In this document: positions 1 through 64,000 of the stretch, in pieces | How positions within the stretch are numbered: the stretch's first letter is position 1 | Layout of the letters: every line of letters begins with the position of its first letter | Assembly (NCBI RefSeq): GCF_026015965.1 | Contig: NZ_CP110383.1 | Coordinates: 1,181,501 to 1,245,500 of the forward strand | From: Selenomonas sputigena | Lineage (GTDB): Bacteria; Bacillota; Negativicutes; Selenomonadales; Selenomonadaceae | Direction of reading: 5' to 3' | DNA: 64,000 bases | The notes under the pieces: model-generated | The model's database searches: none | Told to the model about the DNA's origin: nothing | What the model saw: only the letters and a program-made list of their open reading frames with translations | Made by a program: the position numbers and the translations under genes

Positions 1-674
1 ATGAGAAGCTCCGCTGCCGGCACGACATCCATCTCAGACAGGGCGAGATACGACGGAAACTGCCCCTCGACGCGCAGGGAAAGAAACCCGAGCAAGCGGC
101 ACAATTCCTTCACGTACTCGCCGTGGACGCCGCCGCAGTCGCCGAGCAGCACGACGCTTCCCGCACGGCGCTCTGCCGGCTTCATGAAGCGATCGACGAG
201 CACGCGTGCAGCGTCAAGGTAGCCTGCATAATACTCGCCGTCAAGAAAGCCGTGCGCCGAGACGGCGCTGACGGGCAGGCCAAGCTCTTGCTCCATCTCC
301 TCAGCCACGGCGCACGTATCGTCGCCGATGACGCCGCTCACACAGGAATTGGCGATAAATATCGCTTGCGGCTGATATTTTTCTGCGGCGAAGCGTATGC
401 ACTCGCGCAGACGACCCTCGCCGCCAAAAATCGCCTCTGCGTCCGACAACGAGCTTGTCAGAAGCGGCACAGGCGAGAGGCGCACCTTCGTTCCCGCCGC
501 ACGAAGGCGATGGAAACTTCCCACATCCATGCCATGGGCGATGTGAGCGCACGGACGCGGGCTGTGGAAGATGACGAGAGCGCCGCGCACGAAGGAAAGC
601 GCACGCCAGACGCCCGGCATGCTGCAGCTGCAATTCGTGCGGCGCATCACCACACGTTTCGCTTCAGTTCCCAT
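1..674 (-). CDS. Nitrogenase component 1 (NifD/NifK-like) protein, 3' part cut by window edge
   Basis: This reading frame opens with ATG at 674 and runs off the left edge without a stop, giving the first 224 or so residues. The start lies inside the end of the NifH-like gene (11-nt overlap), which indicates translational coupling. The N-terminal region has cysteines at about residues 15, 17 and 42 ([10 protein letters not shown]), a GGEGRL segment, and [10 protein letters not shown] near residue 110. These are the kinds of cysteine and IGDD blocks found around the P-cluster or 4Fe-4S site of the nitrogenase component 1 superfamily (NifD, NifK, BchN, BchB, CfbD). Together with the NifH-like protein it should form a two-component reductase. 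Because the locus is otherwise devoted to tetrapyrrole chemistry, a ring or metal-centre reductase is more likely than dinitrogen reduction, but that is inference. Whether a second component 1 subunit follows cannot be seen. Confidence 0.82.
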
Positions 675-1482
675 AGCTTTCCACCAGATCTTCCAACTCT
701 TCAAATGCCATCGGCTTGGGGATGACGAGATCCGCATTTCCCTCAATCGCCGCCGCAAGTTCTTCGTAAACCTTCGCCTGTGCGGAATCCGGCGCGTAGG
801 CGATGAGCGTCTGCCGATGGATCTCCGCCTCGTGTACGGCGGCAGAGCGCGGGATGTAGGCGATGAGCTTTGTGCCGAGGCGTGCGGCAAAGGCTTCCAA
901 AAGCTCCTTCTCGCGTGCGACATCGCGCCCGTTGCCGATGATGCCGCCGAGCTTCACGACGCCTCGCGCAGCGAAGCGGCGCACGCCCTTGGCGATGTTG
1001 TTCGCCGCGTAGAGCGACATGAGCTCCCCCGAGGAAACGATGTAGATTTCCTCGGCATAGCCCTCTCGTATCGGCACGGCGAAACCACCGCAGACGACGT
1101 CGCCGAGTACATCGTAGATGGCGACATCGACATCGTCAAACGCATGGAGCGCCTTGAGCCTTTCGAGCGCCACGATGATGCCGCGCCCCGCGCATCCGAC
1201 GCCCGGCTCGGGGCCGCCCGCCTCAATGCAGCGCACACCGCCGTATCCCTCATGCGCGATTTCTGCAAGAGAGAGTGCCGCGCCCTTCTTGCTGCGCTCC
1301 GCATCGAGCACAGTGAGCGGCGCAATGCGCCCCAGGAGAAGCCGCGTCGAATCGTTCTTCGGGTCGCAGCCGATCTGACAGACCTTCTTTCCCCCGCGCG
1401 AAAACGCCGCCGATACATTGGCGGCAGTCGTCGATTTGCCGATGCCGCCCTTGCCGTAAAACGCAATCTTTTTCAATCTCAA
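664..1482 (-). CDS. NifH/BchL-family ATP-dependent iron protein
   Basis: This 272-residue protein starts at TTG 1482, behind an AAAGGCGG ribosome site. It is a dimeric MinD/NifH-type P-loop ATPase that would pass electrons from a bridging 4Fe-4S cluster to a component 1 partner. The P-loop GKGGIGKS lies at residues 10-17, switch [11 protein letters not shown] at 38-47, and both cluster cysteines sit in near-perfect NifH context: C97 in [13 protein letters not shown] and C131 in [17 protein letters not shown]. The length is slightly shorter than typical NifH (about 290). It overlaps the downstream component 1 gene by 11 nt and follows a metal-chelate binding protein by 20 nt. No nifB, nifE, nifN or molybdenum genes are nearby, so this is a nitrogenase-like, not a nitrogen-fixing, iron protein. 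The family call is firm; the substrate is unknown. Confidence 0.93.
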
Positions 1483-1502
1483 AGCCGCCTTTCTTTACAT
1501 CT

Positions 1503-2504
1503 TTACTCCACCGCCGAGAGAAATTCCTGCCGCGATTGGCGAAAAGCGTCACCGTAAAGAATCCATGCCGTTTCCTGCACGCCGAAGACGATGTTCTGTG
1601 AAAGATTGTAGACGTAACGCGCCCACGGATGGCCGATCTGCTTTTCCCGCACGGCTGTCATCTGCTGAAGAGACGGATCTTCCATGTACTGCCTGCCGTA
1701 ATTCTCTTCACGCGTTTCTGCGTCTTCGTAACTCGGAAGGAAGATGTAGTCGGGATTCGCCGCGACGAGCTGCTCCTTCGTCATCTCCTGTCCCATGCGG
1801 TTTCCTGCGGCGGCCTTTGCGTTGATCGACGCCGTATGGCTGCAAAGCTCATCGAAGGTGCAGCCGGCGCCGCCGTAGTTGGGCATGATGGAGATGAGCG
1901 CGATGCTCTTGTGCTTCTTTTCCTCGGGAACATCCTTCATCTTCTCTTCGATCTCCGCGAGTTTTTCCTCCATCTTCGCGATCAGTCGTTCGCCGCGCTC
2001 CTTCTCATCGACGGCTGCTGCAAAGAGGCGGATGTTGGCATGGATGTCCTCCATCGTCGCCGCCGCACGGCAGACGACGACCGGCACGCCAAGCTCGCGC
2101 ATGGCATCAGCGTTCTCGCGGGGAAGCCACGGCGTGACGATAATGAGGTCGGGCGAGAGCGCGGCGACCTGCTCGACAGACGGACTGCGCGTGATGACCG
2201 TGGGAATTTTCCCGCGCACCCACGGCACATTCGTATGCTTCTCGTCCGCGAGCGAGTCGTTGACTGCCGCCATGCGCTCCGGCTCGACAAGACCGAGCAT
2301 CATTTCATCCGTGCCCGCGCTGATCGTCAAGATGCGCCGGGGCTTATGCGGAATCTCGACGACAGTTCCCTCCGCATCGGTCACACGGTACGCGCTCGAC
2401 GCCTCCTCCTTTTCGCCCATGCAGCCCGTCAGAAAGAGCGCAAAAAGGAGCGCGGCGCATGCGACGACTGCTGCAAATCGCGGATACTTCTTTGCCTTAT
2501 ACAA
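1503..2504 (-). CDS. ABC-transporter metal-chelate/B12-type substrate-binding lipoprotein (copy 1 of 3)
   Basis: The protein is a helical-backbone (BtuF/FepB-type) periplasmic binding protein of about 333 residues that would hand a metal chelate to an inner-membrane ABC permease. The start chosen is TTG 2504, because it sits behind GAGAGGG, overlaps the CobN stop by 8 nt and gives a clean lipoprotein signal ending in the lipobox LTGC. Longer in-frame starts would add an arginine-rich stretch inside cobN. The motifs RILTISAGTDEMMLGL and SPDLIIVTPW are typical of the family. It resembles the two other binding proteins in the same operon (10400-11410 and 12482-13480), so these are paralogues with possibly different ligands. 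No permease or ATPase gene lies in the window. Confidence 0.88.
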   Translation of the reverse strand: MYKAKKYPRFAAVVACAALLFALFLTGCMGEKEEASSAYRVTDAEGTVVEIPHKPRRILTISAGTDEMMLGLVEPERMAAVNDSLADEKHTNVPWVRGKIPTVITRSPSVEQVAALSPDLIIVTPWLPRENADAMRELGVPVVVCRAAATMEDIHANIRLFAAAVDEKERGERLIAKMEEKLAEIEEKMKDVPEEKKHKSIALISIMPNYGGAGCTFDELCSHTASINAKAAAGNRMGQEMTKEQLVAANPDYIFLPSYEDAETREENYGRQYMEDPSLQQMTAVREKQIGHPWARYVYNLSQNIVFGVQETAWILYGDAFRQSRQEFLSAVE

Positions 2505-5500
2505 TTTGTTCCGCCCTCTCTTCCAAATCGCCCTCGATGGAGAGGAACAGCTCGCGCAATTCCTCCTTCGTCTCCTCACGCGCTTTCCACAAGCCGCGCT
2601 GCTCCGCCTCTAGCAGCGTTTCCGCCATGCGGTGCAGCGCCCAGGGGTTGACCTCCTGCAGCCACTCCTGCATCGACGCGTCGAGCACATACTTGCGCGC
2701 ATATCCTTCGTACATCCAATCCTCCATGACGGCGCTCGTCGCATCCCATTGATAGCTGTGCGCGAGATAATTCGCAAGGTCGGAAGCTCCCTTGTAGCCA
2801 TGCTCCTTCATGCCCTCGATGAATTTCGGATTCATCGCCTCGCCGCGGAACAGCCGCTCGGCTTCTGCGGCGACGGTGCGCACGACGATGCGCTGACGGT
2901 CGCTCGTATCGCCGCTGTAGGAACGCGGCGCCTTGCCCGTGAGCGCACGCACAGTGGCAATCATGCCGCCGTGGTAGGCGTTGTAATCGTCCGAGCTGAA
3001 CATGTGCGTCTCGCGCGTGTCCTCGTTCTTGACCGTGACATCAAGCTCCTTCATGCGCCGCTGGAAAAGCTCGGGATCGTAGCCGCGCGCCACGCTGTCC
3101 GCGCCGTACGCCGTGCCCGAAAAGCGCGTGTAGACGGCCGCGAGATCGTCGAGCGTCTGCCATGCCTTCGACTCCAAAAGGTCGCCGACGCCCGCGCCGT
3201 AAGCGCCCGGCGGGTCGCCGAAGATACGGCACGAGGCGCGTTCCCAAGCGAGAGCATGCTCTTCGCCCTGCTCTTCGAGCCATGCCGTGTCCGCGAGGAT
3301 GTGCTTGCGCACGAAGTTTTCATCTGCGCTCTCATCCTGCGCTGCTGCAAGCTTCACAGCCTCGTCGACCCAGCGGATGGCGTTCGGCACGGCATCGCGG
3401 AAGAGACCGCTGATGCGCGCCGTCACGTCGATGCGCGGCCGCTTGAGCTTGGCGAGAGGGATGACCTCAAGCCCGACGACGCGCTGCGACGGTCTCTGCC
3501 AGACGGGGCGCACGCCCATGAGGTAGAACAGCTCGGCTATGCACTGTCCATGACTGCGCATGTTTGAGCCTGCCCAGAAGACGATGCCGACCGCCTCCGG
3601 GTAGCGTCCCTCCTCGCTGATATACTGCTCGACGAGCGCATCGCCCAGTTCCTTGCCGTACTCCCACGCCGCGGGCGTCGGCAGACAGCGCGGATCGAGT
3701 CCGTAGAAGTTGCGTCCCGTCGGCAGGACGTCTGCGCCGTTCGTCGTCGGCGCTCCCGCCGGCCCCGGCTCGATGTAGCCGCCCGAAAGAGCGCGGAGCG
3801 TGCCCGTCAACTCCTCCTCCGTGCGCAGGAGACGCGGCACGATCTTCTCCGTAACTTCGCCGAGCGCCGCCAGAAGTCCTTCCCTGCCCGCTGCACTGTA
3901 CGAGGCGAACGGTTCCAAAGCCAACGCTTCTCTCGCCGCCTGCGGCATGTAGGCGCGCGCGGCGAGGCGCACGAGAAGCAGGCGCATGAGGTCTTCCACC
4001 GCATCGAGCTTTCTGCCGTACGTCATGCCGTCCTCCGTCATGCGTTCGCTATGCTCCAAAAGCTCTTCGTAATCGTAGCCCTCTTCCTTGGCGATGAGAC
4101 GCAGGAGCGACGGCTCGCCGCCATGCTCGACGCGCACGAGCGCGAGCACGAGGTCTAAGAGTTTTTCAGCTTCCGGAACTTGCCCGAGGATATGAAGTCC
4201 CGTGCGGATCTGCATGTTCTTGATGTCCGTCACATAATTGTGCAGAGCAGCGACATAGGCGTCGAAGTCCTCGCCTTCCTCGATGGAATCCTCGAAATGG
4301 CAGAGCGCCGCCTTCTCGCGCACGATTTCCTGTACCGCTGTCAGATTGTCAGGCTGAGCCGCACGGAAATGAACGTACTCGTCGAGCGCCTGCTCAAGCT
4401 CCTGCAGCTCGTCGAAAGCGCCCGCGAGCTGCATCGGCGGCGAAAGATGGCTGATGAGGCACGCTGCGCCGCGCCTTTTTGCCTGTATGCCCTCGCCTAC
4501 AATCGTGATCCAGTAGGGATATACGTCGGGCAGATCGCCAAGCGAGACGTCGGGATAGCATTCGTTCGAGAGCGCCGTACTCTTGCCCGGCAGCCACTCC
4601 AACGAGCCGTGCGTGCCGACGTGGACGACGGCGTCCGCCTGCCACAGATCGCGCAGCCAATGATAAAAGCCGATGTAGTGATGTGTGGGCGCGGCGTCCG
4701 GCGAATGCAGCAGCTTGCCCGGATCCTCGCCGAAGCCGCGCGGCGGCTGCACCGTAAGAAAGATATTGCCGTTGAGCGTGCCGGGCACGAGCAGCGTGCC
4801 GTCGTAGTTGAACACCTCGCCCGGCGCTTCGCCCCAATCCTTTCTCAGATGTTCCTTGACCTTTTGCGGCAGCTCCTTGAAGAATCTTTCATACTGCGCC
4901 GCCGTAAGCTGTCCGTCGGCATTCTTTACCCGCTCTTCACTCATGAAGCGGCGGTCATTCGTCGCGTGATTCGTAAAAATATCCATGAGCTCTTGGCTGC
5001 TCTCCGGCACGAAATCGACGCGATAGCACGCCTCACGCATCCTCGCGAGGAGGCGGCGCACGCTCTCTGGCGAGTCAAGCCCCGCCGCACTGCCGATGTT
5101 CGCATTCGTCGGCGGATAGTTGTGAAAGACGATGGCTATCTTCTTCTCGCCGTTCGCCTTATGGCGCAGATTCGCCCACTTCTTCGCCTTTCGCGCCAGA
5201 CGCTCCATGCGCTCCTCAAGCGGCGCATAGCGAGGCGTTCCCGTCTCATCGAGCACCTTCGCCGCAATCGGCACGGCATGAAGGACGCCGTCGAACTCCG
5301 GCATACAGACGCTGAAGGACACCTCCATCGGGTCGAGACCCGCAGGCGACCTTTCCCATTCTTCCTTGGGCGCAAGCACCGTATACGCCTCAAGAAGCGG
5401 CACGCCGAGCGCATAGAGGTCTTCTATGCGCGTACCGCCCGCTTTGATGGAAAACTTCATCGTCGTGATGATGGCGTCAACGACGGTCTTCCCGTCGCGA

Positions 5501-6189
5501 CAGAAGTATCGCTTCATGGCGTCAAAGAGCGTCGGCGACTCCACGCGCTCGTCGCGATAGGAATTGGAAAAGACTGCGACGGCATTGAGTCCCTGCGCCT
5601 CTATCGCACGAATCAATGCCGTGTGATAGGTGAAGTCCCCCGCAATCCACTCCGAACGATAGAAGATGACGCCGATCGTCCGCCGGCCGTCACGGCAATG
5701 CGCGGCACGATATCCCTCAATGTCCTGGCAATCGCCATGCCAATCGGGATGGTATATGCCGTGCCAAGGCAGCGCGCGCGGCGGCTCCGGCTCAGCAGAA
5801 AGTCCGAACTTTTTGGCAAGATGCAGCAGGAAATTTTTCATATTCTTCTCACCGTCGCAGCGGAAATACTGCCAGGCGAGAGCGATTTCCTCTGCCGAGA
5901 AGTCATAGCTGACCTTGTCATGCTCGGCATTGTCCACGAGAATCAAATGCGGCGCACGGCTCTTCTGCAAAGTGCGCGACGCCTGCTGCAGGAAGGGATT
6001 GTCCAGCCCCGTGCCCATCCACAGGAACAGTGTGACATCAGCCTTCTCCTGCGCCTCGCGCCACGAATCCATGCCATCCGCTAGGCGGACGGCAATCGCC
6101 AGCGAGGGAACTGCCGACACGCACGCTTCCTGCACGCGATGGACGAGCGCAAAGACGCGCTGAATATTCGTATAGACTGCGATCTTCAT
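2497..6189 (-). CDS. cobN: CobN/BchH-type large chelatase subunit
   Basis: This is a 1230-residue protein of the CobN/BchH/ChlH family, the porphyrin- or corrin-binding subunit of ATP-dependent class I chelatases. ATG 6189 follows a GAGAGGTG site by 7 nt. Diagnostic segments include GVIFYRSEWIAGDF near residue 180, GTHGSLEWLPGKS in the middle and WAGSNMRSHGQCIAELFYLMGVRP in two blocks towards the end. In the aerobic B12 route CobN inserts cobalt into hydrogenobyrinate a,c-diamide. Here it lies in an apparent anaerobe next to ChlI and ChlD rather than CobS and CobT, and beside CbiZ. CobN-like proteins such as HmuS of Bacteroides act instead as haem dechelatases, so insertion, removal or exchange of a metal are all possible. 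The family call is certain; the reaction is not. Confidence 0.93.
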   Translation of the reverse strand: MKIAVYTNIQRVFALVHRVQEACVSAVPSLAIAVRLADGMDSWREAQEKADVTLFLWMGTGLDNPFLQQASRTLQKSRAPHLILVDNAEHDKVSYDFSAEEIALAWQYFRCDGEKNMKNFLLHLAKKFGLSAEPEPPRALPWHGIYHPDWHGDCQDIEGYRAAHCRDGRRTIGVIFYRSEWIAGDFTYHTALIRAIEAQGLNAVAVFSNSYRDERVESPTLFDAMKRYFCRDGKTVVDAIITTMKFSIKAGGTRIEDLYALGVPLLEAYTVLAPKEEWERSPAGLDPMEVSFSVCMPEFDGVLHAVPIAAKVLDETGTPRYAPLEERMERLARKAKKWANLRHKANGEKKIAIVFHNYPPTNANIGSAAGLDSPESVRRLLARMREACYRVDFVPESSQELMDIFTNHATNDRRFMSEERVKNADGQLTAAQYERFFKELPQKVKEHLRKDWGEAPGEVFNYDGTLLVPGTLNGNIFLTVQPPRGFGEDPGKLLHSPDAAPTHHYIGFYHWLRDLWQADAVVHVGTHGSLEWLPGKSTALSNECYPDVSLGDLPDVYPYWITIVGEGIQAKRRGAACLISHLSPPMQLAGAFDELQELEQALDEYVHFRAAQPDNLTAVQEIVREKAALCHFEDSIEEGEDFDAYVAALHNYVTDIKNMQIRTGLHILGQVPEAEKLLDLVLALVRVEHGGEPSLLRLIAKEEGYDYEELLEHSERMTEDGMTYGRKLDAVEDLMRLLLVRLAARAYMPQAAREALALEPFASYSAAGREGLLAALGEVTEKIVPRLLRTEEELTGTLRALSGGYIEPGPAGAPTTNGADVLPTGRNFYGLDPRCLPTPAAWEYGKELGDALVEQYISEEGRYPEAVGIVFWAGSNMRSHGQCIAELFYLMGVRPVWQRPSQRVVGLEVIPLAKLKRPRIDVTARISGLFRDAVPNAIRWVDEAVKLAAAQDESADENFVRKHILADTAWLEEQGEEHALAWERASCRIFGDPPGAYGAGVGDLLESKAWQTLDDLAAVYTRFSGTAYGADSVARGYDPELFQRRMKELDVTVKNEDTRETHMFSSDDYNAYHGGMIATVRALTGKAPRSYSGDTSDRQRIVVRTVAAEAERLFRGEAMNPKFIEGMKEHGYKGASDLANYLAHSYQWDATSAVMEDWMYEGYARKYVLDASMQEWLQEVNPWALHRMAETLLEAEQRGLWKAREETKEELRELFLSIEGDLEERAEQIV

Positions 6190-6223
6190 TTTGCTGCACC
6201 TCTCGTGTTCACTGGTTCATGCA

Positions 6224-7330
6224 TCATCTGCATCCGTTTGCTTCCGAAACTGTCCGAGCCGCACGCTCGACGACGGCACGCACGAGAAGCATCGCAAGGG
6301 ACTCCATATAGCCTTCCTGCATGAGTACGCCCTCCTGCGTCTTCAGACGAAGCGCTGTTGCCATCTCTTTCAGCAGCTTTTCGGCTGCTTCCCAAGTCTC
6401 CCCTTTTTCCAACAGTCCCCAGAGATGCTCATCATAAAGATGGATGAAGAGCACGCCCAAGGGGAAGAGCGCCGGCACAGCAATCATTTTTTCCAAAGCT
6501 GCGATGAATTGCGCCTTAATTAAGGCATCGTCGCCCACCTCTTCCTTATATCGCTGCCACAGCGTTTCTTCCGTGACGCCGAAGCGGCGCAAGCGGCGCA
6601 GCAGATCGTGCTGCTGCGCGGGCGTAAGCCCCGACTGCTTCTTGAGCGCTTCCTTGACCGCCGCCATGACGGCGAGACCGATGAGCTCGCCGAGCTTGGA
6701 ATGTTTTCCTGCGCCCTCGAAGAAGAGCGGCGACTCGCTGTTGGCGACGACGATCGTCTGATCCGTGCCCGAACCCGTGGCGAGTCCTGTGGAATAGCGG
6801 CTCGGCGCCATGAGTTCCTGCAGCGCCGCCGTCTTCGCCTCCGTGCAGGTCACGAGAGCACGCGCAAGGATGCCGGGCGGCAGATCGGCGTCGATGACGA
6901 GCATGATGTTGATCGTGCCGCATTTCTTCTCCGCCGTCTTGTAGTAAGATGCAGGATCGCCGACACGCCCGCCGTTCGTTTCCACGCCGCCCGTTACGAT
7001 CGCCGTCACGGTCAGTTCCTTGTAGCTTCGCGACACGATGGAAGCGTTTTCCATGTGCGCCGCCGTCCCCATGCCCGAGGTCAATTTCGGTGCAAGACCG
7101 AGCCGCTCCGCAACGATCTTCATGCTCTCGACGTACGTCGGTGCAAAGGACTCGCAGGGCATTCCCGATCCCTGCGTCATATCGCGGTTGAACACCGCCT
7201 CAAAATCCTCATGGTAGCCGCCATTGTAAAGCGAAGTGCTGAGTACCTTGCGTGGCCCGCTGAAAACCAGCACGATGCTCTTGTCATAGCGATAAGCGAT
7301 GTCGCCCGTCGTCAGTCTTGCCAATTCCAT
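6224..7330 (-). CDS. cbiZ: CbiZ-family adenosylcobinamide amidohydrolase with C-terminal extension
   Basis: The first 230 or so residues match the CbiZ family: ETNGGRVGDPASYYK, then GTINIMLVIDADLPPG, and ATGSGTDQTIVVAN. CbiZ cleaves the aminopropanol arm of adenosylcobinamide or pseudocobalamin to give adenosylcobyric acid, which lets a cell remodel scavenged corrinoids with its own lower ligand. I chose ATG 7330 because GGAGGGG stands 9 nt upstream; an upstream GTG and ATG would add seven residues. The predicted 368 residues exceed a simple CbiZ: about 130 helical residues at the C-terminus (roughly 240-368) have no function I recognise. It lies between chlD (27 nt) and cobN (34 nt), and it is the strongest gene-content evidence that the operon handles a corrinoid. 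Confidence 0.88.
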   Translation of the reverse strand: MELARLTTGDIAYRYDKSIVLVFSGPRKVLSTSLYNGGYHEDFEAVFNRDMTQGSGMPCESFAPTYVESMKIVAERLGLAPKLTSGMGTAAHMENASIVSRSYKELTVTAIVTGGVETNGGRVGDPASYYKTAEKKCGTINIMLVIDADLPPGILARALVTCTEAKTAALQELMAPSRYSTGLATGSGTDQTIVVANSESPLFFEGAGKHSKLGELIGLAVMAAVKEALKKQSGLTPAQQHDLLRRLRRFGVTEETLWQRYKEEVGDDALIKAQFIAALEKMIAVPALFPLGVLFIHLYDEHLWGLLEKGETWEAAEKLLKEMATALRLKTQEGVLMQEGYMESLAMLLVRAVVERAARTVSEANGCR

Positions 7331-7357
7331 CTGCTCTTGCCCCTCCATCACGCACCA

Positions 7358-9322
7358 TCACGCTTGCATATCGCGAAAACGCCGCACGACTTCCAATACG
7401 CCTTCGGCACAAAGGCGCTCCAGCGTGGCGTAGCCGGCATTCATGCGCTGCGCAATCTCAGGCGCCAGTCCCACCTTCGGAAAGTTCTTCTCCGTATCGA
7501 GCACGATGCAGTGCGCGTCTCTTCGCGCGATCTCCTCCGCTGCGCGCAGCGCCTCCTCCTTCGCCTTCCCCGCTGCAGAAACATTCGTCCTGCCGTCTGT
7601 CACGAGCACGAGCACCGTCTCCGCGCCTTCCTTGCGACCGAGCTCATCCATCATCTTGAGCGCGGCGGCAAGTCCCTCCGCGAGCGGCGTCTTGCCGCCC
7701 GTCGGCAAAGAGCGCAGCGCCTTTTCCGCCAGCTCCACGCTTCGCGTCATCGGCAAGAGCGTTTCGGCGCTCGTGCGCCGAAACGCAATCAGTCCCACGC
7801 GGTCACGCTTTTGGTATGCTTCACGCAGGAGGGCGAGCACCGCGCCCTTCACCATCTTCATGCGCTCCTTCGCGCCCATGGAGCCGCTCGCATCGACGAG
7901 GAAGAGGATGTTCGCGGCGGCACGACGCGCCCGAATCCAGACGCGCAGATCCTCGCCGCGTATGACGACGGCCTGCTCGCCATGCCGCTGGCGCTGATAG
8001 GGCGCCGCCGCGCGAAGCGTAGCGGCAAAGGCGAGGTCGATGCACCGTCCGCGGCGCGGCAGCGATGTGCGCCAAGGACGTCCCGCCGGCACGTCAAGCT
8101 GCACGATTGCGCGTCTGCCGCTCTTGCCCTTCCTCCCGCACACCGCCTTGCGCAGGAGAGAAAGCCGCGCCATAACCGCTTCTATGGAGTGCGTCTCATC
8201 TCTATCTTCGCCGCCCGAATCGCCATCCGCAGGCGACGCCTGCTCCTCGTCGGTCTGCGCCTCTTTTTCCTGCGATTCTCCTCTATCATCTTCCTGCTCT
8301 TTCGATTCGCCGCCCGTCGCATCTCTCGTCAAAACATCGTCCGGGCGCTCCTCCTGCGGCGCATCATCCACCTCATCTTCCGACTCTTCCCGCGACTCAG
8401 CTTGCTGTTCCTGCAGCTGTTCCTGTTCCTGCGGCTCTTTCTGCTGTCCGCTTCTTTCTTCGCGCTGCTCCTTTTTTCGGCTCATGCGATGCGCGAGCAC
8501 GAAGAGAGCCGCCTCCTCGATGTCCTGCGGCATCACATAGATGCGCCCGGCGAACGCCGCCAAGGCGCGTGCCGCTTCCACGAGATAGATTTCGGCACGA
8601 TTTCCCACGCAAAGGGCGCGTGCGGCATACTGTGCAGCGAGATGCAGGATGGCACGGGAAACTTCCACAGCAGGAAGCATCTCTCGCGCTCGTGCCGCCT
8701 TCTGCTGCAGCTCGGCTTCCTGCTGCGCATACATGCGGCAGAAAGCTTTTGGCGCACGCTCAAAGGCGAGCACGCGCCGCGCGATCTCAGCACGCTGCTC
8801 CGTCTCTTCCACATCATCCATCGCTGCGAACATGCCGAAGCTGTCGAGCAGCACGGGCGAGAGCACGCCTTCTGCGGGATCCATCGTCCCGACAGGGATG
8901 CAACTTATCTCCTCGACCGCTGATATGCCGTCGCGTTCCAAGGAAAACATCCCCGCCGACGCGCTCTCTAAGACAGACTTCAAGACTTCCTCGCGCAGGA
9001 GGTTCACCTCGTCCATGTAAATGAGCGTATGCGCCGCACGATGCAGGAGTCCATGGCGCAGACGACGCTCGCCGTTCCGCACGGCCGCATCCACATCGAG
9101 GCTGCCGAAGACCATATCGTCCGTCGCGCCGAGCGGCAGTTCGACGAGACTCCCCGTCGGCGTGAACGGCGCTGCCGCACGCACGAGGACAGATTTCGCC
9201 GTGCCGCGGTTGCCTGAAATGAGCAAGCCGCCCGTGCGCGGATTCACGAGCGCGAGAAGAAGCGCCCTCTTCGCCTGCTCCTGACCGACGACAGCGGTAA
9301 ACGGATAGCGCGGATATTCCAT
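7358..9322 (-). CDS. ChlD/BchD/CobT-like chelatase subunit (AAA+ and von Willebrand A domains)
   Basis: The protein has 654 residues. An AAA+ module comes first (Walker A GNRGTAKS at 37-44, Walker B LIYMDEVNLL). A glutamine- and acid-rich linker follows at about 290-360, and the C-terminal von Willebrand A domain starts near residue 470 with an intact MIDAS motif (DASGSMG, later TDGR). This is the D subunit of class I chelatases, which works with the I ATPase ring to drive the large CobN/ChlH-type subunit. ATG 9322 follows GAGGAG by 6 nt and gives an N-terminus parallel to that of the ChlI partner; an upstream in-frame ATG at 9349 would overlap the chlI end. Unlike many cyanobacterial ChlD proteins, it retains a complete Walker A, so it may itself hydrolyse ATP. 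Confidence 0.92.
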   Translation of the reverse strand: MEYPRYPFTAVVGQEQAKRALLLALVNPRTGGLLISGNRGTAKSVLVRAAAPFTPTGSLVELPLGATDDMVFGSLDVDAAVRNGERRLRHGLLHRAAHTLIYMDEVNLLREEVLKSVLESASAGMFSLERDGISAVEEISCIPVGTMDPAEGVLSPVLLDSFGMFAAMDDVEETEQRAEIARRVLAFERAPKAFCRMYAQQEAELQQKAARAREMLPAVEVSRAILHLAAQYAARALCVGNRAEIYLVEAARALAAFAGRIYVMPQDIEEAALFVLAHRMSRKKEQREERSGQQKEPQEQEQLQEQQAESREESEDEVDDAPQEERPDDVLTRDATGGESKEQEDDRGESQEKEAQTDEEQASPADGDSGGEDRDETHSIEAVMARLSLLRKAVCGRKGKSGRRAIVQLDVPAGRPWRTSLPRRGRCIDLAFAATLRAAAPYQRQRHGEQAVVIRGEDLRVWIRARRAAANILFLVDASGSMGAKERMKMVKGAVLALLREAYQKRDRVGLIAFRRTSAETLLPMTRSVELAEKALRSLPTGGKTPLAEGLAAALKMMDELGRKEGAETVLVLVTDGRTNVSAAGKAKEEALRAAEEIARRDAHCIVLDTEKNFPKVGLAPEIAQRMNAGYATLERLCAEGVLEVVRRFRDMQA

Positions 9323-9332
9323 GCCCATCTCC

Positions 9333-10352
9333 TCAAGCCAGTATATCATCCACAGCAGACCAGTCGACCTCGCCCTCCTCGAAGGGGCGGCGGCGCAGAC
9401 GATGCGCGAGCACGAGGCGGCTGACGGCCTTCATATCTTCCTTTTCGACCTCCGTGCGCCTCGAGAAGGCGGCATTCGCCATCGCCGCCTTGATGAGCGT
9501 AATGTCGGCGCGGTGTCCGTCGACGCCGAGCGCGAGCGAGATGTGCGCCGCCTTTTCCAGCATTCTATCTGCCACGGCGACGCTTTTGAGGAGAGAGCGC
9601 GCCCTTTCGATTCGCTCGCGCAATGCCTCCTGCTGCTCCCTGTAGGACGCTGCAAAGTCCTCCGCATCCTGCTCATAAGCGATGCGCCTCTTCACCACCT
9701 CGATGCGATCCTTCGCCTCGCGCTCACCCGTCACCGTCACCGAAAGGGCGAAGCGGTCGAGCAGCTGCGGGCGTATGTCGCCCTCTTCGGGATTCATCGT
9801 GCCCACGAGCACAAAGCGTGCCGGATGTGCATAGGAAATGCCCTCGCGCTCCACCGTATTGACGCCCATCGCCGCTGAATCGAGCAGGATGTCAACGATG
9901 TGATCGTCGAGCAAATTGATTTCATCGACATAGAGAATGCTGCGGTTTGCCTCCGCGAGGATGCCCGCCTCAAACTCCTTCCTGCCATGCCGGATCGCCG
10001 CCTCTATATCGAGCGTGCCCACGACGCGATCCTCCGTCGCACTGACGGGAAGCTCCACGACGCGCATGGGGACGCTCTCCTCCTTCATGCGTGCGCCCGC
10101 CGCAGCCTTCCTGCGGCAATCGTCGCAGAAAAACTCCGGCGCCGCAGGGTCACAGCGGCATGCACAGCCCGCCACCGCCCGCATGGCGGGCAGCAGTCCG
10201 GCAGCGGCGCGGACGGCGGTCGACTTCGCCGTCCCCTTCTCGCCCTTAATCAGCACGCCGCCTAAGGACGGCATGACGATATTGAGCAAAAGCGCCTTCT
10301 TCATCTCTTCCTGCCCCACGATGGCAGAAAAGGGATACGTCTTTTTCATCAT
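9333..10352 (-). CDS. ChlI/BchI/CobS-like AAA+ chelatase ATPase
   Basis: This 339-residue MoxR-clade AAA+ ATPase is the motor subunit of a class I metal chelatase. Walker A GEKGTAKS falls at residues 37-44, exactly the spacing seen in the adjacent ChlD-like protein, and Walker B is [11 protein letters not shown] short cysteine cluster (CACRCD then FFCDDC) sits at about residues 75-92, a feature common in bacterial ChlI homologues and possibly zinc-binding. ATG 10352 was chosen because AAGGG precedes it and the N-terminus [10 protein letters not shown] matches the family start. A GTG at 10403 that overlaps the previous stop is less likely. Together chlI, chlD and cobN supply a complete three-part chelatase within one transcript. 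Confidence 0.93.
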
Positions 10353-10399
10353 GCAGGTTTTCCCTTTCTCCGAATTTTGGAATCTATCTTTCGGCACAT

Positions 10400-11410
10400 T
10401 CACTCATCGACTGCCGAAATATGCGCATCATCAGGCAGATAAAATTCATCGCCATAAACCCTGTAGGCGATTTCCTGCACGCCGTAGACAAAGTCCTGCG
10501 AACAGTTGTAGAGGAAGGACGAGCGGGGCTTCACAAGGCTGTGAGTTTTGAGCGCCTTGAGCGTCTGAAGAGCCGGATCTTCCGTATAGCTGCGAATGAA
10601 CTCATCGAGCCATGCCTGCCCCTTCCATGGATAATCGGGCAAAAACAGTATGTCGGGATTGATCGATAGAATCACCTCCTTCGTCACTTCCTGCCCATTG
10701 CGCAGTCCGTAGGCGGAAACACCGTTGATGACGCCCGCATAGTGACAGGCGTCGTCGAAGCTCGATCCCTTGCCGCCGTATGTGGGCATGAGCGAGAGGA
10801 ACACGACGCTCTTCCTCTTCTCCTGTGGAATGGCGTCGACCTTCGTCTTGATCTCCGCCAGCTTTTCATCCATCTTCTTGAGCAAGATTTCACCCCTTCT
10901 CTTCTCCCCGATGGTTTCCGTCGCAAGGCGCACGAGATCCTTGACCTCTGCGAGATTATGCGGGCCTCTGCCGATGACGACTTTCAGTCCTGCATCGCGC
11001 AGCGGATCGGCAAGTTCCATATACTGCCAATCTGCAACAAGAACCACGTCGGGATGAAGGGAGACGATGTATTCTACGCTCGGCTGATGTATCGTCTCAG
11101 GTATTTGCGAAGCGAGCTCCACCATATTGGAATTGACGGATTCCTTCATGCTCGAATGAACGGCGACAAGCCTTTCAGGCGGCACGACGCTGAGAACGAT
11201 CTGATCCAAGGTCGCCGACAAAGTGACGATGCGCTGCGGCGGAGTGTCGAAATGTATCGTGCGCCCCGTGATGTCCGTCACCGAATACGATGTCGAAGAA
11301 TTCGCAGACGGCTCCTCCACATTCTTTTCGCCGCCGCACGATGTTGTCAGAAAAAGCAGCAAAACGACGACAACGAGGAGCGACGATTGCATGAAGACCT
11401 TACTCCGCAC
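10400..11410 (-). CDS. ABC-transporter metal-chelate/B12-type substrate-binding lipoprotein (copy 2 of 3)
   Basis: This is a 336-residue helical-backbone substrate-binding protein with a lipoprotein signal peptide and lipobox LTTSC. The start is GTG 11410, supported by a GGAAGGG ribosome site and an 11-nt overlap with the radical SAM stop; an in-frame ATG six codons downstream is an alternative. Segments [14 protein letters not shown] and [10 protein letters not shown] align with the same blocks in the other two binding proteins of the operon. The ligand is probably a corrinoid, haem or siderophore-like chelate. No cognate permease or ATPase is encoded in the window, so it must use components from elsewhere. 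Confidence 0.88.
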
Positions 11411-12482
11411 GATACCCTTCCTTTCCGAAAACTGCCGATGCTGCAGCCCTCTTCAACGCACATTCCGCCGCGCACGGCTCTTCTTGTTCCATTCCCAGCC
11501 AGCGCGCGAAGCAGCCGCCTCCGCAGGCGGCAAAATCGTGACATCGTCGGCAAAAATCCATGCTCCGCTGCATCTTGGCAGATACTTCCTGCAGACGACG
11601 CAAATTCACGCCCTGCATAACATTGCCTAGGAAGAAGCGCTTATCGCCGATGAAAGAGGAGCAAGCGTAGATGCCGCCATCGACGTCGACGTGGACGCCT
11701 TCGCCGTTCATCGCATAGCAGTGAGAAAAATCGCTCCCGCCGCGCCCTGCGATGTCTCTCGCCTGCTCCTCCTGCGATATGGCGAGACGACGCCCCGTCA
11801 AGCGATAAAGTGCATCGCGCCGAGCAAAAACCTCGCGCATCGCCGCCGCCATATCGCTTTCTCGCGGCAAAGCGGCGTTCGTGCCGCGCCCCTGCGCACG
11901 CAGGAGGTCGAAACCGACGCGATGCACATTGCCAAAGTAATAGGCCATATCGACGATATCGGTCAGGCTGTAAACATTCTCCGCCGTCACGACGCACGTC
12001 AGTCCGATGCCGACGCCGCGCCGCGCAAGGCGCTCGATGCCCGCCGCCACGTCAGCGGCAGAACCTCTGCCGTCCGAATATTGCCTTTGGCGATCATGCA
12101 CTGCCGACCTGCCATCGAGGCTCACGCCGATGCCCATGTTGGAATCGCATAGGATATTCACCGCCTCTTCCGTCAGCAGCGTGCCGTTCGTCTGAACAGC
12201 CATGTGCGCCTCGATGCGATGATCGCGCACATAGGCGGCGATACGTGCAAGGAGCGGCAATGCAAGCAGAGGTTCGCCGCCCGAAAACTGCAGGAGAAAC
12301 GGCTCCCCGCAGGAGGCAGCCAGATCGACAGCCCGCCGCGCCGTTTCCCATGCCATCGTGTGCCTCGCCTGACCGCTTGCATAGCAATAGCGACAGGCGA
12401 GGTTGCAGTCTCCCGTCAGGCTCAGCACCAGCATCTTCAGCCCCATCGCCGCCCCTTTCCGGCACGTTTGCACATCAAGCAT
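11400..12482 (-). CDS. Radical SAM/SPASM-domain protein within the B12-regulated operon
   Basis: The 360-residue protein carries the radical SAM signature CNLACRYC near residue 27, the SGGEPLL block, and a C-terminal cysteine-rich SPASM-like region (HCYAM, ACSSF, then CRRCHDFAACGGGC) that should hold auxiliary 4Fe-4S clusters. ATG 12482 overlaps the upstream TGA by one base; a second in-frame ATG twelve residues later (MGLKMLVL) is also plausible. SPASM enzymes usually modify peptides or proteins, such as sulfatase and quinohemoprotein maturases, while related folds act on tetrapyrroles (AhbC, AhbD, NirJ). No short peptide substrate gene is evident beside it. Its place between two chelate-binding proteins suggests a tetrapyrrole role, which is inference. 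Confidence 0.88.
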   Translation of the reverse strand: MLDVQTCRKGAAMGLKMLVLSLTGDCNLACRYCYASGQARHTMAWETARRAVDLAASCGEPFLLQFSGGEPLLALPLLARIAAYVRDHRIEAHMAVQTNGTLLTEEAVNILCDSNMGIGVSLDGRSAVHDRQRQYSDGRGSAADVAAGIERLARRGVGIGLTCVVTAENVYSLTDIVDMAYYFGNVHRVGFDLLRAQGRGTNAALPRESDMAAAMREVFARRDALYRLTGRRLAISQEEQARDIAGRGGSDFSHCYAMNGEGVHVDVDGGIYACSSFIGDKRFFLGNVMQGVNLRRLQEVSAKMQRSMDFCRRCHDFAACGGGCFARWLGMEQEEPCAAECALKRAAASAVFGKEGYRAE

Positions 12483-13480
12483 CAATTTCCTGCACTCGCG
12501 CCGCCTTCATCGGCAAAACGCTCAGGATAAACGGTCTTTGCCAGCACATAGACGGCTTCGACGGCATTTTGCGAGGCGCTGTAGCGGTACGTATCGGGCA
12601 CGCAGTAGAGACGGTTCTCGCGCACCGCCTTTACATGCTTGAACAACGGGTCATTGCGCAGCTTCTCACGGAATTCTTCCGTCTTTTCCCCCTCGGCGCT
12701 CCATGACGGCAGCAGGAACACGTCGGGGTCGAGCGCGACGACCTGCTCCATGGAGATGCTGTTGTCCTTCGTGAGACCCGCCATCGCTGCGCCGTTTCTG
12801 AGCGCGGCATGGCGGCACATATCGTCGAAGAGGTCGTCGCGCCGCCCGAAGACGCCGCTGAAAGCGAAAGCGACGACAATCGGCCTCTCGTCTTCGGGAA
12901 TGTCCGCCGTGCGCCGCGTCACATCCGCCAAGCGCTCATGCAGCCTTCCAGTCAAGGCCGCCGCTTCCTCTTCCCTGCCGATCACCTTGCCGATGGACTC
13001 GATGCGTGGAAAAACCGCCTCGATACTCTTGGGCGTTTTGGAAACAAAGACCGTCAGGCCCAGATCGCGCATACTCGCCACGAGTTCCTTCGGCACGCTG
13101 TCCGTCGTGAGCACAAGGTCGGGATGCTGTGCGAGCACGCGCTCGGGACTCTTGTCGTGCAGCTTGACAGGTACGGCTTTCGCCGCCTCTGCCATGCACG
13201 AAAGCCCCGCATCATCCACGTAGGATGAAAGCGCCGCAATCTGTTCAGGTGGCGCGAGCGCGAGCAAAATTTCATCCGTGCCGAGATTGAGCGAGACGAT
13301 GCGCTGCGGCTTCTCATGCAGCACGATCTCCGTGCCCATATCGTCTGTGCCGCAAAAGAAATCGCCCGCTTCTTCCTCCACCGCCGTTCCCCCGCGCGCA
13401 CATGCGCAGAGGAGGACGGTGACAGCGAGAAGGAGCGCCGGCACCACGCCGCGCCGCCATGCGTCAGAACGTATGCGCAT
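12482..13480 (-). CDS. ABC-transporter metal-chelate/B12-type substrate-binding lipoprotein (copy 3 of 3)
   Basis: This 332-residue protein begins at ATG 13480, inside the last codons of the TonB receptor gene (17-nt overlap). It has a basic N-terminus, a hydrophobic stretch and a lipobox LLCAC, so it should be an outer-leaflet inner-membrane lipoprotein facing the periplasm. The blocks RIVSLNLGTDEILLAL and HPDLVLTTDS match the Peripla_BP_2 (BtuF/FepB) fold. Being directly after the TonB-dependent receptor, it is the most likely periplasmic acceptor for whatever that receptor imports. It is the first of three paralogues in the operon. Confidence 0.88.
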   Translation of the reverse strand: MRIRSDAWRRGVVPALLLAVTVLLCACARGGTAVEEEAGDFFCGTDDMGTEIVLHEKPQRIVSLNLGTDEILLALAPPEQIAALSSYVDDAGLSCMAEAAKAVPVKLHDKSPERVLAQHPDLVLTTDSVPKELVASMRDLGLTVFVSKTPKSIEAVFPRIESIGKVIGREEEAAALTGRLHERLADVTRRTADIPEDERPIVVAFAFSGVFGRRDDLFDDMCRHAALRNGAAMAGLTKDNSISMEQVVALDPDVFLLPSWSAEGEKTEEFREKLRNDPLFKHVKAVRENRLYCVPDTYRYSASQNAVEAVYVLAKTVYPERFADEGGASAGN

Positions 13481-15440
13481 AGGTCAGGCGGAAGTTCAGA
13501 GGCAAATCGAGGTTGCCGTAGCGGTTCGAATAGTTCTCGCGATCGAGGAGATTGTAGATACCAAGCGTCACCGTATCATTCTTGCCGGCTGTATAGATAA
13601 CATTCATATTAAGCTGCAGCTTATCCGGCACATCTTGTGCTGCCCCATATCTTTGAGCCGTATATTCACGATCTCCAAGATATTTGAGGTTCAAATTTCC
13701 CTGCCATTTTTTCATCTTATAATCAACACGTACGAGTCCTTCGACGCGTCCTGCATCCTGTACCCAGCCTTTACTTCCCGAAGGATCCTTGATTTCAGGA
13801 TTGGAGAATCCTGCACCAAGGCTAAAGCTCCATGTATCATTGAAGCGTTTCGTATATTCGATTTCAAATCCCGTATTGCGAAAATCGCCCTTGTTCACTG
13901 CGTAACTTTGCTGCGTAGCCGGATTCAGAGCCCAGCCAATCTTATTCTTCATATCCATATGATAGACAGCAGCTTTCCACAGATCATTGCCACGCCTAAT
14001 CTTAATGCCGGTTTCATACGTCCAGCCGCTCTCAGGCTTAAGACCTGTCGGATTGAAATTCTTATACCGGAAGCTATCATCTACCGTCGGCATCTGAAAT
14101 GCTTTGCCAACATTGATGTACCATGCTGTATTGCGATCGAATTGATAATTCGTCTGGAATTGCGGCATAAAGACGCTTTGATCCTTCTCGGGATCATTGA
14201 TCCATTCACCACGCAGTCCGAGTGTGAAATTGAAACGTGGCGTGAATTGCTTGCTGTATGAAGCATAAAGCGCATTTCCCGTGCGCACAGCCGTACGCTC
14301 TTTCGCCGGCGTATCGATGCCCTCACGCTTATAAGAATAGCCCAAAACCAGCGAATCTTTTCCAATCTTCCAGTTCTTTTGCAAGTCGAAAATCTGACCA
14401 TCCATCGTTGCGTTGCTGTCATTTTTTTGATTTTTGATATAGTCATACCCATCTACCTGACGATAGTTATAACCAAGAACAGCGTGGATGCCATTTTCTT
14501 TCCCTTGGTAAACCAGACTAGCTGTATGGCGGCGATCATTATAGCGATAATTATATTTCACCCCCGTAGGAACAAGAGTATTTCCTGACTTCCTGTACTG
14601 GATTCCCCCGCGGGTAATATCACCTTCCATATAGTTGTAGTTCAGAGATATTTCTTCGGTCAGTTGTGCGATGAGTCCCACACGGCTTTTCTTTCCCTTG
14701 CCGACCCACCAATCAACCCATGAGATCTTATCAATGCCAAAGCCGTTGGAATGCGATAGATCCTTTGACCACTCACGACTCACATCGACGATGATACGAT
14801 CTCCCATATAGGTTGCTTCACTTTTCTTGAAATAATTTCCAACCGTTTGATTTATTTGAAATTCTGGTTCTCCCTCCTTCGGCTTCTTCAAAATGATATT
14901 GATAACACCGCCCATAGCCTCGCCGCCGTAGAGTGTAGATGCAGCTCCCTTGACGATCTCGATGCGCTCGACCATCGCGGCGGGTATATTTTCAGTACTC
15001 GGGTAATTCTTGAGATTCATCGGCACGCCGTTGACCATGACGAGCGTGCCCCTGTCATAGCCGCGCAATGTGATGCGTCCGGCCGCAAAACCGAAATCCT
15101 GCCCTGTCTCGCCGAAGGACGTGCTCGTCGAGCCGATCTGCTGGTCGATCGCCTCAAATACGTTGCGATAGCCCGCTTTTTCAATATCCTTCGCTGTGAT
15201 GATCGTCGTCGTCGCGGGCGTATCAAGATCGCTCTTCCACCTGCGCTGCGCCGTCACGAGCGTATCAGGCAAATCATGGCCACCGCTTTCTGCAGTTTCC
15301 GCACTTTGTTCCTGCACCTGCGTCGTTTTCGCTGCCGCCTTTCCTGCCGCCGCATTTTCCGCCGCATACGCCTCGCCCGATAGGCTCATGCCCGCGATTG
15401 CCGCAAGCACCGCCCACGTCAGATGTCTCTTGCCTTTCAT
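13464..15440 (-). CDS. TonB-dependent outer-membrane receptor (BtuB-like)
   Basis: The protein has 658 residues, with a signal peptide cut near AYAAE, a TonB-box-like LPDTLVTAQ at about residue 55, and a plug domain (ITLRGYDRGTLVMVNGVPMN, IEIVKGAASTLYGGEAMGG). A beta-barrel follows, ending in a terminal phenylalanine (YAHTF) as expected for BAM recognition. This class imports B12, haem or siderophores across the outer membrane with TonB energy. The gene is the first behind the cobalamin riboswitch, so a corrinoid is the best guess for its ligand. ATG 15440 follows GGAAAGGGTG. Its presence shows the organism has an outer membrane despite its Firmicute gene content. Confidence 0.93.
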   Translation of the reverse strand: MKGKRHLTWAVLAAIAGMSLSGEAYAAENAAAGKAAAKTTQVQEQSAETAESGGHDLPDTLVTAQRRWKSDLDTPATTTIITAKDIEKAGYRNVFEAIDQQIGSTSTSFGETGQDFGFAAGRITLRGYDRGTLVMVNGVPMNLKNYPSTENIPAAMVERIEIVKGAASTLYGGEAMGGVINIILKKPKEGEPEFQINQTVGNYFKKSEATYMGDRIIVDVSREWSKDLSHSNGFGIDKISWVDWWVGKGKKSRVGLIAQLTEEISLNYNYMEGDITRGGIQYRKSGNTLVPTGVKYNYRYNDRRHTASLVYQGKENGIHAVLGYNYRQVDGYDYIKNQKNDSNATMDGQIFDLQKNWKIGKDSLVLGYSYKREGIDTPAKERTAVRTGNALYASYSKQFTPRFNFTLGLRGEWINDPEKDQSVFMPQFQTNYQFDRNTAWYINVGKAFQMPTVDDSFRYKNFNPTGLKPESGWTYETGIKIRRGNDLWKAAVYHMDMKNKIGWALNPATQQSYAVNKGDFRNTGFEIEYTKRFNDTWSFSLGAGFSNPEIKDPSGSKGWVQDAGRVEGLVRVDYKMKKWQGNLNLKYLGDREYTAQRYGAAQDVPDKLQLNMNVIYTAGKNDTVTLGIYNLLDRENYSNRYGNLDLPLNFRLTYAHTF

Positions 15441-15507
15441 CTACATCACCCTTTCCAAAAATAAAGCGCCCCTCCTGCAAGGCAGAAAAGGCGCATAAGG
15501 GCGACGC

Positions 15508-15533
15508 AAAAAAATCCCGGCAGTTTCGCCGGG
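15508..15533 (-). terminator. Intrinsic terminator of the cobalamin riboswitch expression platform
   Basis: On the minus strand a perfect six-base-pair stem, CCCGGC paired with GCCGGG around a six-base loop, is followed by seven Ts. It lies between the B12 aptamer and the receptor start codon, so B12 binding would be expected to favour this hairpin and stop transcription before the operon. Confidence 0.85.
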
Positions 15534-15539
15534 AGGATT

Positions 15540-15778
15540 ATGTTCGTGCAGCCGAAGAAACGCCAAACGGCGCTTCCTTAATCCCCTTCCCATCACTCGC
15601 AGGTCAAATGGCGATTGTCCATCAGGCAGTTCTCCTGGCTCCAGCTCATCGCTCCCTGCGCCTTCCCAAGGCATTCGCCCCAGTGACATTCCTTGCAGGG
15701 TTGCTCGCTGCTACAGTGGCGGGACCGCTCCGGCTTCTACCGAATTCCCTATTAAGTCTTGCGACACCTGATCCAACG
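15540..15778 (-). promoter_or_regulatory. Cobalamin (AdoCbl-type) riboswitch
   Basis: The minus strand holds the hallmark B12 box at 15622-15641 (GAGCCAGGAGAACTGCCTGA). Upstream of it are the conserved AGGGAATTCGGTAGAAGCCGG start and a GGTCCCGCCACTGT segment at about 15700-15725. These are the core elements of the cobalamin aptamer. It sits between a good promoter (15797-15825) and an intrinsic terminator, an arrangement that represses transcription when B12 is plentiful. It controls the operon that begins with the TonB receptor. Outer boundaries are approximate. Confidence 0.9.
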
Positions 15779-15796
15779 ATATGAAATTCCTATAAA

Positions 15797-15825
15797 AGAA
15801 TAGCATTGATTTATTCCTATGTCAA
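15797..15825 (-). promoter_or_regulatory. Sigma70-type promoter for the riboswitch operon
   Basis: On the minus strand TTGACA (15820-15825) and TATTCT (15797-15802) are separated by 17 bases, and TGC in front of the -10 gives an extended -10. Transcription would start a few bases before the aptamer. Confidence 0.8.
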
Positions 15826-15835
15826 GCATAGGAAT
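15813..15835. promoter_or_regulatory. Perfect inverted repeat over the -35 element, candidate operator
   Basis: ATTCCTATG and CATAGGAAT form a perfect nine-base inverted repeat with a five-base spacer, and the -35 hexamer lies inside it. Further TAGGAAT half-sites follow at 15840-15846 (11 bases on, about one helical turn) and at 15786-15792 in the opposite direction. A dimeric repressor is the simplest reading; the regulator is not identified. Confidence 0.6.
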
Positions 15836-15867
15836 TCGATAGGAATCATTCTCCTTGTAGAAATTCC

Positions 15868-17106
15868 CTATTCAACATAGTGACTGAAACTGCCGATGAC
15901 GAGCGTCGGAAACTCCTTCTTGAGCCGTTCCAAAAACTCCCTAGCACCGACTGCCTCGCCCTGCGCCTCGGGCATGACTTCGAGGAAGGCATCGGGATCG
16001 ACATTGAGGTTGCGCACCTGCACCATGTTGACTGGCAGCTCGCGAAAGAAGCTGCGCCACGCTTCAAGTTCTTCGGCGCGGTCGTTGAAGCCCGGAAAGA
16101 AGAGCATGTTGAGCGACACGTATACACCGTGCGAAAGCGCGTAGCGAATAGACTCCTTGACGTCAGCGAGCGTGTAATTGCTGCGGTAGTACGCCGCATA
16201 GCTCTCCTCGATGGCGCTGATGATGCTCACACGCATGGAATCAAGACCGGCATCGACGATCTTTCGGATGCCCTCGGTATAGCCGGCATTCGTGTTGATA
16301 TTGATCTGCCCGCGCTTCGTCTCAGCACGAATCAGACGCTCGGCTGCCGCGATCGCATCCGCCGCAAGCGACGGCTCGCCCTCGCAGCCCTGCCCAAAAC
16401 TCACGATGGCATCGGGTGCAGTCGACAGATGATAGACGCCGACCTGCGCGATTTCCTCGGGCGTCGGGTGGAACGTGATGCGGCTCTGCGGCGAGGGACA
16501 GCACTCGGCGGGCTGCAGGGAGATGCAGCCGAAGCAATTCGCGTTGCAGACAGGCGACGTCGGTATGCCCGCTTCCCAGCGACGGTAAAAGAGATTCTGC
16601 GCCGTGCAGCAATGCCACTTCAAGGAGCAGCCCGCCACCTGTTCGACGATGCGGTTGCCCGGCAGATCCTTTTCAACGCGGCGCACGAGTTTCTTTAGTT
16701 CGCGCGTGTTGTAGTATACGGGATCCCACTTCATATTCTCATCCGTATAGAGCGCCGCCGCATAAAGCTCATCCTTGTAGAGCACGACCGCTGTGTAGCC
16801 GTAGAGAGCGAGCCTTTCAGCCCCTTCCTCTCGCTGAAAGGCAGGCAGAAAGAGCCGCGTATAGCCCGCAGGCAGGATGGCAGCGACGGCGCGTCCTGCC
16901 AGAGGCAGCATCTCACCCGCCGCCGTCATTCCCATCGCCGCGCGCTCGGGCAGGAACATCAAGTCCGCCGACTCGGGCAGAGGAATGAGGTCGGCAGGCG
17001 CAAGCGGCACGAGTGTATCACCCGAGCGTCCCAATCCCGCGATACCCGGCGCATCGAAGATCGCCCCGTCCTCATCGGCATAGAGCGCACGTATTTCCGC
17101 CTTCAT
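15868..17106 (-). CDS. Radical SAM protein of unknown substrate, co-transcribed with pth
   Basis: The 412-residue protein has an N-terminal region of about 150 residues without a recognised motif. A cysteine-containing stretch (GCSLKWHCCTAQ) follows, and then the radical SAM motif CNANCFGC near residue 187. Later blocks are SFGQGCEGEPSL and NTNAGYTEG. The motif CxxxCxxC is intact, so it should bind a 4Fe-4S cluster and S-adenosylmethionine. Its ATG overlaps the pth stop as ATGA, so the two are translated together from the promoter at 17822-17850. Its end lies about 40 bases before the riboswitch promoter of the next operon. The role is unknown; the extra cysteines before the motif could hold a second metal centre. 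Confidence 0.85.
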   Translation of the reverse strand: MKAEIRALYADEDGAIFDAPGIAGLGRSGDTLVPLAPADLIPLPESADLMFLPERAAMGMTAAGEMLPLAGRAVAAILPAGYTRLFLPAFQREEGAERLALYGYTAVVLYKDELYAAALYTDENMKWDPVYYNTRELKKLVRRVEKDLPGNRIVEQVAGCSLKWHCCTAQNLFYRRWEAGIPTSPVCNANCFGCISLQPAECCPSPQSRITFHPTPEEIAQVGVYHLSTAPDAIVSFGQGCEGEPSLAADAIAAAERLIRAETKRGQININTNAGYTEGIRKIVDAGLDSMRVSIISAIEESYAAYYRSNYTLADVKESIRYALSHGVYVSLNMLFFPGFNDRAEELEAWRSFFRELPVNMVQVRNLNVDPDAFLEVMPEAQGEAVGAREFLERLKKEFPTLVIGSFSHYVE

Positions 17107-17759
17107 GCTTCGCCCTCCTGCCTCTCGGTCTGCGGTACAGCGCTGCCTTTCTCTGCGTTTTCCTTCTCATGCGCTTCCTGCTTTACCGCCTTCTTCTTGC
17201 GCGGGTTGTAGCGATTCATCGCCATGTCGATGCCATCCGTCACGATGCACTCGACGGCGGGCAATAAATAAGAAATCGCCTCTTGAATCTTCGGCGCGTC
17301 GTCTGCAGGAAAAGGCGCAAGCACATGTTTGACGACCGTCCAGCCGGGCAAAGGACGCCCGATGCCAATGCGCACACGCGAGAAGTCCTCCGAACCGATG
17401 TGCGCGAGAAGCGACTTGATACCGTTATGACCGCCCGCACTTCCCTTGCGCCGCAGACGGATCGTGCCTGCCGCGATGTCCATGTCGTCGTGCGCGACGA
17501 TCAAATCCTCAGGAGTGAGCTTGTACCAATCGAGCAGAGGGCCTACCGCTCGTCCGCTTTCATTCATATAGGTCAAAGGCTTGACGAGCAGCACCTTCTG
17601 TGCGCCGATGCGCCCTTCGGCTGTAAGCGCATTGAACTTCTCACGCCAAGCATCGACACCAAGTCTTTCAGCCAAGGCGTCGACAAGCATAAAGCCGACA
17701 TTGTGCTTCGTACGTGCATACTCCGCCCCGGGATTTCCGAGACCGGCAATGATCTTCAT
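17103..17759 (-). CDS. pth: Peptidyl-tRNA hydrolase
   Basis: This 218-residue enzyme frees tRNA from peptidyl-tRNA that drops off ribosomes. The N-terminus MKIIAGLGNPG, the catalytic histidine context RTKHNVGF, VKPLTYMNESG and the loop VAHDDMDI are all present. ATG 17759 has a GGAGG site eight bases upstream; a longer frame to 17795 has no such support. A lysine- and glutamate-rich tail of about 30 residues extends beyond the usual 185-190 residues. The stop overlaps the following radical SAM gene by four bases. Confidence 0.95.
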   Translation of the reverse strand: MKIIAGLGNPGAEYARTKHNVGFMLVDALAERLGVDAWREKFNALTAEGRIGAQKVLLVKPLTYMNESGRAVGPLLDWYKLTPEDLIVAHDDMDIAAGTIRLRRKGSAGGHNGIKSLLAHIGSEDFSRVRIGIGRPLPGWTVVKHVLAPFPADDAPKIQEAISYLLPAVECIVTDGIDMAMNRYNPRKKKAVKQEAHEKENAEKGSAVPQTERQEGEA

Positions 17760-17821
17760 CGTATTCCTCCGAACGTTTCTAAACACTCGCCGCAAAACGC
17801 TGCGGCAAGTCCGCTATCACG

Positions 17822-17850
17822 ATTCTACCGCACGAAATGCGCCTTGTCAA
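17822..17850 (-). promoter_or_regulatory. Promoter for pth and the radical SAM gene
   Basis: On the minus strand TTGACA (17845-17850) and TAGAAT (17822-17827) are 17 bases apart. It is divergent from the promoter proposed for the next plus-strand gene. Confidence 0.7.
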
Positions 17851-17860
17851 AATAAAGCCT

Positions 17861-17888
17861 TTGCACCTACGCGAAAAACAGGTAGAAT
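17861..17888 (+). promoter_or_regulatory. Possible promoter for the C_GCAxxG_C_C gene
   Basis: TAGAAT at 17883-17888 has a weak TTGCAC 16 bases upstream. The GGTAGAAT string here is mirrored in the divergent pth promoter. Confidence 0.35.
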
Positions 17889-17924
17889 GAAATGAGATTC
17901 TTCACCATACAAGGAGGCAAAACC

Positions 17925-18317
17925 ATGAACCATCTGGAAGAGGCAAAACTTCTGCGACAAGAGCCGGGCGGCCGTCACTACAACTGCGCGCAGTCGCTCC
18001 TCGTTCCCTTCGCCGCCGAAATCGGCATGGAAAAGGAAGCAGCCGACGCTCTCGGCGTGTTCTTCGGCGCGGGCATGATGCACGGCTCCGCCTGCGGCAC
18101 ATTGACCGCCGCGCTGATGATCCTCGGCAAAGCGGGCAAGAACAAGGAAACGGCGAAGAAGCTTGTTGACGACTTCCTCGCCGCCCACGGCACGACGGAC
18201 TGCCGATGTCTTCTCGCCGCCGCAGAAGAAAAAGGCATTGCACGCAAAGAAAACTGTGACGGACTTGTTTTTGACATGTGCCAAAAGCTTGCGGCACTTC
18301 TGACTGAAACAAAGTGA
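17925..18317 (+). CDS. C_GCAxxG_C_C family redox-type protein
   Basis: This 130-residue protein starts at ATG 17925 behind AAGGAGG. It contains NCAQSLLVPF, GSACGTLTAA, DCRCLL and a later single cysteine in DMCQKL, the spaced pattern that names the C_GCAxxG_C_C family. Members are small cytosolic proteins in anaerobes, thought to be redox-active or metal-binding, but no reaction is established. It stands alone between pth (divergent) and mutY, 54 bases upstream of the latter, and may be co-transcribed with it. Confidence 0.85.
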   Translation: MNHLEEAKLLRQEPGGRHYNCAQSLLVPFAAEIGMEKEAADALGVFFGAGMMHGSACGTLTAALMILGKAGKNKETAKKLVDDFLAAHGTTDCRCLLAAAEEKGIARKENCDGLVFDMCQKLAALLTETK

Positions 18318-18371
18318 CCCTATGCCGCTCATCCGTATCACAGCGCAGCACCATGACCAGAGGAGACTTCG

Positions 18372-19589
18372 ATGGCAAAAAGACCGCAGGAAAACATCTT
18401 GAAAAACATAGAAACTCTCGACGAGATCGCCGAGCCTCTCTTGCGCTGGTTTCATAGCGAAAAACGCGCACTGCCGTGGCGTGAGGAGCCTACGCCGTAC
18501 CGCGTGTGGGTGTCCGAGATCATGCTGCAGCAGACGCGCGTCGAGGCGGTCAAACCGTACTTCGAACGCTTCGTCGCCGCGCTGCCCGACGTACGCGCTC
18601 TCGCCCGAGCCGACGAAGACACTCTGATGAAGCTCTGGGAAGGTCTCGGCTACTACAGCCGCGCGCGCCACCTGCAATCTGCCGCGCGTCTCATCTGCAG
18701 CGACCATGGCTGCAAGATTCCCGCGCGCTTCGACGACCTGCTCACTTTGCCCGGCATCGGCCGCTACACAGCAGGCGCCGTCGCCTCCATCGCCTTCGGC
18801 GAGCGCCGTCCTGCCGTCGACGGCAACGTGCTGCGTGTCATCATGCGCCTCCTCGCCTGCCCAGCCGACATCTTAAAGGAGAGCACGAAACGCGCTGTCG
18901 AGGAAGCACTGATCGCGCGTCTGCCCAAAAATGTTGGAGACTTCAACCAAGCCTTGATGGAGCTCGGCGCCCTCATCTGTCTGCCGCGCGGCGCCGCACG
19001 CTGTCCCTCCTGTCCTCTTGAACGCCTATGCCTCGCCAAGGAAGCCAATCTGCAGGCGGAATTGCCCCAAAAAACGCCGCCCAAAAGGCGGCGCACGGAA
19101 AAACTCACGATCTTCCTGCTGGCGAAAAACGATAAAATCGCCCTCAAAAAGCGTCCCTCACAAGGACTTCTCGCGGGGCTTTGGGGTTTCCCCGCCATGG
19201 AAGGACACCTCAAAAAGAAAGAAGCGGAGGAGGCGCTACAAGCCATCGGCCTTATCCCCGCAAAACTCCACGCGCTCCCCGCCGCACAGCACATCTTCTC
19301 CCATATCACATGGCAAATGGTCGGCTGGCACGTCGAACTGGCGGAAACGTCGAGCGATGAACCATCCGCTGCGACGAAATCCTCGCCTGCTTCAACCGAA
19401 GCCGTCGAGTCCAATGCACGCCCTGCCTCCCTGTGCCTCCACGAAGCCACCGCTCCCTACGATGCTCAGACAAAAACGCCACCGCTTCTCTGGGCGACGG
19501 CACAGGAAATCGCCGACATTTACAGCGTGCCTGCCGCCTACCGCAGCTACTTTCCTTATCTTCAAGCACCGGACGGGGCGTCGTCCTGA
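18372..19589 (+). CDS. mutY: A/G-specific adenine glycosylase
   Basis: The 405-residue enzyme removes adenine mispaired with 8-oxoguanine. The helix-hairpin-helix LPGIGRYTAGAVAS with the catalytic aspartate in AVDGNVLR, the glutamate in SEIMLQQTRVEAV, and a C-terminal NUDIX-like 8-oxoG recognition domain (GLWGFPAMEGHLKK) are visible. The 4Fe-4S ligands read C-X7-C-X2-C-X5-C, one residue longer in the first gap than the usual X6. A polar insert of about 50 residues sits in the C-terminal domain. ATG 18372 follows AGAGGAG. Its stop abuts the convergent HAD gene with no spacer. Confidence 0.95.
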   Translation: MAKRPQENILKNIETLDEIAEPLLRWFHSEKRALPWREEPTPYRVWVSEIMLQQTRVEAVKPYFERFVAALPDVRALARADEDTLMKLWEGLGYYSRARHLQSAARLICSDHGCKIPARFDDLLTLPGIGRYTAGAVASIAFGERRPAVDGNVLRVIMRLLACPADILKESTKRAVEEALIARLPKNVGDFNQALMELGALICLPRGAARCPSCPLERLCLAKEANLQAELPQKTPPKRRRTEKLTIFLLAKNDKIALKKRPSQGLLAGLWGFPAMEGHLKKKEAEEALQAIGLIPAKLHALPAAQHIFSHITWQMVGWHVELAETSSDEPSAATKSSPASTEAVESNARPASLCLHEATAPYDAQTKTPPLLWATAQEIADIYSVPAAYRSYFPYLQAPDGASS

Positions 19590-20231
19590 TTATTTCGGCA
19601 AAACATCCTGCTTTCGCGGCTCTACAATATTTACCAGCAGCTGATTCAGCCGGCTGCACAGCTCCGCCTCATTCCGTACAAGACAGTCCGCCACAGAAAG
19701 GACGCTCTGCGCCGGCTCATGCGTCAATCCCGAGGCGATGGCAATGTCCGCGGCACGCATCGCCTCCACATCGTTATGACCATCGCCAATGAAGACGACG
19801 CGATGCCCTGCGGCACGATATTTTTCAACGACGGTTTCTTTCTTTATGATATTCATAAGCTCTACTACTCGGTTGTTCTCTATCTTTCCCTCGGAGCAGT
19901 AGGCTTCGCAGCCAATTCGTGCGACGAGTTTCGCGACCCAGCACGAAAGATTTCCCGTAGCGATAGCGCAATGCGCACGATTCTTCCGAATGAACTTCAC
20001 GATCGGCTCATGAAGTTCCACCCCCTCCAAAAGTGCATCAATCTCATCGATCGGCAGCTTCCCAAGAAGGAAGACGCGCCGAATGAATGATTCGACAAAA
20101 GGGACATGCCCCATGACTGTCTGCCGCGTAAGTTTTTCAATCTCTTCTTCCATCGAAAAATGTTTGGCAATAACAGGAAGCGTCTCTTCCTTCGTAATCG
20201 TTCCGTCGAGGTCGAAAATAAACTTTGTCAT
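19590..20231 (-). CDS. HAD-superfamily (subfamily IB) phosphatase, SerB-like
   Basis: The 213-residue protein begins MTKFIFDLDGTIT, the HAD motif I with the nucleophilic and acid-base aspartates. Motif II lies in AIATGNLS, and motif III/IV in VVFIGDGHNDVEAMRAADIAIA. Cap residues between 20 and 90 suggest a phosphoserine phosphatase-like or MtnX-like enzyme, but the substrate cannot be fixed. ATG 20231 is the family-like start; an upstream ATG at 20270 would add an unconserved leader. It converges on mutY, whose stop ends at the base next to this gene's stop. Confidence 0.85.
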   Translation of the reverse strand: MTKFIFDLDGTITKEETLPVIAKHFSMEEEIEKLTRQTVMGHVPFVESFIRRVFLLGKLPIDEIDALLEGVELHEPIVKFIRKNRAHCAIATGNLSCWVAKLVARIGCEAYCSEGKIENNRVVELMNIIKKETVVEKYRAAGHRVVFIGDGHNDVEAMRAADIAIASGLTHEPAQSVLSVADCLVRNEAELCSRLNQLLVNIVEPRKQDVLPK

Positions 20232-20396
20232 GACTCCGTCTCCCGCCCCTTTCTCATATTGCCTTTCCATGTTAAGCTATCGCGCACGGAAAAGCAAGGG
20301 AATATGTATCAGCGCTATGTCATAGAAAGTCTTTAGCAAAAACGATTCCCATGCAAAGGCAGCCGTCGAACACAGCAGAGAATGTATGCCTAAACG

Positions 20397-20425
20397 TTTA
20401 CAGATATATGTCTCCATGGTATAAT
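20397..20425 (+). promoter_or_regulatory. Strong promoter for the hypothetical gene at 20477
   Basis: TTTACA (20397-20402) and TATAAT (20420-20425) are 17 bases apart, with TGG giving an extended -10. Confidence 0.7.
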
Positions 20426-20476
20426 AAGCCTATATATTGATCGCAGGAAGAAAACGGCTGCAGGAGGGATTTCGGC

Positions 20477-21406
20477 ATGTTTGACGAGAGCGACAAGGTC
20501 AGCGCCTATGTAAAGCAAAAGAACATCGGCATGAAGATCGATTACAACGGCAAAGCAAGGCAAGTGCTCAAGAACCGTGCGCCGCAGGACGCCGGCACTG
20601 CAGACGACGAGCCGCAGGCAGAAGAGCTCGATGGCGCGAGCCGCGCCATGCGCCGCATCATCCAGCAGAAGCTCTTGAACGGCGACGAACTCATGGCGGA
20701 CGAGATGCGCTTTCTGAAACGCTCTGATACGGGACTTTACACCAAGGCGCGAGCCGCGCAGGATGCGCGCGAGGCGCTCGTAGAAAAGCTCGAAGCCGCG
20801 ACCTCAAAGGAGGAGGCGAGCGAAGCCTTCCTCATCGCAAGCGGCCTCGTGAATGAAGCTGGGAACGCCGCACGTCAAAAGGAAGCGGCAGAGGAAGTGT
20901 CCGCGCGCACGCCTTCCGCCGAGACGAGGACGTTGGAAAAGACTTCTCCTGCCCGCGATTCGTTCGGTGCTCCGAAGCCGCGCACGCGCTGGAAGCTCGA
21001 TGCAGCGAGCGCGTCGGGCACGACCACTGCAAAAACCTCAACGACGACGAAAACCGCCGCAAAGCAGCAGCCTGTGCATTCTGCATCTGCCGCCCCCGCT
21101 ACAGTACGCGAAAAGCGTACGGGCAGCGCTCCGCCGCCCAAGACGAGTTCCGCCTTCGTGCAGCAGCCCGAAGACACGACGGGTATCGAATTCATCATGG
21201 CGCGCGCCCTGCAAGCAGCATGGGCGAAATTCACGCAAACGGCGAAATATCGGGAACTCACGAGTACAACAGAGCGCTCCGTCGAAAACCTCGACCCTGC
21301 CAGCATGACGGTAGCCACGCGCTTCTTCAGCGCATCACGCGCCTACCGTAACCTGCCGAAGCCTCGCAAGGGTGTACCGATGCAGTCGTTCGACAGCGAA
21401 ACTTGA
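20477..21406 (+). CDS. Uncharacterised protein with a disordered Ala/Thr/Ser-rich middle
   Basis: I do not recognise this 309-residue protein. ATG 20477 follows GGAGGG. There is no signal peptide or membrane segment, so it should be cytosolic. Residues 1-120 are charged and probably helical (RRIIQQKLLNGDELMADEMR). Residues about 135-235 are rich in Ala, Thr, Ser, Pro and Lys and look disordered, and a short folded tail ends in RAYRNLPKPRKGVPMQSF. It has its own strong promoter and ends at a large terminator, so it is a monocistronic, apparently well-expressed gene. Base use matches its neighbours. Confidence 0.75.
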   Translation: MFDESDKVSAYVKQKNIGMKIDYNGKARQVLKNRAPQDAGTADDEPQAEELDGASRAMRRIIQQKLLNGDELMADEMRFLKRSDTGLYTKARAAQDAREALVEKLEAATSKEEASEAFLIASGLVNEAGNAARQKEAAEEVSARTPSAETRTLEKTSPARDSFGAPKPRTRWKLDAASASGTTTAKTSTTTKTAAKQQPVHSASAAPATVREKRTGSAPPPKTSSAFVQQPEDTTGIEFIMARALQAAWAKFTQTAKYRELTSTTERSVENLDPASMTVATRFFSASRAYRNLPKPRKGVPMQSFDSET

Positions 21407-21450
21407 CAGAGGAAAAGCCGCCCCGCGCACGGGGCGGCTTTTCCTCTGTC
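21405..21450. terminator. Bidirectional intrinsic terminator
   Basis: A long near-perfect palindrome reads GACAGAGGAAAAGCCGCCCC and its complement around a GCGCAC-type loop, with A and T tracts on both sides of the GC core. It serves the hypothetical gene (plus) and holA (minus), whose stop codon lies at its edge. Confidence 0.9.
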
Positions 21451-22513
21451 AACGGCACAGCGAGATCACGGCATCTTCCAACAATTCCGCGCCGCCCTGC
21501 CCCGTCTTGAGCAGATAGTCGGCGTCGATGAGCGAGAGCATCGCCCGCTTCAAAACAGGCTCGGAGAACTTCATGCTCGCGCGTCCCAGCTTCTCCGCGA
21601 TGAAGGGATTGAGCTTCATCGAAGGGCCCAATGCCTTGCCGCGCACGCCTTGCGCCAGAAGGAGCTTCGCCTGCCACAATTGGCGCACATGGCGCACCAT
21701 CAGGGCAAGCAGCACGGGCGCATACACGCCGTCCGCCGTCTGGCGGCGCAGAAGCGTCAGAGCCTTCTTCACGTCCTTCTCGCTCACCGCGTCCATCATC
21801 GCAAACGACGATACCTCGGGCAGCCCGGAGAATACAGCGGCAAGCTCCGTCCTGCCGATGCGCTTCTCCGCGGTATAGAGCGCGAGCTTTTCAAACTCCT
21901 TGTCGAGATACGAGAGCGAGACTTCATGCATCATGGAGACGGCGCCCATGAAGTACGCATGCGCCTCGCGGTCAAACTCCCTGTGAATCTCGGCGAGCTT
22001 TCCCGCGAGCCAGTCGCCGATCTCCCACGGGCGCACGGCATCGGCATCGAGCACCGCGCCCGCCGCCTCAATCGCCTTGTACGCCTTGCGCCGCTTGTCC
22101 GCCTTGCCCGCGCAGAGGAAGATCACATAGGCGTAGTCGGGCATGTCGGCAAGAAGATGCAGCAGGCGCTCTTCCTTCTTGTCCGCGCCGCTCTTCTTCC
22201 CTTTCGCTGCCTTCGCATCCTCGCCGTCCGCTGCCGTCCGCTTCTTCTCGCGAAAAAGAGAACTGTCCTGCACGAGCACGACATGCTTGGGCACGAAGAA
22301 CGGCACCGTTTCCAAGAGGCCGATGAGCGCGTCGGCATCCATGTCGGGCGCAGCTTCTTCCAATGCATCCCGCAGACCTTCGCCCGCAGGAAAGAGGCAC
22401 TCTAAGATCGCCGCCTTCGCCTTTTCGATATAGTAATGCTCCTCGCCCGCGAGCAGGTAGACATGCTTCGGCTCTCCCTTGCGGAGCGCCGCCATGAACG
22501 GCCCGTACTTCAA
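21449..22513 (-). CDS. holA: DNA polymerase III delta subunit
   Basis: The 354-residue protein is the clamp-loader delta subunit that opens the sliding clamp. The N-terminal block VYLLAGEEHYYIEKAKAAIL is typical, and the AAA-like and collar regions follow with KLLLAQGVRGKALG near the end. The start chosen is TTG 22513 behind GGGGTGAGG; ATG 22495 is an alternative, and a longer frame from 22573 would run through the upstream terminator hairpin. An insert of about 30 charged residues (KRTAADGEDAKAAKGKK) sits in the ATPase-like domain. Confidence 0.9.
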   Translation of the reverse strand: MKYGPFMAALRKGEPKHVYLLAGEEHYYIEKAKAAILECLFPAGEGLRDALEEAAPDMDADALIGLLETVPFFVPKHVVLVQDSSLFREKKRTAADGEDAKAAKGKKSGADKKEERLLHLLADMPDYAYVIFLCAGKADKRRKAYKAIEAAGAVLDADAVRPWEIGDWLAGKLAEIHREFDREAHAYFMGAVSMMHEVSLSYLDKEFEKLALYTAEKRIGRTELAAVFSGLPEVSSFAMMDAVSEKDVKKALTLLRRQTADGVYAPVLLALMVRHVRQLWQAKLLLAQGVRGKALGPSMKLNPFIAEKLGRASMKFSEPVLKRAMLSLIDADYLLKTGQGGAELLEDAVISLCR

Positions 22514-22531
22514 CGCCTCACCCCATCCGTC

Positions 22532-22570
22532 AAAACAGAAGCTATGGCAACAAAAGAGCCATAGCTTCTG
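22532..22570 (-). terminator. Intrinsic terminator after the D-2-hydroxyacid dehydrogenase gene
   Basis: A perfect 13-base-pair stem (CAGAAGCTATGGC at 22536-22548 with its complement at 22558-22570) has a nine-base loop and, on the minus strand, is followed by TTTTG. It separates the dehydrogenase from holA. Confidence 0.75.
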
Positions 22571-22607
22571 CACGCTTCCTATAAAAATCTGCTAAAAATC
22601 TGCGCCC

Positions 22608-23549
22608 TTACATCACGTTCTGCGGCTTGCCCGCAAGGTACGCTTGCACATTCTTGAAGGCGATGACGGCACGCTTTTCCATCGCCTCCTGCGTCGCAAA
22701 GCCGACGTGCGGCGCGAGGATGACGTTCGGCGCATGAAGCAGCGGATGATCGCCCGCGATCGGCGGCTCGCCCTCGAAGACGTCGATGCCCGCACCCGCG
22801 ATGCGGCCTTCCTTGAGGGCGTCTGCCAGAGCCTTGCTGTCGACGACGGGACCGCGCGCCGTATTGATGAGAATCGCCGTCTTCTTCATCTTGGCAATTT
22901 CTTTCTCGCCGATCAAACCCTTCGTCTCCGCCGTCAGCGGCACATGCAGCGAAACGATGTCCGAGATTTCCATCAGCTCGTCGAGACTCACATACTTCGC
23001 CCCGTCGATCTTCGCCTCCTTGCGGTTGTAGTAGTACACCTCACAGCCGAACGCCTGCGCGAGCGCGATCGTGCGCCTACCGATGGCGCCTGCACCGACG
23101 ACGCCGAACTTCTTGCCCGAAAGCTCGATGCCGAGAAGTCCGGCGCGCGTCTTGCCCGCACGCACCGCCTCATCTGCAGCAAGCATTTTGCGGTAGAGTC
23201 CGATTGCCAGGCCGATGGCAAGCTCGCTGACCGCCTCATTGGCGTAGCCCGAGCAGTTGGAAACGACGATGTCATGCGCCTTGCAGTAGTCCATCGCCAC
23301 ATGGTCGACGCCCGTGAAGGCGACGCTCAGGAACTTGACGTCCGAAAGCTCCTGCAGGACGTTTTCCTTGAACGGCATGTTCGCGAGCATGACAAGCTCT
23401 GCCCCCTTGGCACGCGCCGCCTTTTCCGCGTCGTCCTGCGGCGGCGTATTGCAGTAGACCATTTCAAGTTCTTGAGGCAGATACTCCTTTTTCAGCGCCT
23501 CCGCCTGCGCCTCCGAGATCCCCAGCGGCTCCGTGATTACGAGTTTCAT
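22608..23549 (-). CDS. NAD-dependent D-2-hydroxyacid dehydrogenase
   Basis: The 313-residue protein has a Rossmann motif VVGAGAIGRRT, the substrate arginine in NTARGPVVD, the glutamate in FEGEPP and the catalytic histidine in LAPHVGFAT. It would reduce a 2-keto acid to a D-2-hydroxy acid or the reverse. ATG 23549 follows GGGAGG; the longer frame to 23576 lacks support. Substrate (glycerate, lactate, phosphoglycerate or other) is not decided, although the short single-domain form argues against SerA. It is monocistronic, between an extended -10 promoter and a terminator. Confidence 0.9.
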   Translation of the reverse strand: MKLVITEPLGISEAQAEALKKEYLPQELEMVYCNTPPQDDAEKAARAKGAELVMLANMPFKENVLQELSDVKFLSVAFTGVDHVAMDYCKAHDIVVSNCSGYANEAVSELAIGLAIGLYRKMLAADEAVRAGKTRAGLLGIELSGKKFGVVGAGAIGRRTIALAQAFGCEVYYYNRKEAKIDGAKYVSLDELMEISDIVSLHVPLTAETKGLIGEKEIAKMKKTAILINTARGPVVDSKALADALKEGRIAGAGIDVFEGEPPIAGDHPLLHAPNVILAPHVGFATQEAMEKRAVIAFKNVQAYLAGKPQNVM

Positions 23550-23623
23550 GCGAATCCTCCCTTTCTTGACTGCCAAGAATGTTTGGATGCCTCCCCTTAC
23601 CCCGCATCCGATATTGCGCTTCC

Positions 23624-23632
23624 ATTATAGCA
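23624..23632 (-). promoter_or_regulatory. Extended -10 promoter for the dehydrogenase gene
   Basis: TGCTATAAT on the minus strand is a full extended -10. A TTGACA occurs upstream but only 11 bases away, too near to act as the -35. Confidence 0.45.
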
Positions 23633-23774
23633 TATCGGCCTGTCAAATTCATCCCATCGGCGTGAGCAAGCGCGCATAAACTTTCCGCTGCCCGGCTTCA
23701 CGACATCATTTTATCTGCCTTCCCAGCTTCCTAAAAACCTACGCTTCTGCTCCCTTTTCTTTTACCCCCAAAAA

Positions 23775-23783
23775 TGCTATAGT
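23775..23783 (+). promoter_or_regulatory. Extended -10 promoter for the DMT transporter gene
   Basis: TGCTATAGT is an extended -10 located 33 bases before the start codon. No convincing -35 is visible. Confidence 0.4.
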
Positions 23784-23815
23784 CAGAGACGAAACGAAAG
23801 ACAAGGAGCAATACC

Positions 23816-24697
23816 ATGAATCCATCGAAAAAAGGCGTCGCGCTCGTGGCGCTCGGCGCGCTGCTCTGGGGCGGCTCGGGCGTTGCCGCGCAATTCCTGC
23901 TGCAGCAAAAAGGATTTTCCACCGAATGGCTCGTCATGATGCGCATGACGCTCGCAGGCATACTGCTTCTGCTGCTCGATGCGGCAAAGAACCGCGAGAG
24001 CATCTTCTCCGTTTGGCGAAACCGCACGGCGGCGAAGCGGCTTCTCTTCTTCAGCCTGTTCGGCATGCTCGGCGTGCAGTACACGTACTTTTCTTCCATC
24101 GAGCACGGCAACGCGGCAGCGGCGAGCGTCCTGCAGTACCTGATGCCGATCATCGTCGTCCTCTGGCTCGCCCTGAAGAGCCGCAGCCTGCCGTCGCTGC
24201 GCGAGAGCGGCTGCGTGCTGCTCGCCTTCGTCGGCACGTTCCTCATCTTGACGCGCGGCAGTCTCTCGACTCTCGCCATCCCGCCCATCGCTCTCTTCTG
24301 GGGCGTCGCTTCCGCTTTCTGCGCTGCCATCTACACCATACAGCCCAAATGGCTGCTGGACAATTTCCGCTCGCCTCTCATCATCGGCTGGGCGATGCTC
24401 CTCGGCGGTTTCCTGCTCATGCCCTTTCGCGCACCGTGGAACTTCGCCGGCGTCTTGGACGCCGCCTCCGTCGCCGTATTCATCTATGTCGTCCTCTTCG
24501 GTACGGTCATCGCCTTTTGGTCATATCTCGAAAGCCTCAAATACATCCAGCCGAGCACCATCGGCATCCTGAGTTCCATCGAGCCTTTGTCCGCCGTACT
24601 CCTCTCCACCGCGCTGCTCGCCGTCCCCTTCGGACTCACCGAATCGGTCGGCGTCGTGCTGATCCTGTTCTCCATCGCGCTTCTCAACAAGCGCTGA
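23816..24697 (+). CDS. DMT-superfamily (EamA) transporter
   Basis: The 293-residue membrane protein has ten predicted hydrophobic helices in two EamA repeats; the first starts GVALVALGALLWGGSGVAAQ and the second near residue 150. Such permeases export amino acids, nucleobases or other small metabolites. ATG 23816 follows AAGGAG. The gene is flanked by its own promoter and by the transketolase promoter, and nothing nearby indicates a substrate. Confidence 0.9.
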   Translation: MNPSKKGVALVALGALLWGGSGVAAQFLLQQKGFSTEWLVMMRMTLAGILLLLLDAAKNRESIFSVWRNRTAAKRLLFFSLFGMLGVQYTYFSSIEHGNAAAASVLQYLMPIIVVLWLALKSRSLPSLRESGCVLLAFVGTFLILTRGSLSTLAIPPIALFWGVASAFCAAIYTIQPKWLLDNFRSPLIIGWAMLLGGFLLMPFRAPWNFAGVLDAASVAVFIYVVLFGTVIAFWSYLESLKYIQPSTIGILSSIEPLSAVLLSTALLAVPFGLTESVGVVLILFSIALLNKR

Positions 24698-24743
24698 CGC
24701 AGTATCTTGCAGCATGACTTTCTGCAAAACTTTCCTCTCACGC

Positions 24744-24772
24744 TATACATTTCCAAATAAATCATGTATGAT
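24744..24772 (+). promoter_or_regulatory. Promoter for transketolase
   Basis: TATACA (24744-24749) and TATGAT (24767-24772) are 17 bases apart. It lies 41 bases before the start codon. Confidence 0.45.
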
Positions 24773-24813
24773 GAAAGAGGTCAACAAACGACGATTTCAA
24801 GGAGGAGAAATCT

Positions 24814-26805
24814 ATGGGCAATATCGACACCACCTGTGTGAATGCGATCCGTGCACTTTCGGCGGACGCCGTGCAGAAGGCGAACTCCGGCCATCCGGGC
24901 CTGCCGCTCGGCGCAGCCCCGATCGCTTACGAACTCTGGGCGCACCACATGAAGCACAACGGCAAGAATCCAAACTGGGCGAACCGCGACCGCTTCATCC
25001 TCTCCGCCGGGCACGGCTCCGCCATGCTCTATTCCCTGCTGCACCTCTTCGGCTACGGACTGACGCTCGACGACCTCAAGAACTTCCGCCAGGACGGATC
25101 CTTGACGCCCGGCCATCCCGAGTACCGTCATACGAAGGGCGTGGAAGCCACGACAGGGCCTCTGGGCGCAGGCATGGGCATGGCGGTCGGCATGGCGATT
25201 GCTGAAGCGCACCTCGCCGCCATCTTCAACAAGCCGGATTTCCCCATCGTCGATCACTACACCTTTGCCCTTGGCGGCGACGGCTGCATGATGGAGGGCA
25301 TCTCCTCCGAAGTCTTCTCGCTCGCGGGCACGCTCGCGCTCGACAAGCTCATCGTGCTCTACGACAGCAACAACATCTCCATCGAGGGCGGCACCGACCT
25401 CGCCTTTACCGAAGACGTGGAAAAGCGCATGGCGGCCTTCGGCTTCCAGACGCTCACGGTCGAGGACGGCACGGATCTCGCCGCCATCGGCAAGGCGATC
25501 GAAGAGGCGAAGGCAGACAAGAAGCGGCCGTCCTTCATCACGATCAAAACGAAGATCGGCTTCGGCTGCCCCGCCAAAGAAGGCAAGGCGAGCGCCCATG
25601 GCGAACCGCTCGGCGAAGAAAACCTGCGCGCGCTCAAGGAAAACCTCGGCTGGGAAAATCCTGCCGAGAGCTTCTGCGTTCCTGCCGCCGTCTACGAACA
25701 TTACGAGAAGCTCGCCGCTGAGGGAGCGGCTCTTGAGGCGAAGTGGAACGAGCTTTTTGATGCCTACTGCGCGAAGTACCCCGAGGAGAAGGCTCGCTGG
25801 GATGCGTTCCACGCGCCTGTCGATGCTGCAGCGCTGCTCAAGAGCGAGGATTTCTGGGCGTACGAGGACAAGCCCGCCGCGACACGCGCCTTGTCAGGCA
25901 AGATAATCCAGCGTCTCAAGGAAATCGTGCCGCAGCTCATCGGCGGCAGCGCAGATCTCGGGCCATCGAACAAGACCGTGATGGACGGCGCAGGCGATTT
26001 CAGCCGCACGGATCGTGCGGGACGTAACCTGCACTTCGGCGTGCGCGAACTCGGCATGGCGGCGATCGCCAACGGCCTCGCGCTGCACGGCGGCGTCCTG
26101 CCCTACATCGCGACCTTCTTCGTGTTCAGCGATTACACGAAGCCCATGCTGCGCCTCGCCGCGCTCATGGGGCTGCCCGTCGTCTACGTGCTCACGCACG
26201 ACAGCATCGGCGTCGGCGAAGACGGCCCGACACACGAGCCGATCGAGCAGCTTGCCATGCTGCGCTCGACGCCGAACGTCAACGTCTTCCGCCCTGCCGA
26301 CGCGACGGAAACGGCCGCCGCTTGGTACAGCGCCGTGACGAGCAAGGATGCGCCGACCGTCCTCGCGCTCACGCGCCAGAATCTGCCACAGCTTGCAGGA
26401 AGCTCCAAGGAAGCCCTGAAGGGCGGCTACATCATTTCCGAAGCGAAGGGGGCGCCGCAGGGCATCCTCATCGCCACCGGCTCTGAGGTATCGCTCGCCA
26501 TCGAGGCGCAGGAAGAACTTGCCAAAGACGGCATCGCCGTGCGCGTCGTCTCCCTGCCGTCCATTGACGTCTTCGAGCAGCAATCCGCTGAATACAAGGA
26601 AAGCGTCCTGCCGAAATCCATCCGCGCCCGCGTCGCCGTCGAAGCGGCCGCCGGCTTCGGCTGGGAACGCTACACGGGACTCGATGGTGCGACCGTCACG
26701 ATGCACGGCTTCGGCGCTTCCGCCCCCGCCGGCGTCCTCTTCAAGAAGTTCGGCTTCACGAAGGAAAACGTCGTCGCGACGATGAAGAAGGTTCTGGAAA
26801 AATAA
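24814..26805 (+). CDS. tkt: Transketolase
   Basis: The 663-residue enzyme moves two-carbon units in the non-oxidative pentose phosphate pathway. Recognisable are SGHPGLPLG near residue 25, the thiamine diphosphate-binding GGDGCMMEG, the GKxKIGFGCP substrate loop region, the pyrimidine domain with GVRELGMAAIANG, and DSIGVGEDGPTHEP. ATG 24814 follows CAAGGAGGAG. It has its own promoter and a strong terminator, so it is transcribed alone. Confidence 0.97.
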   Translation: MGNIDTTCVNAIRALSADAVQKANSGHPGLPLGAAPIAYELWAHHMKHNGKNPNWANRDRFILSAGHGSAMLYSLLHLFGYGLTLDDLKNFRQDGSLTPGHPEYRHTKGVEATTGPLGAGMGMAVGMAIAEAHLAAIFNKPDFPIVDHYTFALGGDGCMMEGISSEVFSLAGTLALDKLIVLYDSNNISIEGGTDLAFTEDVEKRMAAFGFQTLTVEDGTDLAAIGKAIEEAKADKKRPSFITIKTKIGFGCPAKEGKASAHGEPLGEENLRALKENLGWENPAESFCVPAAVYEHYEKLAAEGAALEAKWNELFDAYCAKYPEEKARWDAFHAPVDAAALLKSEDFWAYEDKPAATRALSGKIIQRLKEIVPQLIGGSADLGPSNKTVMDGAGDFSRTDRAGRNLHFGVRELGMAAIANGLALHGGVLPYIATFFVFSDYTKPMLRLAALMGLPVVYVLTHDSIGVGEDGPTHEPIEQLAMLRSTPNVNVFRPADATETAAAWYSAVTSKDAPTVLALTRQNLPQLAGSSKEALKGGYIISEAKGAPQGILIATGSEVSLAIEAQEELAKDGIAVRVVSLPSIDVFEQQSAEYKESVLPKSIRARVAVEAAAGFGWERYTGLDGATVTMHGFGASAPAGVLFKKFGFTKENVVATMKKVLEK

Positions 26806-26815
26806 TCGCACACAA

Positions 26816-26847
26816 GAAAAAGGAGCTGCCCAGCGCAGCTCCTTTTT
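26816..26847. terminator. Intrinsic terminator, probably bidirectional
   Basis: AGGAGCTGC and GCAGCTCCT pair around a five-base loop, with A and T tracts on both sides. It serves tkt and the convergent aminotransferase gene. Confidence 0.9.
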
Positions 26848-26872
26848 GCGTGCCTGCATCAACGAGCAAGGA

Positions 26873-28117
26873 TCACTTGCCCACGAAATCCCATGCCTTC
26901 TTGACCTTCGCGGCAAGCCCCTCGATCTTCTTCGTGGCGACACCGCAGACGGCGATGCGCACGCCGCGCTTCAAGGGAACGGCGAAGACGAGATCGTCAT
27001 GCAGCTTGTCCGCCACAGCCTGCGGATCTTCCGAAGGCACGGCGAGGAAGAATCCCGCCTTGTACGGCAGAGCCTTGAGTCCGCAGGCCTGCGCCTCCTT
27101 CATGAAGAGCGCACCGCGCGAGCGCACGATCTGATAGAGCGCATCACGCTCCTTCTCGTACGCGGCGAGAAGCGCCGCATCCTGCTGAATCGTTGCCAGG
27201 AGCGCCATCGCGCCGCGATTGATGTTCGACCATGTCGCACGGCTCGAAAACTTGTTGACGTCCGAAAATTCCTCAATGACGGCGCGGCTTGCGGAAAGAC
27301 CGACGATTGCTCCCGTGCGCTGTCCGTAGAACGTATACCCCTTGGACATGCTGAAAGCGAACATGACGAATACATTCTCGGGAAGATGCGCGAACTTCTC
27401 CATGAAGCCGCGCGTCTCCTCCTTCGTGCCGCTGTACTCGATGTAGGCGATGTCAACGAGAACGCTCATGCGCTTGCCCTTCTTCGCATGAGCCTTTACG
27501 GTCGCAAGAACCGCATCCCAATCCTCATCGGAAAGCGTATAGCCCGTCGGATTGTGCGCAGGCGTATTGAGGATGATGAGGAGAGAATCCTGTTTTTCGA
27601 GAAGCGCCTCCACCTTCGCCGTGAAAGCGGCGGCATTGAAGGCGAGCCCCTCGTCGAAAAGCTGGAATGTCTCCAAGCGCCGCCCGATGTTCTGACAGAG
27701 CGCGTTGTAAGGGCCCCAGAACCAATCGGCAGTGAGCACGGCTTCGCCGATCTCCGAGTAGTTTTCGATCGCGTGGTGGACGGCGCCCGTGCCGCCTGCC
27801 GTCGCGACGGCCTCGACATAGCCTTCCGGCCGATGATTGCCGAAGACGATGTCCTTCACGCTCTCAAGATATGCAGGCAGACCCGCGACGGGCGCATAGG
27901 CGATGATTTCGGGAATCGGCAGCTCGCGCAGCACCTTCTCGACCGTCGGTATGCAGGCGAGCTTTTCATCCTCACCAAAGATCGCACCCAGCGTGGCGTT
28001 CGTGATCTTCTCTGCCCCATGCTCCTTCGCCGCCGCCGTCGCCGCGCCGCTCGCGGCAAAAATCACGTCGTTCAGAACCTTGTTTTCCGTATGCGATGCT
28101 GCCATCTTCGTGCTCAT
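26873..28117 (-). CDS. Class I PLP-dependent aminotransferase, aromatic/aspartate type
   Basis: The 414-residue enzyme would transfer amino groups between an aromatic or acidic amino acid and 2-oxoglutarate. The PLP-binding lysine lies in SMSKGYTFYGQRTGAIVG, the asparagine in NTPAHNPTGYTL and the C-terminal arginine near RIAVCG. The overall layout (TrpTyr in GTGAVHHAIENY region, DIAYIEYSG) fits the TyrB/AspC group better than the AlaA group, but the substrate is not certain. ATG 28117 follows GAGGGAGG. Aspartate kinase lies immediately upstream in the same direction, 88 bases away, so the pair could serve aspartate-family amino acid metabolism. Confidence 0.9.
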   Translation of the reverse strand: MSTKMAASHTENKVLNDVIFAASGAATAAAKEHGAEKITNATLGAIFGEDEKLACIPTVEKVLRELPIPEIIAYAPVAGLPAYLESVKDIVFGNHRPEGYVEAVATAGGTGAVHHAIENYSEIGEAVLTADWFWGPYNALCQNIGRRLETFQLFDEGLAFNAAAFTAKVEALLEKQDSLLIILNTPAHNPTGYTLSDEDWDAVLATVKAHAKKGKRMSVLVDIAYIEYSGTKEETRGFMEKFAHLPENVFVMFAFSMSKGYTFYGQRTGAIVGLSASRAVIEEFSDVNKFSSRATWSNINRGAMALLATIQQDAALLAAYEKERDALYQIVRSRGALFMKEAQACGLKALPYKAGFFLAVPSEDPQAVADKLHDDLVFAVPLKRGVRIAVCGVATKKIEGLAAKVKKAWDFVGK

Positions 28118-28205
28118 TTTATATGAAGCCTCCCTCTCGCCTTGTTTCTTGCGGAATCACCGGATGTATCGGCGCTCCCTTATTTCTTCATCGAATCTTT
28201 CCCGC

Positions 28206-29435
28206 TCAATCGCGCGGAAAGAACTCGTCGTGGATCGCGTTCGCCGCTTCCTTGAGCTTGTCCTTCGTGATCAAGCAGGAAATGCTGATTTCCGACGTGC
28301 TGATGATGTCGATGTTGACGTTTGCCTTCTGCAGGGCGCCGAACATGCGCGCCGCGATGCCGGGGTTGCCGAGCATGCCGACGCCGACGATGGAAACCTT
28401 CGCGACGTTCTCCTCGACGAGAACCGACACGGCGTTGAGCTTCTTCTTGACGTCCTCGACGATCTCACGCGCCGTTTCGAGATCGTCGACGGCGACCGTG
28501 AAGACCATGTCCGTCACGTTATGCTCGATGTTCCGCACGCTCTGCACGATCATGTCCACGCTCACATTGGCGTCAGCGAGCGCAGAAAAGAGGGAATGTG
28601 CGACGCCCGGCTGGTTCGGCACACCCATGACGGCAAGTTTTGCCACCTTGTCGTCGTGTGCCAGCCCCCTGATTTCAAAATCCTTCTCTTCCATTGTATA
28701 AGCCTCCCTGATCATCGTGCCGGTTTTCTCGGTAAACGTCGAGCGTACATGGATGGGAATGCCGAAGTGCTTACCCATCTCCACGGAGCGCGGCTGCATG
28801 ACGCCCGCGCCAAGGCGCGCCATCTCCAACATCTCGTCGTAAGTAATCTCCTGCATCTTGCGTGCACCTTGGACGAGGCGCGGGTCGGCAGAGTAAATGC
28901 CGTCCACATCCGTGAAGATCTCGCAGCTGTCCGCAGCGAGAGCACCCGCAAGAGCCACAGCCGAGGTATCTGAGCCGCCGCGTCCGAGCGTCACGGGATC
29001 ACCGAAGGAGTCAGCGCCCTGGAATCCTGCAACGACGACGATATTTCCCTCATTGAGCGCTTCCTCGACGCGCTTCGGCTCTATACCTACGATGCGTCCT
29101 TTCGTATGCACGGAGTTCGTGCCCATGCCGACCATCGCGCCCGTCAAAGAGACCGCCTTATGCCCCATCGAGCAGAACGCCATCGCCAAGAGCGCGATGG
29201 AAACTTGCTCGCCCGTCGTCAACAGCATATCCATCTCACGCGCATAATGGTACGGATTCTTGTCTATGCCGCGCGCCAGCTCGATGAGATCATCGGTCGT
29301 GTCTCCCATGGCGGAGACGACGACGACGACCTTGTCCTCGGGCTTCATGCCATCGAGGACACGCCGCGCCACCGCTTTGATTTTTTCCGTAGTGGCAACC
29401 GAGCTGCCGCCAAACTTCTTTACGATCAGAGCCAT
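28206..29435 (-). CDS. lysC: Aspartate kinase
   Basis: This 409-residue monofunctional kinase makes aspartyl phosphate, the first step to lysine, threonine and methionine. The N-terminus MALIVKKFGGSSVAT, FTDVDGIYSADPR and two C-terminal ACT domains (from about residue 265) are present, so lysine or threonine feedback inhibition is expected. ATG 29435 follows AGGAGG. A promoter lies about 110 bases upstream and no lysine riboswitch is visible in that short leader. Confidence 0.95.
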   Translation of the reverse strand: MALIVKKFGGSSVATTEKIKAVARRVLDGMKPEDKVVVVVSAMGDTTDDLIELARGIDKNPYHYAREMDMLLTTGEQVSIALLAMAFCSMGHKAVSLTGAMVGMGTNSVHTKGRIVGIEPKRVEEALNEGNIVVVAGFQGADSFGDPVTLGRGGSDTSAVALAGALAADSCEIFTDVDGIYSADPRLVQGARKMQEITYDEMLEMARLGAGVMQPRSVEMGKHFGIPIHVRSTFTEKTGTMIREAYTMEEKDFEIRGLAHDDKVAKLAVMGVPNQPGVAHSLFSALADANVSVDMIVQSVRNIEHNVTDMVFTVAVDDLETAREIVEDVKKKLNAVSVLVEENVAKVSIVGVGMLGNPGIAARMFGALQKANVNIDIISTSEISISCLITKDKLKEAANAIHDEFFPRD

Positions 29436-29543
29436 AACTTCCTCCTAGATTGCCCGTCGACAAGAAAAATGTCACGAGCAAAAATGTCCTTTGAGAATGG
29501 TCATTCGTTACAAAATCTCAAGAAATGAGCTTGACCGCCTTAT

Positions 29544-29572
29544 ATTATACAAGAATTTCATGTCCACGTCTA
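29544..29572 (-). promoter_or_regulatory. Promoter for lysC
   Basis: On the minus strand TAGACG (29567-29572) and TATAAT (29544-29549) are 17 bases apart. Confidence 0.55.
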
Positions 29573-29651
29573 GCGAGAAACAAAAAAATACAAAATGCAA
29601 ATGGACAACCATGCTTCTCCATGCTATATTGCTGGAAAAGGAAGTGATTGC

Positions 29652-30557
29652 ATGGGAAAGACGCGGCTTATCGTGCCGGAAGGACTGACTTGTATGGCGC
29701 TTCGGGAGTTTCTGCAAAAGGAGTGCGGCTTCTCCACGACGCTCTGGAAGAAACTGCGGCGTTCGGGCACGTTCTCGCTGAACGGCCTCCCCGCCAACGC
29801 CGCACGAACCCGCATCAAAAGTGGCGATGAACTTTGCTGGCATCTGGCGGAAGAGAGCCGCATCGCGTCCGAAAACATTCCGCTCGACATTCTCTATGAG
29901 GACGCAGCTCTTCTCATCGTCAACAAGCCTGCAGGCATGCTCGTTCATCCGACGGGTGGTGAGTACAGTCATACACTCGCCAACGCCGTGCTCTTTCACT
30001 ACGAAGCGCACGGCGAAAAGCACGCCTTTCATCCCGTGCACCGCCTCGACCGCCAGACGAGCGGACTCGTGCTCATCGCCAAGGAGGCGCACGTGCAGCA
30101 CCTCTTGTCCGCACATAATGCAATCGAGCGCATCTACCTCGCCGTCATCGAAGGCAAACTGCCCGAGCCTTGCGGCACGATCGCCGCGCCCATCGCGCGC
30201 CGCCCCGGCAGCATCATCGAGCGCATGGTTTCCCCTGCGGGAAAATGCGCCGTCACGCACTATGAAACGCTTGCAGAGCGCGGCGGGCTTTCGCTGCTCG
30301 CGCTTCGCCTGGCGACGGGACGCACGCATCAGATCCGCGTCCACCTCGCGCACCTCGCTCATCCGCTCCTCGGCGATGACCTCTACGGCGGCAGAACGGA
30401 TCGCATCGCCCGTCAAGCGCTGCACGCCCATCACCTGCACCTTCGTCACCCGTCGAGCAGCGAAGAAATCACTGTACAGGCGCCTCTGCCTGCAGATATG
30501 TCCGCCTTTTTTCCCGAAATCTGCAGTAATTTTTCTCTTTTCACGAAAGATTCATGA
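29652..30557 (+). CDS. RluA/RluD-family pseudouridine synthase
   Basis: The 301-residue enzyme converts specific uridines in rRNA or tRNA to pseudouridine. An N-terminal S4-like region (LREFLQKECGFSTTLWKKL) is followed by the catalytic motif HRLDRQTSGLVLIAK and by TGRTHQIRVHLAHLAHPLLGD. ATG 29652 was preferred over an upstream ATG at 29595 because the latter adds an unconserved leader. It is a paralogue of the rluD gene at 57109-58014, so the target uridine is undetermined. Confidence 0.92.
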   Translation: MGKTRLIVPEGLTCMALREFLQKECGFSTTLWKKLRRSGTFSLNGLPANAARTRIKSGDELCWHLAEESRIASENIPLDILYEDAALLIVNKPAGMLVHPTGGEYSHTLANAVLFHYEAHGEKHAFHPVHRLDRQTSGLVLIAKEAHVQHLLSAHNAIERIYLAVIEGKLPEPCGTIAAPIARRPGSIIERMVSPAGKCAVTHYETLAERGGLSLLALRLATGRTHQIRVHLAHLAHPLLGDDLYGGRTDRIARQALHAHHLHLRHPSSSEEITVQAPLPADMSAFFPEICSNFSLFTKDS

Positions 30558-30582
30558 CGCTTTCATTAAATTATGATATAAT
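30554..30582 (+). promoter_or_regulatory. Promoter for the class II aldolase
   Basis: ATGACG (30554-30559) and TATAAT (30577-30582) are 17 bases apart with TGA forming an extended -10. The -35 overlaps the stop of the preceding gene. Confidence 0.7.
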
Positions 30583-30625
30583 AGAGTGGTAAACGAGTAT
30601 CATCTATTCATAGGAGGTTGAGATC

Positions 30626-31615
30626 ATGCCACTCATCGGAACAAAAGAAATGTTCAAGAAAGCCCACGAGGGCGGCTACGCCATCGGCGCTTTCAACGTC
30701 AACAACATGGAGATTGTTCAGGGCATCACCGAAGCGGCGGCGGCTGTGAAGTCTCCCATCATCCTGCAGGCTTCCGCCGGTGCGCGAAAGTATGCGAAGC
30801 CCGCCTACCTCAAGCACCTCGTGCAGGCTGCGCTCGAATGCGAGGATCTGCCCATCGCCCTGCATCTCGACCACGGCCCGGATTTCGAGACGTGCAAGTC
30901 CTGTATCGACGACGGCTTCACCTCCGTCATGATCGACGGCTCGCACCTGAGCTTCAAGGAGAACATCGAACTTACGAAGCGCGTCGTCGAGTATGCCCAT
31001 GCGCATGGCGTCGTCGTTGAGGGTGAGCTTGGACAGCTCGCGGGCATCGAGGACGATGTGAAAGTTGCCGCTGAAGATGCGCACTACACGCGTCCCGAAG
31101 AGGTCGAGGAATTCGTCTCGAGCACGGGTGTCGACTCCCTCGCGATCGCCATCGGCACGAGCCACGGCGCCTTCAAGTTCAAGCCCGAGCAGTGCACGAA
31201 GAATGCCCAGGGCGTGCTCGTGCCGCCCGAACTGCGCTTCGACATCCTCGCTGAGATTGAGAAGCGCCTGCCGGGCTTCCCCATCGTACTGCACGGCGCC
31301 TCGTCCGTCATTCCCAAGTACGTCAAGATCATCAACGACAACGGCGGCAACCTCGCCGATGCCGTAGGCATTCCCGAGGATCAGCTGAGGAAGGCGGCGA
31401 AGTCGGCGGTCTGCAAGATCAACATCGACTCCGACCTGCGCCTCGCCATGACGGCGGGCATCCGCGAGCACTTCAAGCAGCATCCCGAGCACTTCGATCC
31501 GCGCCAGTACATCGCGCCGGGACGCGACTACATCCGCGAACTCGTCGAGCACAAGATCAAGGAAGTCCTCGGCTCCGACGGCAAGGCCGCAGAGGTCATG
31601 GCGCTCTTGAAGTAA
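30626..31615 (+). CDS. fba: Class II (zinc) fructose-bisphosphate aldolase
   Basis: This 329-residue enzyme cleaves fructose 1,6-bisphosphate. Visible are HLDHGPDFETC with the metal-binding histidine, MIDGSHLSF, the glutamate-bearing VVVEGELGQLAG, GTSHGAFKF and LHGASSV. ATG 30626 follows AGGAGG. It has a strong promoter and a strong terminator. A class I aldolase gene follows directly, giving the cell two mechanistically unrelated aldolases side by side. Confidence 0.95.
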   Translation: MPLIGTKEMFKKAHEGGYAIGAFNVNNMEIVQGITEAAAAVKSPIILQASAGARKYAKPAYLKHLVQAALECEDLPIALHLDHGPDFETCKSCIDDGFTSVMIDGSHLSFKENIELTKRVVEYAHAHGVVVEGELGQLAGIEDDVKVAAEDAHYTRPEEVEEFVSSTGVDSLAIAIGTSHGAFKFKPEQCTKNAQGVLVPPELRFDILAEIEKRLPGFPIVLHGASSVIPKYVKIINDNGGNLADAVGIPEDQLRKAAKSAVCKINIDSDLRLAMTAGIREHFKQHPEHFDPRQYIAPGRDYIRELVEHKIKEVLGSDGKAAEVMALLK

Positions 31616-31662
31616 GCTCAGACGCTTTACAAACTGTGCGCCGCCTCAATAAACGTTCTTTC

Positions 31663-31700
31663 AAAATCGTGCAGAAAGCAGCTTTCTGCACGATTTTTAT
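31663..31700. terminator. Intrinsic terminator after fba
   Basis: AAAATCGTGCAGAAAGC and its complement form a long stem with a minimal loop, followed by a T tract. Confidence 0.88.
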
Positions 31701-31725
31701 ATTTTAATATTTATTTTCAATTTCG

Positions 31726-31754
31726 TTTACTTTCTGCATACATAGAGGTATAAT
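31726..31754 (+). promoter_or_regulatory. Promoter for the class I aldolase
   Basis: TTTACT (31726-31731) and TATAAT (31749-31754) are 17 bases apart. The following leader has AAGGAGG before the start. Confidence 0.65.
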
Positions 31755-31786
31755 AGAACTGGAAACGATTTAAGGAGGTATGCAAA

Positions 31787-32674
31787 ATGAATCAAGAGCA
31801 GCTCAATCGCATGACCAGCGGCAAGGGTTTCATCGCCGCCCTCGACCAGAGCGGCGGTTCGACACCGAAAGCGCTGAAGGCTTACGGCGTCGATGAGAGC
31901 GCCTATTCCAACGACGAGGAGATGTTCACGCGCGTTCATGAGATGCGCACGCGCATCATCAAAAGCCCCTCGTTCACAAAGGAGCAGATTCTCGCGGCCA
32001 TCCTCTTCGAAAACACGATGGATCGCAAGATCGACGACCTCTATACGGCGGACTACCTTTGGGATAAGAAAGGCATCGTGCCGATTTTGAAGGTTGACAA
32101 GGGACTCGCCGCCGAGAAGGACGGCGTACAGCTCATGAAGCCCATCGACGGACTCTCCGCCCTCCTCGACCGCGCCGTAGAGCGCCATATCTTTGGCACG
32201 AAGATGCGCTCTGTCATCAAGGAGGCGAACAAAGATGGCATCAAGGCTGTCATCGAGCAGCAGTTCGCCGTCGGCAAGGAAATCATCGCCAAGGGACTCG
32301 TCCCCATCCTAGAGCCGGAGGTCGACATCCATTGCGCCAAGAAGGAAGAAGCGGAAGCCATCATGCTCGAAGAAATCAAGGCGAACGTGGCGAAGCTTCC
32401 CGCTGCCGACAAGATCATGCTCAAAGTCACGATTCCGACGAAGGAAAATCTCTATGAAGAACTCATGAAGGATCCGCACGTCGTGCGCATCGTCGCTTTG
32501 AGCGGCGGTTACCCGCAGGATGAGGCCAATGAGAAACTTGCCAAGAATCGCGGCCTCATCGCCAGCTTCTCACGCGCCCTCGCCCAGGATCTTCGCGCAA
32601 GCCAGAGTGACGCCGAGTTTGACAAGGTTTTGAAGACCGCTGTCGACGGCATCTATAAGGCCTCCATCACCTGA
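31787..32674 (+). CDS. fda: Class I (Schiff-base) fructose-bisphosphate aldolase
   Basis: The 295-residue protein matches the bacterial class I aldolase family. It opens [20 protein letters not shown] and has [12 protein letters not shown], the lysine region [14 protein letters not shown] and [12 protein letters not shown]. It needs no metal, unlike its class II neighbour. ATG 31787 follows AAGGAGG. With separate promoters and terminators, the two aldolases can be expressed independently, for example under different metal or redox states. Confidence 0.95.
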
Positions 32675-32710
32675 GAAAGCCCAGAGCATTCTTTCCAGGA
32701 ATCTGCAAAG

Positions 32711-32750
32711 AAAAGGCAGGACAGCACATGACACGCTGTCCTGCCTTTTT
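32711..32750 (+). terminator. Intrinsic terminator after fda
   Basis: AAAGGCAGGACAGC pairs with GCTGTCCTGCCTTT around a nine-base loop, followed by Ts. Outer bases (CTGCAAAG and CTTTGCAG) extend the pairing. Confidence 0.88.
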
Positions 32751-32872
32751 CTTTGCAGGATTTTCCAATCTTGACAGAGAAAATCCCCTGCTATATGATA
32801 GTGTACTGGAGGGTATCGCATACGAACCTTCTCGTGACCCCCTATATCATACAAACCAAGGACGTGTTCTCA

Positions 32873-33721
32873 ATGCATACTTCAAAGAAAAAAATTCTTG
32901 CCATCATACTTTCGCTCTTCGTCTTGCTCCTCGCTGCAGCGTACCTATGCTCAACCAGCTTCCAAGGCGGCGTTCCCGTTCTCAACTATCACCAGATCAA
33001 CGACCGTGACCACAACGCCCTGACGTTGAGTACGCCCGAGTTCGAAGCGCAGATGCAGTATCTCGCCGAAAACGGCTACCATCCCATCACGCCGAACGAA
33101 CTTGCCGATCACCTCGAAAACGGCACCCCTCTGCCCGAAAAGCCCATCCTCCTCACCTTCGACGACGGCTATATCGACAATTACAAGAACGCCTACCCTA
33201 TCCTGCAAAAATACGGGCTTAAAGGTTCCATCTTCATCATCACGGACTATCTGAACGTCTATCCGAACTATCTCACATGGGAAATCTGCCAAGAAATGCA
33301 GGACTCGGGCATCATCGACATCGAGTGCCACACGATGACCCATGTCGCGCTCAGCGAGCTTTCCTCTGCTGAAGAGTTGCAGCACGAAGCCGTCGACTCC
33401 AAGAAAGCGATTGAATCGCACCTCAATAAAAAGGTCACTTCCATCGCCTACCCCTGCGGCGCTTACAATGACGAAGTGCAGCGTGTCGTAAGGGAAGCCG
33501 GCTACCGCACGGCGTTCACCGTCAACTACGGGCTCGACCATCCCGGCGACGACCAATATGCGCTCAACCGCATACCAATCTTTGGCTCCAACTCCCACTC
33601 CTTCCTGCGCTTCAAGCTGCGCCTCCTCTTCACTCCAATCTTCTCCCGCCTGCAAAACGTGCGCGCGGAACTTCTAAGCGGTGGTCACGATACCTGTGCA
33701 CGCTTCATTCCTACACCCTGA
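32873..33721 (+). CDS. Membrane-anchored polysaccharide deacetylase
   Basis: The 282-residue protein starts at ATG 32873 with a short basic head and one hydrophobic segment (about residues 8-25) that anchors it to or exports it across the inner membrane. The NodB-type catalytic domain has LLTFDDGYIDN with the catalytic and metal aspartates, ECHTMTHVALS with the two metal histidines, and AYPCGAYND. It would remove acetyl groups from a cell-wall or surface polysaccharide such as peptidoglycan or poly-N-acetylglucosamine. A longer frame from 32753 has no family support. Confidence 0.9.
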   Translation: MHTSKKKILAIILSLFVLLLAAAYLCSTSFQGGVPVLNYHQINDRDHNALTLSTPEFEAQMQYLAENGYHPITPNELADHLENGTPLPEKPILLTFDDGYIDNYKNAYPILQKYGLKGSIFIITDYLNVYPNYLTWEICQEMQDSGIIDIECHTMTHVALSELSSAEELQHEAVDSKKAIESHLNKKVTSIAYPCGAYNDEVQRVVREAGYRTAFTVNYGLDHPGDDQYALNRIPIFGSNSHSFLRFKLRLLFTPIFSRLQNVRAELLSGGHDTCARFIPTP

Positions 33722-33729
33722 CACCATAC

Positions 33730-33759
33730 AAAAAACGCCCCCGTTCCGGGGGTGTTTTT
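33730..33759. terminator. Intrinsic terminator after the deacetylase
   Basis: CGCCCCCG pairs with CGGGGGTG around a short loop, with A and T tracts on either side. Confidence 0.85.
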
Positions 33760-33786
33760 CATCAGTGAATACAATATCGCAAACAG

Positions 33787-33816
33787 TAGACAGAGCAAGT
33801 CGTAAAATGATACAAT
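33787..33816 (+). promoter_or_regulatory. Promoter for lgt
   Basis: TAGACA (33787-33792) and TACAAT (33811-33816) are 18 bases apart, with TGA forming an extended -10. Confidence 0.6.
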
Positions 33817-33857
33817 CCTTGTAGCCTAAAAATAACGATTCAACGGAGGCGCATCTC

Positions 33858-34673
33858 ATGCACCAATACTTGTTCTTCATCGGCGACTTTCCCGTGCGCG
33901 CTTACGGGCTGATCCTAAGCCTCAGCATCATCCTGGCAACGGGCGTCGCCTACTTCCTCGCCAAACAGGACGGGCGCTACCACAGTCACATCGTCGACAT
34001 GGGCATTTACTGCGGCATTGCGGGGCTCTTAGGCGCACGGCTCTGGGACGTCTTCTTCTTCGATTGGGATTACTACCAAAACCACCTGACGGAGCTTTTG
34101 AACGTCTGGCAGGGCGGCATGGCGATCCAGGGCGGCGTGCTGCTCGGCGCCATCGTCGGCATCCTCTACACGCGCCGTCACGGCATCGACACGTGGGCGC
34201 TCGCCGACATCGTAGCGCCTGCCATCATCCTCGGACAAGCGCTCGGCCGCTCGGCCAATCTTCTGAACGGCGATGCCTTCGGCGCACCAACCGGCTCCTC
34301 TTTCGGCATCCTCTATCCCGAGACGACGCTCGCCTTCCATACCTACGGCAGCCAGCCCCTGTGGCCGGCGGAAATCTGGGAATGCCAGCTTGACGTCTTC
34401 ATCTTCGCACTTCTCCTCATCTTTCGCGCGACGAATCATGCGAAGGGACAGGCATTCGCCCTCTACATCATGCTCTACTCCGCCGCACGCTTCTTCCTCG
34501 AATACCTGCGCGGCGACTACAACGAACTCGTCCTTGGCCTGTTCAAATCCGCACAGATGACGAGTCTCGTCGCCTTTGCCATCGCACTCGCATTCTTCCT
34601 CTGGCTCGGCTTCAAAAAGCATACGGCAGAACCGCCGAAGAAGAAAAATCGCAAACGCACCGCTCGCACATGA
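33858..34673 (+). CDS. lgt: Prolipoprotein diacylglyceryl transferase
   Basis: The 271-residue inner-membrane enzyme adds diacylglycerol to the lipobox cysteine of prolipoproteins. Several hydrophobic helices, GARLWDVFFF, WQGGMAIQGGVLLGAIVG and GRSANLLNGDAFGAPTG are the family blocks. At the place of the E. coli His103 in the GG-GG loop this protein has glutamine, a variation that occurs among Firmicute homologues. Its clients would include the lipoproteins of the B12-type operon and the ZnuA-like protein in this window. ATG 33858 follows CGGAGG; endonuclease IV follows after 32 bases, probably in the same transcript. Confidence 0.93.
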   Translation: MHQYLFFIGDFPVRAYGLILSLSIILATGVAYFLAKQDGRYHSHIVDMGIYCGIAGLLGARLWDVFFFDWDYYQNHLTELLNVWQGGMAIQGGVLLGAIVGILYTRRHGIDTWALADIVAPAIILGQALGRSANLLNGDAFGAPTGSSFGILYPETTLAFHTYGSQPLWPAEIWECQLDVFIFALLLIFRATNHAKGQAFALYIMLYSAARFFLEYLRGDYNELVLGLFKSAQMTSLVAFAIALAFFLWLGFKKHTAEPPKKKNRKRTART

Positions 34674-34705
34674 GCGTCTCATCTCAGTGAAACGGAGTCC
34701 CTGCC

Positions 34706-35554
34706 ATGCAAAAGACAAACCATACGCTTCAAATCGGCTGTCATCTCTCGTCCGCCGGTGGCTATCTCGCCATGGGAAAGGCCGCAGTGAACCTCGATGC
34801 CAACGTCTTCGCCTTCTTCACACGCAACCCGCGCGGCGGCAGGGCGAAGCCACTCGACATGGACGACGTACGCGCCTTCTGCAAATATCGCGAAGAGCAC
34901 GGCATCGGCACGCTCGTCGCCCATGCACCCTATACAATGAACGCCTGCGCCGCCAAGGATACTCTACGCGCCTTCGCACGCGAGGCGATGGTAGATGACC
35001 TCGCACGTCTCGAACATATCCCGAACACGCTCTACAACTTCCACCCCGGCAGCCATGTACAGCAGGGCGCAGAAAAAGGCATCGAGCTTATCGCAGACCT
35101 TTTGAACGACGTCCTCAATCCGGCGCAGAAGACGATCGTGCTCCTGGAGACCATGGCGGGCAAGGGAACGGAGGTCGGGCGCAGCTTCGAGGAAATCGCC
35201 GCCATCATCGAGCGCGTAGACTGCAAGGAACGGCTCGGCGTCTGTCTCGACACCTGCCATGTCTGGGATGCAGGATATGACATCGCAAACGATCTCGACG
35301 GCGTACTTGAAGAATTCGACCGTGCAATCGGCCTCTCCCGCCTCCATGCCGTCCATCTCAACGACAGCCTCAACGTCCGTGCTGCCCGCAAGGATCGCCA
35401 TGCACGCATCGGCGAGGGAGAAATCGGGCTCGAAGCCCTGACGCGCGTCATCCGTCACCCGAAGATTCGCCATCTGCCTTTCATCTTGGAAACACCGAAC
35501 GACGATGCAGGATATGCAAGAGAGATTGCCCTGCTCAGGGAGCGCTCTGAATAA
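34706..35554 (+). CDS. nfo: Endonuclease IV
   Basis: The 282-residue TIM-barrel nuclease cuts DNA at abasic sites. Its zinc ligands are seen in [44 protein letters not shown] and ILETP. ATG 34706 follows CGGAGT. Its last 20 bases overlap the convergent M20 peptidase gene. Confidence 0.95.
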
Positions 35555-36674
35555 GCGCCCCTTGCACAAGTTCCGCTAGATAATGCGCCGTCGGCGCGAG
35601 CGCAGCGGGGTCTACGCGAAAGCTCGGATTGTGGATGGCAGCGGACAATCCCGTTCCAACCAGCACGAAACAGCCTGGCACGTTCTCCTGATAGAAGGCA
35701 AAATCCTCGCCGCCCAAAGATTTCGGAGCAGGCACAATCTGCAAATCGCACGCCTCTGCCACCCGCTTGGAAAACGATGTCCAGAAGGCATCGTTCGCCG
35801 TCGCCGGCGGCCCTTCGTACCAATCCGTCACCACCTCAGCGCCATGCGCCTGTGCCAGACCTTCAGCCAAAGCACAGACGCGCTTACGAATCAAGGCGCG
35901 TTCTTCTCCATCCATGCTGCGCGTCGTTCCTTCGACGAGCGCTTCTTCAGGGATGACGTTCCACGTATTGCCCGCGGCGACATGCGTGACGCTCACAAGC
36001 CCTGCCGAAAACGGATGAAGGTTGCGCGCGACGACGGTCTGCACCGCTTGGATGAATCCCGCCGCCAAAGGAATCGGATCGATGCCGCGCTGCGGATGCG
36101 CGGCATGCGTCCCCTTGCCGATGAAGCGAAATACGAAGCGGTCGACTGCCGCCGTGACAGCACCTTCCGATATGCCAACCGTGCCAACCGTCAAAAGGGG
36201 CGACGCGTGAAGTCCGAAAATTGCCTGTACATCGCGCAGGGCTCCTGCCTCCATGAGTACCTTAGCCCCGCCCGGCGCCTCCTCTGCTGGCTGGAAGAAC
36301 AGGCGCACGCGCCCCTTCAGCTCCATCTCGCGCTTTTTGAGCAGAAGCGCCGCACCGAGAACGGATGCTGTATGAAAATCATGCCCGCAGGCGTGCATGC
36401 GTCCCTCATTCTCCGAGCGGTACGGCAAATCCGTCTGCTCTTCGATGGGCAGGGCGTCGATATCGGCACGCAAGGCAACGACAGGCTCACCCTCGCCCAC
36501 TTCCGCAACAATTCCTGTCGAAAGCGGCAATTTGAGAATGCGTATGCCCGCACGTTCCAAGGAGGCGCGGATACGCTTCGTCGTTTCCACTTCTTCATAA
36601 GAAAGCTCCGGATGGCGGTGAAACCACTGAAATTCTTCCTCGATATATACTTCGATGTTTTCGATAGCTGACAT
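35535..36674 (-). CDS. M20-family amidohydrolase/carboxypeptidase
   Basis: The 379-residue zinc amidohydrolase belongs to the hippurate hydrolase / N-acetyl-diaminopimelate deacetylase group. Metal-binding motifs are [36 protein letters not shown] and, near the end, [10 protein letters not shown]. The substrate could be an N-acylated amino acid. ATG 36674 was chosen for its GAGAGGC site; a 16-residue longer frame starts inside the promoter's leader. It is driven by a consensus promoter at 36721-36749 and overlaps nfo at its 3' end. Confidence 0.92.
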
Positions 36675-36720
36675 AATGTTTTGCCTCTCTAATTCATATA
36701 TGTTTAGTATATTATCTGAC

Positions 36721-36749
36721 ATTATATAGCGGAGCTGTCATATTGTCAA
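36721..36749 (-). promoter_or_regulatory. Consensus promoter for the M20 amidohydrolase
   Basis: TTGACA (36744-36749) and TATAAT (36721-36726) on the minus strand are exactly 17 bases apart, a perfect sigma70-type consensus. Confidence 0.85.
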
Positions 36750-36775
36750 CAACGGTTTCACTACGGGAAGTACGG

Positions 36776-36808
36776 ATAAAGTTCAGCCGCCCATCTTCAC
36801 ACACCTGC
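36776..36808 (-). repeat. Dispersed intergenic repeat, copy 1
   Basis: This 33-base stretch just downstream of mazG matches 46545-46576 downstream of proS at all but about three positions. The shared core contains CGCCCATCTTCACACA. It is not within a gene and forms no strong hairpin alone. Confidence 0.65.
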
Positions 36809-36811
36809 CCC

Positions 36812-37285
36812 CTACTGCAATTTCTTGCGCTCCTTCGCCTTCTGCAAAAGCTGCACGGCTTCCGCAAAGGCGCCGGGTAGGTAGTCCTCTTCCCACTCTC
36901 GACCGCACTTCTCCCACGCCTTGATTTCCTTCCATTCCGTCAGCGGCTTGCCTGACGCATCCTTGACCGGTTTGCCGAACACGTGCGGATGGCGGCGCAC
37001 CATCTTCTCTGCGGCAGCCTTTGCCACATCCTCCAACGTGAACAGTCCCTCTTCTTCGGCAAGCTGCGCATGAAAGATCACTTGCAGCAGAAGGTCTCCA
37101 AGCTCCTCACGCAGGTTTTCCGCCCTTCCCGTCTCCTTCAGGATATTGATGCCGCAGAGCACCTCGACTGCTTCCTCTATGCAGCCTGGCTTGATGCTCT
37201 CATGCGTCTGCTTCCGATCCCATGGGCAGCCATGTTCGGAGCGCAGCGTACGCACAATATCCTGCAATCGCTCAACGTATGTCAT
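36812..37285 (-). CDS. mazG: MazG-family nucleotide pyrophosphohydrolase
   Basis: The 157-residue all-alpha NTP pyrophosphatase would hydrolyse NTPs or damaged dNTPs to monophosphates. The block GCPWDRKQTHESIKPGCIEEAVEV and LREELGDLLLQVIFHAQLAEEEG carry the metal-binding acidic residues. It is a single-domain form, shorter than the 263-residue E. coli MazG. ATG 37285 follows GAGGAGG. The nitroreductase upstream is separated by a terminator. Confidence 0.9.
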   Translation of the reverse strand: MTYVERLQDIVRTLRSEHGCPWDRKQTHESIKPGCIEEAVEVLCGINILKETGRAENLREELGDLLLQVIFHAQLAEEEGLFTLEDVAKAAAEKMVRRHPHVFGKPVKDASGKPLTEWKEIKAWEKCGREWEEDYLPGAFAEAVQLLQKAKERKKLQ

Positions 37286-37330
37286 AAGTCCTCCTCGTAT
37301 CTATCAAAATCCGTCTCTCTCCTCATGAGC

Positions 37331-37362
37331 AAAACCCCGCCGCACCATATGTGCAGCGGGGC
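37331..37362 (-). terminator. Intrinsic terminator after the nitroreductase gene
   Basis: On the minus strand CCCCGCTGCAC pairs with GTGCGGCGGGG around ATATG and is followed by TTTTG. Confidence 0.8.
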
Positions 37363-37374
37363 AAAAGCGATCCC

Positions 37375-37887
37375 TCAAAGCCGATCGGCAAGCTTCTCTA
37401 CACCCACACGCTCGGCATGACGCGGCGAGGGCGCAGCATCCTCGGCAGGATAGCCGACAGGGAAGATCGCCACAAGCTCATAATCCGCCATCTCGGGGAA
37501 AAACTCCTTGAGCTTCGGCGCATCGAAATGCGCTACCCACGTCGTCCCAAGTCCCAAGTCTTCAATCGCCAGCATCATATGTGTCGCCGCAATGCTCGCA
37601 TCGACATCGGCGAAGTTTTTCTTGTCAAAGGGACGTACCCAAGCATCATCCGCCTTGCTGCCCACAACAAAGGCGACGGGTGCGCCGAAGATGAAGGATG
37701 TCGTCTGTGAAACCTTCTCCATCGCCTCAGCGCTCTCAAGAAGCCAGATATGAAGCGGCTGATTGTTGTGGGCGGTCGGCGCTAGATTCCCCGCCTCCAA
37801 AATCTTTTGCAGCTTCTCCTCCTCCACGGGCTGCGCCGAAAGCTTGCGGCAAGAATAGCGCTTTTTCGCCAAATCAAGAAACGACAT
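37375..37887 (-). CDS. Nitroreductase-family flavoprotein
   Basis: The 170-residue FMN protein has KRYSCRKLSAQPV at the N-terminus, APTAHNNQPLHIW, and GLGTTWVAHF, as in the nitroreductase/NAD(P)H-flavin oxidoreductase fold. The physiological substrate is unknown. ATG 37887 sits behind GAGGAGGAG. It has its own promoter and terminator. Confidence 0.9.
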   Translation of the reverse strand: MSFLDLAKKRYSCRKLSAQPVEEEKLQKILEAGNLAPTAHNNQPLHIWLLESAEAMEKVSQTTSFIFGAPVAFVVGSKADDAWVRPFDKKNFADVDASIAATHMMLAIEDLGLGTTWVAHFDAPKLKEFFPEMADYELVAIFPVGYPAEDAAPSPRHAERVGVEKLADRL

Positions 37888-37935
37888 AAAGAACTCCTCC
37901 TCTACGAAAAATGCACATCCATACATCTTTGATAT

Positions 37936-37963
37936 ATTCTAGCATAACCTTCCAAGAGGTCAA
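37936..37963 (-). promoter_or_regulatory. Promoter for the nitroreductase gene
   Basis: On the minus strand TTGACC (37958-37963) and TAGAAT (37936-37941) are 16 bases apart with TGC as extended -10. Confidence 0.65.
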
Positions 37964-37979
37964 GGCGCAGACCGATCGG

Positions 37980-41110
<3,131 letters not shown>

Positions 41111-41160
41111 TCACCTGCAGTCTCGGCCAAATGCTCTGCCAAGCTGCATCCACAAAAGCC

Positions 41161-41502
41161 TTATTCCTCCTGTATGCCCTCCAAGAGCTTTTCGCGGCGG
41201 CGCGACGTCTTGGGACTGGAAGAAGCGCCCGCGCGCGAGGCATGCGTGCGCTTCACCTCAGGCGGATTCCACTCCGTCAGTCCCCATTTCCCCTCTCCCT
41301 CATAGTGGAAACGACTGTCCATGTTGATCAGCGTGTAGACCTCCGAAATCGCATGAGAAAGCGACTGCACAGGTTTTCGCTTCTTGTCGATGACCTCCAT
41401 GACGAGATCCTTGTAGTACATCGCTTCGTTCTTTTCACTCAAAATGTCATGCGCCACATCCGTCTCCGAGCGCTTCGCGTAATCCGTATTTTCCAAAATC
41501 AT
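41161..41502 (-). CDS. rpoE: RNA polymerase delta-like protein (HARE-HTH domain)
   Basis: The 113-residue protein has the RpoE N-terminal fold: DVAHDILSEKNEAMYYKDLVMEVI, then AISEVYTLINMDSRFHYEGEGKWGLTEW. The delta subunit modulates RNA polymerase recycling and promoter selectivity. The tail here is short and basic (KRTHASRAG) rather than the long acidic tail of Bacillus delta, so its effect on polymerase may differ. ATG 41502 follows AGGAGG; a longer frame to 41592 overlaps argS. It stands between argS and pyrG. Confidence 0.85.
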   Translation of the reverse strand: MILENTDYAKRSETDVAHDILSEKNEAMYYKDLVMEVIDKKRKPVQSLSHAISEVYTLINMDSRFHYEGEGKWGLTEWNPPEVKRTHASRAGASSSPKTSRRREKLLEGIQEE

Positions 41503-41518
41503 GACCTCCTGCTTCCTG

Positions 41519-43174
41519 TCACATCTTCTCCGGCGCGGAAATGCCGAGAATCCCCAGAGCATGGCGCAGAACATTCCTCGCGACCGCCACAAGCGCCAAG
41601 CGTGCGCCCGAGAGCGCAGGCTCCACGCCTACGATGCGGCACTTGTTGTAAAAGCTGTGGAACAGCCCCGCCGTATCGTAAGCGAAACGCGCGATGCGGT
41701 GCGGCGCACGTTCTCTCGCTGCACGCTCGATCTCTTCCGCATATTCCTCGATCTTCTTGATCAAGGCGATTTCCGTCTCATCGACGAGCCGCGAAAACTC
41801 GGGTGCGTCGCCCGTCTCGATTCCAGCGTCGGCCGCCTGGCGGAAGATGCTCGAAATGCGTGCGTGCGCATACTGGATATAGTAGACGGGATTCTCGTTG
41901 GAATGCGACTTCGCAAGGTCGAGATCGAAGTCGAGCTGACTGTCCAGTGAGCGCATGAGGAAGAAGTAGCGCGCTGCGTCCGTACCGACCTCCTCGATGA
42001 GCTCTTCGAGCGTCACGCTCTCGCCCGTGCGCTTCGACATCTTCACGAGTTCGCCGCCGCGATACAGGCTGACCATCTGCAGGAGGAGCACTTCCAACTG
42101 CTCGGGCGCATAGCCAAGTGCCGCGAGCGCCGCCTTGACGCGGCAGACATAGCCGTGATGGTCTGCCCCCCAGATGTTGATGAGATGGCCGAAGCCGCGC
42201 TCCAACTTGTTCCGATGGTAGGCGATATCCGCTGCAAGGTATGTCGGCACGCCGTTGTCACGTATGACGACGCGATCCTTGTCGTCACCGTAATCCGTCG
42301 AGCGCAGCCACAGGGCACCGTCCTTGTCGTAGACCTTTCCCTTCTCCTTGAGCGTCTGACAAGCGTCGCGCACGGCCTCGGGATGGAGCGTGCGCTCGCT
42401 GAACCATTCGTCGAACGTCACGTTGAACGCGGCGAGATCCTCCTTCAGCTGTGCAAGCTTTTCCTTCAAAGCGAATTCCTTGAAGGCGGCGAGGCGCTGT
42501 TCCTCGCTCAGCGAGAGATACTTCTCGCCATCCGCTTCCACGATGCGCTTCGCCGTGTCAACGATATCTGCGCCGTGGTAGCCGTTTTCAGGAAAGACCG
42601 TCTCCTTGCCCAGCAGTTCCAAGTAGCGCGCGTTGACCGATGCCGCGAGGTTGTCGATCTGATTGCCCGCGTCATTGATGTAGTATTCGCTGTGAACGGG
42701 ATAGCCTGCCGCTCGCAGAAGATTGACGAGTGCGCTGCCGACCGCTGCGCCGCGTCCGTGCCCGACGTGCAGCAGGCCTGTCGGATTCGCGCTCACATAT
42801 TCGACCATGATGCGCGCCGTATCTTTCTGCGGCAGATTGAAACACGCCTCGCCCCCTTCGTATAGATGACGAAGCAGATCATAGAGCACATTGCCCTTGA
42901 GATAGAAATTGATGAAGCCCGGCCCTGCGATCTCCGCATGATCGAGCCAGTCACCCTCGATGCGCGACACAAGCTCCTCGGCAATCTTCTTCGGATTCAT
43001 GCGAAAGACGCGCGCCGACTGCATAGCGAAGTTCGTTGCAAAATCACCAAACTTTTTGTCCGGCGGCACTTCGAGCAGGATGTCGGCAAGTTCTCCTGCC
43101 GGAAACACGCCGTCGGCAATCGCCTTTTGCGCCGCCTGCCGAATGGCTGCGCTCAACTGTTCCTTGATGTCCAA
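41519..43174 (-). CDS. argS: Arginyl-tRNA synthetase
   Basis: The 551-residue class I synthetase has the HIGH-type motif in NPTGLLHVGHGRGAAVGSAL split across its usual site and KMSKRTGESV, with a C-terminal DALR anticodon domain. The start is TTG 43174 behind AGGAGG. It follows a DUF1934 gene by 35 bases, a pairing commonly seen in Firmicutes. Confidence 0.96.
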   Translation of the reverse strand: MDIKEQLSAAIRQAAQKAIADGVFPAGELADILLEVPPDKKFGDFATNFAMQSARVFRMNPKKIAEELVSRIEGDWLDHAEIAGPGFINFYLKGNVLYDLLRHLYEGGEACFNLPQKDTARIMVEYVSANPTGLLHVGHGRGAAVGSALVNLLRAAGYPVHSEYYINDAGNQIDNLAASVNARYLELLGKETVFPENGYHGADIVDTAKRIVEADGEKYLSLSEEQRLAAFKEFALKEKLAQLKEDLAAFNVTFDEWFSERTLHPEAVRDACQTLKEKGKVYDKDGALWLRSTDYGDDKDRVVIRDNGVPTYLAADIAYHRNKLERGFGHLINIWGADHHGYVCRVKAALAALGYAPEQLEVLLLQMVSLYRGGELVKMSKRTGESVTLEELIEEVGTDAARYFFLMRSLDSQLDFDLDLAKSHSNENPVYYIQYAHARISSIFRQAADAGIETGDAPEFSRLVDETEIALIKKIEEYAEEIERAARERAPHRIARFAYDTAGLFHSFYNKCRIVGVEPALSGARLALVAVARNVLRHALGILGISAPEKM

Positions 43175-43209
43175 AAAAATCCTCCTAATCTTCTCCGTGA
43201 AAAGGCGTC

Positions 43210-43653
43210 TCAGTTCAGCTTCTGCAGTTCCGACACATCCGCCTCAACCTCGATGTGCAGTTCGTTCGCCGACTGCCATTCGCCGTTGATGTGCATGTCG
43301 TAGGAGACATCGATCCGACCTGAAACGGAACCGTAGGCGATGTCGAGACGCTGCGTCGCAACGCAGAGGTCGAGATCGCCGAAGGGCGTGCGGTAGCGGC
43401 TGCGGCTCTCGCTCTGCGGTGAGAAGCGCTGCTTCTGCTCGACGGCGCCGCGCCGCGTCAGCGTCAGGGAATCTGCCGCGACCTTAAGCATCGTCGAGGC
43501 GGGCGCGCCTTCGGCAAGGGATGTGTCCTCATAGATGATGTAGTGCTTGCCGTTGCGAAAGTAATGTTCGCCCATGGCCGTCATCTCTATGCGGCTGACA
43601 TCGCCTGCCGCATCCTTCTGCTCTCCCGTGACTTTTACGATCACCCTGTTCAC
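43210..43653 (-). CDS. DUF1934 (YwiB-like) beta-barrel protein
   Basis: This 147-residue protein matches the DUF1934 family, small lipocalin-like barrels usually encoded next to argS. Segments VNRVIVKVTGEQKDAAG, FRNGKHYIIYED and TPFGDLDLCVATQRLDI fit. The start is GTG 43653 with GAAGAGGAGA in front. Its function is unknown. Confidence 0.85.
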   Translation of the reverse strand: MNRVIVKVTGEQKDAAGDVSRIEMTAMGEHYFRNGKHYIIYEDTSLAEGAPASTMLKVAADSLTLTRRGAVEQKQRFSPQSESRSRYRTPFGDLDLCVATQRLDIAYGSVSGRIDVSYDMHINGEWQSANELHIEVEADVSELQKLN

Positions 43654-43729
43654 GCTGTCTCTCCTCTTCCCGTCGATTCTTAAATCCAAGTATAAAGGCT
43701 ACCATGTCTGCCAGATTTTTTCCATAAGA

Positions 43730-44212
43730 CTAAGGAAGTACTTTCGCCTCCGCATCGATTGTGACCGCATTCTCACGCGCCAAGCGTGCAAGCTCGTAGC
43801 AGTCCTCGATATACTGGCGTGCGAACCAGCGCATCATGCCATACCCAGCGGCCGCTGCGATTCCCTGTCCGATGAAAGGCACATACTTCGCCGTCGTCTT
43901 GCCGAGGTAGCGCTTGCCGAAGCTTTTCAAAACGATCATCACGCCCTCCTTCGTCGCGAAGTCAAACACCTTCTTGACGAGCGGTACGAGGACATCGTAG
44001 TGGCGCAGCTTGCTCTCGGCTTCCTTGGACAACCCGAAACGTGCGCGCATATCCGCCATCATGCGCAGGCAGAGTCCCGCATCAACGCCGATGTCGAGTC
44101 CAGGAATCGGATTGACCGCATTCGCCGCACCTAGCACGGCATACCGCTTGACACTCTTATGGCAGCCTTCGCGGATCTCTTCCAAAGTTTCCATGCGCAC
44201 CATTTCAGCCAT
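43730..44212 (-). CDS. DUF697-like protein
   Basis: The 160-residue protein has AVNPIPGLDIGVDAGLCLRMMADM and two hydrophobic stretches (about 65-90 and 115-135), resembling the DUF697/EcsC-like domains often fused to GTPases. Here it is free-standing. ATG 44212 follows GGGAGG and overlaps the end of the secreted cupin gene by eight bases, so the two are probably translated together. The role is unknown. Confidence 0.7.
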   Translation of the reverse strand: MAEMVRMETLEEIREGCHKSVKRYAVLGAANAVNPIPGLDIGVDAGLCLRMMADMRARFGLSKEAESKLRHYDVLVPLVKKVFDFATKEGVMIVLKSFGKRYLGKTTAKYVPFIGQGIAAAAGYGMMRWFARQYIEDCYELARLARENAVTIDAEAKVLP

Positions 44213-45248
44213 GAATATCGCCTCCCGCCTGTGCCGTCTCCTGCGTCCGAGCCGCTCCCCATGGCGCATCGGTGTAGCGCTCGATCGCTTCCTTCGCCTG
44301 CGGATACCTTGCCAAAAGCTCCTCACGCTGCCAGACGCGGATTCCCGCCGTCTCCAAGGCAGGAATCGTCATGCAGCTGATGAAGCTGTAGCCCGCAGAG
44401 TCAACATTCTCCGCTGCGAAGATCTGTCCCTTGGGAATCAGAACCATCGGCATAGCCGCGCCGCCCACGCCAAGCTCGAAGGTGCGCACCGTGCCGTCGG
44501 CGCCGAGCACCGTCAGCCTCATGCCGCAGCCTTCATGAAAGTACCATACTTCATCGCAGTCAAAGGACTGGAAGCGCAGGTTTTCCGAGCCGGCGAGCAG
44601 GAAGTAACTGCTGCCCGCCGCCGGGCGGCTGATGGCTTCCGCCGTCCACGTCGGCGACGTGTAGACCCAGCTGTAGGCACCGCTTCGCGGATTGCCCGAG
44701 AGTCGGAACTTCTGCATGATTTCCTGCACGCGTGCTGGCGCATTCGGAACTGCCGTCGTCTTTGCTGCCTGAACCTCGGGCGGCGTCATCTGTACGACCG
44801 CGCTTTCCTGCTGCATCTGCTGCGCAGGCTGCACCTGCTGCATCGCTGCGCCTCCATCGGACGTCACCGCCGCCTGCGCTGCATCAGACTTTTCATTTGC
44901 TGTCGGTGACTCAGCAGGACGCTCCGCTTGAGCTGCGCCCGCATTTGCCGCTGGCGTAACATCCGCCTTGCCAGCGGCCGCACTCGCATCCGGCGTCGCT
45001 TGCGCTGCAGCCGGATCCGGCGTCACCGTCCCATGCACAGCACTGACCGTCGCGCCTGCAGCCAAGGCGGCTTCCCACGCCGCCTCATCCATCGCCGTCC
45101 CCGCAGTATTCGTCTTGCCGTCCGCACCTTGGGCAGCGGACGAAGCCGGCGGCTTCGACTGAGCCGCCGCATCAACCGTCTGCACCGTCGGCGACATCCC
45201 TGCCAAGATTCCCGTCAGAAGCCAGACCGCAGCCTTTTCATACCGCAT
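44205..45248 (-). CDS. Secreted protein with C-terminal cupin_5 (DUF985) domain
   Basis: The 347-residue protein has a signal peptide (basic start, hydrophobic core, cleavage near VDA) and then about 140 residues rich in Ala, Pro, Gln and Thr that look like a flexible linker. A C-terminal domain from about residue 185 has SSYFLLAGSENLRFQSFDCD, DEVWYFHEGCG, a GxxxPMVLIPKGQIFAAE block and EELLARYPQAKEAI. Those blocks match the cupin_5 (DUF985) fold. That fold is normally a small cytosolic protein, so export on a linker is unusual. ATG 45248 follows GGTGGAGG. Ligand and function are unknown. Confidence 0.75.
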   Translation of the reverse strand: MRYEKAAVWLLTGILAGMSPTVQTVDAAAQSKPPASSAAQGADGKTNTAGTAMDEAAWEAALAAGATVSAVHGTVTPDPAAAQATPDASAAAGKADVTPAANAGAAQAERPAESPTANEKSDAAQAAVTSDGGAAMQQVQPAQQMQQESAVVQMTPPEVQAAKTTAVPNAPARVQEIMQKFRLSGNPRSGAYSWVYTSPTWTAEAISRPAAGSSYFLLAGSENLRFQSFDCDEVWYFHEGCGMRLTVLGADGTVRTFELGVGGAAMPMVLIPKGQIFAAENVDSAGYSFISCMTIPALETAGIRVWQREELLARYPQAKEAIERYTDAPWGAARTQETAQAGGDIHG

Positions 45249-45308
45249 GCGCCTCCACCTTTCACACAAATTCAAAAGAAAAGCGGCAGCAGAAAAGCGC
45301 CGCCCGCC

Positions 45309-46265
45309 TCATTTTTCCGTCAAAAGTTCCATGATCTCACTGCGCTTTCGCTCGGCTTCGCGATCCTCCGTCCGCTTCGCCTGCTTGAGGAAGTCCCCTT
45401 CTTTCGCCTTGACCTCCTTGATCTTATCACCGATGGGGCAGCTTACGACGCCCTCCTTCATGAGCTTCTGAATCAAGTCGACCATATCGCCGTAGCCTTC
45501 CTTCATGCGCTTTTCGACAGCGAGGCGTGTGAAATCGACGCAGCCCGGGCGATCGGAGAAATCGGGGCGCGGAAAAAGCTCGTAAATCTTCGCATCGGGA
45601 TAAAGGTTCTTCTGCACAGTGCTCCTCTGTGACAGGTGCAGCACGAAGATCAACCGCACGCCCGCCTCGTAGACGGGCAGGAGCGGCGAGAGATCCGTGA
45701 AGCTTCCCTCCCAGAGCACGACGCCGTTGGAAAAACGCAGCTGCGAGTAGAGGATCGGCAAAGCATTCGCCGCAGTCAGAAGAACCTTGCGCATCTTCTC
45801 CGGATAGCGCAGGATATCGTAGTAAGAAGGCTCGACCGTCGGAAACTTCGTTGCTCCGATAAAGATGTGCTCGATGCTTTCACGCACCTTGGAAAGATCC
45901 AGATGCTCTTCCAAGAACGCAGCGAAACTCTTTTCATCGAAAAGACCATGCCCGAAAAGTGCGAGAAACTGCTCGAACGATACGCCGGAAAGCCCGCTCG
46001 TCACGATGATGTCGTAGATTTCCTTGAGCTTCGTGATCGGCACGTTGGAAATCTTGAGCTTCGCGGCATTCTGCCACATGTCTTCCGCCTTCTCGTAGCC
46101 GTCGCTCGCGAACATCATGGCGTTCAGTGCACCGAAAGACGTTCCGGAGACGACGCTGACGGAAGACTCAAGCTCGTAGCTGCGCAACGCCTTCCATGCG
46201 CCCATCTGATAAGCGCTGTTGCCGTTGCCGCCGGCGAACACTATGCCCATCTTCTCCATGCTCAT
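45309..46265 (-). CDS. Patatin-like phospholipase
   Basis: The 318-residue protein begins with an oxyanion-type loop FAGGNGNSAYQMGAW and has the serine nucleophile in SGTSFGALNA (GxSxG) near residue 42. The partner aspartate is probably in WEGSFTDLSP, which departs from the usual DGG/A. It would hydrolyse acyl chains from lipids. No signal peptide is seen, so it is cytosolic or peripheral. ATG 46265 (or the ATG two codons on) follows a purine-rich site. It is nine bases from the small gene upstream. Confidence 0.85.
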   Translation of the reverse strand: MSMEKMGIVFAGGNGNSAYQMGAWKALRSYELESSVSVVSGTSFGALNAMMFASDGYEKAEDMWQNAAKLKISNVPITKLKEIYDIIVTSGLSGVSFEQFLALFGHGLFDEKSFAAFLEEHLDLSKVRESIEHIFIGATKFPTVEPSYYDILRYPEKMRKVLLTAANALPILYSQLRFSNGVVLWEGSFTDLSPLLPVYEAGVRLIFVLHLSQRSTVQKNLYPDAKIYELFPRPDFSDRPGCVDFTRLAVEKRMKEGYGDMVDLIQKLMKEGVVSCPIGDKIKEVKAKEGDFLKQAKRTEDREAERKRSEIMELLTEK

Positions 46266-46274
46266 CGCCTCCGG

Positions 46275-46496
46275 CTACTTCTTCTCAAAACGCGCCTGGC
46301 AGCCGATACCGTCGCCATAGCCGACGCCGACGAGAACCGGCTCGCCGTTCTTCGCCTCCACCTTCACCTTTTTCCATGCGTCGTTGACGAGGACCTCGAT
46401 CTCATCGCCCAATGCCAGCGACTGCAGATGTTCATCGCCATCCTCGAAGTAACGTATGGCGTAATGATCCTTCTTCCAGAGGATTTCTCCTTCCAT
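46275..46496 (-). CDS. Small uncharacterised protein
   Basis: I do not recognise this 73-residue acidic protein. ATG 46496 is preceded by GAAGGGAGAGGG. It looks like a small beta-barrel (ILWKKDHYAIRYFEDGDEH, then GDEIEVLVNDAWKKVKVE). It lies just upstream of the patatin-like gene and is probably co-transcribed with it. Confidence 0.65.
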   Translation of the reverse strand: MEGEILWKKDHYAIRYFEDGDEHLQSLALGDEIEVLVNDAWKKVKVEAKNGEPVLVGVGYGDGIGCQARFEKK

Positions 46497-46544
46497 GATG
46501 TTCCCTCTCCCTTCTCAGCAGTCTCCCATGTCAAAGAAGCACTG

Positions 46545-46576
46545 ATAAATTCAGTCGCCCATCTTCACACATCTGC
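46545..46576 (-). repeat. Dispersed intergenic repeat, copy 2
   Basis: This 32-base stretch, 13 bases after the proS stop, matches 36776-36808 with one gap and two substitutions. Confidence 0.65.
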
Positions 46577-46589
46577 GCTTCCTAAAAAT

Positions 46590-48296
46590 TCAAAGATCTT
46601 TCAAAAGCTCCTGCACCTTCGCCAAGCACTCCGCCTTCGTGCAGTCGAAGCTCTCGCCCGAGCGGCGCACCTTCAGCTCGATCTTTCCCTCTTCCAAGGC
46701 TTTCGGTCCGATCGTGATGCGCAGCGGATAGCCGATGAGGTCGGCGTCTTTGAACTTCACGCCCGCGCGATCCTTGCGATCATCGAGAATCGCGTCGACA
46801 CCTGCGGCCAGAAGCGTCTCATACACCTCTTCAGCAAGCGCCAGCTGCTCGGACGCCTTCGCATTGACGGGAACGACCACGACCTCGTAGGGCGCAATGG
46901 CACGCGGCCAGATGATGCCGTGCTCGTCATTGTGCTGCTCGATGGCCGCCGCCATCGTTCTGCCGACGCCAATGCCGTAGCAGCCCATGAAGAGCGCCTT
47001 CTCCTTGCCGTTCTCATCGAGGAAGGTCGCGCCGAGCGCCTCGCTGTACTTCGTGCCGAGCTTGAAGACCTGTCCCGCCTCGATGCCTCTCGTGATCTCA
47101 ACGGGCGCACCGCAGTGCGGGCAAGGATCGCCCGCCGTCATCAAGCGGATATCTGTGGTGAGGACATCCGTGAAATCGCGCACGGGATTCACGCCCGTAT
47201 AATGCACGTCGACCTCGTTCGCACCCGCAACGGCATTCTTTATCTTCATGACCGTGCTGTCGACGACGATCTTCGTGCCCTTCTTGATGCCGATGGGACT
47301 CATGAAGCCCGCGACGCCGCCCGCTGCCGAAATCGCCGCCTCATCCGCCATGCGCAGTTCAAGCGCCCCCACGGCATTCTGCAGCTTCACATCGTTGACT
47401 TCATGGTCGCCGCGCACGAAAGCGAGCACGAGGGCGTCATTTTCATCCTGAAAGGCGACCGCCTTGATCGTCTTTTCGAGCGGCACGCGCAGGAAATCGG
47501 CAACAAGCTCGATGGTCTTGCAGGCAGGCGTCTCGACCTTCTTCAAAGGCTGCGCCTCTTCTTCGGATGCGTCGATAGGAAGAAGCTCCGCCTTTTCCAC
47601 GTTCGCCGCGTAGTCGCACGCCGTGCAGCACGCAATTTCTGACTCGCCGGCGGCAGCGAGCACCGTGAACTCATGCGTGTGATTGCCGCCGATCGCACCC
47701 GCGTCCGCCTCGACGGGACGGAACTTCAGGCCACAGCGCGTGAAGATGTTTGTATAGGCGTCGTACATTTTCTTGTAGGACACATCGGCTCCCGCCTCGT
47801 CCTTGTCGAAGGAATAGAGATCCTTCATGATGAACTCGCGGCTGCGCATGAGTCCGAAGCGCGGACGAATCTCGTCGCGATACTTGTTTTGAATCTGGTA
47901 CAGAAGGAGCGGCAGCTGTTTGTAGGAGCGCACCTCATCGCGCACGAGCGTCGTGATCATCTCCTCGTGCGTCGGGCCGAGGCAGAATTCACGGCCATGG
48001 CAGTCCTTCAGGCGGAACATCTCCTGTCCGAATACGCTCCAACGCCCCGACTCCTGCCAGATCTCCGCCGGCTGCATGATCGGCATGCACAGTTCCTGCC
48101 CGCCCGCCGCATCCATCTCCTCGCGGATGATCTGCTCGATCTTTTTGATCGTGCGCCACGCCAGAGGCAGATACGTATAGACGCCGCCCGCCGCCTTGCG
48201 GATCATTCCCGCACGCAGCATGAGACGATGACTCGTGATCTCAGCGTCGGAAGGCACCTCGCGCAACGTCGGCGCGTATAACTTCGATGTAAGCAA
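46590..48296 (-). CDS. proS: Prolyl-tRNA synthetase
   Basis: The 568-residue bacterial-type enzyme has RMIRKAAGGVYTYLPLAWRT, motif 2 FRDEIRPRFGLMRSREF in near form, the editing insertion between about 220 and 400 and GCYGIGVGRTMAA (motif 3). It starts at TTG 48296 behind GAGGAGG. It ends the isoprenoid/envelope operon (uppS-cdsA-dxr-rseP-ispG-proS). Confidence 0.96.
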   Translation of the reverse strand: MLTSKLYAPTLREVPSDAEITSHRLMLRAGMIRKAAGGVYTYLPLAWRTIKKIEQIIREEMDAAGGQELCMPIMQPAEIWQESGRWSVFGQEMFRLKDCHGREFCLGPTHEEMITTLVRDEVRSYKQLPLLLYQIQNKYRDEIRPRFGLMRSREFIMKDLYSFDKDEAGADVSYKKMYDAYTNIFTRCGLKFRPVEADAGAIGGNHTHEFTVLAAAGESEIACCTACDYAANVEKAELLPIDASEEEAQPLKKVETPACKTIELVADFLRVPLEKTIKAVAFQDENDALVLAFVRGDHEVNDVKLQNAVGALELRMADEAAISAAGGVAGFMSPIGIKKGTKIVVDSTVMKIKNAVAGANEVDVHYTGVNPVRDFTDVLTTDIRLMTAGDPCPHCGAPVEITRGIEAGQVFKLGTKYSEALGATFLDENGKEKALFMGCYGIGVGRTMAAAIEQHNDEHGIIWPRAIAPYEVVVVPVNAKASEQLALAEEVYETLLAAGVDAILDDRKDRAGVKFKDADLIGYPLRITIGPKALEEGKIELKVRRSGESFDCTKAECLAKVQELLKDL

Positions 48297-48389
48297 TGAA
48301 AACTTCCTCCTCTTAGGGCGTGCGCTTCGTTCGCTGCATTCCCCATCTATGAAAGCACTTTGCCGCTCAAGGCAAGCGGACGCTTTTAT

Positions 48390-49457
<1,068 letters not shown>

Positions 49458-49487
49458 GGTCTACCCTTCTTTTTTCAACAAAAAATA

Positions 49488-50525
49488 TCAACCGCCAACG
49501 AAGATGCGCATGATGTCATTCTTCGTCGCGTAGAGCATCAAGAGCACGAGAAGCGATACACCAAACATCTGCGCGTAGTGCATCGCCTTCGCTGAAAGGG
49601 GCTTGCCGCGCACGGCCTCGACGACGAGCGTCAGGAAGTGACCGCCGTCGAGCGCCGGAATCGGGAACAAGTTGATGATCGCGAGATTGAGGCTCAAGAG
49701 AGCCGTGAGACTCAAAAGCGGCACGACGCCGATCTGCGCCGCCTCGCCTGCGATCTGCGCGACACCGATGGGCCCCGCGAGATCGGCCTGCTGTGCGCCT
49801 GTGACCATCTGCCCGAGCATCGAGAGCATCATCATGAGCGTCGTGCCCGTGCGCGTGACGGCAAGCTCAGCGGCTTCGAAGAAGCCCGGCATGCGCGTCG
49901 TGACGGACGAACTGACGCCGATGAGCGAGCGCTTCTCCTGCGCGTTGTAAGCAGGAATGACGCTCACCGTCTGATGCTCGCCTGCGCGTTCGTACTCGAC
50001 GTGCAGGACCTTGCCGTCCGCGTCCTTAATGAGGCTCGTAATGTCCTGCCACGAGTTCACGGGCGCACCCTCGATGGCGACGATGCGATCGCCCGCAAGG
50101 AGTCCCGCATTGGCAGCAGGATGCCCCGGTACCACCGTGCCGAGCACAGGCTCGCTCGAAGGCGTAGAAACGCCGGCGAAAAAGAAAATGCCGAAGAAAA
50201 GGAAGATCGGCAGGATGAGATTCATGAAAGAGCCGGCAAGGATGACGATCATGCGCGCGGGAATCGACTTCGCGCAATAGCCGCGCTCACCCGCCGTATT
50301 GTTCGCGGCATCCATGCCCGCGATATCGTTGAAGCCGCCCAGCGGAAGCGCACGCAGGGAGTATTCCGTCTCGCCGTGCGTGTACTTGACGATCCTCGGC
50401 CCGAAGCCAATCGCGAAACGATCGACGCGCATATCCGTGAGCTTCGCCGCCACGAAATGCCCGACCTCATGCACGAGGACAAGGATGCCGAAGACGAAAA
50501 TGGATGCTAGAAGCGTTACGACCAT
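49488..50525 (-). CDS. rseP: Site-2 intramembrane zinc metalloprotease
   Basis: The 345-residue M50 protease has HExxH in LVHEVGHFVAAK, a central PDZ domain with PGHPAANAGLLAGDRIVAIEG, and the second metal motif in NLFPIPALDGGHF, with four membrane helices. It would cleave membrane anti-sigma factors or signal-peptide remnants. ATG 50525 begins two bases after the dxr stop. Confidence 0.95.
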   Translation of the reverse strand: MVVTLLASIFVFGILVLVHEVGHFVAAKLTDMRVDRFAIGFGPRIVKYTHGETEYSLRALPLGGFNDIAGMDAANNTAGERGYCAKSIPARMIVILAGSFMNLILPIFLFFGIFFFAGVSTPSSEPVLGTVVPGHPAANAGLLAGDRIVAIEGAPVNSWQDITSLIKDADGKVLHVEYERAGEHQTVSVIPAYNAQEKRSLIGVSSSVTTRMPGFFEAAELAVTRTGTTLMMMLSMLGQMVTGAQQADLAGPIGVAQIAGEAAQIGVVPLLSLTALLSLNLAIINLFPIPALDGGHFLTLVVEAVRGKPLSAKAMHYAQMFGVSLLVLLMLYATKNDIMRIFVGG

Positions 50526-50526
50526 C

Positions 50527-51684
50527 TCAACCCCCTATTTCCTGCAGGAAGCCCTGCGCCACGCGCCGCGCCTCGCCATCGGCGGCGAAGAGATCGTCCA
50601 GCGTCGGCGCCTTCTGCACGGCGCACTTCTCCATCGTGCGCTCGATGATCGCATAGATGTCGAGGAAGTGGATTCTCCCCGCCAGGAATGCCGCGACGGC
50701 CACCTCGTTCGCTGCGTTCATGATGCACGGCATCGTGCCGCCCGCACGCCCCGCCTCGTAGGCGAGAGGAAGTCCGCGAAACGTCGCTGTGTCGGGCTTT
50801 TCAAAAGAAAGATGCGCGAGCTTGGAAAAGTCCAACCGCTCAAAAGTCGAAGACTGACGCTTCGGATACGTCAGCGCGTACTGGATCGGCAGGCGCATGT
50901 CGGCCGGTCCGATCTGTGCTATGACGGCGCCGTCCTTGAAGCCAACCATCGAATGGATGATGCTCTCAGGATGGACGACGACCTCGATCGCATCGTATGG
51001 CGCATCGTAGAGCCAATGCGCCTCGATGACCTCAAGCCCCTTATTGACGAGCGTAGCAGAGTCGATCGTGATTTTCTGCCCCATCTGCCACGTCGGGTGC
51101 GCAAGGCACTCCTCGACCGTCGCCTTCTTGAGCGCGTCCTGCGTCTTTCCTCGGAAGGGGCCGCCCGAAGCCGTGAGGATGATGCGCTCGACGCATCTTG
51201 CCTCCTCGCCCTGCAGGCACTGAAAGAGCGCCGAGTGCTCGCTGTCGACGGGCAGGATCGCCGCGCCCATCTCACGCGCCTTCGCCATGACGAGTTCGCC
51301 CGCGACGACGAGCGTCTCCTTGTTCGCGAGCGCGATATCCTTCCTCGCTTCGAGCGCCTTCATCGTCGGTGCAAGCCCCGCAAACCCCATCATGCTCGTG
51401 ACGACGATGTCCGCCGCCGGATATGCCGCCGCCTCGATGAAGGCGTCGCGACCACCTTCGATGCGCGTCTTGCCGCCGTACCGCGCCTGGAGCCTCGCCG
51501 CCGCCGCCTCATCGGCAAGCACGGCAAGCTCAGGGGAGAGCGCTTCGATCTGCTTCTCCAACAATTCGTCGCTAGCGTTCGCCGCGAGCACGGAAACAGT
51601 AAAAAGCTCCGGATGTGCAAGCGCCACATCAACCGTCTGGCGTCCAATCGAACCCGTAGAACCCAAAATTGCAATATTCTTCAT
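50527..51684 (-). CDS. dxr: 1-deoxy-D-xylulose 5-phosphate reductoisomerase
   Basis: The 385-residue NADPH enzyme makes MEP in isoprenoid synthesis. The nucleotide motif is ILGSTGSIGRQTVDV and the metal/substrate region is LPVDSEHSALFQCLQG, then LTASGGPFRG. ATG 51684 follows CAGGAG. It is translationally close to cdsA (three bases) and rseP. Confidence 0.96.
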   Translation of the reverse strand: MKNIAILGSTGSIGRQTVDVALAHPELFTVSVLAANASDELLEKQIEALSPELAVLADEAAAARLQARYGGKTRIEGGRDAFIEAAAYPAADIVVTSMMGFAGLAPTMKALEARKDIALANKETLVVAGELVMAKAREMGAAILPVDSEHSALFQCLQGEEARCVERIILTASGGPFRGKTQDALKKATVEECLAHPTWQMGQKITIDSATLVNKGLEVIEAHWLYDAPYDAIEVVVHPESIIHSMVGFKDGAVIAQIGPADMRLPIQYALTYPKRQSSTFERLDFSKLAHLSFEKPDTATFRGLPLAYEAGRAGGTMPCIMNAANEVAVAAFLAGRIHFLDIYAIIERTMEKCAVQKAPTLDDLFAADGEARRVAQGFLQEIGG

Positions 51685-51687
51685 ACA

Positions 51688-52527
51688 TCAAACTCCTGCC
51701 AAGCCGAAGACCTGAATAAAATAATAGACGAAAGGCGCTGTGAACATCACGCTGTCAAAACGGTCGAGGACGCCGCCGTGCCCCGGGATGAGACGCCCCG
51801 AATCCTTGACGCCCGCATAGCGCTTGATGACGGATTCGGCGAGATCGCCGACCGTTGCCACGAGCGCGAGAAGCACACCGAGCAGCGCCATCAACGGCAC
51901 GGAAAAGCCAAGAGCACAGCCGAGCGCCGCGACGACTGCCGTCGTGCCGACAAGGCCGCCAAGAAATCCTTCGACCGTCTTCTTCGGACTGATTGCGGGG
52001 CACAGTTTACGCCTGCCGAAGAACGAGCCGGCGAAGTAAGCGAACGTGTCGCTCGACCATGTGCCGAGGAACATGATCCAAAGGAACGCGCAGCCAAGCG
52101 TCATATCGCCGGCGGGCGTTGCGAGAACGACATCCTGCGCCAGGAAGCGCAGCAGGATCAGATGCGCGAAAGAAAAGCCGACATAGACGATCCCCGCGAT
52201 GGAAAAGCAAGCCTGATCGACGGCAAAAGCCTCATGGCGAAAGACAGCCTCGGCAAAAACGAGGAGCACAGCAAACGTCGCGATTGCGACGAGCCACGCG
52301 CTTCCCCACAGCCAGGCGGCAGTGCCGAAGAGCGAGATGGCGACGAAGCCGACGAGCCTCGCGAGCGGCATTCCCAGATGGTCGAACGCCGACGCATACT
52401 CATGCCATGCGGCAAACGAAAGCGCGATGGCAAAAACGGCATAGAGCCAGCCTCCCTGCATAATGACGAAGGCTGCGAGCGCTATGCCGACAACGCCCGT
52501 GATAATCCTTGTAAGCAAATCAAGCAC
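51688..52527 (-). CDS. cdsA: Phosphatidate cytidylyltransferase
   Basis: The 279-residue membrane enzyme makes CDP-diacylglycerol for phospholipids. Eight or so hydrophobic segments and the family signature DSGRLIPGHGGVLDRFDS near residue 240 are clear. GTG 52527 is given as start; TTG 52518, which is better placed behind GAGGTG, is an alternative that is three residues shorter. Confidence 0.95.
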   Translation of the reverse strand: MLDLLTRIITGVVGIALAAFVIMQGGWLYAVFAIALSFAAWHEYASAFDHLGMPLARLVGFVAISLFGTAAWLWGSAWLVAIATFAVLLVFAEAVFRHEAFAVDQACFSIAGIVYVGFSFAHLILLRFLAQDVVLATPAGDMTLGCAFLWIMFLGTWSSDTFAYFAGSFFGRRKLCPAISPKKTVEGFLGGLVGTTAVVAALGCALGFSVPLMALLGVLLALVATVGDLAESVIKRYAGVKDSGRLIPGHGGVLDRFDSVMFTAPFVYYFIQVFGLAGV

Positions 52528-52548
52528 CTCTTTGTTGGAGCAATCTTT

Positions 52549-53325
52549 TTATTTCCCCTTAATTCCGCCAAAGCGCCGCTCGCGGCTCGCGTAGTCGCGA
52601 AGTGCCTCCATGAAGCATTCAGGCTTGAAATCCGGCCAATTCGTCTCCGTGAACCAGAACTCCGCATACGCCGCCTGCCACAACAGGAAATTGCTCAGGC
52701 GCATGTCGCCGCTCGTGCGGATGACAAGGTCAACGGGCGGCAATTCCTTCGTATCGAGCGACGCCTGAAAAAGCTCTGGCGTGATTTCCTCCGGCGAAAG
52801 CTCTCCCGCCTGTACCTTCTCAGCCAGCCCCTGCACGACGCGGCAAATCTCGTCCTGCCCGCCGTAGTTGACAGCGACGCAGAAGTGCACGCCCGTATTG
52901 TTCTTCATCAGTTCTTCGGCATGACGCACGCGCCGAATCAGCTCGGGCGTCAATTCATCGACGCGTCCGATGAAGCGGATGCGCACATTTTTCTCGTGCA
53001 TCTCTCTTTCTTCCTTATCGAGATACTCAGAAAAGAGCCGCATGAGGAAGTCGACCTCGTCATGCGGCCTCTTCCAGTTTTCCGTGGAAAACGCATAGAC
53101 CGTCAGAACTTCCAGCTTCAAATCGATCGCCGTATCCAAGATATCATGCAGCGTATCTACGCCCGCGCGATGACCGACTGTGCGCAAGAATCCCTGTCCC
53201 TTCGCCCAACGTCCGTTGCCGTCCATGATGACGGCAACATGGCGCGGCAGGCGCGAGCGCTCGATATCGACAGGAGTCACTTCATTCTTCTTTGTTGCGG
53301 ACTTGCCAAAAATCTTCTTCCACAT
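52549..53325 (-). CDS. uppS: Undecaprenyl diphosphate synthase
   Basis: The 258-residue cis-prenyltransferase builds the C55 carrier lipid for cell-wall synthesis. IMDGNGRWAKGQG, HRAGVDTL, YAFSTENWKRP and RTSGDMRLSNFLLWQ are the conserved blocks. ATG 53325 is the first gene after the promoter region at 53391-53422, heading the operon that also supplies its isoprenoid precursors (dxr, ispG). Confidence 0.96.
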   Translation of the reverse strand: MWKKIFGKSATKKNEVTPVDIERSRLPRHVAVIMDGNGRWAKGQGFLRTVGHRAGVDTLHDILDTAIDLKLEVLTVYAFSTENWKRPHDEVDFLMRLFSEYLDKEEREMHEKNVRIRFIGRVDELTPELIRRVRHAEELMKNNTGVHFCVAVNYGGQDEICRVVQGLAEKVQAGELSPEEITPELFQASLDTKELPPVDLVIRTSGDMRLSNFLLWQAAYAEFWFTETNWPDFKPECFMEALRDYASRERRFGGIKGK

Positions 53326-53390
53326 ATACGCTCCCCTTACCAGTCATGGGTTCTCATCATGTCCACATTTTTATTACAGAGATCTCACGA

Positions 53391-53422
53391 AATCATTATA
53401 GCATGGAATCATTATAGCATGG
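53391..53422 (-). promoter_or_regulatory. Tandem duplicated extended -10 promoter of the uppS operon
   Basis: On the minus strand CCATGCTATAATGATT occurs twice in perfect tandem (53407-53422 and 53391-53406). Each copy carries TGCTATAAT. The upstream copy has TGGATA 17 bases before it (53434-53439) as a possible -35; the downstream copy has none that is convincing. Confidence 0.65.
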
Positions 53423-53767
53423 AAAAAGAAGCATATCCATAGTATATTTTAGCAGCTGTCAGCGAAGGGATGCAACCAATGAGATCACGATGTTATCGTT
53501 TGCGCTTGACAACAGAAAACAGACACGAAAATCTAATTCCAACTCCGTCGATGTACCTGTTCCCAGCTTTTTGAGGTTCTCTGGGAAGGCTCTGTTACGT
53601 GCGCCCTTTTCTGAGCGTCTGTACGATTTCATTTCCATATTATCAAGTTTCTATCGCACAGAACAAAGCATCTGCCCAACGATTCTTTCTTCCGCACTCT
53701 ATCCCTTTCCGCCTTCCTATGGTATGATGAGAAAAACCGTGTATACCCTCGAACAAAGGAGGATGTC
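53423..53767. other. Intergenic region between uppS and the Fur-family gene
   Basis: I see no gene here. Near the right end TGGTATGAT (53720-53728) is an extended -10 for the plus-strand regulator gene, without a clear -35. The remainder is AT-richer than the surroundings and shows no strong hairpin or repeat. Confidence 0.5.
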
Positions 53768-54196
53768 ATGACTGAAGATCATCTGGAACTCCTGCGCTCC
53801 AAAGGCTACAAACTGACCCCGCAGCGGCGCGCCGTCCTCGACGCCTTCCATGAATGCGATCCCTTCCCCACGGCGCAGCAGCTTCTTGCCGCCGTGCGCA
53901 AGAAGCATTCCAATGTTTCCCTCGATACGATCTATCGCAACCTCGCGCTCCTCTCGAATCTCGGCGTTATTCACGAAATCTACCGCGCAGCGGGAAACGT
54001 CTACGAGATCGTCGAGCCAGGTCATCACCATCACCACCTCGTCTGTACGGAATGCGGCAAAACGGAATGCATCGACATCTGTCCCATGCAGGAAGCCTAC
54101 ACGAAGGAAGCCGAAGCAAGAGGCTTCCTCATCACGGGACACATCTTTGAATTCTACGGCATCTGCCAAGAGTGCCGTGAAAAGAAAGGCCTTTGA
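53768..54196 (+). CDS. Fur-family metal regulator, probably Zur
   Basis: The 142-residue protein has the winged-helix DNA-binding half (KLTPQRRAVLDAF, VSLDTIYRNLALLSNLGVIHEI) and the metal half: HHHHHLVCTECGK, then GICQECREKKGL for the structural zinc. Family members sense Fe, Zn, Mn or peroxide. The zinc-type binding protein 126 bases downstream, with a palindrome at its promoter, suggests Zur. ATG 53768 follows AAAGGAGG. Confidence 0.9.
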   Translation: MTEDHLELLRSKGYKLTPQRRAVLDAFHECDPFPTAQQLLAAVRKKHSNVSLDTIYRNLALLSNLGVIHEIYRAAGNVYEIVEPGHHHHHLVCTECGKTECIDICPMQEAYTKEAEARGFLITGHIFEFYGICQECREKKGL

Positions 54197-54223
54197 ATCC
54201 CTCTTTCCAACAAAAAATAAGCT

Positions 54224-54271
54224 TGTCAAATGAAATCTCCTGTGCTATTCTATCAAATAGTAAAATTACTA
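54224..54271 (+). promoter_or_regulatory. Promoter and palindromic operator candidate of the ZnuA-like gene
   Basis: TTGTCA (54224-54229) and TATTCT (54246-54251) are 16 bases apart with TGC as extended -10. Seven bases on, TAGTAAAATTACTA (54258-54271) is a perfect palindrome (six-base arms, two-base centre) at the expected start of transcription. The adjacent Fur-family gene is the natural candidate to bind it. Confidence 0.6.
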
Positions 54272-54321
54272 CTCGCGGGAAATCGTTCATGACGTTTCCC
54301 CATGCACAGGAGGTCATCATT

Positions 54322-55221
54322 TTGAAACGCAAAAACATGCTCTTTTGCCTTCTCGCCTCTCTCTGCCTGCTCCTCACGGGATGCGGCAGCACGAACACGG
54401 CGGGAGGCGGCAAGGACGGATCTTTCCACATCGTCACGTCCTTCTACCCCATGTACGTCGCCACCATCAACATCACGCAGGGCGTCGACGGCGTGACCGT
54501 CACCAACATGACGAAGCCGCAGACAGGCTGCCTGCACGACTACCAGCTCATGACCGAGGACATGAAGACGCTCGAAAAGGCCGATGCCTTCGTCATCAAC
54601 GGCGCAGGCATGGAGAGCTTCCTCGACAAGGTCGTCGAGCAGCAGAAGAACCTCAAGATCATCGACGCCTCCAAGGGCATCGAGCTTCTGAAAGACGACG
54701 ATGAGGAAAATCCGCACGTTTGGCTCAGCGTCACCGACGCCATCCTGCAAGTGAAGAACATCGCCGAGCAGCTCAAGGCAGCCGACCCCAAGCACGCCGA
54801 CGCCTATGAGAAGAACGCTGCCGCCTACATCAAGAAACTCGAAGCGCTCAAGGCCGAGATGCACGCCGAACTCGACACGGTGCCGAACAAGGACATCGTG
54901 ACCTTCCACGAAGCCTTCCCCTACTTCGCCAAGGAATTCGGCCTCAACATCATCAGCGTCGTCGAGCGCGAGCCGGGCACCGAGCCGACGCCCGCCGAGC
55001 TGCAGGCGACGATCGAACAGGTCAAGAAACTGCCCGTCAAGGTTCTCTTCACCGAGCCGCAGTACTCGCCAAGCGCCGCTGAAACCATCGCGCGCGAGAC
55101 AGGCGCGAAGATCTACACGCTCGATCCCGTCGTCACAGGCGAGGCGAACGAGCAAGCGCTCAACGCCTACATCGACACCATGAAGAAGAACATGGAAACG
55201 CTGAAGACGGCGCTACAGTAA
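54322..55221 (+). CDS. znuA: ZnuA/AdcA-type zinc or manganese ABC binding lipoprotein
   Basis: The 299-residue protein starts at TTG 54322 with CAGGAGG in front and has a lipoprotein signal with lipobox LLTGC. Metal ligands of the cluster A-I fold are likely in TGCLHDYQLM, ENPHVWLS, TFHEAFPYFAKEFGL and the aspartate in YTLDPVV. The long His-rich loop typical of zinc-specific ZnuA is missing, so manganese cannot be excluded. No permease or ATPase follows; a terminator does. Confidence 0.9.
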   Translation: MKRKNMLFCLLASLCLLLTGCGSTNTAGGGKDGSFHIVTSFYPMYVATINITQGVDGVTVTNMTKPQTGCLHDYQLMTEDMKTLEKADAFVINGAGMESFLDKVVEQQKNLKIIDASKGIELLKDDDEENPHVWLSVTDAILQVKNIAEQLKAADPKHADAYEKNAAAYIKKLEALKAEMHAELDTVPNKDIVTFHEAFPYFAKEFGLNIISVVEREPGTEPTPAELQATIEQVKKLPVKVLFTEPQYSPSAAETIARETGAKIYTLDPVVTGEANEQALNAYIDTMKKNMETLKTALQ

Positions 55222-55267
55222 GCCTGCCGCTGCGGGAGAAGAAGCCCGACTTCACGAACTTTCCCGA

Positions 55268-55315
55268 AAAGAAAGCGGATGCACCTCGAAGCCATCGAGC
55301 TGCATCCGCTTTTTC
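55268..55315 (+). terminator. Intrinsic terminator after znuA
   Basis: AAAGCGGATGCA (55272-55283) pairs with TGCATCCGCTTT (55301-55312), with an inner TCGA pairing and a T tract. Confidence 0.85.
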
Positions 55316-55390
55316 CATCTGGAAAAAATCCAAGATTCTTGTATAATGGTGATACTGCTGAATGAATTTTGACACATGAGGTGTTTTGTG

Positions 55391-56371
55391 ATGGATGTAC
55401 GCGACGATTTCCTGCTCGCCAAGAACCAGCAGGTCGAGCAGAACGAGAAACTTTCCGCCAAGAGCAAGCGGCGCATGCAGAAGAGCAAATCGTTCAATAC
55501 GATCAAATCATACGCGAGCGATTGGAACGATTTCGCCGACTGGTGCGAGCATCACCAGACTGCTTCCCTGCCCGCAGAGCCCGAGACCATCGTCAACTAC
55601 ATCAATGACCTCGCGGACAATGCGAAGGCGAACACGGTCTCGCGCCGCGTCACCGCCATCTCGGAGAACCACATCGCCGCCGGCTACAAGCGCGACAATC
55701 CCGCCCACTCGGGACTCGTGCGAAACGCCATGTCAGCCATCCGCAGGGAGAAGGGAACTTTCCAGCACGGCAAGGCGCCGATCCTCCTGGAGACGCTCTA
55801 TCTGATCGCCGACGGCTTCGGCACGGACGAGGCCTCGATTCGTGACAAGGCGCTGCTCCTCCTCGGCTTTGCAGGAGCGTTCCGCCGCTCGGAACTCGTC
55901 GCGCTCACGGTCGAGGATGTCAGCTTCTCCGCCGAAGGCATGGTCGTCTTCATCGGCAAATCGAAGGGCGACCAACTCGGCAAGGGAAGCTATATTGGCA
56001 TTCCCTATGCGCCCGACAAGGAAATCTGCGCCGTTCGTGCGCTGCGTGCGTGGCTCTCCCTCAGCGGCATCAAAAAAGGGCCGCTCTTCCGCCCCTTCAA
56101 GCGCAATCATGAACTGCGCGATACGCAGCTTTCGGACAAGTCCGTGGCGCTCATCGTCAAGAAGTACATCAAAAAAGCCGGCCTCAGCGAGGAGGATTTT
56201 GCCGGGCACAGCCTGCGCCGAGGCTTCGCGACGAGCGCCGCGCAGCACGATGTCGACGCCTTGACCATCATGCGCCAGACGCGCCACAAATCGGAGAAGA
56301 TGGTGCACCGCTACATTGAGCAGGGAAACATCTTCAAGGACAATCCGCTCGCTCGCATGTACGGCAAATGA
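55391..56371 (+). CDS. Tyrosine recombinase (phage-integrase family), orphan
   Basis: The 326-residue protein has an N-terminal SAM-like DNA-binding domain (about 30-120) and a C-terminal catalytic domain. Catalytic residues are visible: R165 in GAFRRSELVAL, the lysine in FIGKSKGDQLG, HSLRRGFAT, TRHKS and the tyrosine in VHRYIEQGN. I chose ATG 55391, with GAGGTG eight bases before; an ATG five codons upstream is possible. It is boxed between two terminators and no phage, transposon or partner gene is near. Function could be dimer resolution, inversion or a relic of an element. Confidence 0.88.
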   Translation: MDVRDDFLLAKNQQVEQNEKLSAKSKRRMQKSKSFNTIKSYASDWNDFADWCEHHQTASLPAEPETIVNYINDLADNAKANTVSRRVTAISENHIAAGYKRDNPAHSGLVRNAMSAIRREKGTFQHGKAPILLETLYLIADGFGTDEASIRDKALLLLGFAGAFRRSELVALTVEDVSFSAEGMVVFIGKSKGDQLGKGSYIGIPYAPDKEICAVRALRAWLSLSGIKKGPLFRPFKRNHELRDTQLSDKSVALIVKKYIKKAGLSEEDFAGHSLRRGFATSAAQHDVDALTIMRQTRHKSEKMVHRYIEQGNIFKDNPLARMYGK

Positions 56372-56410
56372 GGAACAAGCGCGATACAAGGCGATGCTGT
56401 GACCGATACG

Positions 56411-56469
56411 ATACAAAAAAGAGAAGGGGCCGCAGGCGAAAACGCTGCGGCCTCTTCTCTTTTTTGTAT
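56411..56469. terminator. Bidirectional intrinsic terminator
   Basis: A long palindrome (AAAAAAGAGAAGGGGCCGCAG and its near-complement around GCGAAAACGC) has A and T tracts on both ends. It separates the recombinase from pyrR, which converge on it. Confidence 0.9.
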
Positions 56470-56476
56470 GCAGATG

Positions 56477-57073
<597 letters not shown>

Positions 57074-57108
57074 TCAACTGCCTTGCCTTCTCCATGTGTT
57101 CAGCCGCT

Positions 57109-58014
57109 TCAGCGCCCTCGCCGCAAGGCATCAAGGATCGCTTTCATATCCTCGGGCATTTCTGCCGCGAATGTCATGCGCTCTTTCGTGCGCGGATGCG
57201 TGAACGAAAGCTCGCAGGAATGAAGCGCCTGCCCCGCTATATCGGGCGTCTTCCTGCCGTATTTCGGATCGCCGAGCAGCGGATGGCCGATATAGGCCAT
57301 GTGGACGCGAATCTGGTGCGTGCGCCCTGTCTTCAAGCGGCACTCGACAAGCGTGTGCGCAGGGAAGCGCTCGACGACGCGAAAGAGCGTCGTCGCTTCC
57401 TTGCCGCCCGGCACGACCGCCATCTTCTTGCGCTCTGTCGGATGGCGGCCGATCGGCGCACGAATCTCGCCCCTGTCCTCGGCAATCGTGCCGCAGACGA
57501 TCGCCCGATAGATGCGCTGCGCCGTCTTCTCCCGAATCTGCTCGGCGAGGTCGACATGCGCCCGATCGTTCTTCGCCGCCATCATGACGCCCGACGTATC
57601 CTTGTCGAGCCGATGCACGATGCCCGGCCGTATGACGCCGTTGATGCCCGACAAGTCCTCGCAGTGATGGAGCAGCGCATTGACGAGCGTGCCGTCCGCT
57701 GCTCCCGCCGCCGGATGGACAACCATGCCGCGCGCCTTGTTGATGACGATGACGTCCGAATCCTCGTAGAGGATGTCCAAGGGGATGTCTTCCGGCAGGA
57801 TCTCCAACTCCTGCGCTTCGGGAAGTTCCATCTCCACGGCATCCCCTTCGCGCAGCTTGGCGTTCGCCTTCGCCGTCCTACCGTTGACGAGGACGCAGCC
57901 GCTTTCGATCAGCTTTTGGATATGGGAGCGCGAAACCTCCAGTTCCCTGCTGGCGAGAAAGCGGTCGAGACGTTCTCCCGCAGCCCCTTCGTCGACTATC
58001 AGCCGTTCCTTCAT
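57109..58014 (-). CDS. rluD: 23S rRNA pseudouridine synthase (RluD family)
   Basis: The 301-residue protein has an N-terminal S4 domain (LDRFLASRELEVSRSHIQKL), the catalytic motif VHRLDKDTSGVMMAAKN, and TGRTHQIRVHMAYIGHPLLGD. ATG 58014 begins almost directly after the lspA stop. Its place behind lspA is the standard Firmicute order. A paralogue lies at 29652-30557. Confidence 0.95.
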   Translation of the reverse strand: MKERLIVDEGAAGERLDRFLASRELEVSRSHIQKLIESGCVLVNGRTAKANAKLREGDAVEMELPEAQELEILPEDIPLDILYEDSDVIVINKARGMVVHPAAGAADGTLVNALLHHCEDLSGINGVIRPGIVHRLDKDTSGVMMAAKNDRAHVDLAEQIREKTAQRIYRAIVCGTIAEDRGEIRAPIGRHPTERKKMAVVPGGKEATTLFRVVERFPAHTLVECRLKTGRTHQIRVHMAYIGHPLLGDPKYGRKTPDIAGQALHSCELSFTHPRTKERMTFAAEMPEDMKAILDALRRGR

Positions 58015-58015
58015 G

Positions 58016-58462
58016 TCAAGCGTCCTCCGCAGGGTGCATCTTGAAGAGGATGGCGTAGATGATGGCCGCGACGCCGACGACGATGGCGATGTCCGCGATA
58101 TTGAAGACCGGCCATATACGGAAATCAAAGAAGTCGATGACATGCCCGAAGCGCACGCGGTCGATCAGATTGCCCAGGGCGCCGCCGAGCAGGAGTGCCG
58201 TGCCGCAGCGAAAGATGCGGCACTGGCGGCGGATGTAGGGCGAGAAAAGGCCGCCCAAGATGACGATGACGATGCCCATGACGATAAAAAAAGAGCGCTG
58301 ATGGGCGAGGATGCCGAAGGCAGCGCCGGGATTCAAAACGAACGTGATATGAAAGACATCTTGTATGACGGGGATTGACATTCCCGGAAACATCTCATGG
58401 GCGACAAGGAATTTCACGACTTGATCCAAGACTACGATGCAAATGCTCAAAAAAATCGGCAC
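58016..58462 (-). CDS. lspA: Lipoprotein signal peptidase
   Basis: The 148-residue inner-membrane aspartic protease cleaves diacylated prolipoproteins. It has four hydrophobic helices, NPGAAFGIL, GNLIDRVRFGHVIDFFDF and NIADIAIVVG with the catalytic aspartates. The start is GTG 58462 behind GAGGCGG. It acts after Lgt (33858-34673). Confidence 0.95.
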   Translation of the reverse strand: MPIFLSICIVVLDQVVKFLVAHEMFPGMSIPVIQDVFHITFVLNPGAAFGILAHQRSFFIVMGIVIVILGGLFSPYIRRQCRIFRCGTALLLGGALGNLIDRVRFGHVIDFFDFRIWPVFNIADIAIVVGVAAIIYAILFKMHPAEDA

Positions 58463-58507
58463 GAGAACCGCCTCAGTCCTTTCTCTTAGAGAAACCTCGT
58501 TTCGTCA

Positions 58508-59293
58508 TCACAGATAGCGGTGCAGGAGCACGCTGATGCGCCCCTTCTTCGTCTGACCGCGAATCTCCTTCACTTCAAGCCGTCCCCTGCCGCGCATGGA
58601 AAGCACATCGCCCTCCTTGACGGCTTGGGAGGCGCTCTTTACGGACTGCCAGTTGAGCTTGAGCTTTTCCGCCGCGATGTCCGCTGCAGCCCGGCTGCGC
58701 GACATGCCGAAGCCCGCCGCCGCAATCGAGTCGGCGCGCAGGGAGGCGACCGTCGCGCGAATCTCCTTGCAGCGCTCCTCGCGCGGCAGGAGGGCGGAAA
58801 GTTCGCCGAGCGAGCACGCCACATGCGCTGCGCCGAACTGCACGCAGTTCGTCAGCAGGAAATCCGCCATGTTCTCTGCCGTGACGATACGCGCCGTGCC
58901 CTGCTGAATCTGGATGTCGCCGATGATCTCGCGCTCGACGCCGAGCCCCATGATCGCGCCGAGAACGTCTCGATGCGAGATATGCGCGAACGCATCCTTC
59001 CATACCGCCTCCACGACGGCGATTTCCCAAGAGGGCGTGCCGCGAAAATCTTCATGCTGAAAGACGGCACGCTGGCGCTCCGCCCCCGCATAGCCGCCGT
59101 TGAAAGAGACGGCGAGACCTTCGAAGTTCGCCGCCACGACCTCGGCGATTTCCTGCCCGAAGGGGTCGAGGAACACCGTCAGGCGGAACTTTTGATTCTT
59201 CATCGCCTTTTCTGCGGCATCGACTAATTTCACTGCCGTTTCTTCGCCTTCCGAGCCGCGATAGAAACGCAGGATTTTTTCCCGATTCGACAT
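58508..59293 (-). CDS. ylmH: YlmH RNA-binding S4-domain protein
   Basis: The 261-residue protein has a C-terminal S4 domain (GFGMSRSRAAADIAAEKLKL). It matches YlmH, which is encoded in the ylm/division cluster of Firmicutes and binds ribosomal particles. ATG 59293 follows AGGAGC. Genes on both sides (proC, lspA) support the identity. Confidence 0.9.
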   Translation of the reverse strand: MSNREKILRFYRGSEGEETAVKLVDAAEKAMKNQKFRLTVFLDPFGQEIAEVVAANFEGLAVSFNGGYAGAERQRAVFQHEDFRGTPSWEIAVVEAVWKDAFAHISHRDVLGAIMGLGVEREIIGDIQIQQGTARIVTAENMADFLLTNCVQFGAAHVACSLGELSALLPREERCKEIRATVASLRADSIAAAGFGMSRSRAAADIAAEKLKLNWQSVKSASQAVKEGDVLSMRGRGRLEVKEIRGQTKKGRISVLLHRYL

Positions 59294-59300
59294 AGTGCTC

Positions 59301-60098
59301 CTATTCCCCTAAAGACTTCGATTTTTCCGCCGCGCTCAAGACGGCGTCAAGGAATGCGCCGCGCACGGCACGCTGCTCAAGGACGCGCAGTCCTGCGATG
59401 GTCGTGCCCGCAGGCGACGTGACCTGATCGCGCAGCTCGTCGGGATGCCTGCCCGTATCGAGCGCCATCTTGGCGGAGCCGAGCAATGTCTGCGCCGCCA
59501 AAAGACGCGCGTCCTTGCGCGAAAGCCCCGCCGCCACGCCGCCGTCCGCGAGCGCGTCGATGACGAGGAAGGCGAAGGCCGGTCCGCTGCCCGAAAGCCC
59601 CGTGACGGCGTCCATCAAGGACTCCTTGACGCAGACGACCTTTCCCGCCGCCGCGAGAATCGTGCGAATCGCTTCCTCGTGAGCTGCGCCCGCACGCGAG
59701 CCGAGCGCGTAGGCAGACATGCCCTCGCCCACGGCGAGCGGCGTATTGGGCATGACGCGGGCGACGGGCTGACCGGGAAGCAGCGCTTCGAGTTTAGGAA
59801 GCGGCAATCCTGCCACGATGGACACGAGGACGGCATCCGAGCGCAAAGCCCCGCGAATTTCCAAGAGCGCCGCTTCCGCCGCATTCGGCTTGACGGCGAG
59901 AATGACGACGTCCATATCGCCGAGGAACGACTGCGCGCTGCAGAACGCCTGCACGCCGTACGTTTCCTTCAATTCCTCGGCGCGCGCCGCCTTGTGCTCG
60001 GAGACGAAGACCGCCTCCGCAGGAAGCACTGCTTCGCGCAGGACGCCGGCGATGACGGCCTCCGCCATCATGCCGCCGCCGATCAATGCAAGTTTCAT
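59301..60098 (-). CDS. proC: Pyrroline-5-carboxylate reductase
   Basis: The 265-residue NAD(P)H enzyme makes proline. LIGGGMMAEAVIAGVL is the Rossmann motif and SGSGPAFAFLVIDALADGGV the family signature. ATG 60098 lies ten bases after sepF. It is often found beside sepF. Confidence 0.95.
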   Translation of the reverse strand: MKLALIGGGMMAEAVIAGVLREAVLPAEAVFVSEHKAARAEELKETYGVQAFCSAQSFLGDMDVVILAVKPNAAEAALLEIRGALRSDAVLVSIVAGLPLPKLEALLPGQPVARVMPNTPLAVGEGMSAYALGSRAGAAHEEAIRTILAAAGKVVCVKESLMDAVTGLSGSGPAFAFLVIDALADGGVAAGLSRKDARLLAAQTLLGSAKMALDTGRHPDELRDQVTSPAGTTIAGLRVLEQRAVRGAFLDAVLSAAEKSKSLGE

Positions 60099-60108
60099 CG
60101 CCGCCGCC

Positions 60109-60588
60109 CTACTTCTTCAGCCACGGCATCTCCGTCGACACCGACTTCTTGTCCTCCGAATAGGAGATATTGACGTTGCTCGGCGCACAGAAGAAGACGT
60201 TGTTGCTGACCTTCTTGATCTCGCCATTCAGCGCGTAGATCGTGCCGCTGATGAAGTCCGTGATGCGCTTAGCGTCCTCCTCGATGGTGTTCTCAAAGTT
60301 AATGACGACGGGGCGCTTCTCGCGCAGACAGTTCGCCACCTGCTGCGCATCGTCGAAGGACTTCGGCTCGATGACGACGACCTTCATCTTGTAGGCAGCG
60401 ACATTGTTCATCGCAGCGTTCGCCGCTGCCGCTTGGAAGTTCACGACGTTCGACGCCGGCGTTTCCTCGCGCTCCATCTCGTCAAACTCTGCAAAATCGT
60501 CGTCTTCGTCGCGCAAATCCCTTTTATCGTTGATGTCTTCCGGATCGATCAGGCCGATTTTTCCGCACACCTTATCAATGAAGCCCAT
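60109..60588 (-). CDS. sepF: Cell division protein SepF
   Basis: The 159-residue protein anchors and bundles FtsZ. It has the amphipathic N-terminus MGFIDKVCGKIGLI, an acidic linker, and the C-terminal DUF552 domain with VVVIEPKSFDDAQQVANCL, FENTIEEDAKRITDF and NVFFCAPSNV. ATG 60588 follows GAGGAGGG. Confidence 0.95.
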   Translation of the reverse strand: MGFIDKVCGKIGLIDPEDINDKRDLRDEDDDFAEFDEMEREETPASNVVNFQAAAANAAMNNVAAYKMKVVVIEPKSFDDAQQVANCLREKRPVVINFENTIEEDAKRITDFISGTIYALNGEIKKVSNNVFFCAPSNVNISYSEDKKSVSTEMPWLKK

Positions 60589-60600
60589 CTTGTTCCCTCC

Positions 60601-61293
60601 TCAATATTGACGTGGCCCGAAAATGGCCGTGCCGACACGAACGATATTGGCGCCTTCTTCCACAGCGATCCGATAATCATGTGTCATACCCATTGACAAA
60701 TAATTTATATTCGCCGTTTTCCACGGAAACTCCTTCGTCCTTTGAAAAATTTCATACATGCAGCGAAAGAGCGGCCTCGTCTCCTCGACCTCGTCGTAGT
60801 TGGGCGCTATGCACATCAGACCGCGAAGGCGCAGATGCGGCAGTGCGTCGACAGCTTCGAGCAGGGGCTGCAAGTCTTCTTCGTAAATGCCGGACTTCGA
60901 CGCTTCTTTGGCAAGGTTGACCTGCACGAGGACGTCCTGCCGCTTGCCGATCTTGCCCGCTTCCTTGTCCAATGCCTCGGCAAGCTCCAAGGTGTCAACG
61001 GAATGAATGAGGTCGAAGAGCTTCACAGCGTACTTCGCCTTGTTCTTCTGCAAGTGACCGATGAGATGCCATACAGCCGTGCGCTCAAGCGTTTCGAACT
61101 TCTTCCGCGCTTCCTGTATGCGGTTTTCGCCGATGTCCGTCACGCCATGCGCGATCGCCTCGCGCATCTCGGCGACGCCGTGATTCTTCGTCACCGCCAC
61201 GAGGCGGACAGGCTCTTTCGCGTCGGCAATCGTCCTCTTCGCCCTGCTCTCCTCGATGGAGCGCAAAACTTCATGCAGATTCTCTTCGATCAA
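60601..61293 (-). CDS. yggS: YggS-type PLP homeostasis protein
   Basis: The 230-residue PLP-binding barrel has the lysine in RLVAVTKNHGVAEMR, GENRIQEARKKFE and WHLIGHLQKNKAKY. TTG 61293 is preferred, with a perfect AGGAGGT seven bases before it; a TTG six codons upstream lacks one. It lies between pgeF and sepF, the usual Firmicute order. Confidence 0.94.
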   Translation of the reverse strand: MIEENLHEVLRSIEESRAKRTIADAKEPVRLVAVTKNHGVAEMREAIAHGVTDIGENRIQEARKKFETLERTAVWHLIGHLQKNKAKYAVKLFDLIHSVDTLELAEALDKEAGKIGKRQDVLVQVNLAKEASKSGIYEEDLQPLLEAVDALPHLRLRGLMCIAPNYDEVEETRPLFRCMYEIFQRTKEFPWKTANINYLSMGMTHDYRIAVEEGANIVRVGTAIFGPRQY

Positions 61294-61312
61294 CTTGCTT
61301 ACCTCCTGCAAA

Positions 61313-62122
61313 CTACTTCAAGGCGATCCACGCGGCGAAGCGTCCCGTCGTCCCGTGCTCTTCGCGATAGGAAAAAAAGAGTTCGGCATTGCACTTCGTG
61401 CATACGTCAGCGCTGTCGATGTGCGCGGGAAGGAGTCCCGCCGCTTCGAGCTGCAGGCGGTTGGCCGCCCACAGGTCGATCGTCCGCTTTCCCTCGGGCG
61501 AGTGTGAAAGAAGCTCAGGCGCTTCAGGAAATGCCGCGCGAAAAGCCGCAGCGACCTCCTCGCCGACCTCGAAGCAGCACGCGCCGATGGAGGGGCCGAT
61601 GCCCGCGAGGATGTCCTGCGGACGCGAGCCGAACGTCTCGGCCATGCGCTGCACGGTCTTTCGCCCAATCTCGGCGACCGTCCCCTTCCAGCCCGCATGA
61701 GCGGCGGCAATGACGCGGCGCACAGGATCGAAGAAGAGGAGCGGCACGCAGTCGGCGAAGCACAGCAGCAAGGGCAGTCCCGACTCCGCCGTCATCAGGG
61801 CGTCGCAGGCGGGCACGGACTCGTCATAGCAGCTCGCGCCCATGCTCGCATCGCTGGCGCGGACAAGGCGCACTTCGTCGCCGTGCACCTGGCGCGGCGT
61901 GACGATCCGCGCAGCGTCAAGCCTCAGAGTCTCAGCAAAGAGACGACGATTCTCCAAGACGTCCGCGGCACAGTCGCCGACGTGGAGCGCCATGTTCAAT
62001 GCGGCAAACGGCGGCTTCGAGACGCCGCCCAAGCGCGTGGAAATGCCATGCGCCAGCCCCTCCTCGGGAAAGAGCGAGAACGAGCCGCGCCAAAGGCCGC
62101 CGCTATGTCTGAGCTGAAACAT
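61313..62122 (-). CDS. pgeF: Purine nucleoside phosphorylase/laccase-domain protein
   Basis: The 269-residue YlmD/YfiH protein has the metal-site residues in RQVHGDEVRLV, LCFADCVPLLFFD and AAHAGWKGTV. Family members cleave purine nucleosides or edit UDP-MurNAc peptides in cell-wall synthesis. ATG 62122 follows GGAGGAG and overlaps the upstream radical SAM gene's end by 20 bases. Confidence 0.93.
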   Translation of the reverse strand: MFQLRHSGGLWRGSFSLFPEEGLAHGISTRLGGVSKPPFAALNMALHVGDCAADVLENRRLFAETLRLDAARIVTPRQVHGDEVRLVRASDASMGASCYDESVPACDALMTAESGLPLLLCFADCVPLLFFDPVRRVIAAAHAGWKGTVAEIGRKTVQRMAETFGSRPQDILAGIGPSIGACCFEVGEEVAAAFRAAFPEAPELLSHSPEGKRTIDLWAANRLQLEAAGLLPAHIDSADVCTKCNAELFFSYREEHGTTGRFAAWIALK

Positions 62123-63863
62123 GTTTCTCCTCCATTGTATCACAAACGCCGCAGCGTGTGCATCCCGAAAAGCAAGGTTTCGTATATTGCAGCGCCGCCG
62201 CCCTCTGCAGTTCGCGGTAGAGGTACTGCTTGGGAAATCCCATGTCGAGCACATCCCACGGGAATACCGCATCTTCTGCGTGCCGCACCTGCAGAAAATC
62301 CGCAAAGGAAAGCCCCTCTTCCTTCAGCGCACGCTTGAACGATTTCGCGCCGCCCGCGAGGAAGGCGCGGTGCAGGGCGCGAGCGACGCGGCGGTCGCCG
62401 CGCGCGAGCACGCCCTGCACATAGGCGCTCTTGGGCGATTCGGCGATGATGCGGATGCTCCTGTAGGGCGCCAGCCCCTTGCGGATCGTCTTCATCGCCT
62501 CCTTGACCCATTTCTCGTCCGCCATCGGCAGCCACTGGAAGGGCGTGAACGGCTTGGGGATGAACGGATTGATGCTCAAGGTGATCTGCGCATGCTCCTT
62601 CTTCGCCCGGATGTGCTCATGCAGGCGCACGGTCATATCGACGATGGCCTTGATGTCCTCTTCCTCCTCGTAGGGCAGACCGATCATCAAGTAGAGACGG
62701 AATTGGCGGATGCCCGCCTGCAGAGCAAGATCGACCGTATGGCGCAGATGCTCCTCCTCGATGCCCTTGTTGATGATCTTCCTCATGCGCACGCTGCCCG
62801 CCTCGGGGGCGAGTGTGATCGTGCGCAGCCCGCTCCTCGAAAGGGACGCGACAAGCTCCTCGGTCACGGAATCGGCGCGGAAGGAGGCGACGGACATGCC
62901 GAGATTTTCTGCCAGAATGTCGCGGCACAAAGCGTCGATCTCGGGATAGTCCGAGATGGCGGCTCCCATGAGTCCGATGCGCTTTTCGTACTTCTTCGCC
63001 TCTTGGACTTCCTTTTCCAAGACCTTCAGCGAGCGGTTGCGCGGCTGTCGAAAGCAGTAGCCCGCCATGCAGAAGCGACAGTGCCTGCCGCAGCCGCGCG
63101 CCGTCTCGATGAGGTAAAGGTTGAATTCCGTATCGTCGGTGACGACGACGGTGTGCGCGGGAAAATCATCGAGATCGCGCACCCATTGGCGCGTGACGCG
63201 CGAAGGAGCGCCCGCCGCAGGGCGAATGGCGCACAGGCGGCCCGACTCATCGTAGTCGTGCGCGTAGAGCGAGGGCACGTAGACGCCCTCGACCTTCGAG
63301 AGGGCGCGCAGAAGCTCGGCACGCGAAAGACCCTGCCGCACGGCGGCGTCGTATGCGTCCATCAGAGCCGGCATGACGACCTCGCCCTCGCCGATGACGA
63401 AGGCGTCGACGAAGAGGCTCAACGGCTCGGGGTTGAACGTGGCGCAAGGGCCGCCCGCGAGGACGATGGCGTCCTGCTCGCCGCGCTCCGCCGCCAGAAG
63501 TCTGACCTTGCCGAGCTGCAGGATGCGCAGCAGGTTGAAGTAGTCCATCTCGAAGGAGACGGCAAAGCCGATCAAAGAGAAGCGATGGAGCGGCTGCTGG
63601 TTCTCCAGGCTCAGAAGCGGCGTGCCCGTACGCTCATGCTCGCGCTGTTCCTCGTCGCTCGGCAGGAAGAAGCGCTCGCACGCCGTGTCGCCGCGTCGGT
63701 TCAAGAGGTCGTAGATGATGTGCAGACCGAGGTTCGACATGCCGACGAAGTAGGAATTCGGGTATACGAGCGCGAAGGCGCGCCGCGTGCCCGTCGGAAA
63801 CGAAAAATAGCCTTGCTCGCGTTCCAACTGCTCGCGCAGACGCCGCTTGATCTTCCAGCTCAA
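62103..63863 (-). CDS. B12-binding-like radical SAM protein (TIGR03960 family)
   Basis: The 586-residue protein has an N-terminal Rossmann-like region resembling a B12 domain ([20 protein letters not shown]). The radical SAM motif [12 protein letters not shown] sits near residue 260, followed by the SAM core ([16 protein letters not shown]). A C-terminal cysteine pair ends in GCTRCGVC. The start is TTG 63863 overlapping the nrdR stop (TTGA). The family is linked to tRNA/rRNA-gene neighbourhoods in Firmicutes but its reaction is unsettled. Confidence 0.9.
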
Positions 63864-64000
63864 GACGGGTTCTTCTCCCTGAGCAGCGCTTCCAACTCCT
63901 CGCGGAAGCCGCTGATGTCGGCAAACTTGCGGTAGACCGAGGCGAAGCGGATGTAGGCGACCTCGTCGAAGTTCTTGAGCTTCTCCATCACGAGTTCGCC
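63860..64000 (-). CDS. nrdR: Transcriptional repressor NrdR, C-terminal part
   Basis: The last 46 residues match the NrdR ATP-cone end: [20 protein letters not shown] and [10 protein letters not shown]. The N-terminal zinc ribbon lies beyond the window. It would repress ribonucleotide reductase genes. Confidence 0.9.

Follow-up and report, generated by a model that had tools for sequence, protein, structure and literature searches.

A nitrogenase-like NflHDK system in a cobalamin-riboswitch-headed operon of Selenomonas sputigena, a probable reductase of vitamin B12 metabolism

The genome of Selenomonas sputigena encodes a nitrogenase-like system, NflHDK, within a 14-gene operon of 19.7 kb on the minus strand that has a cobalamin riboswitch at its head (Table 1). 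The window, that is the whole stretch of 64,000 nucleotides analysed here, comprises bases 1181501-1245500 of a complete genome of 2.61 Mb, and the end of the operon lies in the flank fetched to its left (L005; window position = L005 position minus 13501). The B12 riboswitch ahead of the nfl genes and their linkage to chelatase genes are direct observations. We consider it rather probable that NflHDK is a two-component, ATP-driven reductase of B12 metabolism with a corrinoid-type tetrapyrrole as substrate. Somewhat more cautiously, we posit that it acts in B12 salvage or remodelling, on the corrinoid ring or on its cobalt, which would make it the first nitrogenase-superfamily enzyme of B12 metabolism. 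There is a fair chance that NflHDK represents a new function for this superfamily.

Table 1. Features of the nfl operon and its control region, listed 5' to 3' along the operon. Positions are those of the window unless prefixed L005.
Feature	Position	Strand	Evidence or remark
Promoter-like site, TTGACA-17-TATTCT, extended -10	15797..15825	-	10/12 consensus matches
Cobalamin riboswitch, operon head	15608..15786	-	Rfam RF00174, 93.5 bits (gathering 31.5), E 5.9e-22
Two terminator-like hairpins with T tracts	15466..15534	-	stems 15534-15515 and 15494-15466
TonB-dependent outer-membrane receptor, 658 aa	13464..15440	-	PF00593, PF07715
Periplasmic binding protein SBP3	12482..13480	-	PF01497
Radical SAM protein, 361 aa	11400..12485	-	PF04055
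Periplasmic binding protein SBP2	10400..11410	-	PF01497
ChlI-like chelatase AAA+ subunit, 356 aa	9333..10403	-	TIGR02442 491 bits, TIGR02030 410 bits
ChlD-like chelatase AAA+/VWA subunit, 663 aa	7358..9349	-	TIGR02442 571 bits, TIGR02031 408 bits
CbiZ-like adenosylcobinamide amidohydrolase, 375 aa	6224..7351	-	PF01955 205 bits
CobN-type class I chelatase large subunit, 1230 aa	2497..6189	-	TIGR02257 953 bits, cut-off 822
Periplasmic binding protein SBP1	1503..2579	-	PF01497
NflH, NifH-like [4Fe-4S] ATPase, 272 aa	664..1482	-	PF00142 (Fer4_NifH) 363 bits
NflD, component-1 protein, 433 aa	1..674, continuing left of the window to L005:12874	-	PF00148 188 bits
NflK, NifK-type component-1 protein, 424 aa	L005:11607-12881	-	PF00148 195 bits
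ABC ATPase (BtuCD-type transporter)	L005:11509-10667	-	after NflK
FecCD permease (BtuCD-type transporter)	L005:10670-9630	-	after ABC ATPase

Intergenic gaps do not exceed 97 bp all along the operon, down to the FecCD permease. As the initial annotation had stated, the ATG of nflD at 674 lies inside nflH (11-bp overlap) and the NifH-like gene is intact, its P-loop, C97 and C131 being invariant in nine orthologues; nflH itself starts with TTG at 1482 or 1476. A search to the left of the window for a second component-1 gene, which had been proposed as a check, recovered nflK, the start of which overlaps nflD by 8 bases. Since this second, NifK-type gene lies next to nflD, the system is a full NflHDK. 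The chelatase large subunit exceeds the TIGR02257 cut-off, has its ATPase partners ChlI and ChlD adjacent, and matches PDB entries of CobN with 767 bits and of HmuS with 394 bits. Among the uptake genes, the TonB receptor scores higher with siderophore profiles (166 bits) than with B12 (97) or hemin (85) profiles and is not clearly BtuB. The binding proteins and the receptor show weak heme-family similarity, and their family matches do not single out one imported ligand. The SBP1 reading frame overlaps the end of cobN and its true start may be further in. The radical SAM protein reached no NCBIfam equivalog cut-off, the best match being PapB (151 against 340).

The tetrapyrrole context that had been read from the window alone is strongly supported, and it is narrowed to vitamin B12 by the riboswitch at the operon head, one of eight cobalamin riboswitches in the home genome. 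The promoter-like site directly upstream of it has the top score in 16.5 kb, as a consensus match only, and the hairpins between riboswitch and TonB gene likely form the expression platform. On these sequence features the operon is assigned to the B12 (cobalamin-riboswitch) regulon, and, if its riboswitch works as others of the cobalamin class do, the operon should be turned on when B12 is scarce. The nearest genome of the same genus and Selenomonas G037 have the riboswitch motif ahead of this operon as well. Cobalamin riboswitches confirmed with Rfam end 126-161 bp before nflH in Sporomusa ovata (L067), Anaerospora (L070) and the MAG INTA.CYC.032 (L093); others precede CbiK-nflHDK in Schwartzia and CbiK-nflDK-CbiZ-BtuR in Pelosinus. 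A first, loose regular expression matched nearly as often in shuffled DNA (315 vs 275) and was dropped for a stricter motif and then Rfam; the strict motif scan gave 30 riboswitch motifs around Nfl loci, where shuffled DNA would lead one to expect 0.33. Schwartzia succinivorans also carries a ZMP/ZTP riboswitch just downstream of nflK (L051:12656-12736), ahead of a 427-aa ORF.

The initial annotation had placed the genes outside any nif context, and the complete 2.61-Mb genome bears this out: NifB is represented only by a 22.6-bit fragment (cut-off 343.65), and PF00142 gave one strong match. None of the Nif, Bch or Cfb equivalog cut-offs of NCBIfam is reached by NflH, NflD or NflK. NflH scores 379 bits with the NifH model TIGR01287, under the cut-off of 394.35, and NflD and NflK score at most about 110 bits with Nif profiles, the cut-offs of which lie near 330-650. 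The scores also fall below the cut-offs for BchLNB (BchL 225 of 345, BchB 49 and 80 of 490, BchN 34 of 420) and for CfbCD (CfbC 366 of 402, CfbD 36 and 44 of 268). In trees that held no Mar, Isr, Vnf or Anf references and in which the BchN, BchB, BchY and BchZ branches are long, NflH forms one clade (SH-aLRT 95), sister to NifH and separate from CfbC, BchL and BchX, while NflD and NflK form one clade each (bootstrap 97 and 100), apart from NifDK, BchNB and CfbD. The phylogeny proposed as a check thus puts all three proteins outside the Nif clades, with no nif neighbours.

NflDK nevertheless retains the ligand set of a P-cluster. C17, C42 and C111 of NflD are invariant (65 sequences), as are C18 and C43 of NflK (66 sequences); 91% of the sequences retain the third cysteine of NflK, which the second copies of oral Selenomonas have lost. 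Together these residues align with the six P-cluster cysteines of NifDK, and the aligned sequences contain no further invariant cysteine. Counterparts of the FeMo-cofactor ligands Cys275 and His442 were not found in NflD, in a region where the alignment is weak. A substrate other than dinitrogen, as had been suggested, is well supported, because nifB and the FeMo-cofactor ligand positions are absent and NflH stays below the NifH cut-off; a true nitrogenase is ruled out by the same absences and the missed HMM cut-offs.

Structure searches with the good AlphaFold models of NflD and NflK (pLDDT 87 and 90) listed only proteins of the nitrogenase fold. Among those listed, the NflK model is nearest BchB (Z 38.8, 2.7 Å over 404 residues), followed by MarK (Z 37.3) and the nitrogenase beta chains (Z about 32-35, NifK about 32-34), so that BchB leads Mar by no more than about 1.5 Z. 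The NflD model is nearest MarD (Z 26.4), with NifD, NifEN and BchB tied at 24-25 and no preference for BchNB. By sequence, too, the best PDB match of NflD is MarD, with about 22% of residues identical in the structural alignment.

A scan of about 85,000 species genomes yielded 68 Nfl-clade loci, nearly confined to Negativicutes, plus Pelotomaculum. The clade is present in 76 of 380 Negativicutes genomes and absent from 304. Across the 69 loci of the neighbour table, which includes that of the window, gene content is kept while gene order is reshuffled: binding proteins (39 loci), CobN (38), FecCD (32), TonB (30), ChlI/ChlD (29), CbiZ (26), radical SAM (21) and CbiR-like proteins (19) recur, and CbiK (9) and BtuR (6) are rarer. 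The label CbiR-like refers to the Pfam family AP_endonuc_2, to which CbiR belongs. We narrow the context to corrinoids because of the riboswitches and of the neighbouring CobN/ChlI/ChlD, CbiZ, CbiR-like, CbiK and BtuR genes. CobN is found anywhere in the genome in 71 of the 76 Nfl-bearing Negativicutes, compared with 42 of the 304 without Nfl; at the genus level the counts are 27/29 and 13/73, with a Fisher p of about 1e-12 that is indicative only, because genera are not independent. No corrinoid gene lies nearby in 23 of the 68 loci; these are the second NflDK copies in oral Selenomonas, the Succiniclasticum copies that stand alone, and several short contigs. The link to CobN extends to genus g306, which has stand-alone copies of the Succiniclasticum type according to MAG coordinates: nflHDK stands alone there and CobN is elsewhere in the genome.

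Several loci depart from the common arrangement. A second NflDK pair, 55-58% identical, occurs in many oral Selenomonas and Centipeda (L021, L022, L032-L035, L043-L047, L052). In most cases it has no nflH beside it; serine replaces the third NflK cysteine, and neither B12 genes nor a riboswitch lie nearby. This pair may borrow the main NflH. In Pelosinus (L081:5910-12029, L082, L103), nflDK lies between CbiK and CbiZ-BtuR, again without adjacent nflH, and a third component-1-like gene is present, in L081 preceded by its own cobalamin riboswitch; no NifH-like protein of the NflH clade was found in the P. propionicus genome. In Sporomusa ovata (L067:12634-16287) the riboswitch-led nflHDK is followed by genes for an unknown protein, a NapH-like ferredoxin, a double-cubane-reductase-like HGD-D protein (247/350 bits) and a BadF-type ATPase, and from its sequence this B12 operon is predicted to encode two ATP-driven low-potential reductases. 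MerR-family regulators stand beside nfl in Phascolarctobacterium, Veillonella and another Negativicute (L055:8239-9099, L095:12763-13770, L099:7422-8312) and could sense a corrinoid or a metal. The NflD frame of one MAG (L099:3186-4501) is apparently split into two overlapping ORFs by a frameshift or an assembly error. NifH-NifD fusions of 731-777 aa, next to a NifK-like gene, occur in Lachnospiraceae and Oscillospiraceae (L104, L105, L107-L109, L111-L113, L125, L127); the NflH tree sets them apart as a clade, and none of the other genes of the nfl operon lies near them.

CbiD was found in 18 of 18 Nfl genomes tested, and the anaerobic cbi operon of the home genome looks complete and includes CbiJ. 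NflHDK is therefore not needed for de novo synthesis there and would be an add-on for the acquisition and remodelling of corrinoids, outside the core synthesis. A replacement of CbiJ by NflHDK was rejected for the home genome because CbiJ is present there. The home cbi operon (L171, genome positions 1058000-1077999) adjoins methylmalonyl-CoA mutase and MeaB and has a cobalamin riboswitch at 1077318-1077491.

The riboswitch-headed set of import and rebuilding genes suggests that NflHDK probably reduces a B12-related ring or metal and not dinitrogen. We posit that the NflH dimer (NflH2) would use ATP to drive electrons of low potential into a P-cluster-type cluster between NflD and NflK, and that the electrons would move on to a corrinoid-type tetrapyrrole occupying, as in BchNB, the site of the nitrogenase cofactor. 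As the most likely chemistry we tentatively put forward that NflHDK reduces the macrocycle of a corrinoid or corrinoid precursor that is imported or non-standard; this is favoured because BchLNB, BchXYZ and CfbCD do so and because NflK resembles BchB. Next in line, with a distinctly smaller chance, would be reduction of cobalt to Co(I), as by CobR after CobNST. CobN-ChlI-ChlD would next metallate the product, CbiZ/CbiR would trim it and BtuR would adenosylate it, before it is rebuilt into a cobamide that the cell can use.

Action on the metal alone would make NflHDK a corrinoid activase that brings imported cob(II/III)yrinates and cobinamides to Co(I), for adenosylation by BtuR and for the action of CbiZ, and by analogy an anaerobic counterpart of the flavoprotein CobR. 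This main rival is unlikely, though it has several observations on its side. One is the linkage of nfl to CobN; another is that in the aerobic pathway CobR acts downstream of CobNST and turns Co(II) into Co(I) (PMC7242693). BtuR adjoins NflDK in Pelosinus, Anaerospora, Sporomusa acidovorans and Pelotomaculum, and the S. ovata operon holds a second ATP-driven low-potential module, with the double-cubane-reductase-like protein and the BadF ATPase. However, BtuR adjoins nfl in no more than the six loci counted above, and the characterised tetrapyrrole-linked nitrogenase-like enzymes act on the ring and not on the metal (PMC7242693 and general knowledge).

It is improbable that NflHDK reduces an oxidised early corrin intermediate, such as Co-sirohydrochlorin or Co-factor III, and so feeds the anaerobic pathway. 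CbiK stands immediately before nflHDK or nflDK in Schwartzia, L093 and Pelosinus, which recalls CfbA with CfbCD in F430 synthesis, and the substrate that CfbCD reduces is a metallo-sirohydrochlorin (PMC7242693). The window operon is, however, an uptake operon without CbiK, and the 304 Negativicutes that lack Nfl argue against such a role, even though CbiD accompanies Nfl in every genome tested.

The same low probability is given to a small, non-tetrapyrrole substrate like those of Mar and Isr, with the placement in B12 operons being secondary. The closeness of MarD to NflD in sequence and structure, the six-cysteine P-cluster set as in NifDK-type enzymes, the radical SAM protein of the operon and the stand-alone nfl copies of Succiniclasticum would be consistent with it. 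Against it speak the recurrent linkage to B12 riboswitches and corrinoid genes across shuffled gene orders, and the lack of a nifB-type cofactor route and of invariant cofactor ligands.

Least probable is a role in heme use, in which CobN would work as an HmuS-type de-chelatase that takes iron or another metal out of imported heme, while Nfl supplies the electrons. This was the first idea, raised by TonB, FecCD and CobN; the TonB/FecCD/binding-protein uptake set with a CobN homologue does resemble the Bacteroides hmu operon, and the weak heme-family similarity of binding proteins and receptor points the same way. It was demoted after the cobalamin riboswitch and the CobN and HmuS scores and fits poorly because of the cobalamin riboswitch at the operon head, the CobN-like chelatase and the presence of the ATPases ChlI and ChlD, given that HmuS, the heme de-chelatase and CobN homologue of that operon, needs no ATP (PMC12583661); CbiZ, CbiR-like, BtuR and CbiK neighbours likewise speak against it.

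Nitrogenase-like enzymes have so far been connected with N2, chlorophylls, F430 and small sulfur compounds, and we found none for the B12 branch in the literature searched, which mostly excluded subscription papers, so that a prior mention is possible; the paper on CbiR makes no link to nitrogenase-like genes. Should NflHDK act on corrinoids, one more major group of modified tetrapyrroles would come within the reach of nitrogenase relatives. The puzzling CobN-ChlID genes of anaerobes with a cbi pathway of their own would then have a role open to testing, and it would be seen by what means the abundant Negativicutes of mouth and gut (Selenomonas, Phascolarctobacterium, Dialister, Veillonella) vie for cobamides. 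In metagenomes, nfl genes should not be counted as nitrogen fixation, because NflH is close to NifH.

Compared with known systems, NflHDK resembles nitrogenase itself in its component 2, NflH being up to about 58% identical to NifH, and in the six aligned P-cluster cysteines. The initial annotation had favoured a reductase like BchLNB or CfbCD; the link to tetrapyrroles has held, while membership of either family has not, given the separate clades and the missed cut-offs of both. BchLNB/ChlLNB, the dark-operative protochlorophyllide reductase, shares the three-subunit nitrogenase-like architecture, its ATP-driven tetrapyrrole reduction serves as our working analogy, and its pathway includes the class I chelatase BchH as the nfl operon includes CobN. 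In contrast, BchNB binds a [4Fe-4S] cluster through three cysteines of its N subunit and an Asp of B where NflDK has six P-cluster cysteines, with Pro and Asp in BchB at positions of NflK cysteines; the two systems form separate clades, and the nfl host is a non-phototroph with an operon headed by a B12 riboswitch. CfbCD would resemble NflHDK in a sirohydrochlorin/corrin-branch substrate and a chelatase partner, and NflH scores 366 bits with CfbC, but CfbD is a homodimer without the NifK-type partner that NflHDK has, lacks the first P-cluster cysteine and belongs to an archaeal F430 context.

CfbCD, Mar and Isr are the known Group IV nitrogenase-like enzymes (PMC11423573). Of these, the methylthio-alkane and isethionate reductases MarBHDK and IsrBHDK have the HDK organisation, the P-cluster ligands and a radical SAM gene in the locus, as does nfl, but they stand in a sulfur context, whereas nfl stands in one of B12 salvage. 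The nfl operon holds CobN, ChlI and ChlD like the CobNST or CobN-ChlID systems with CobR. The reduction after chelation is there carried out by the flavoprotein CobR, whereas the reductase of the nfl operon is nitrogenase-like, and the nfl host has the anaerobic, early-cobalt pathway, unlike the aerobic pathway of CobNST and CobR.
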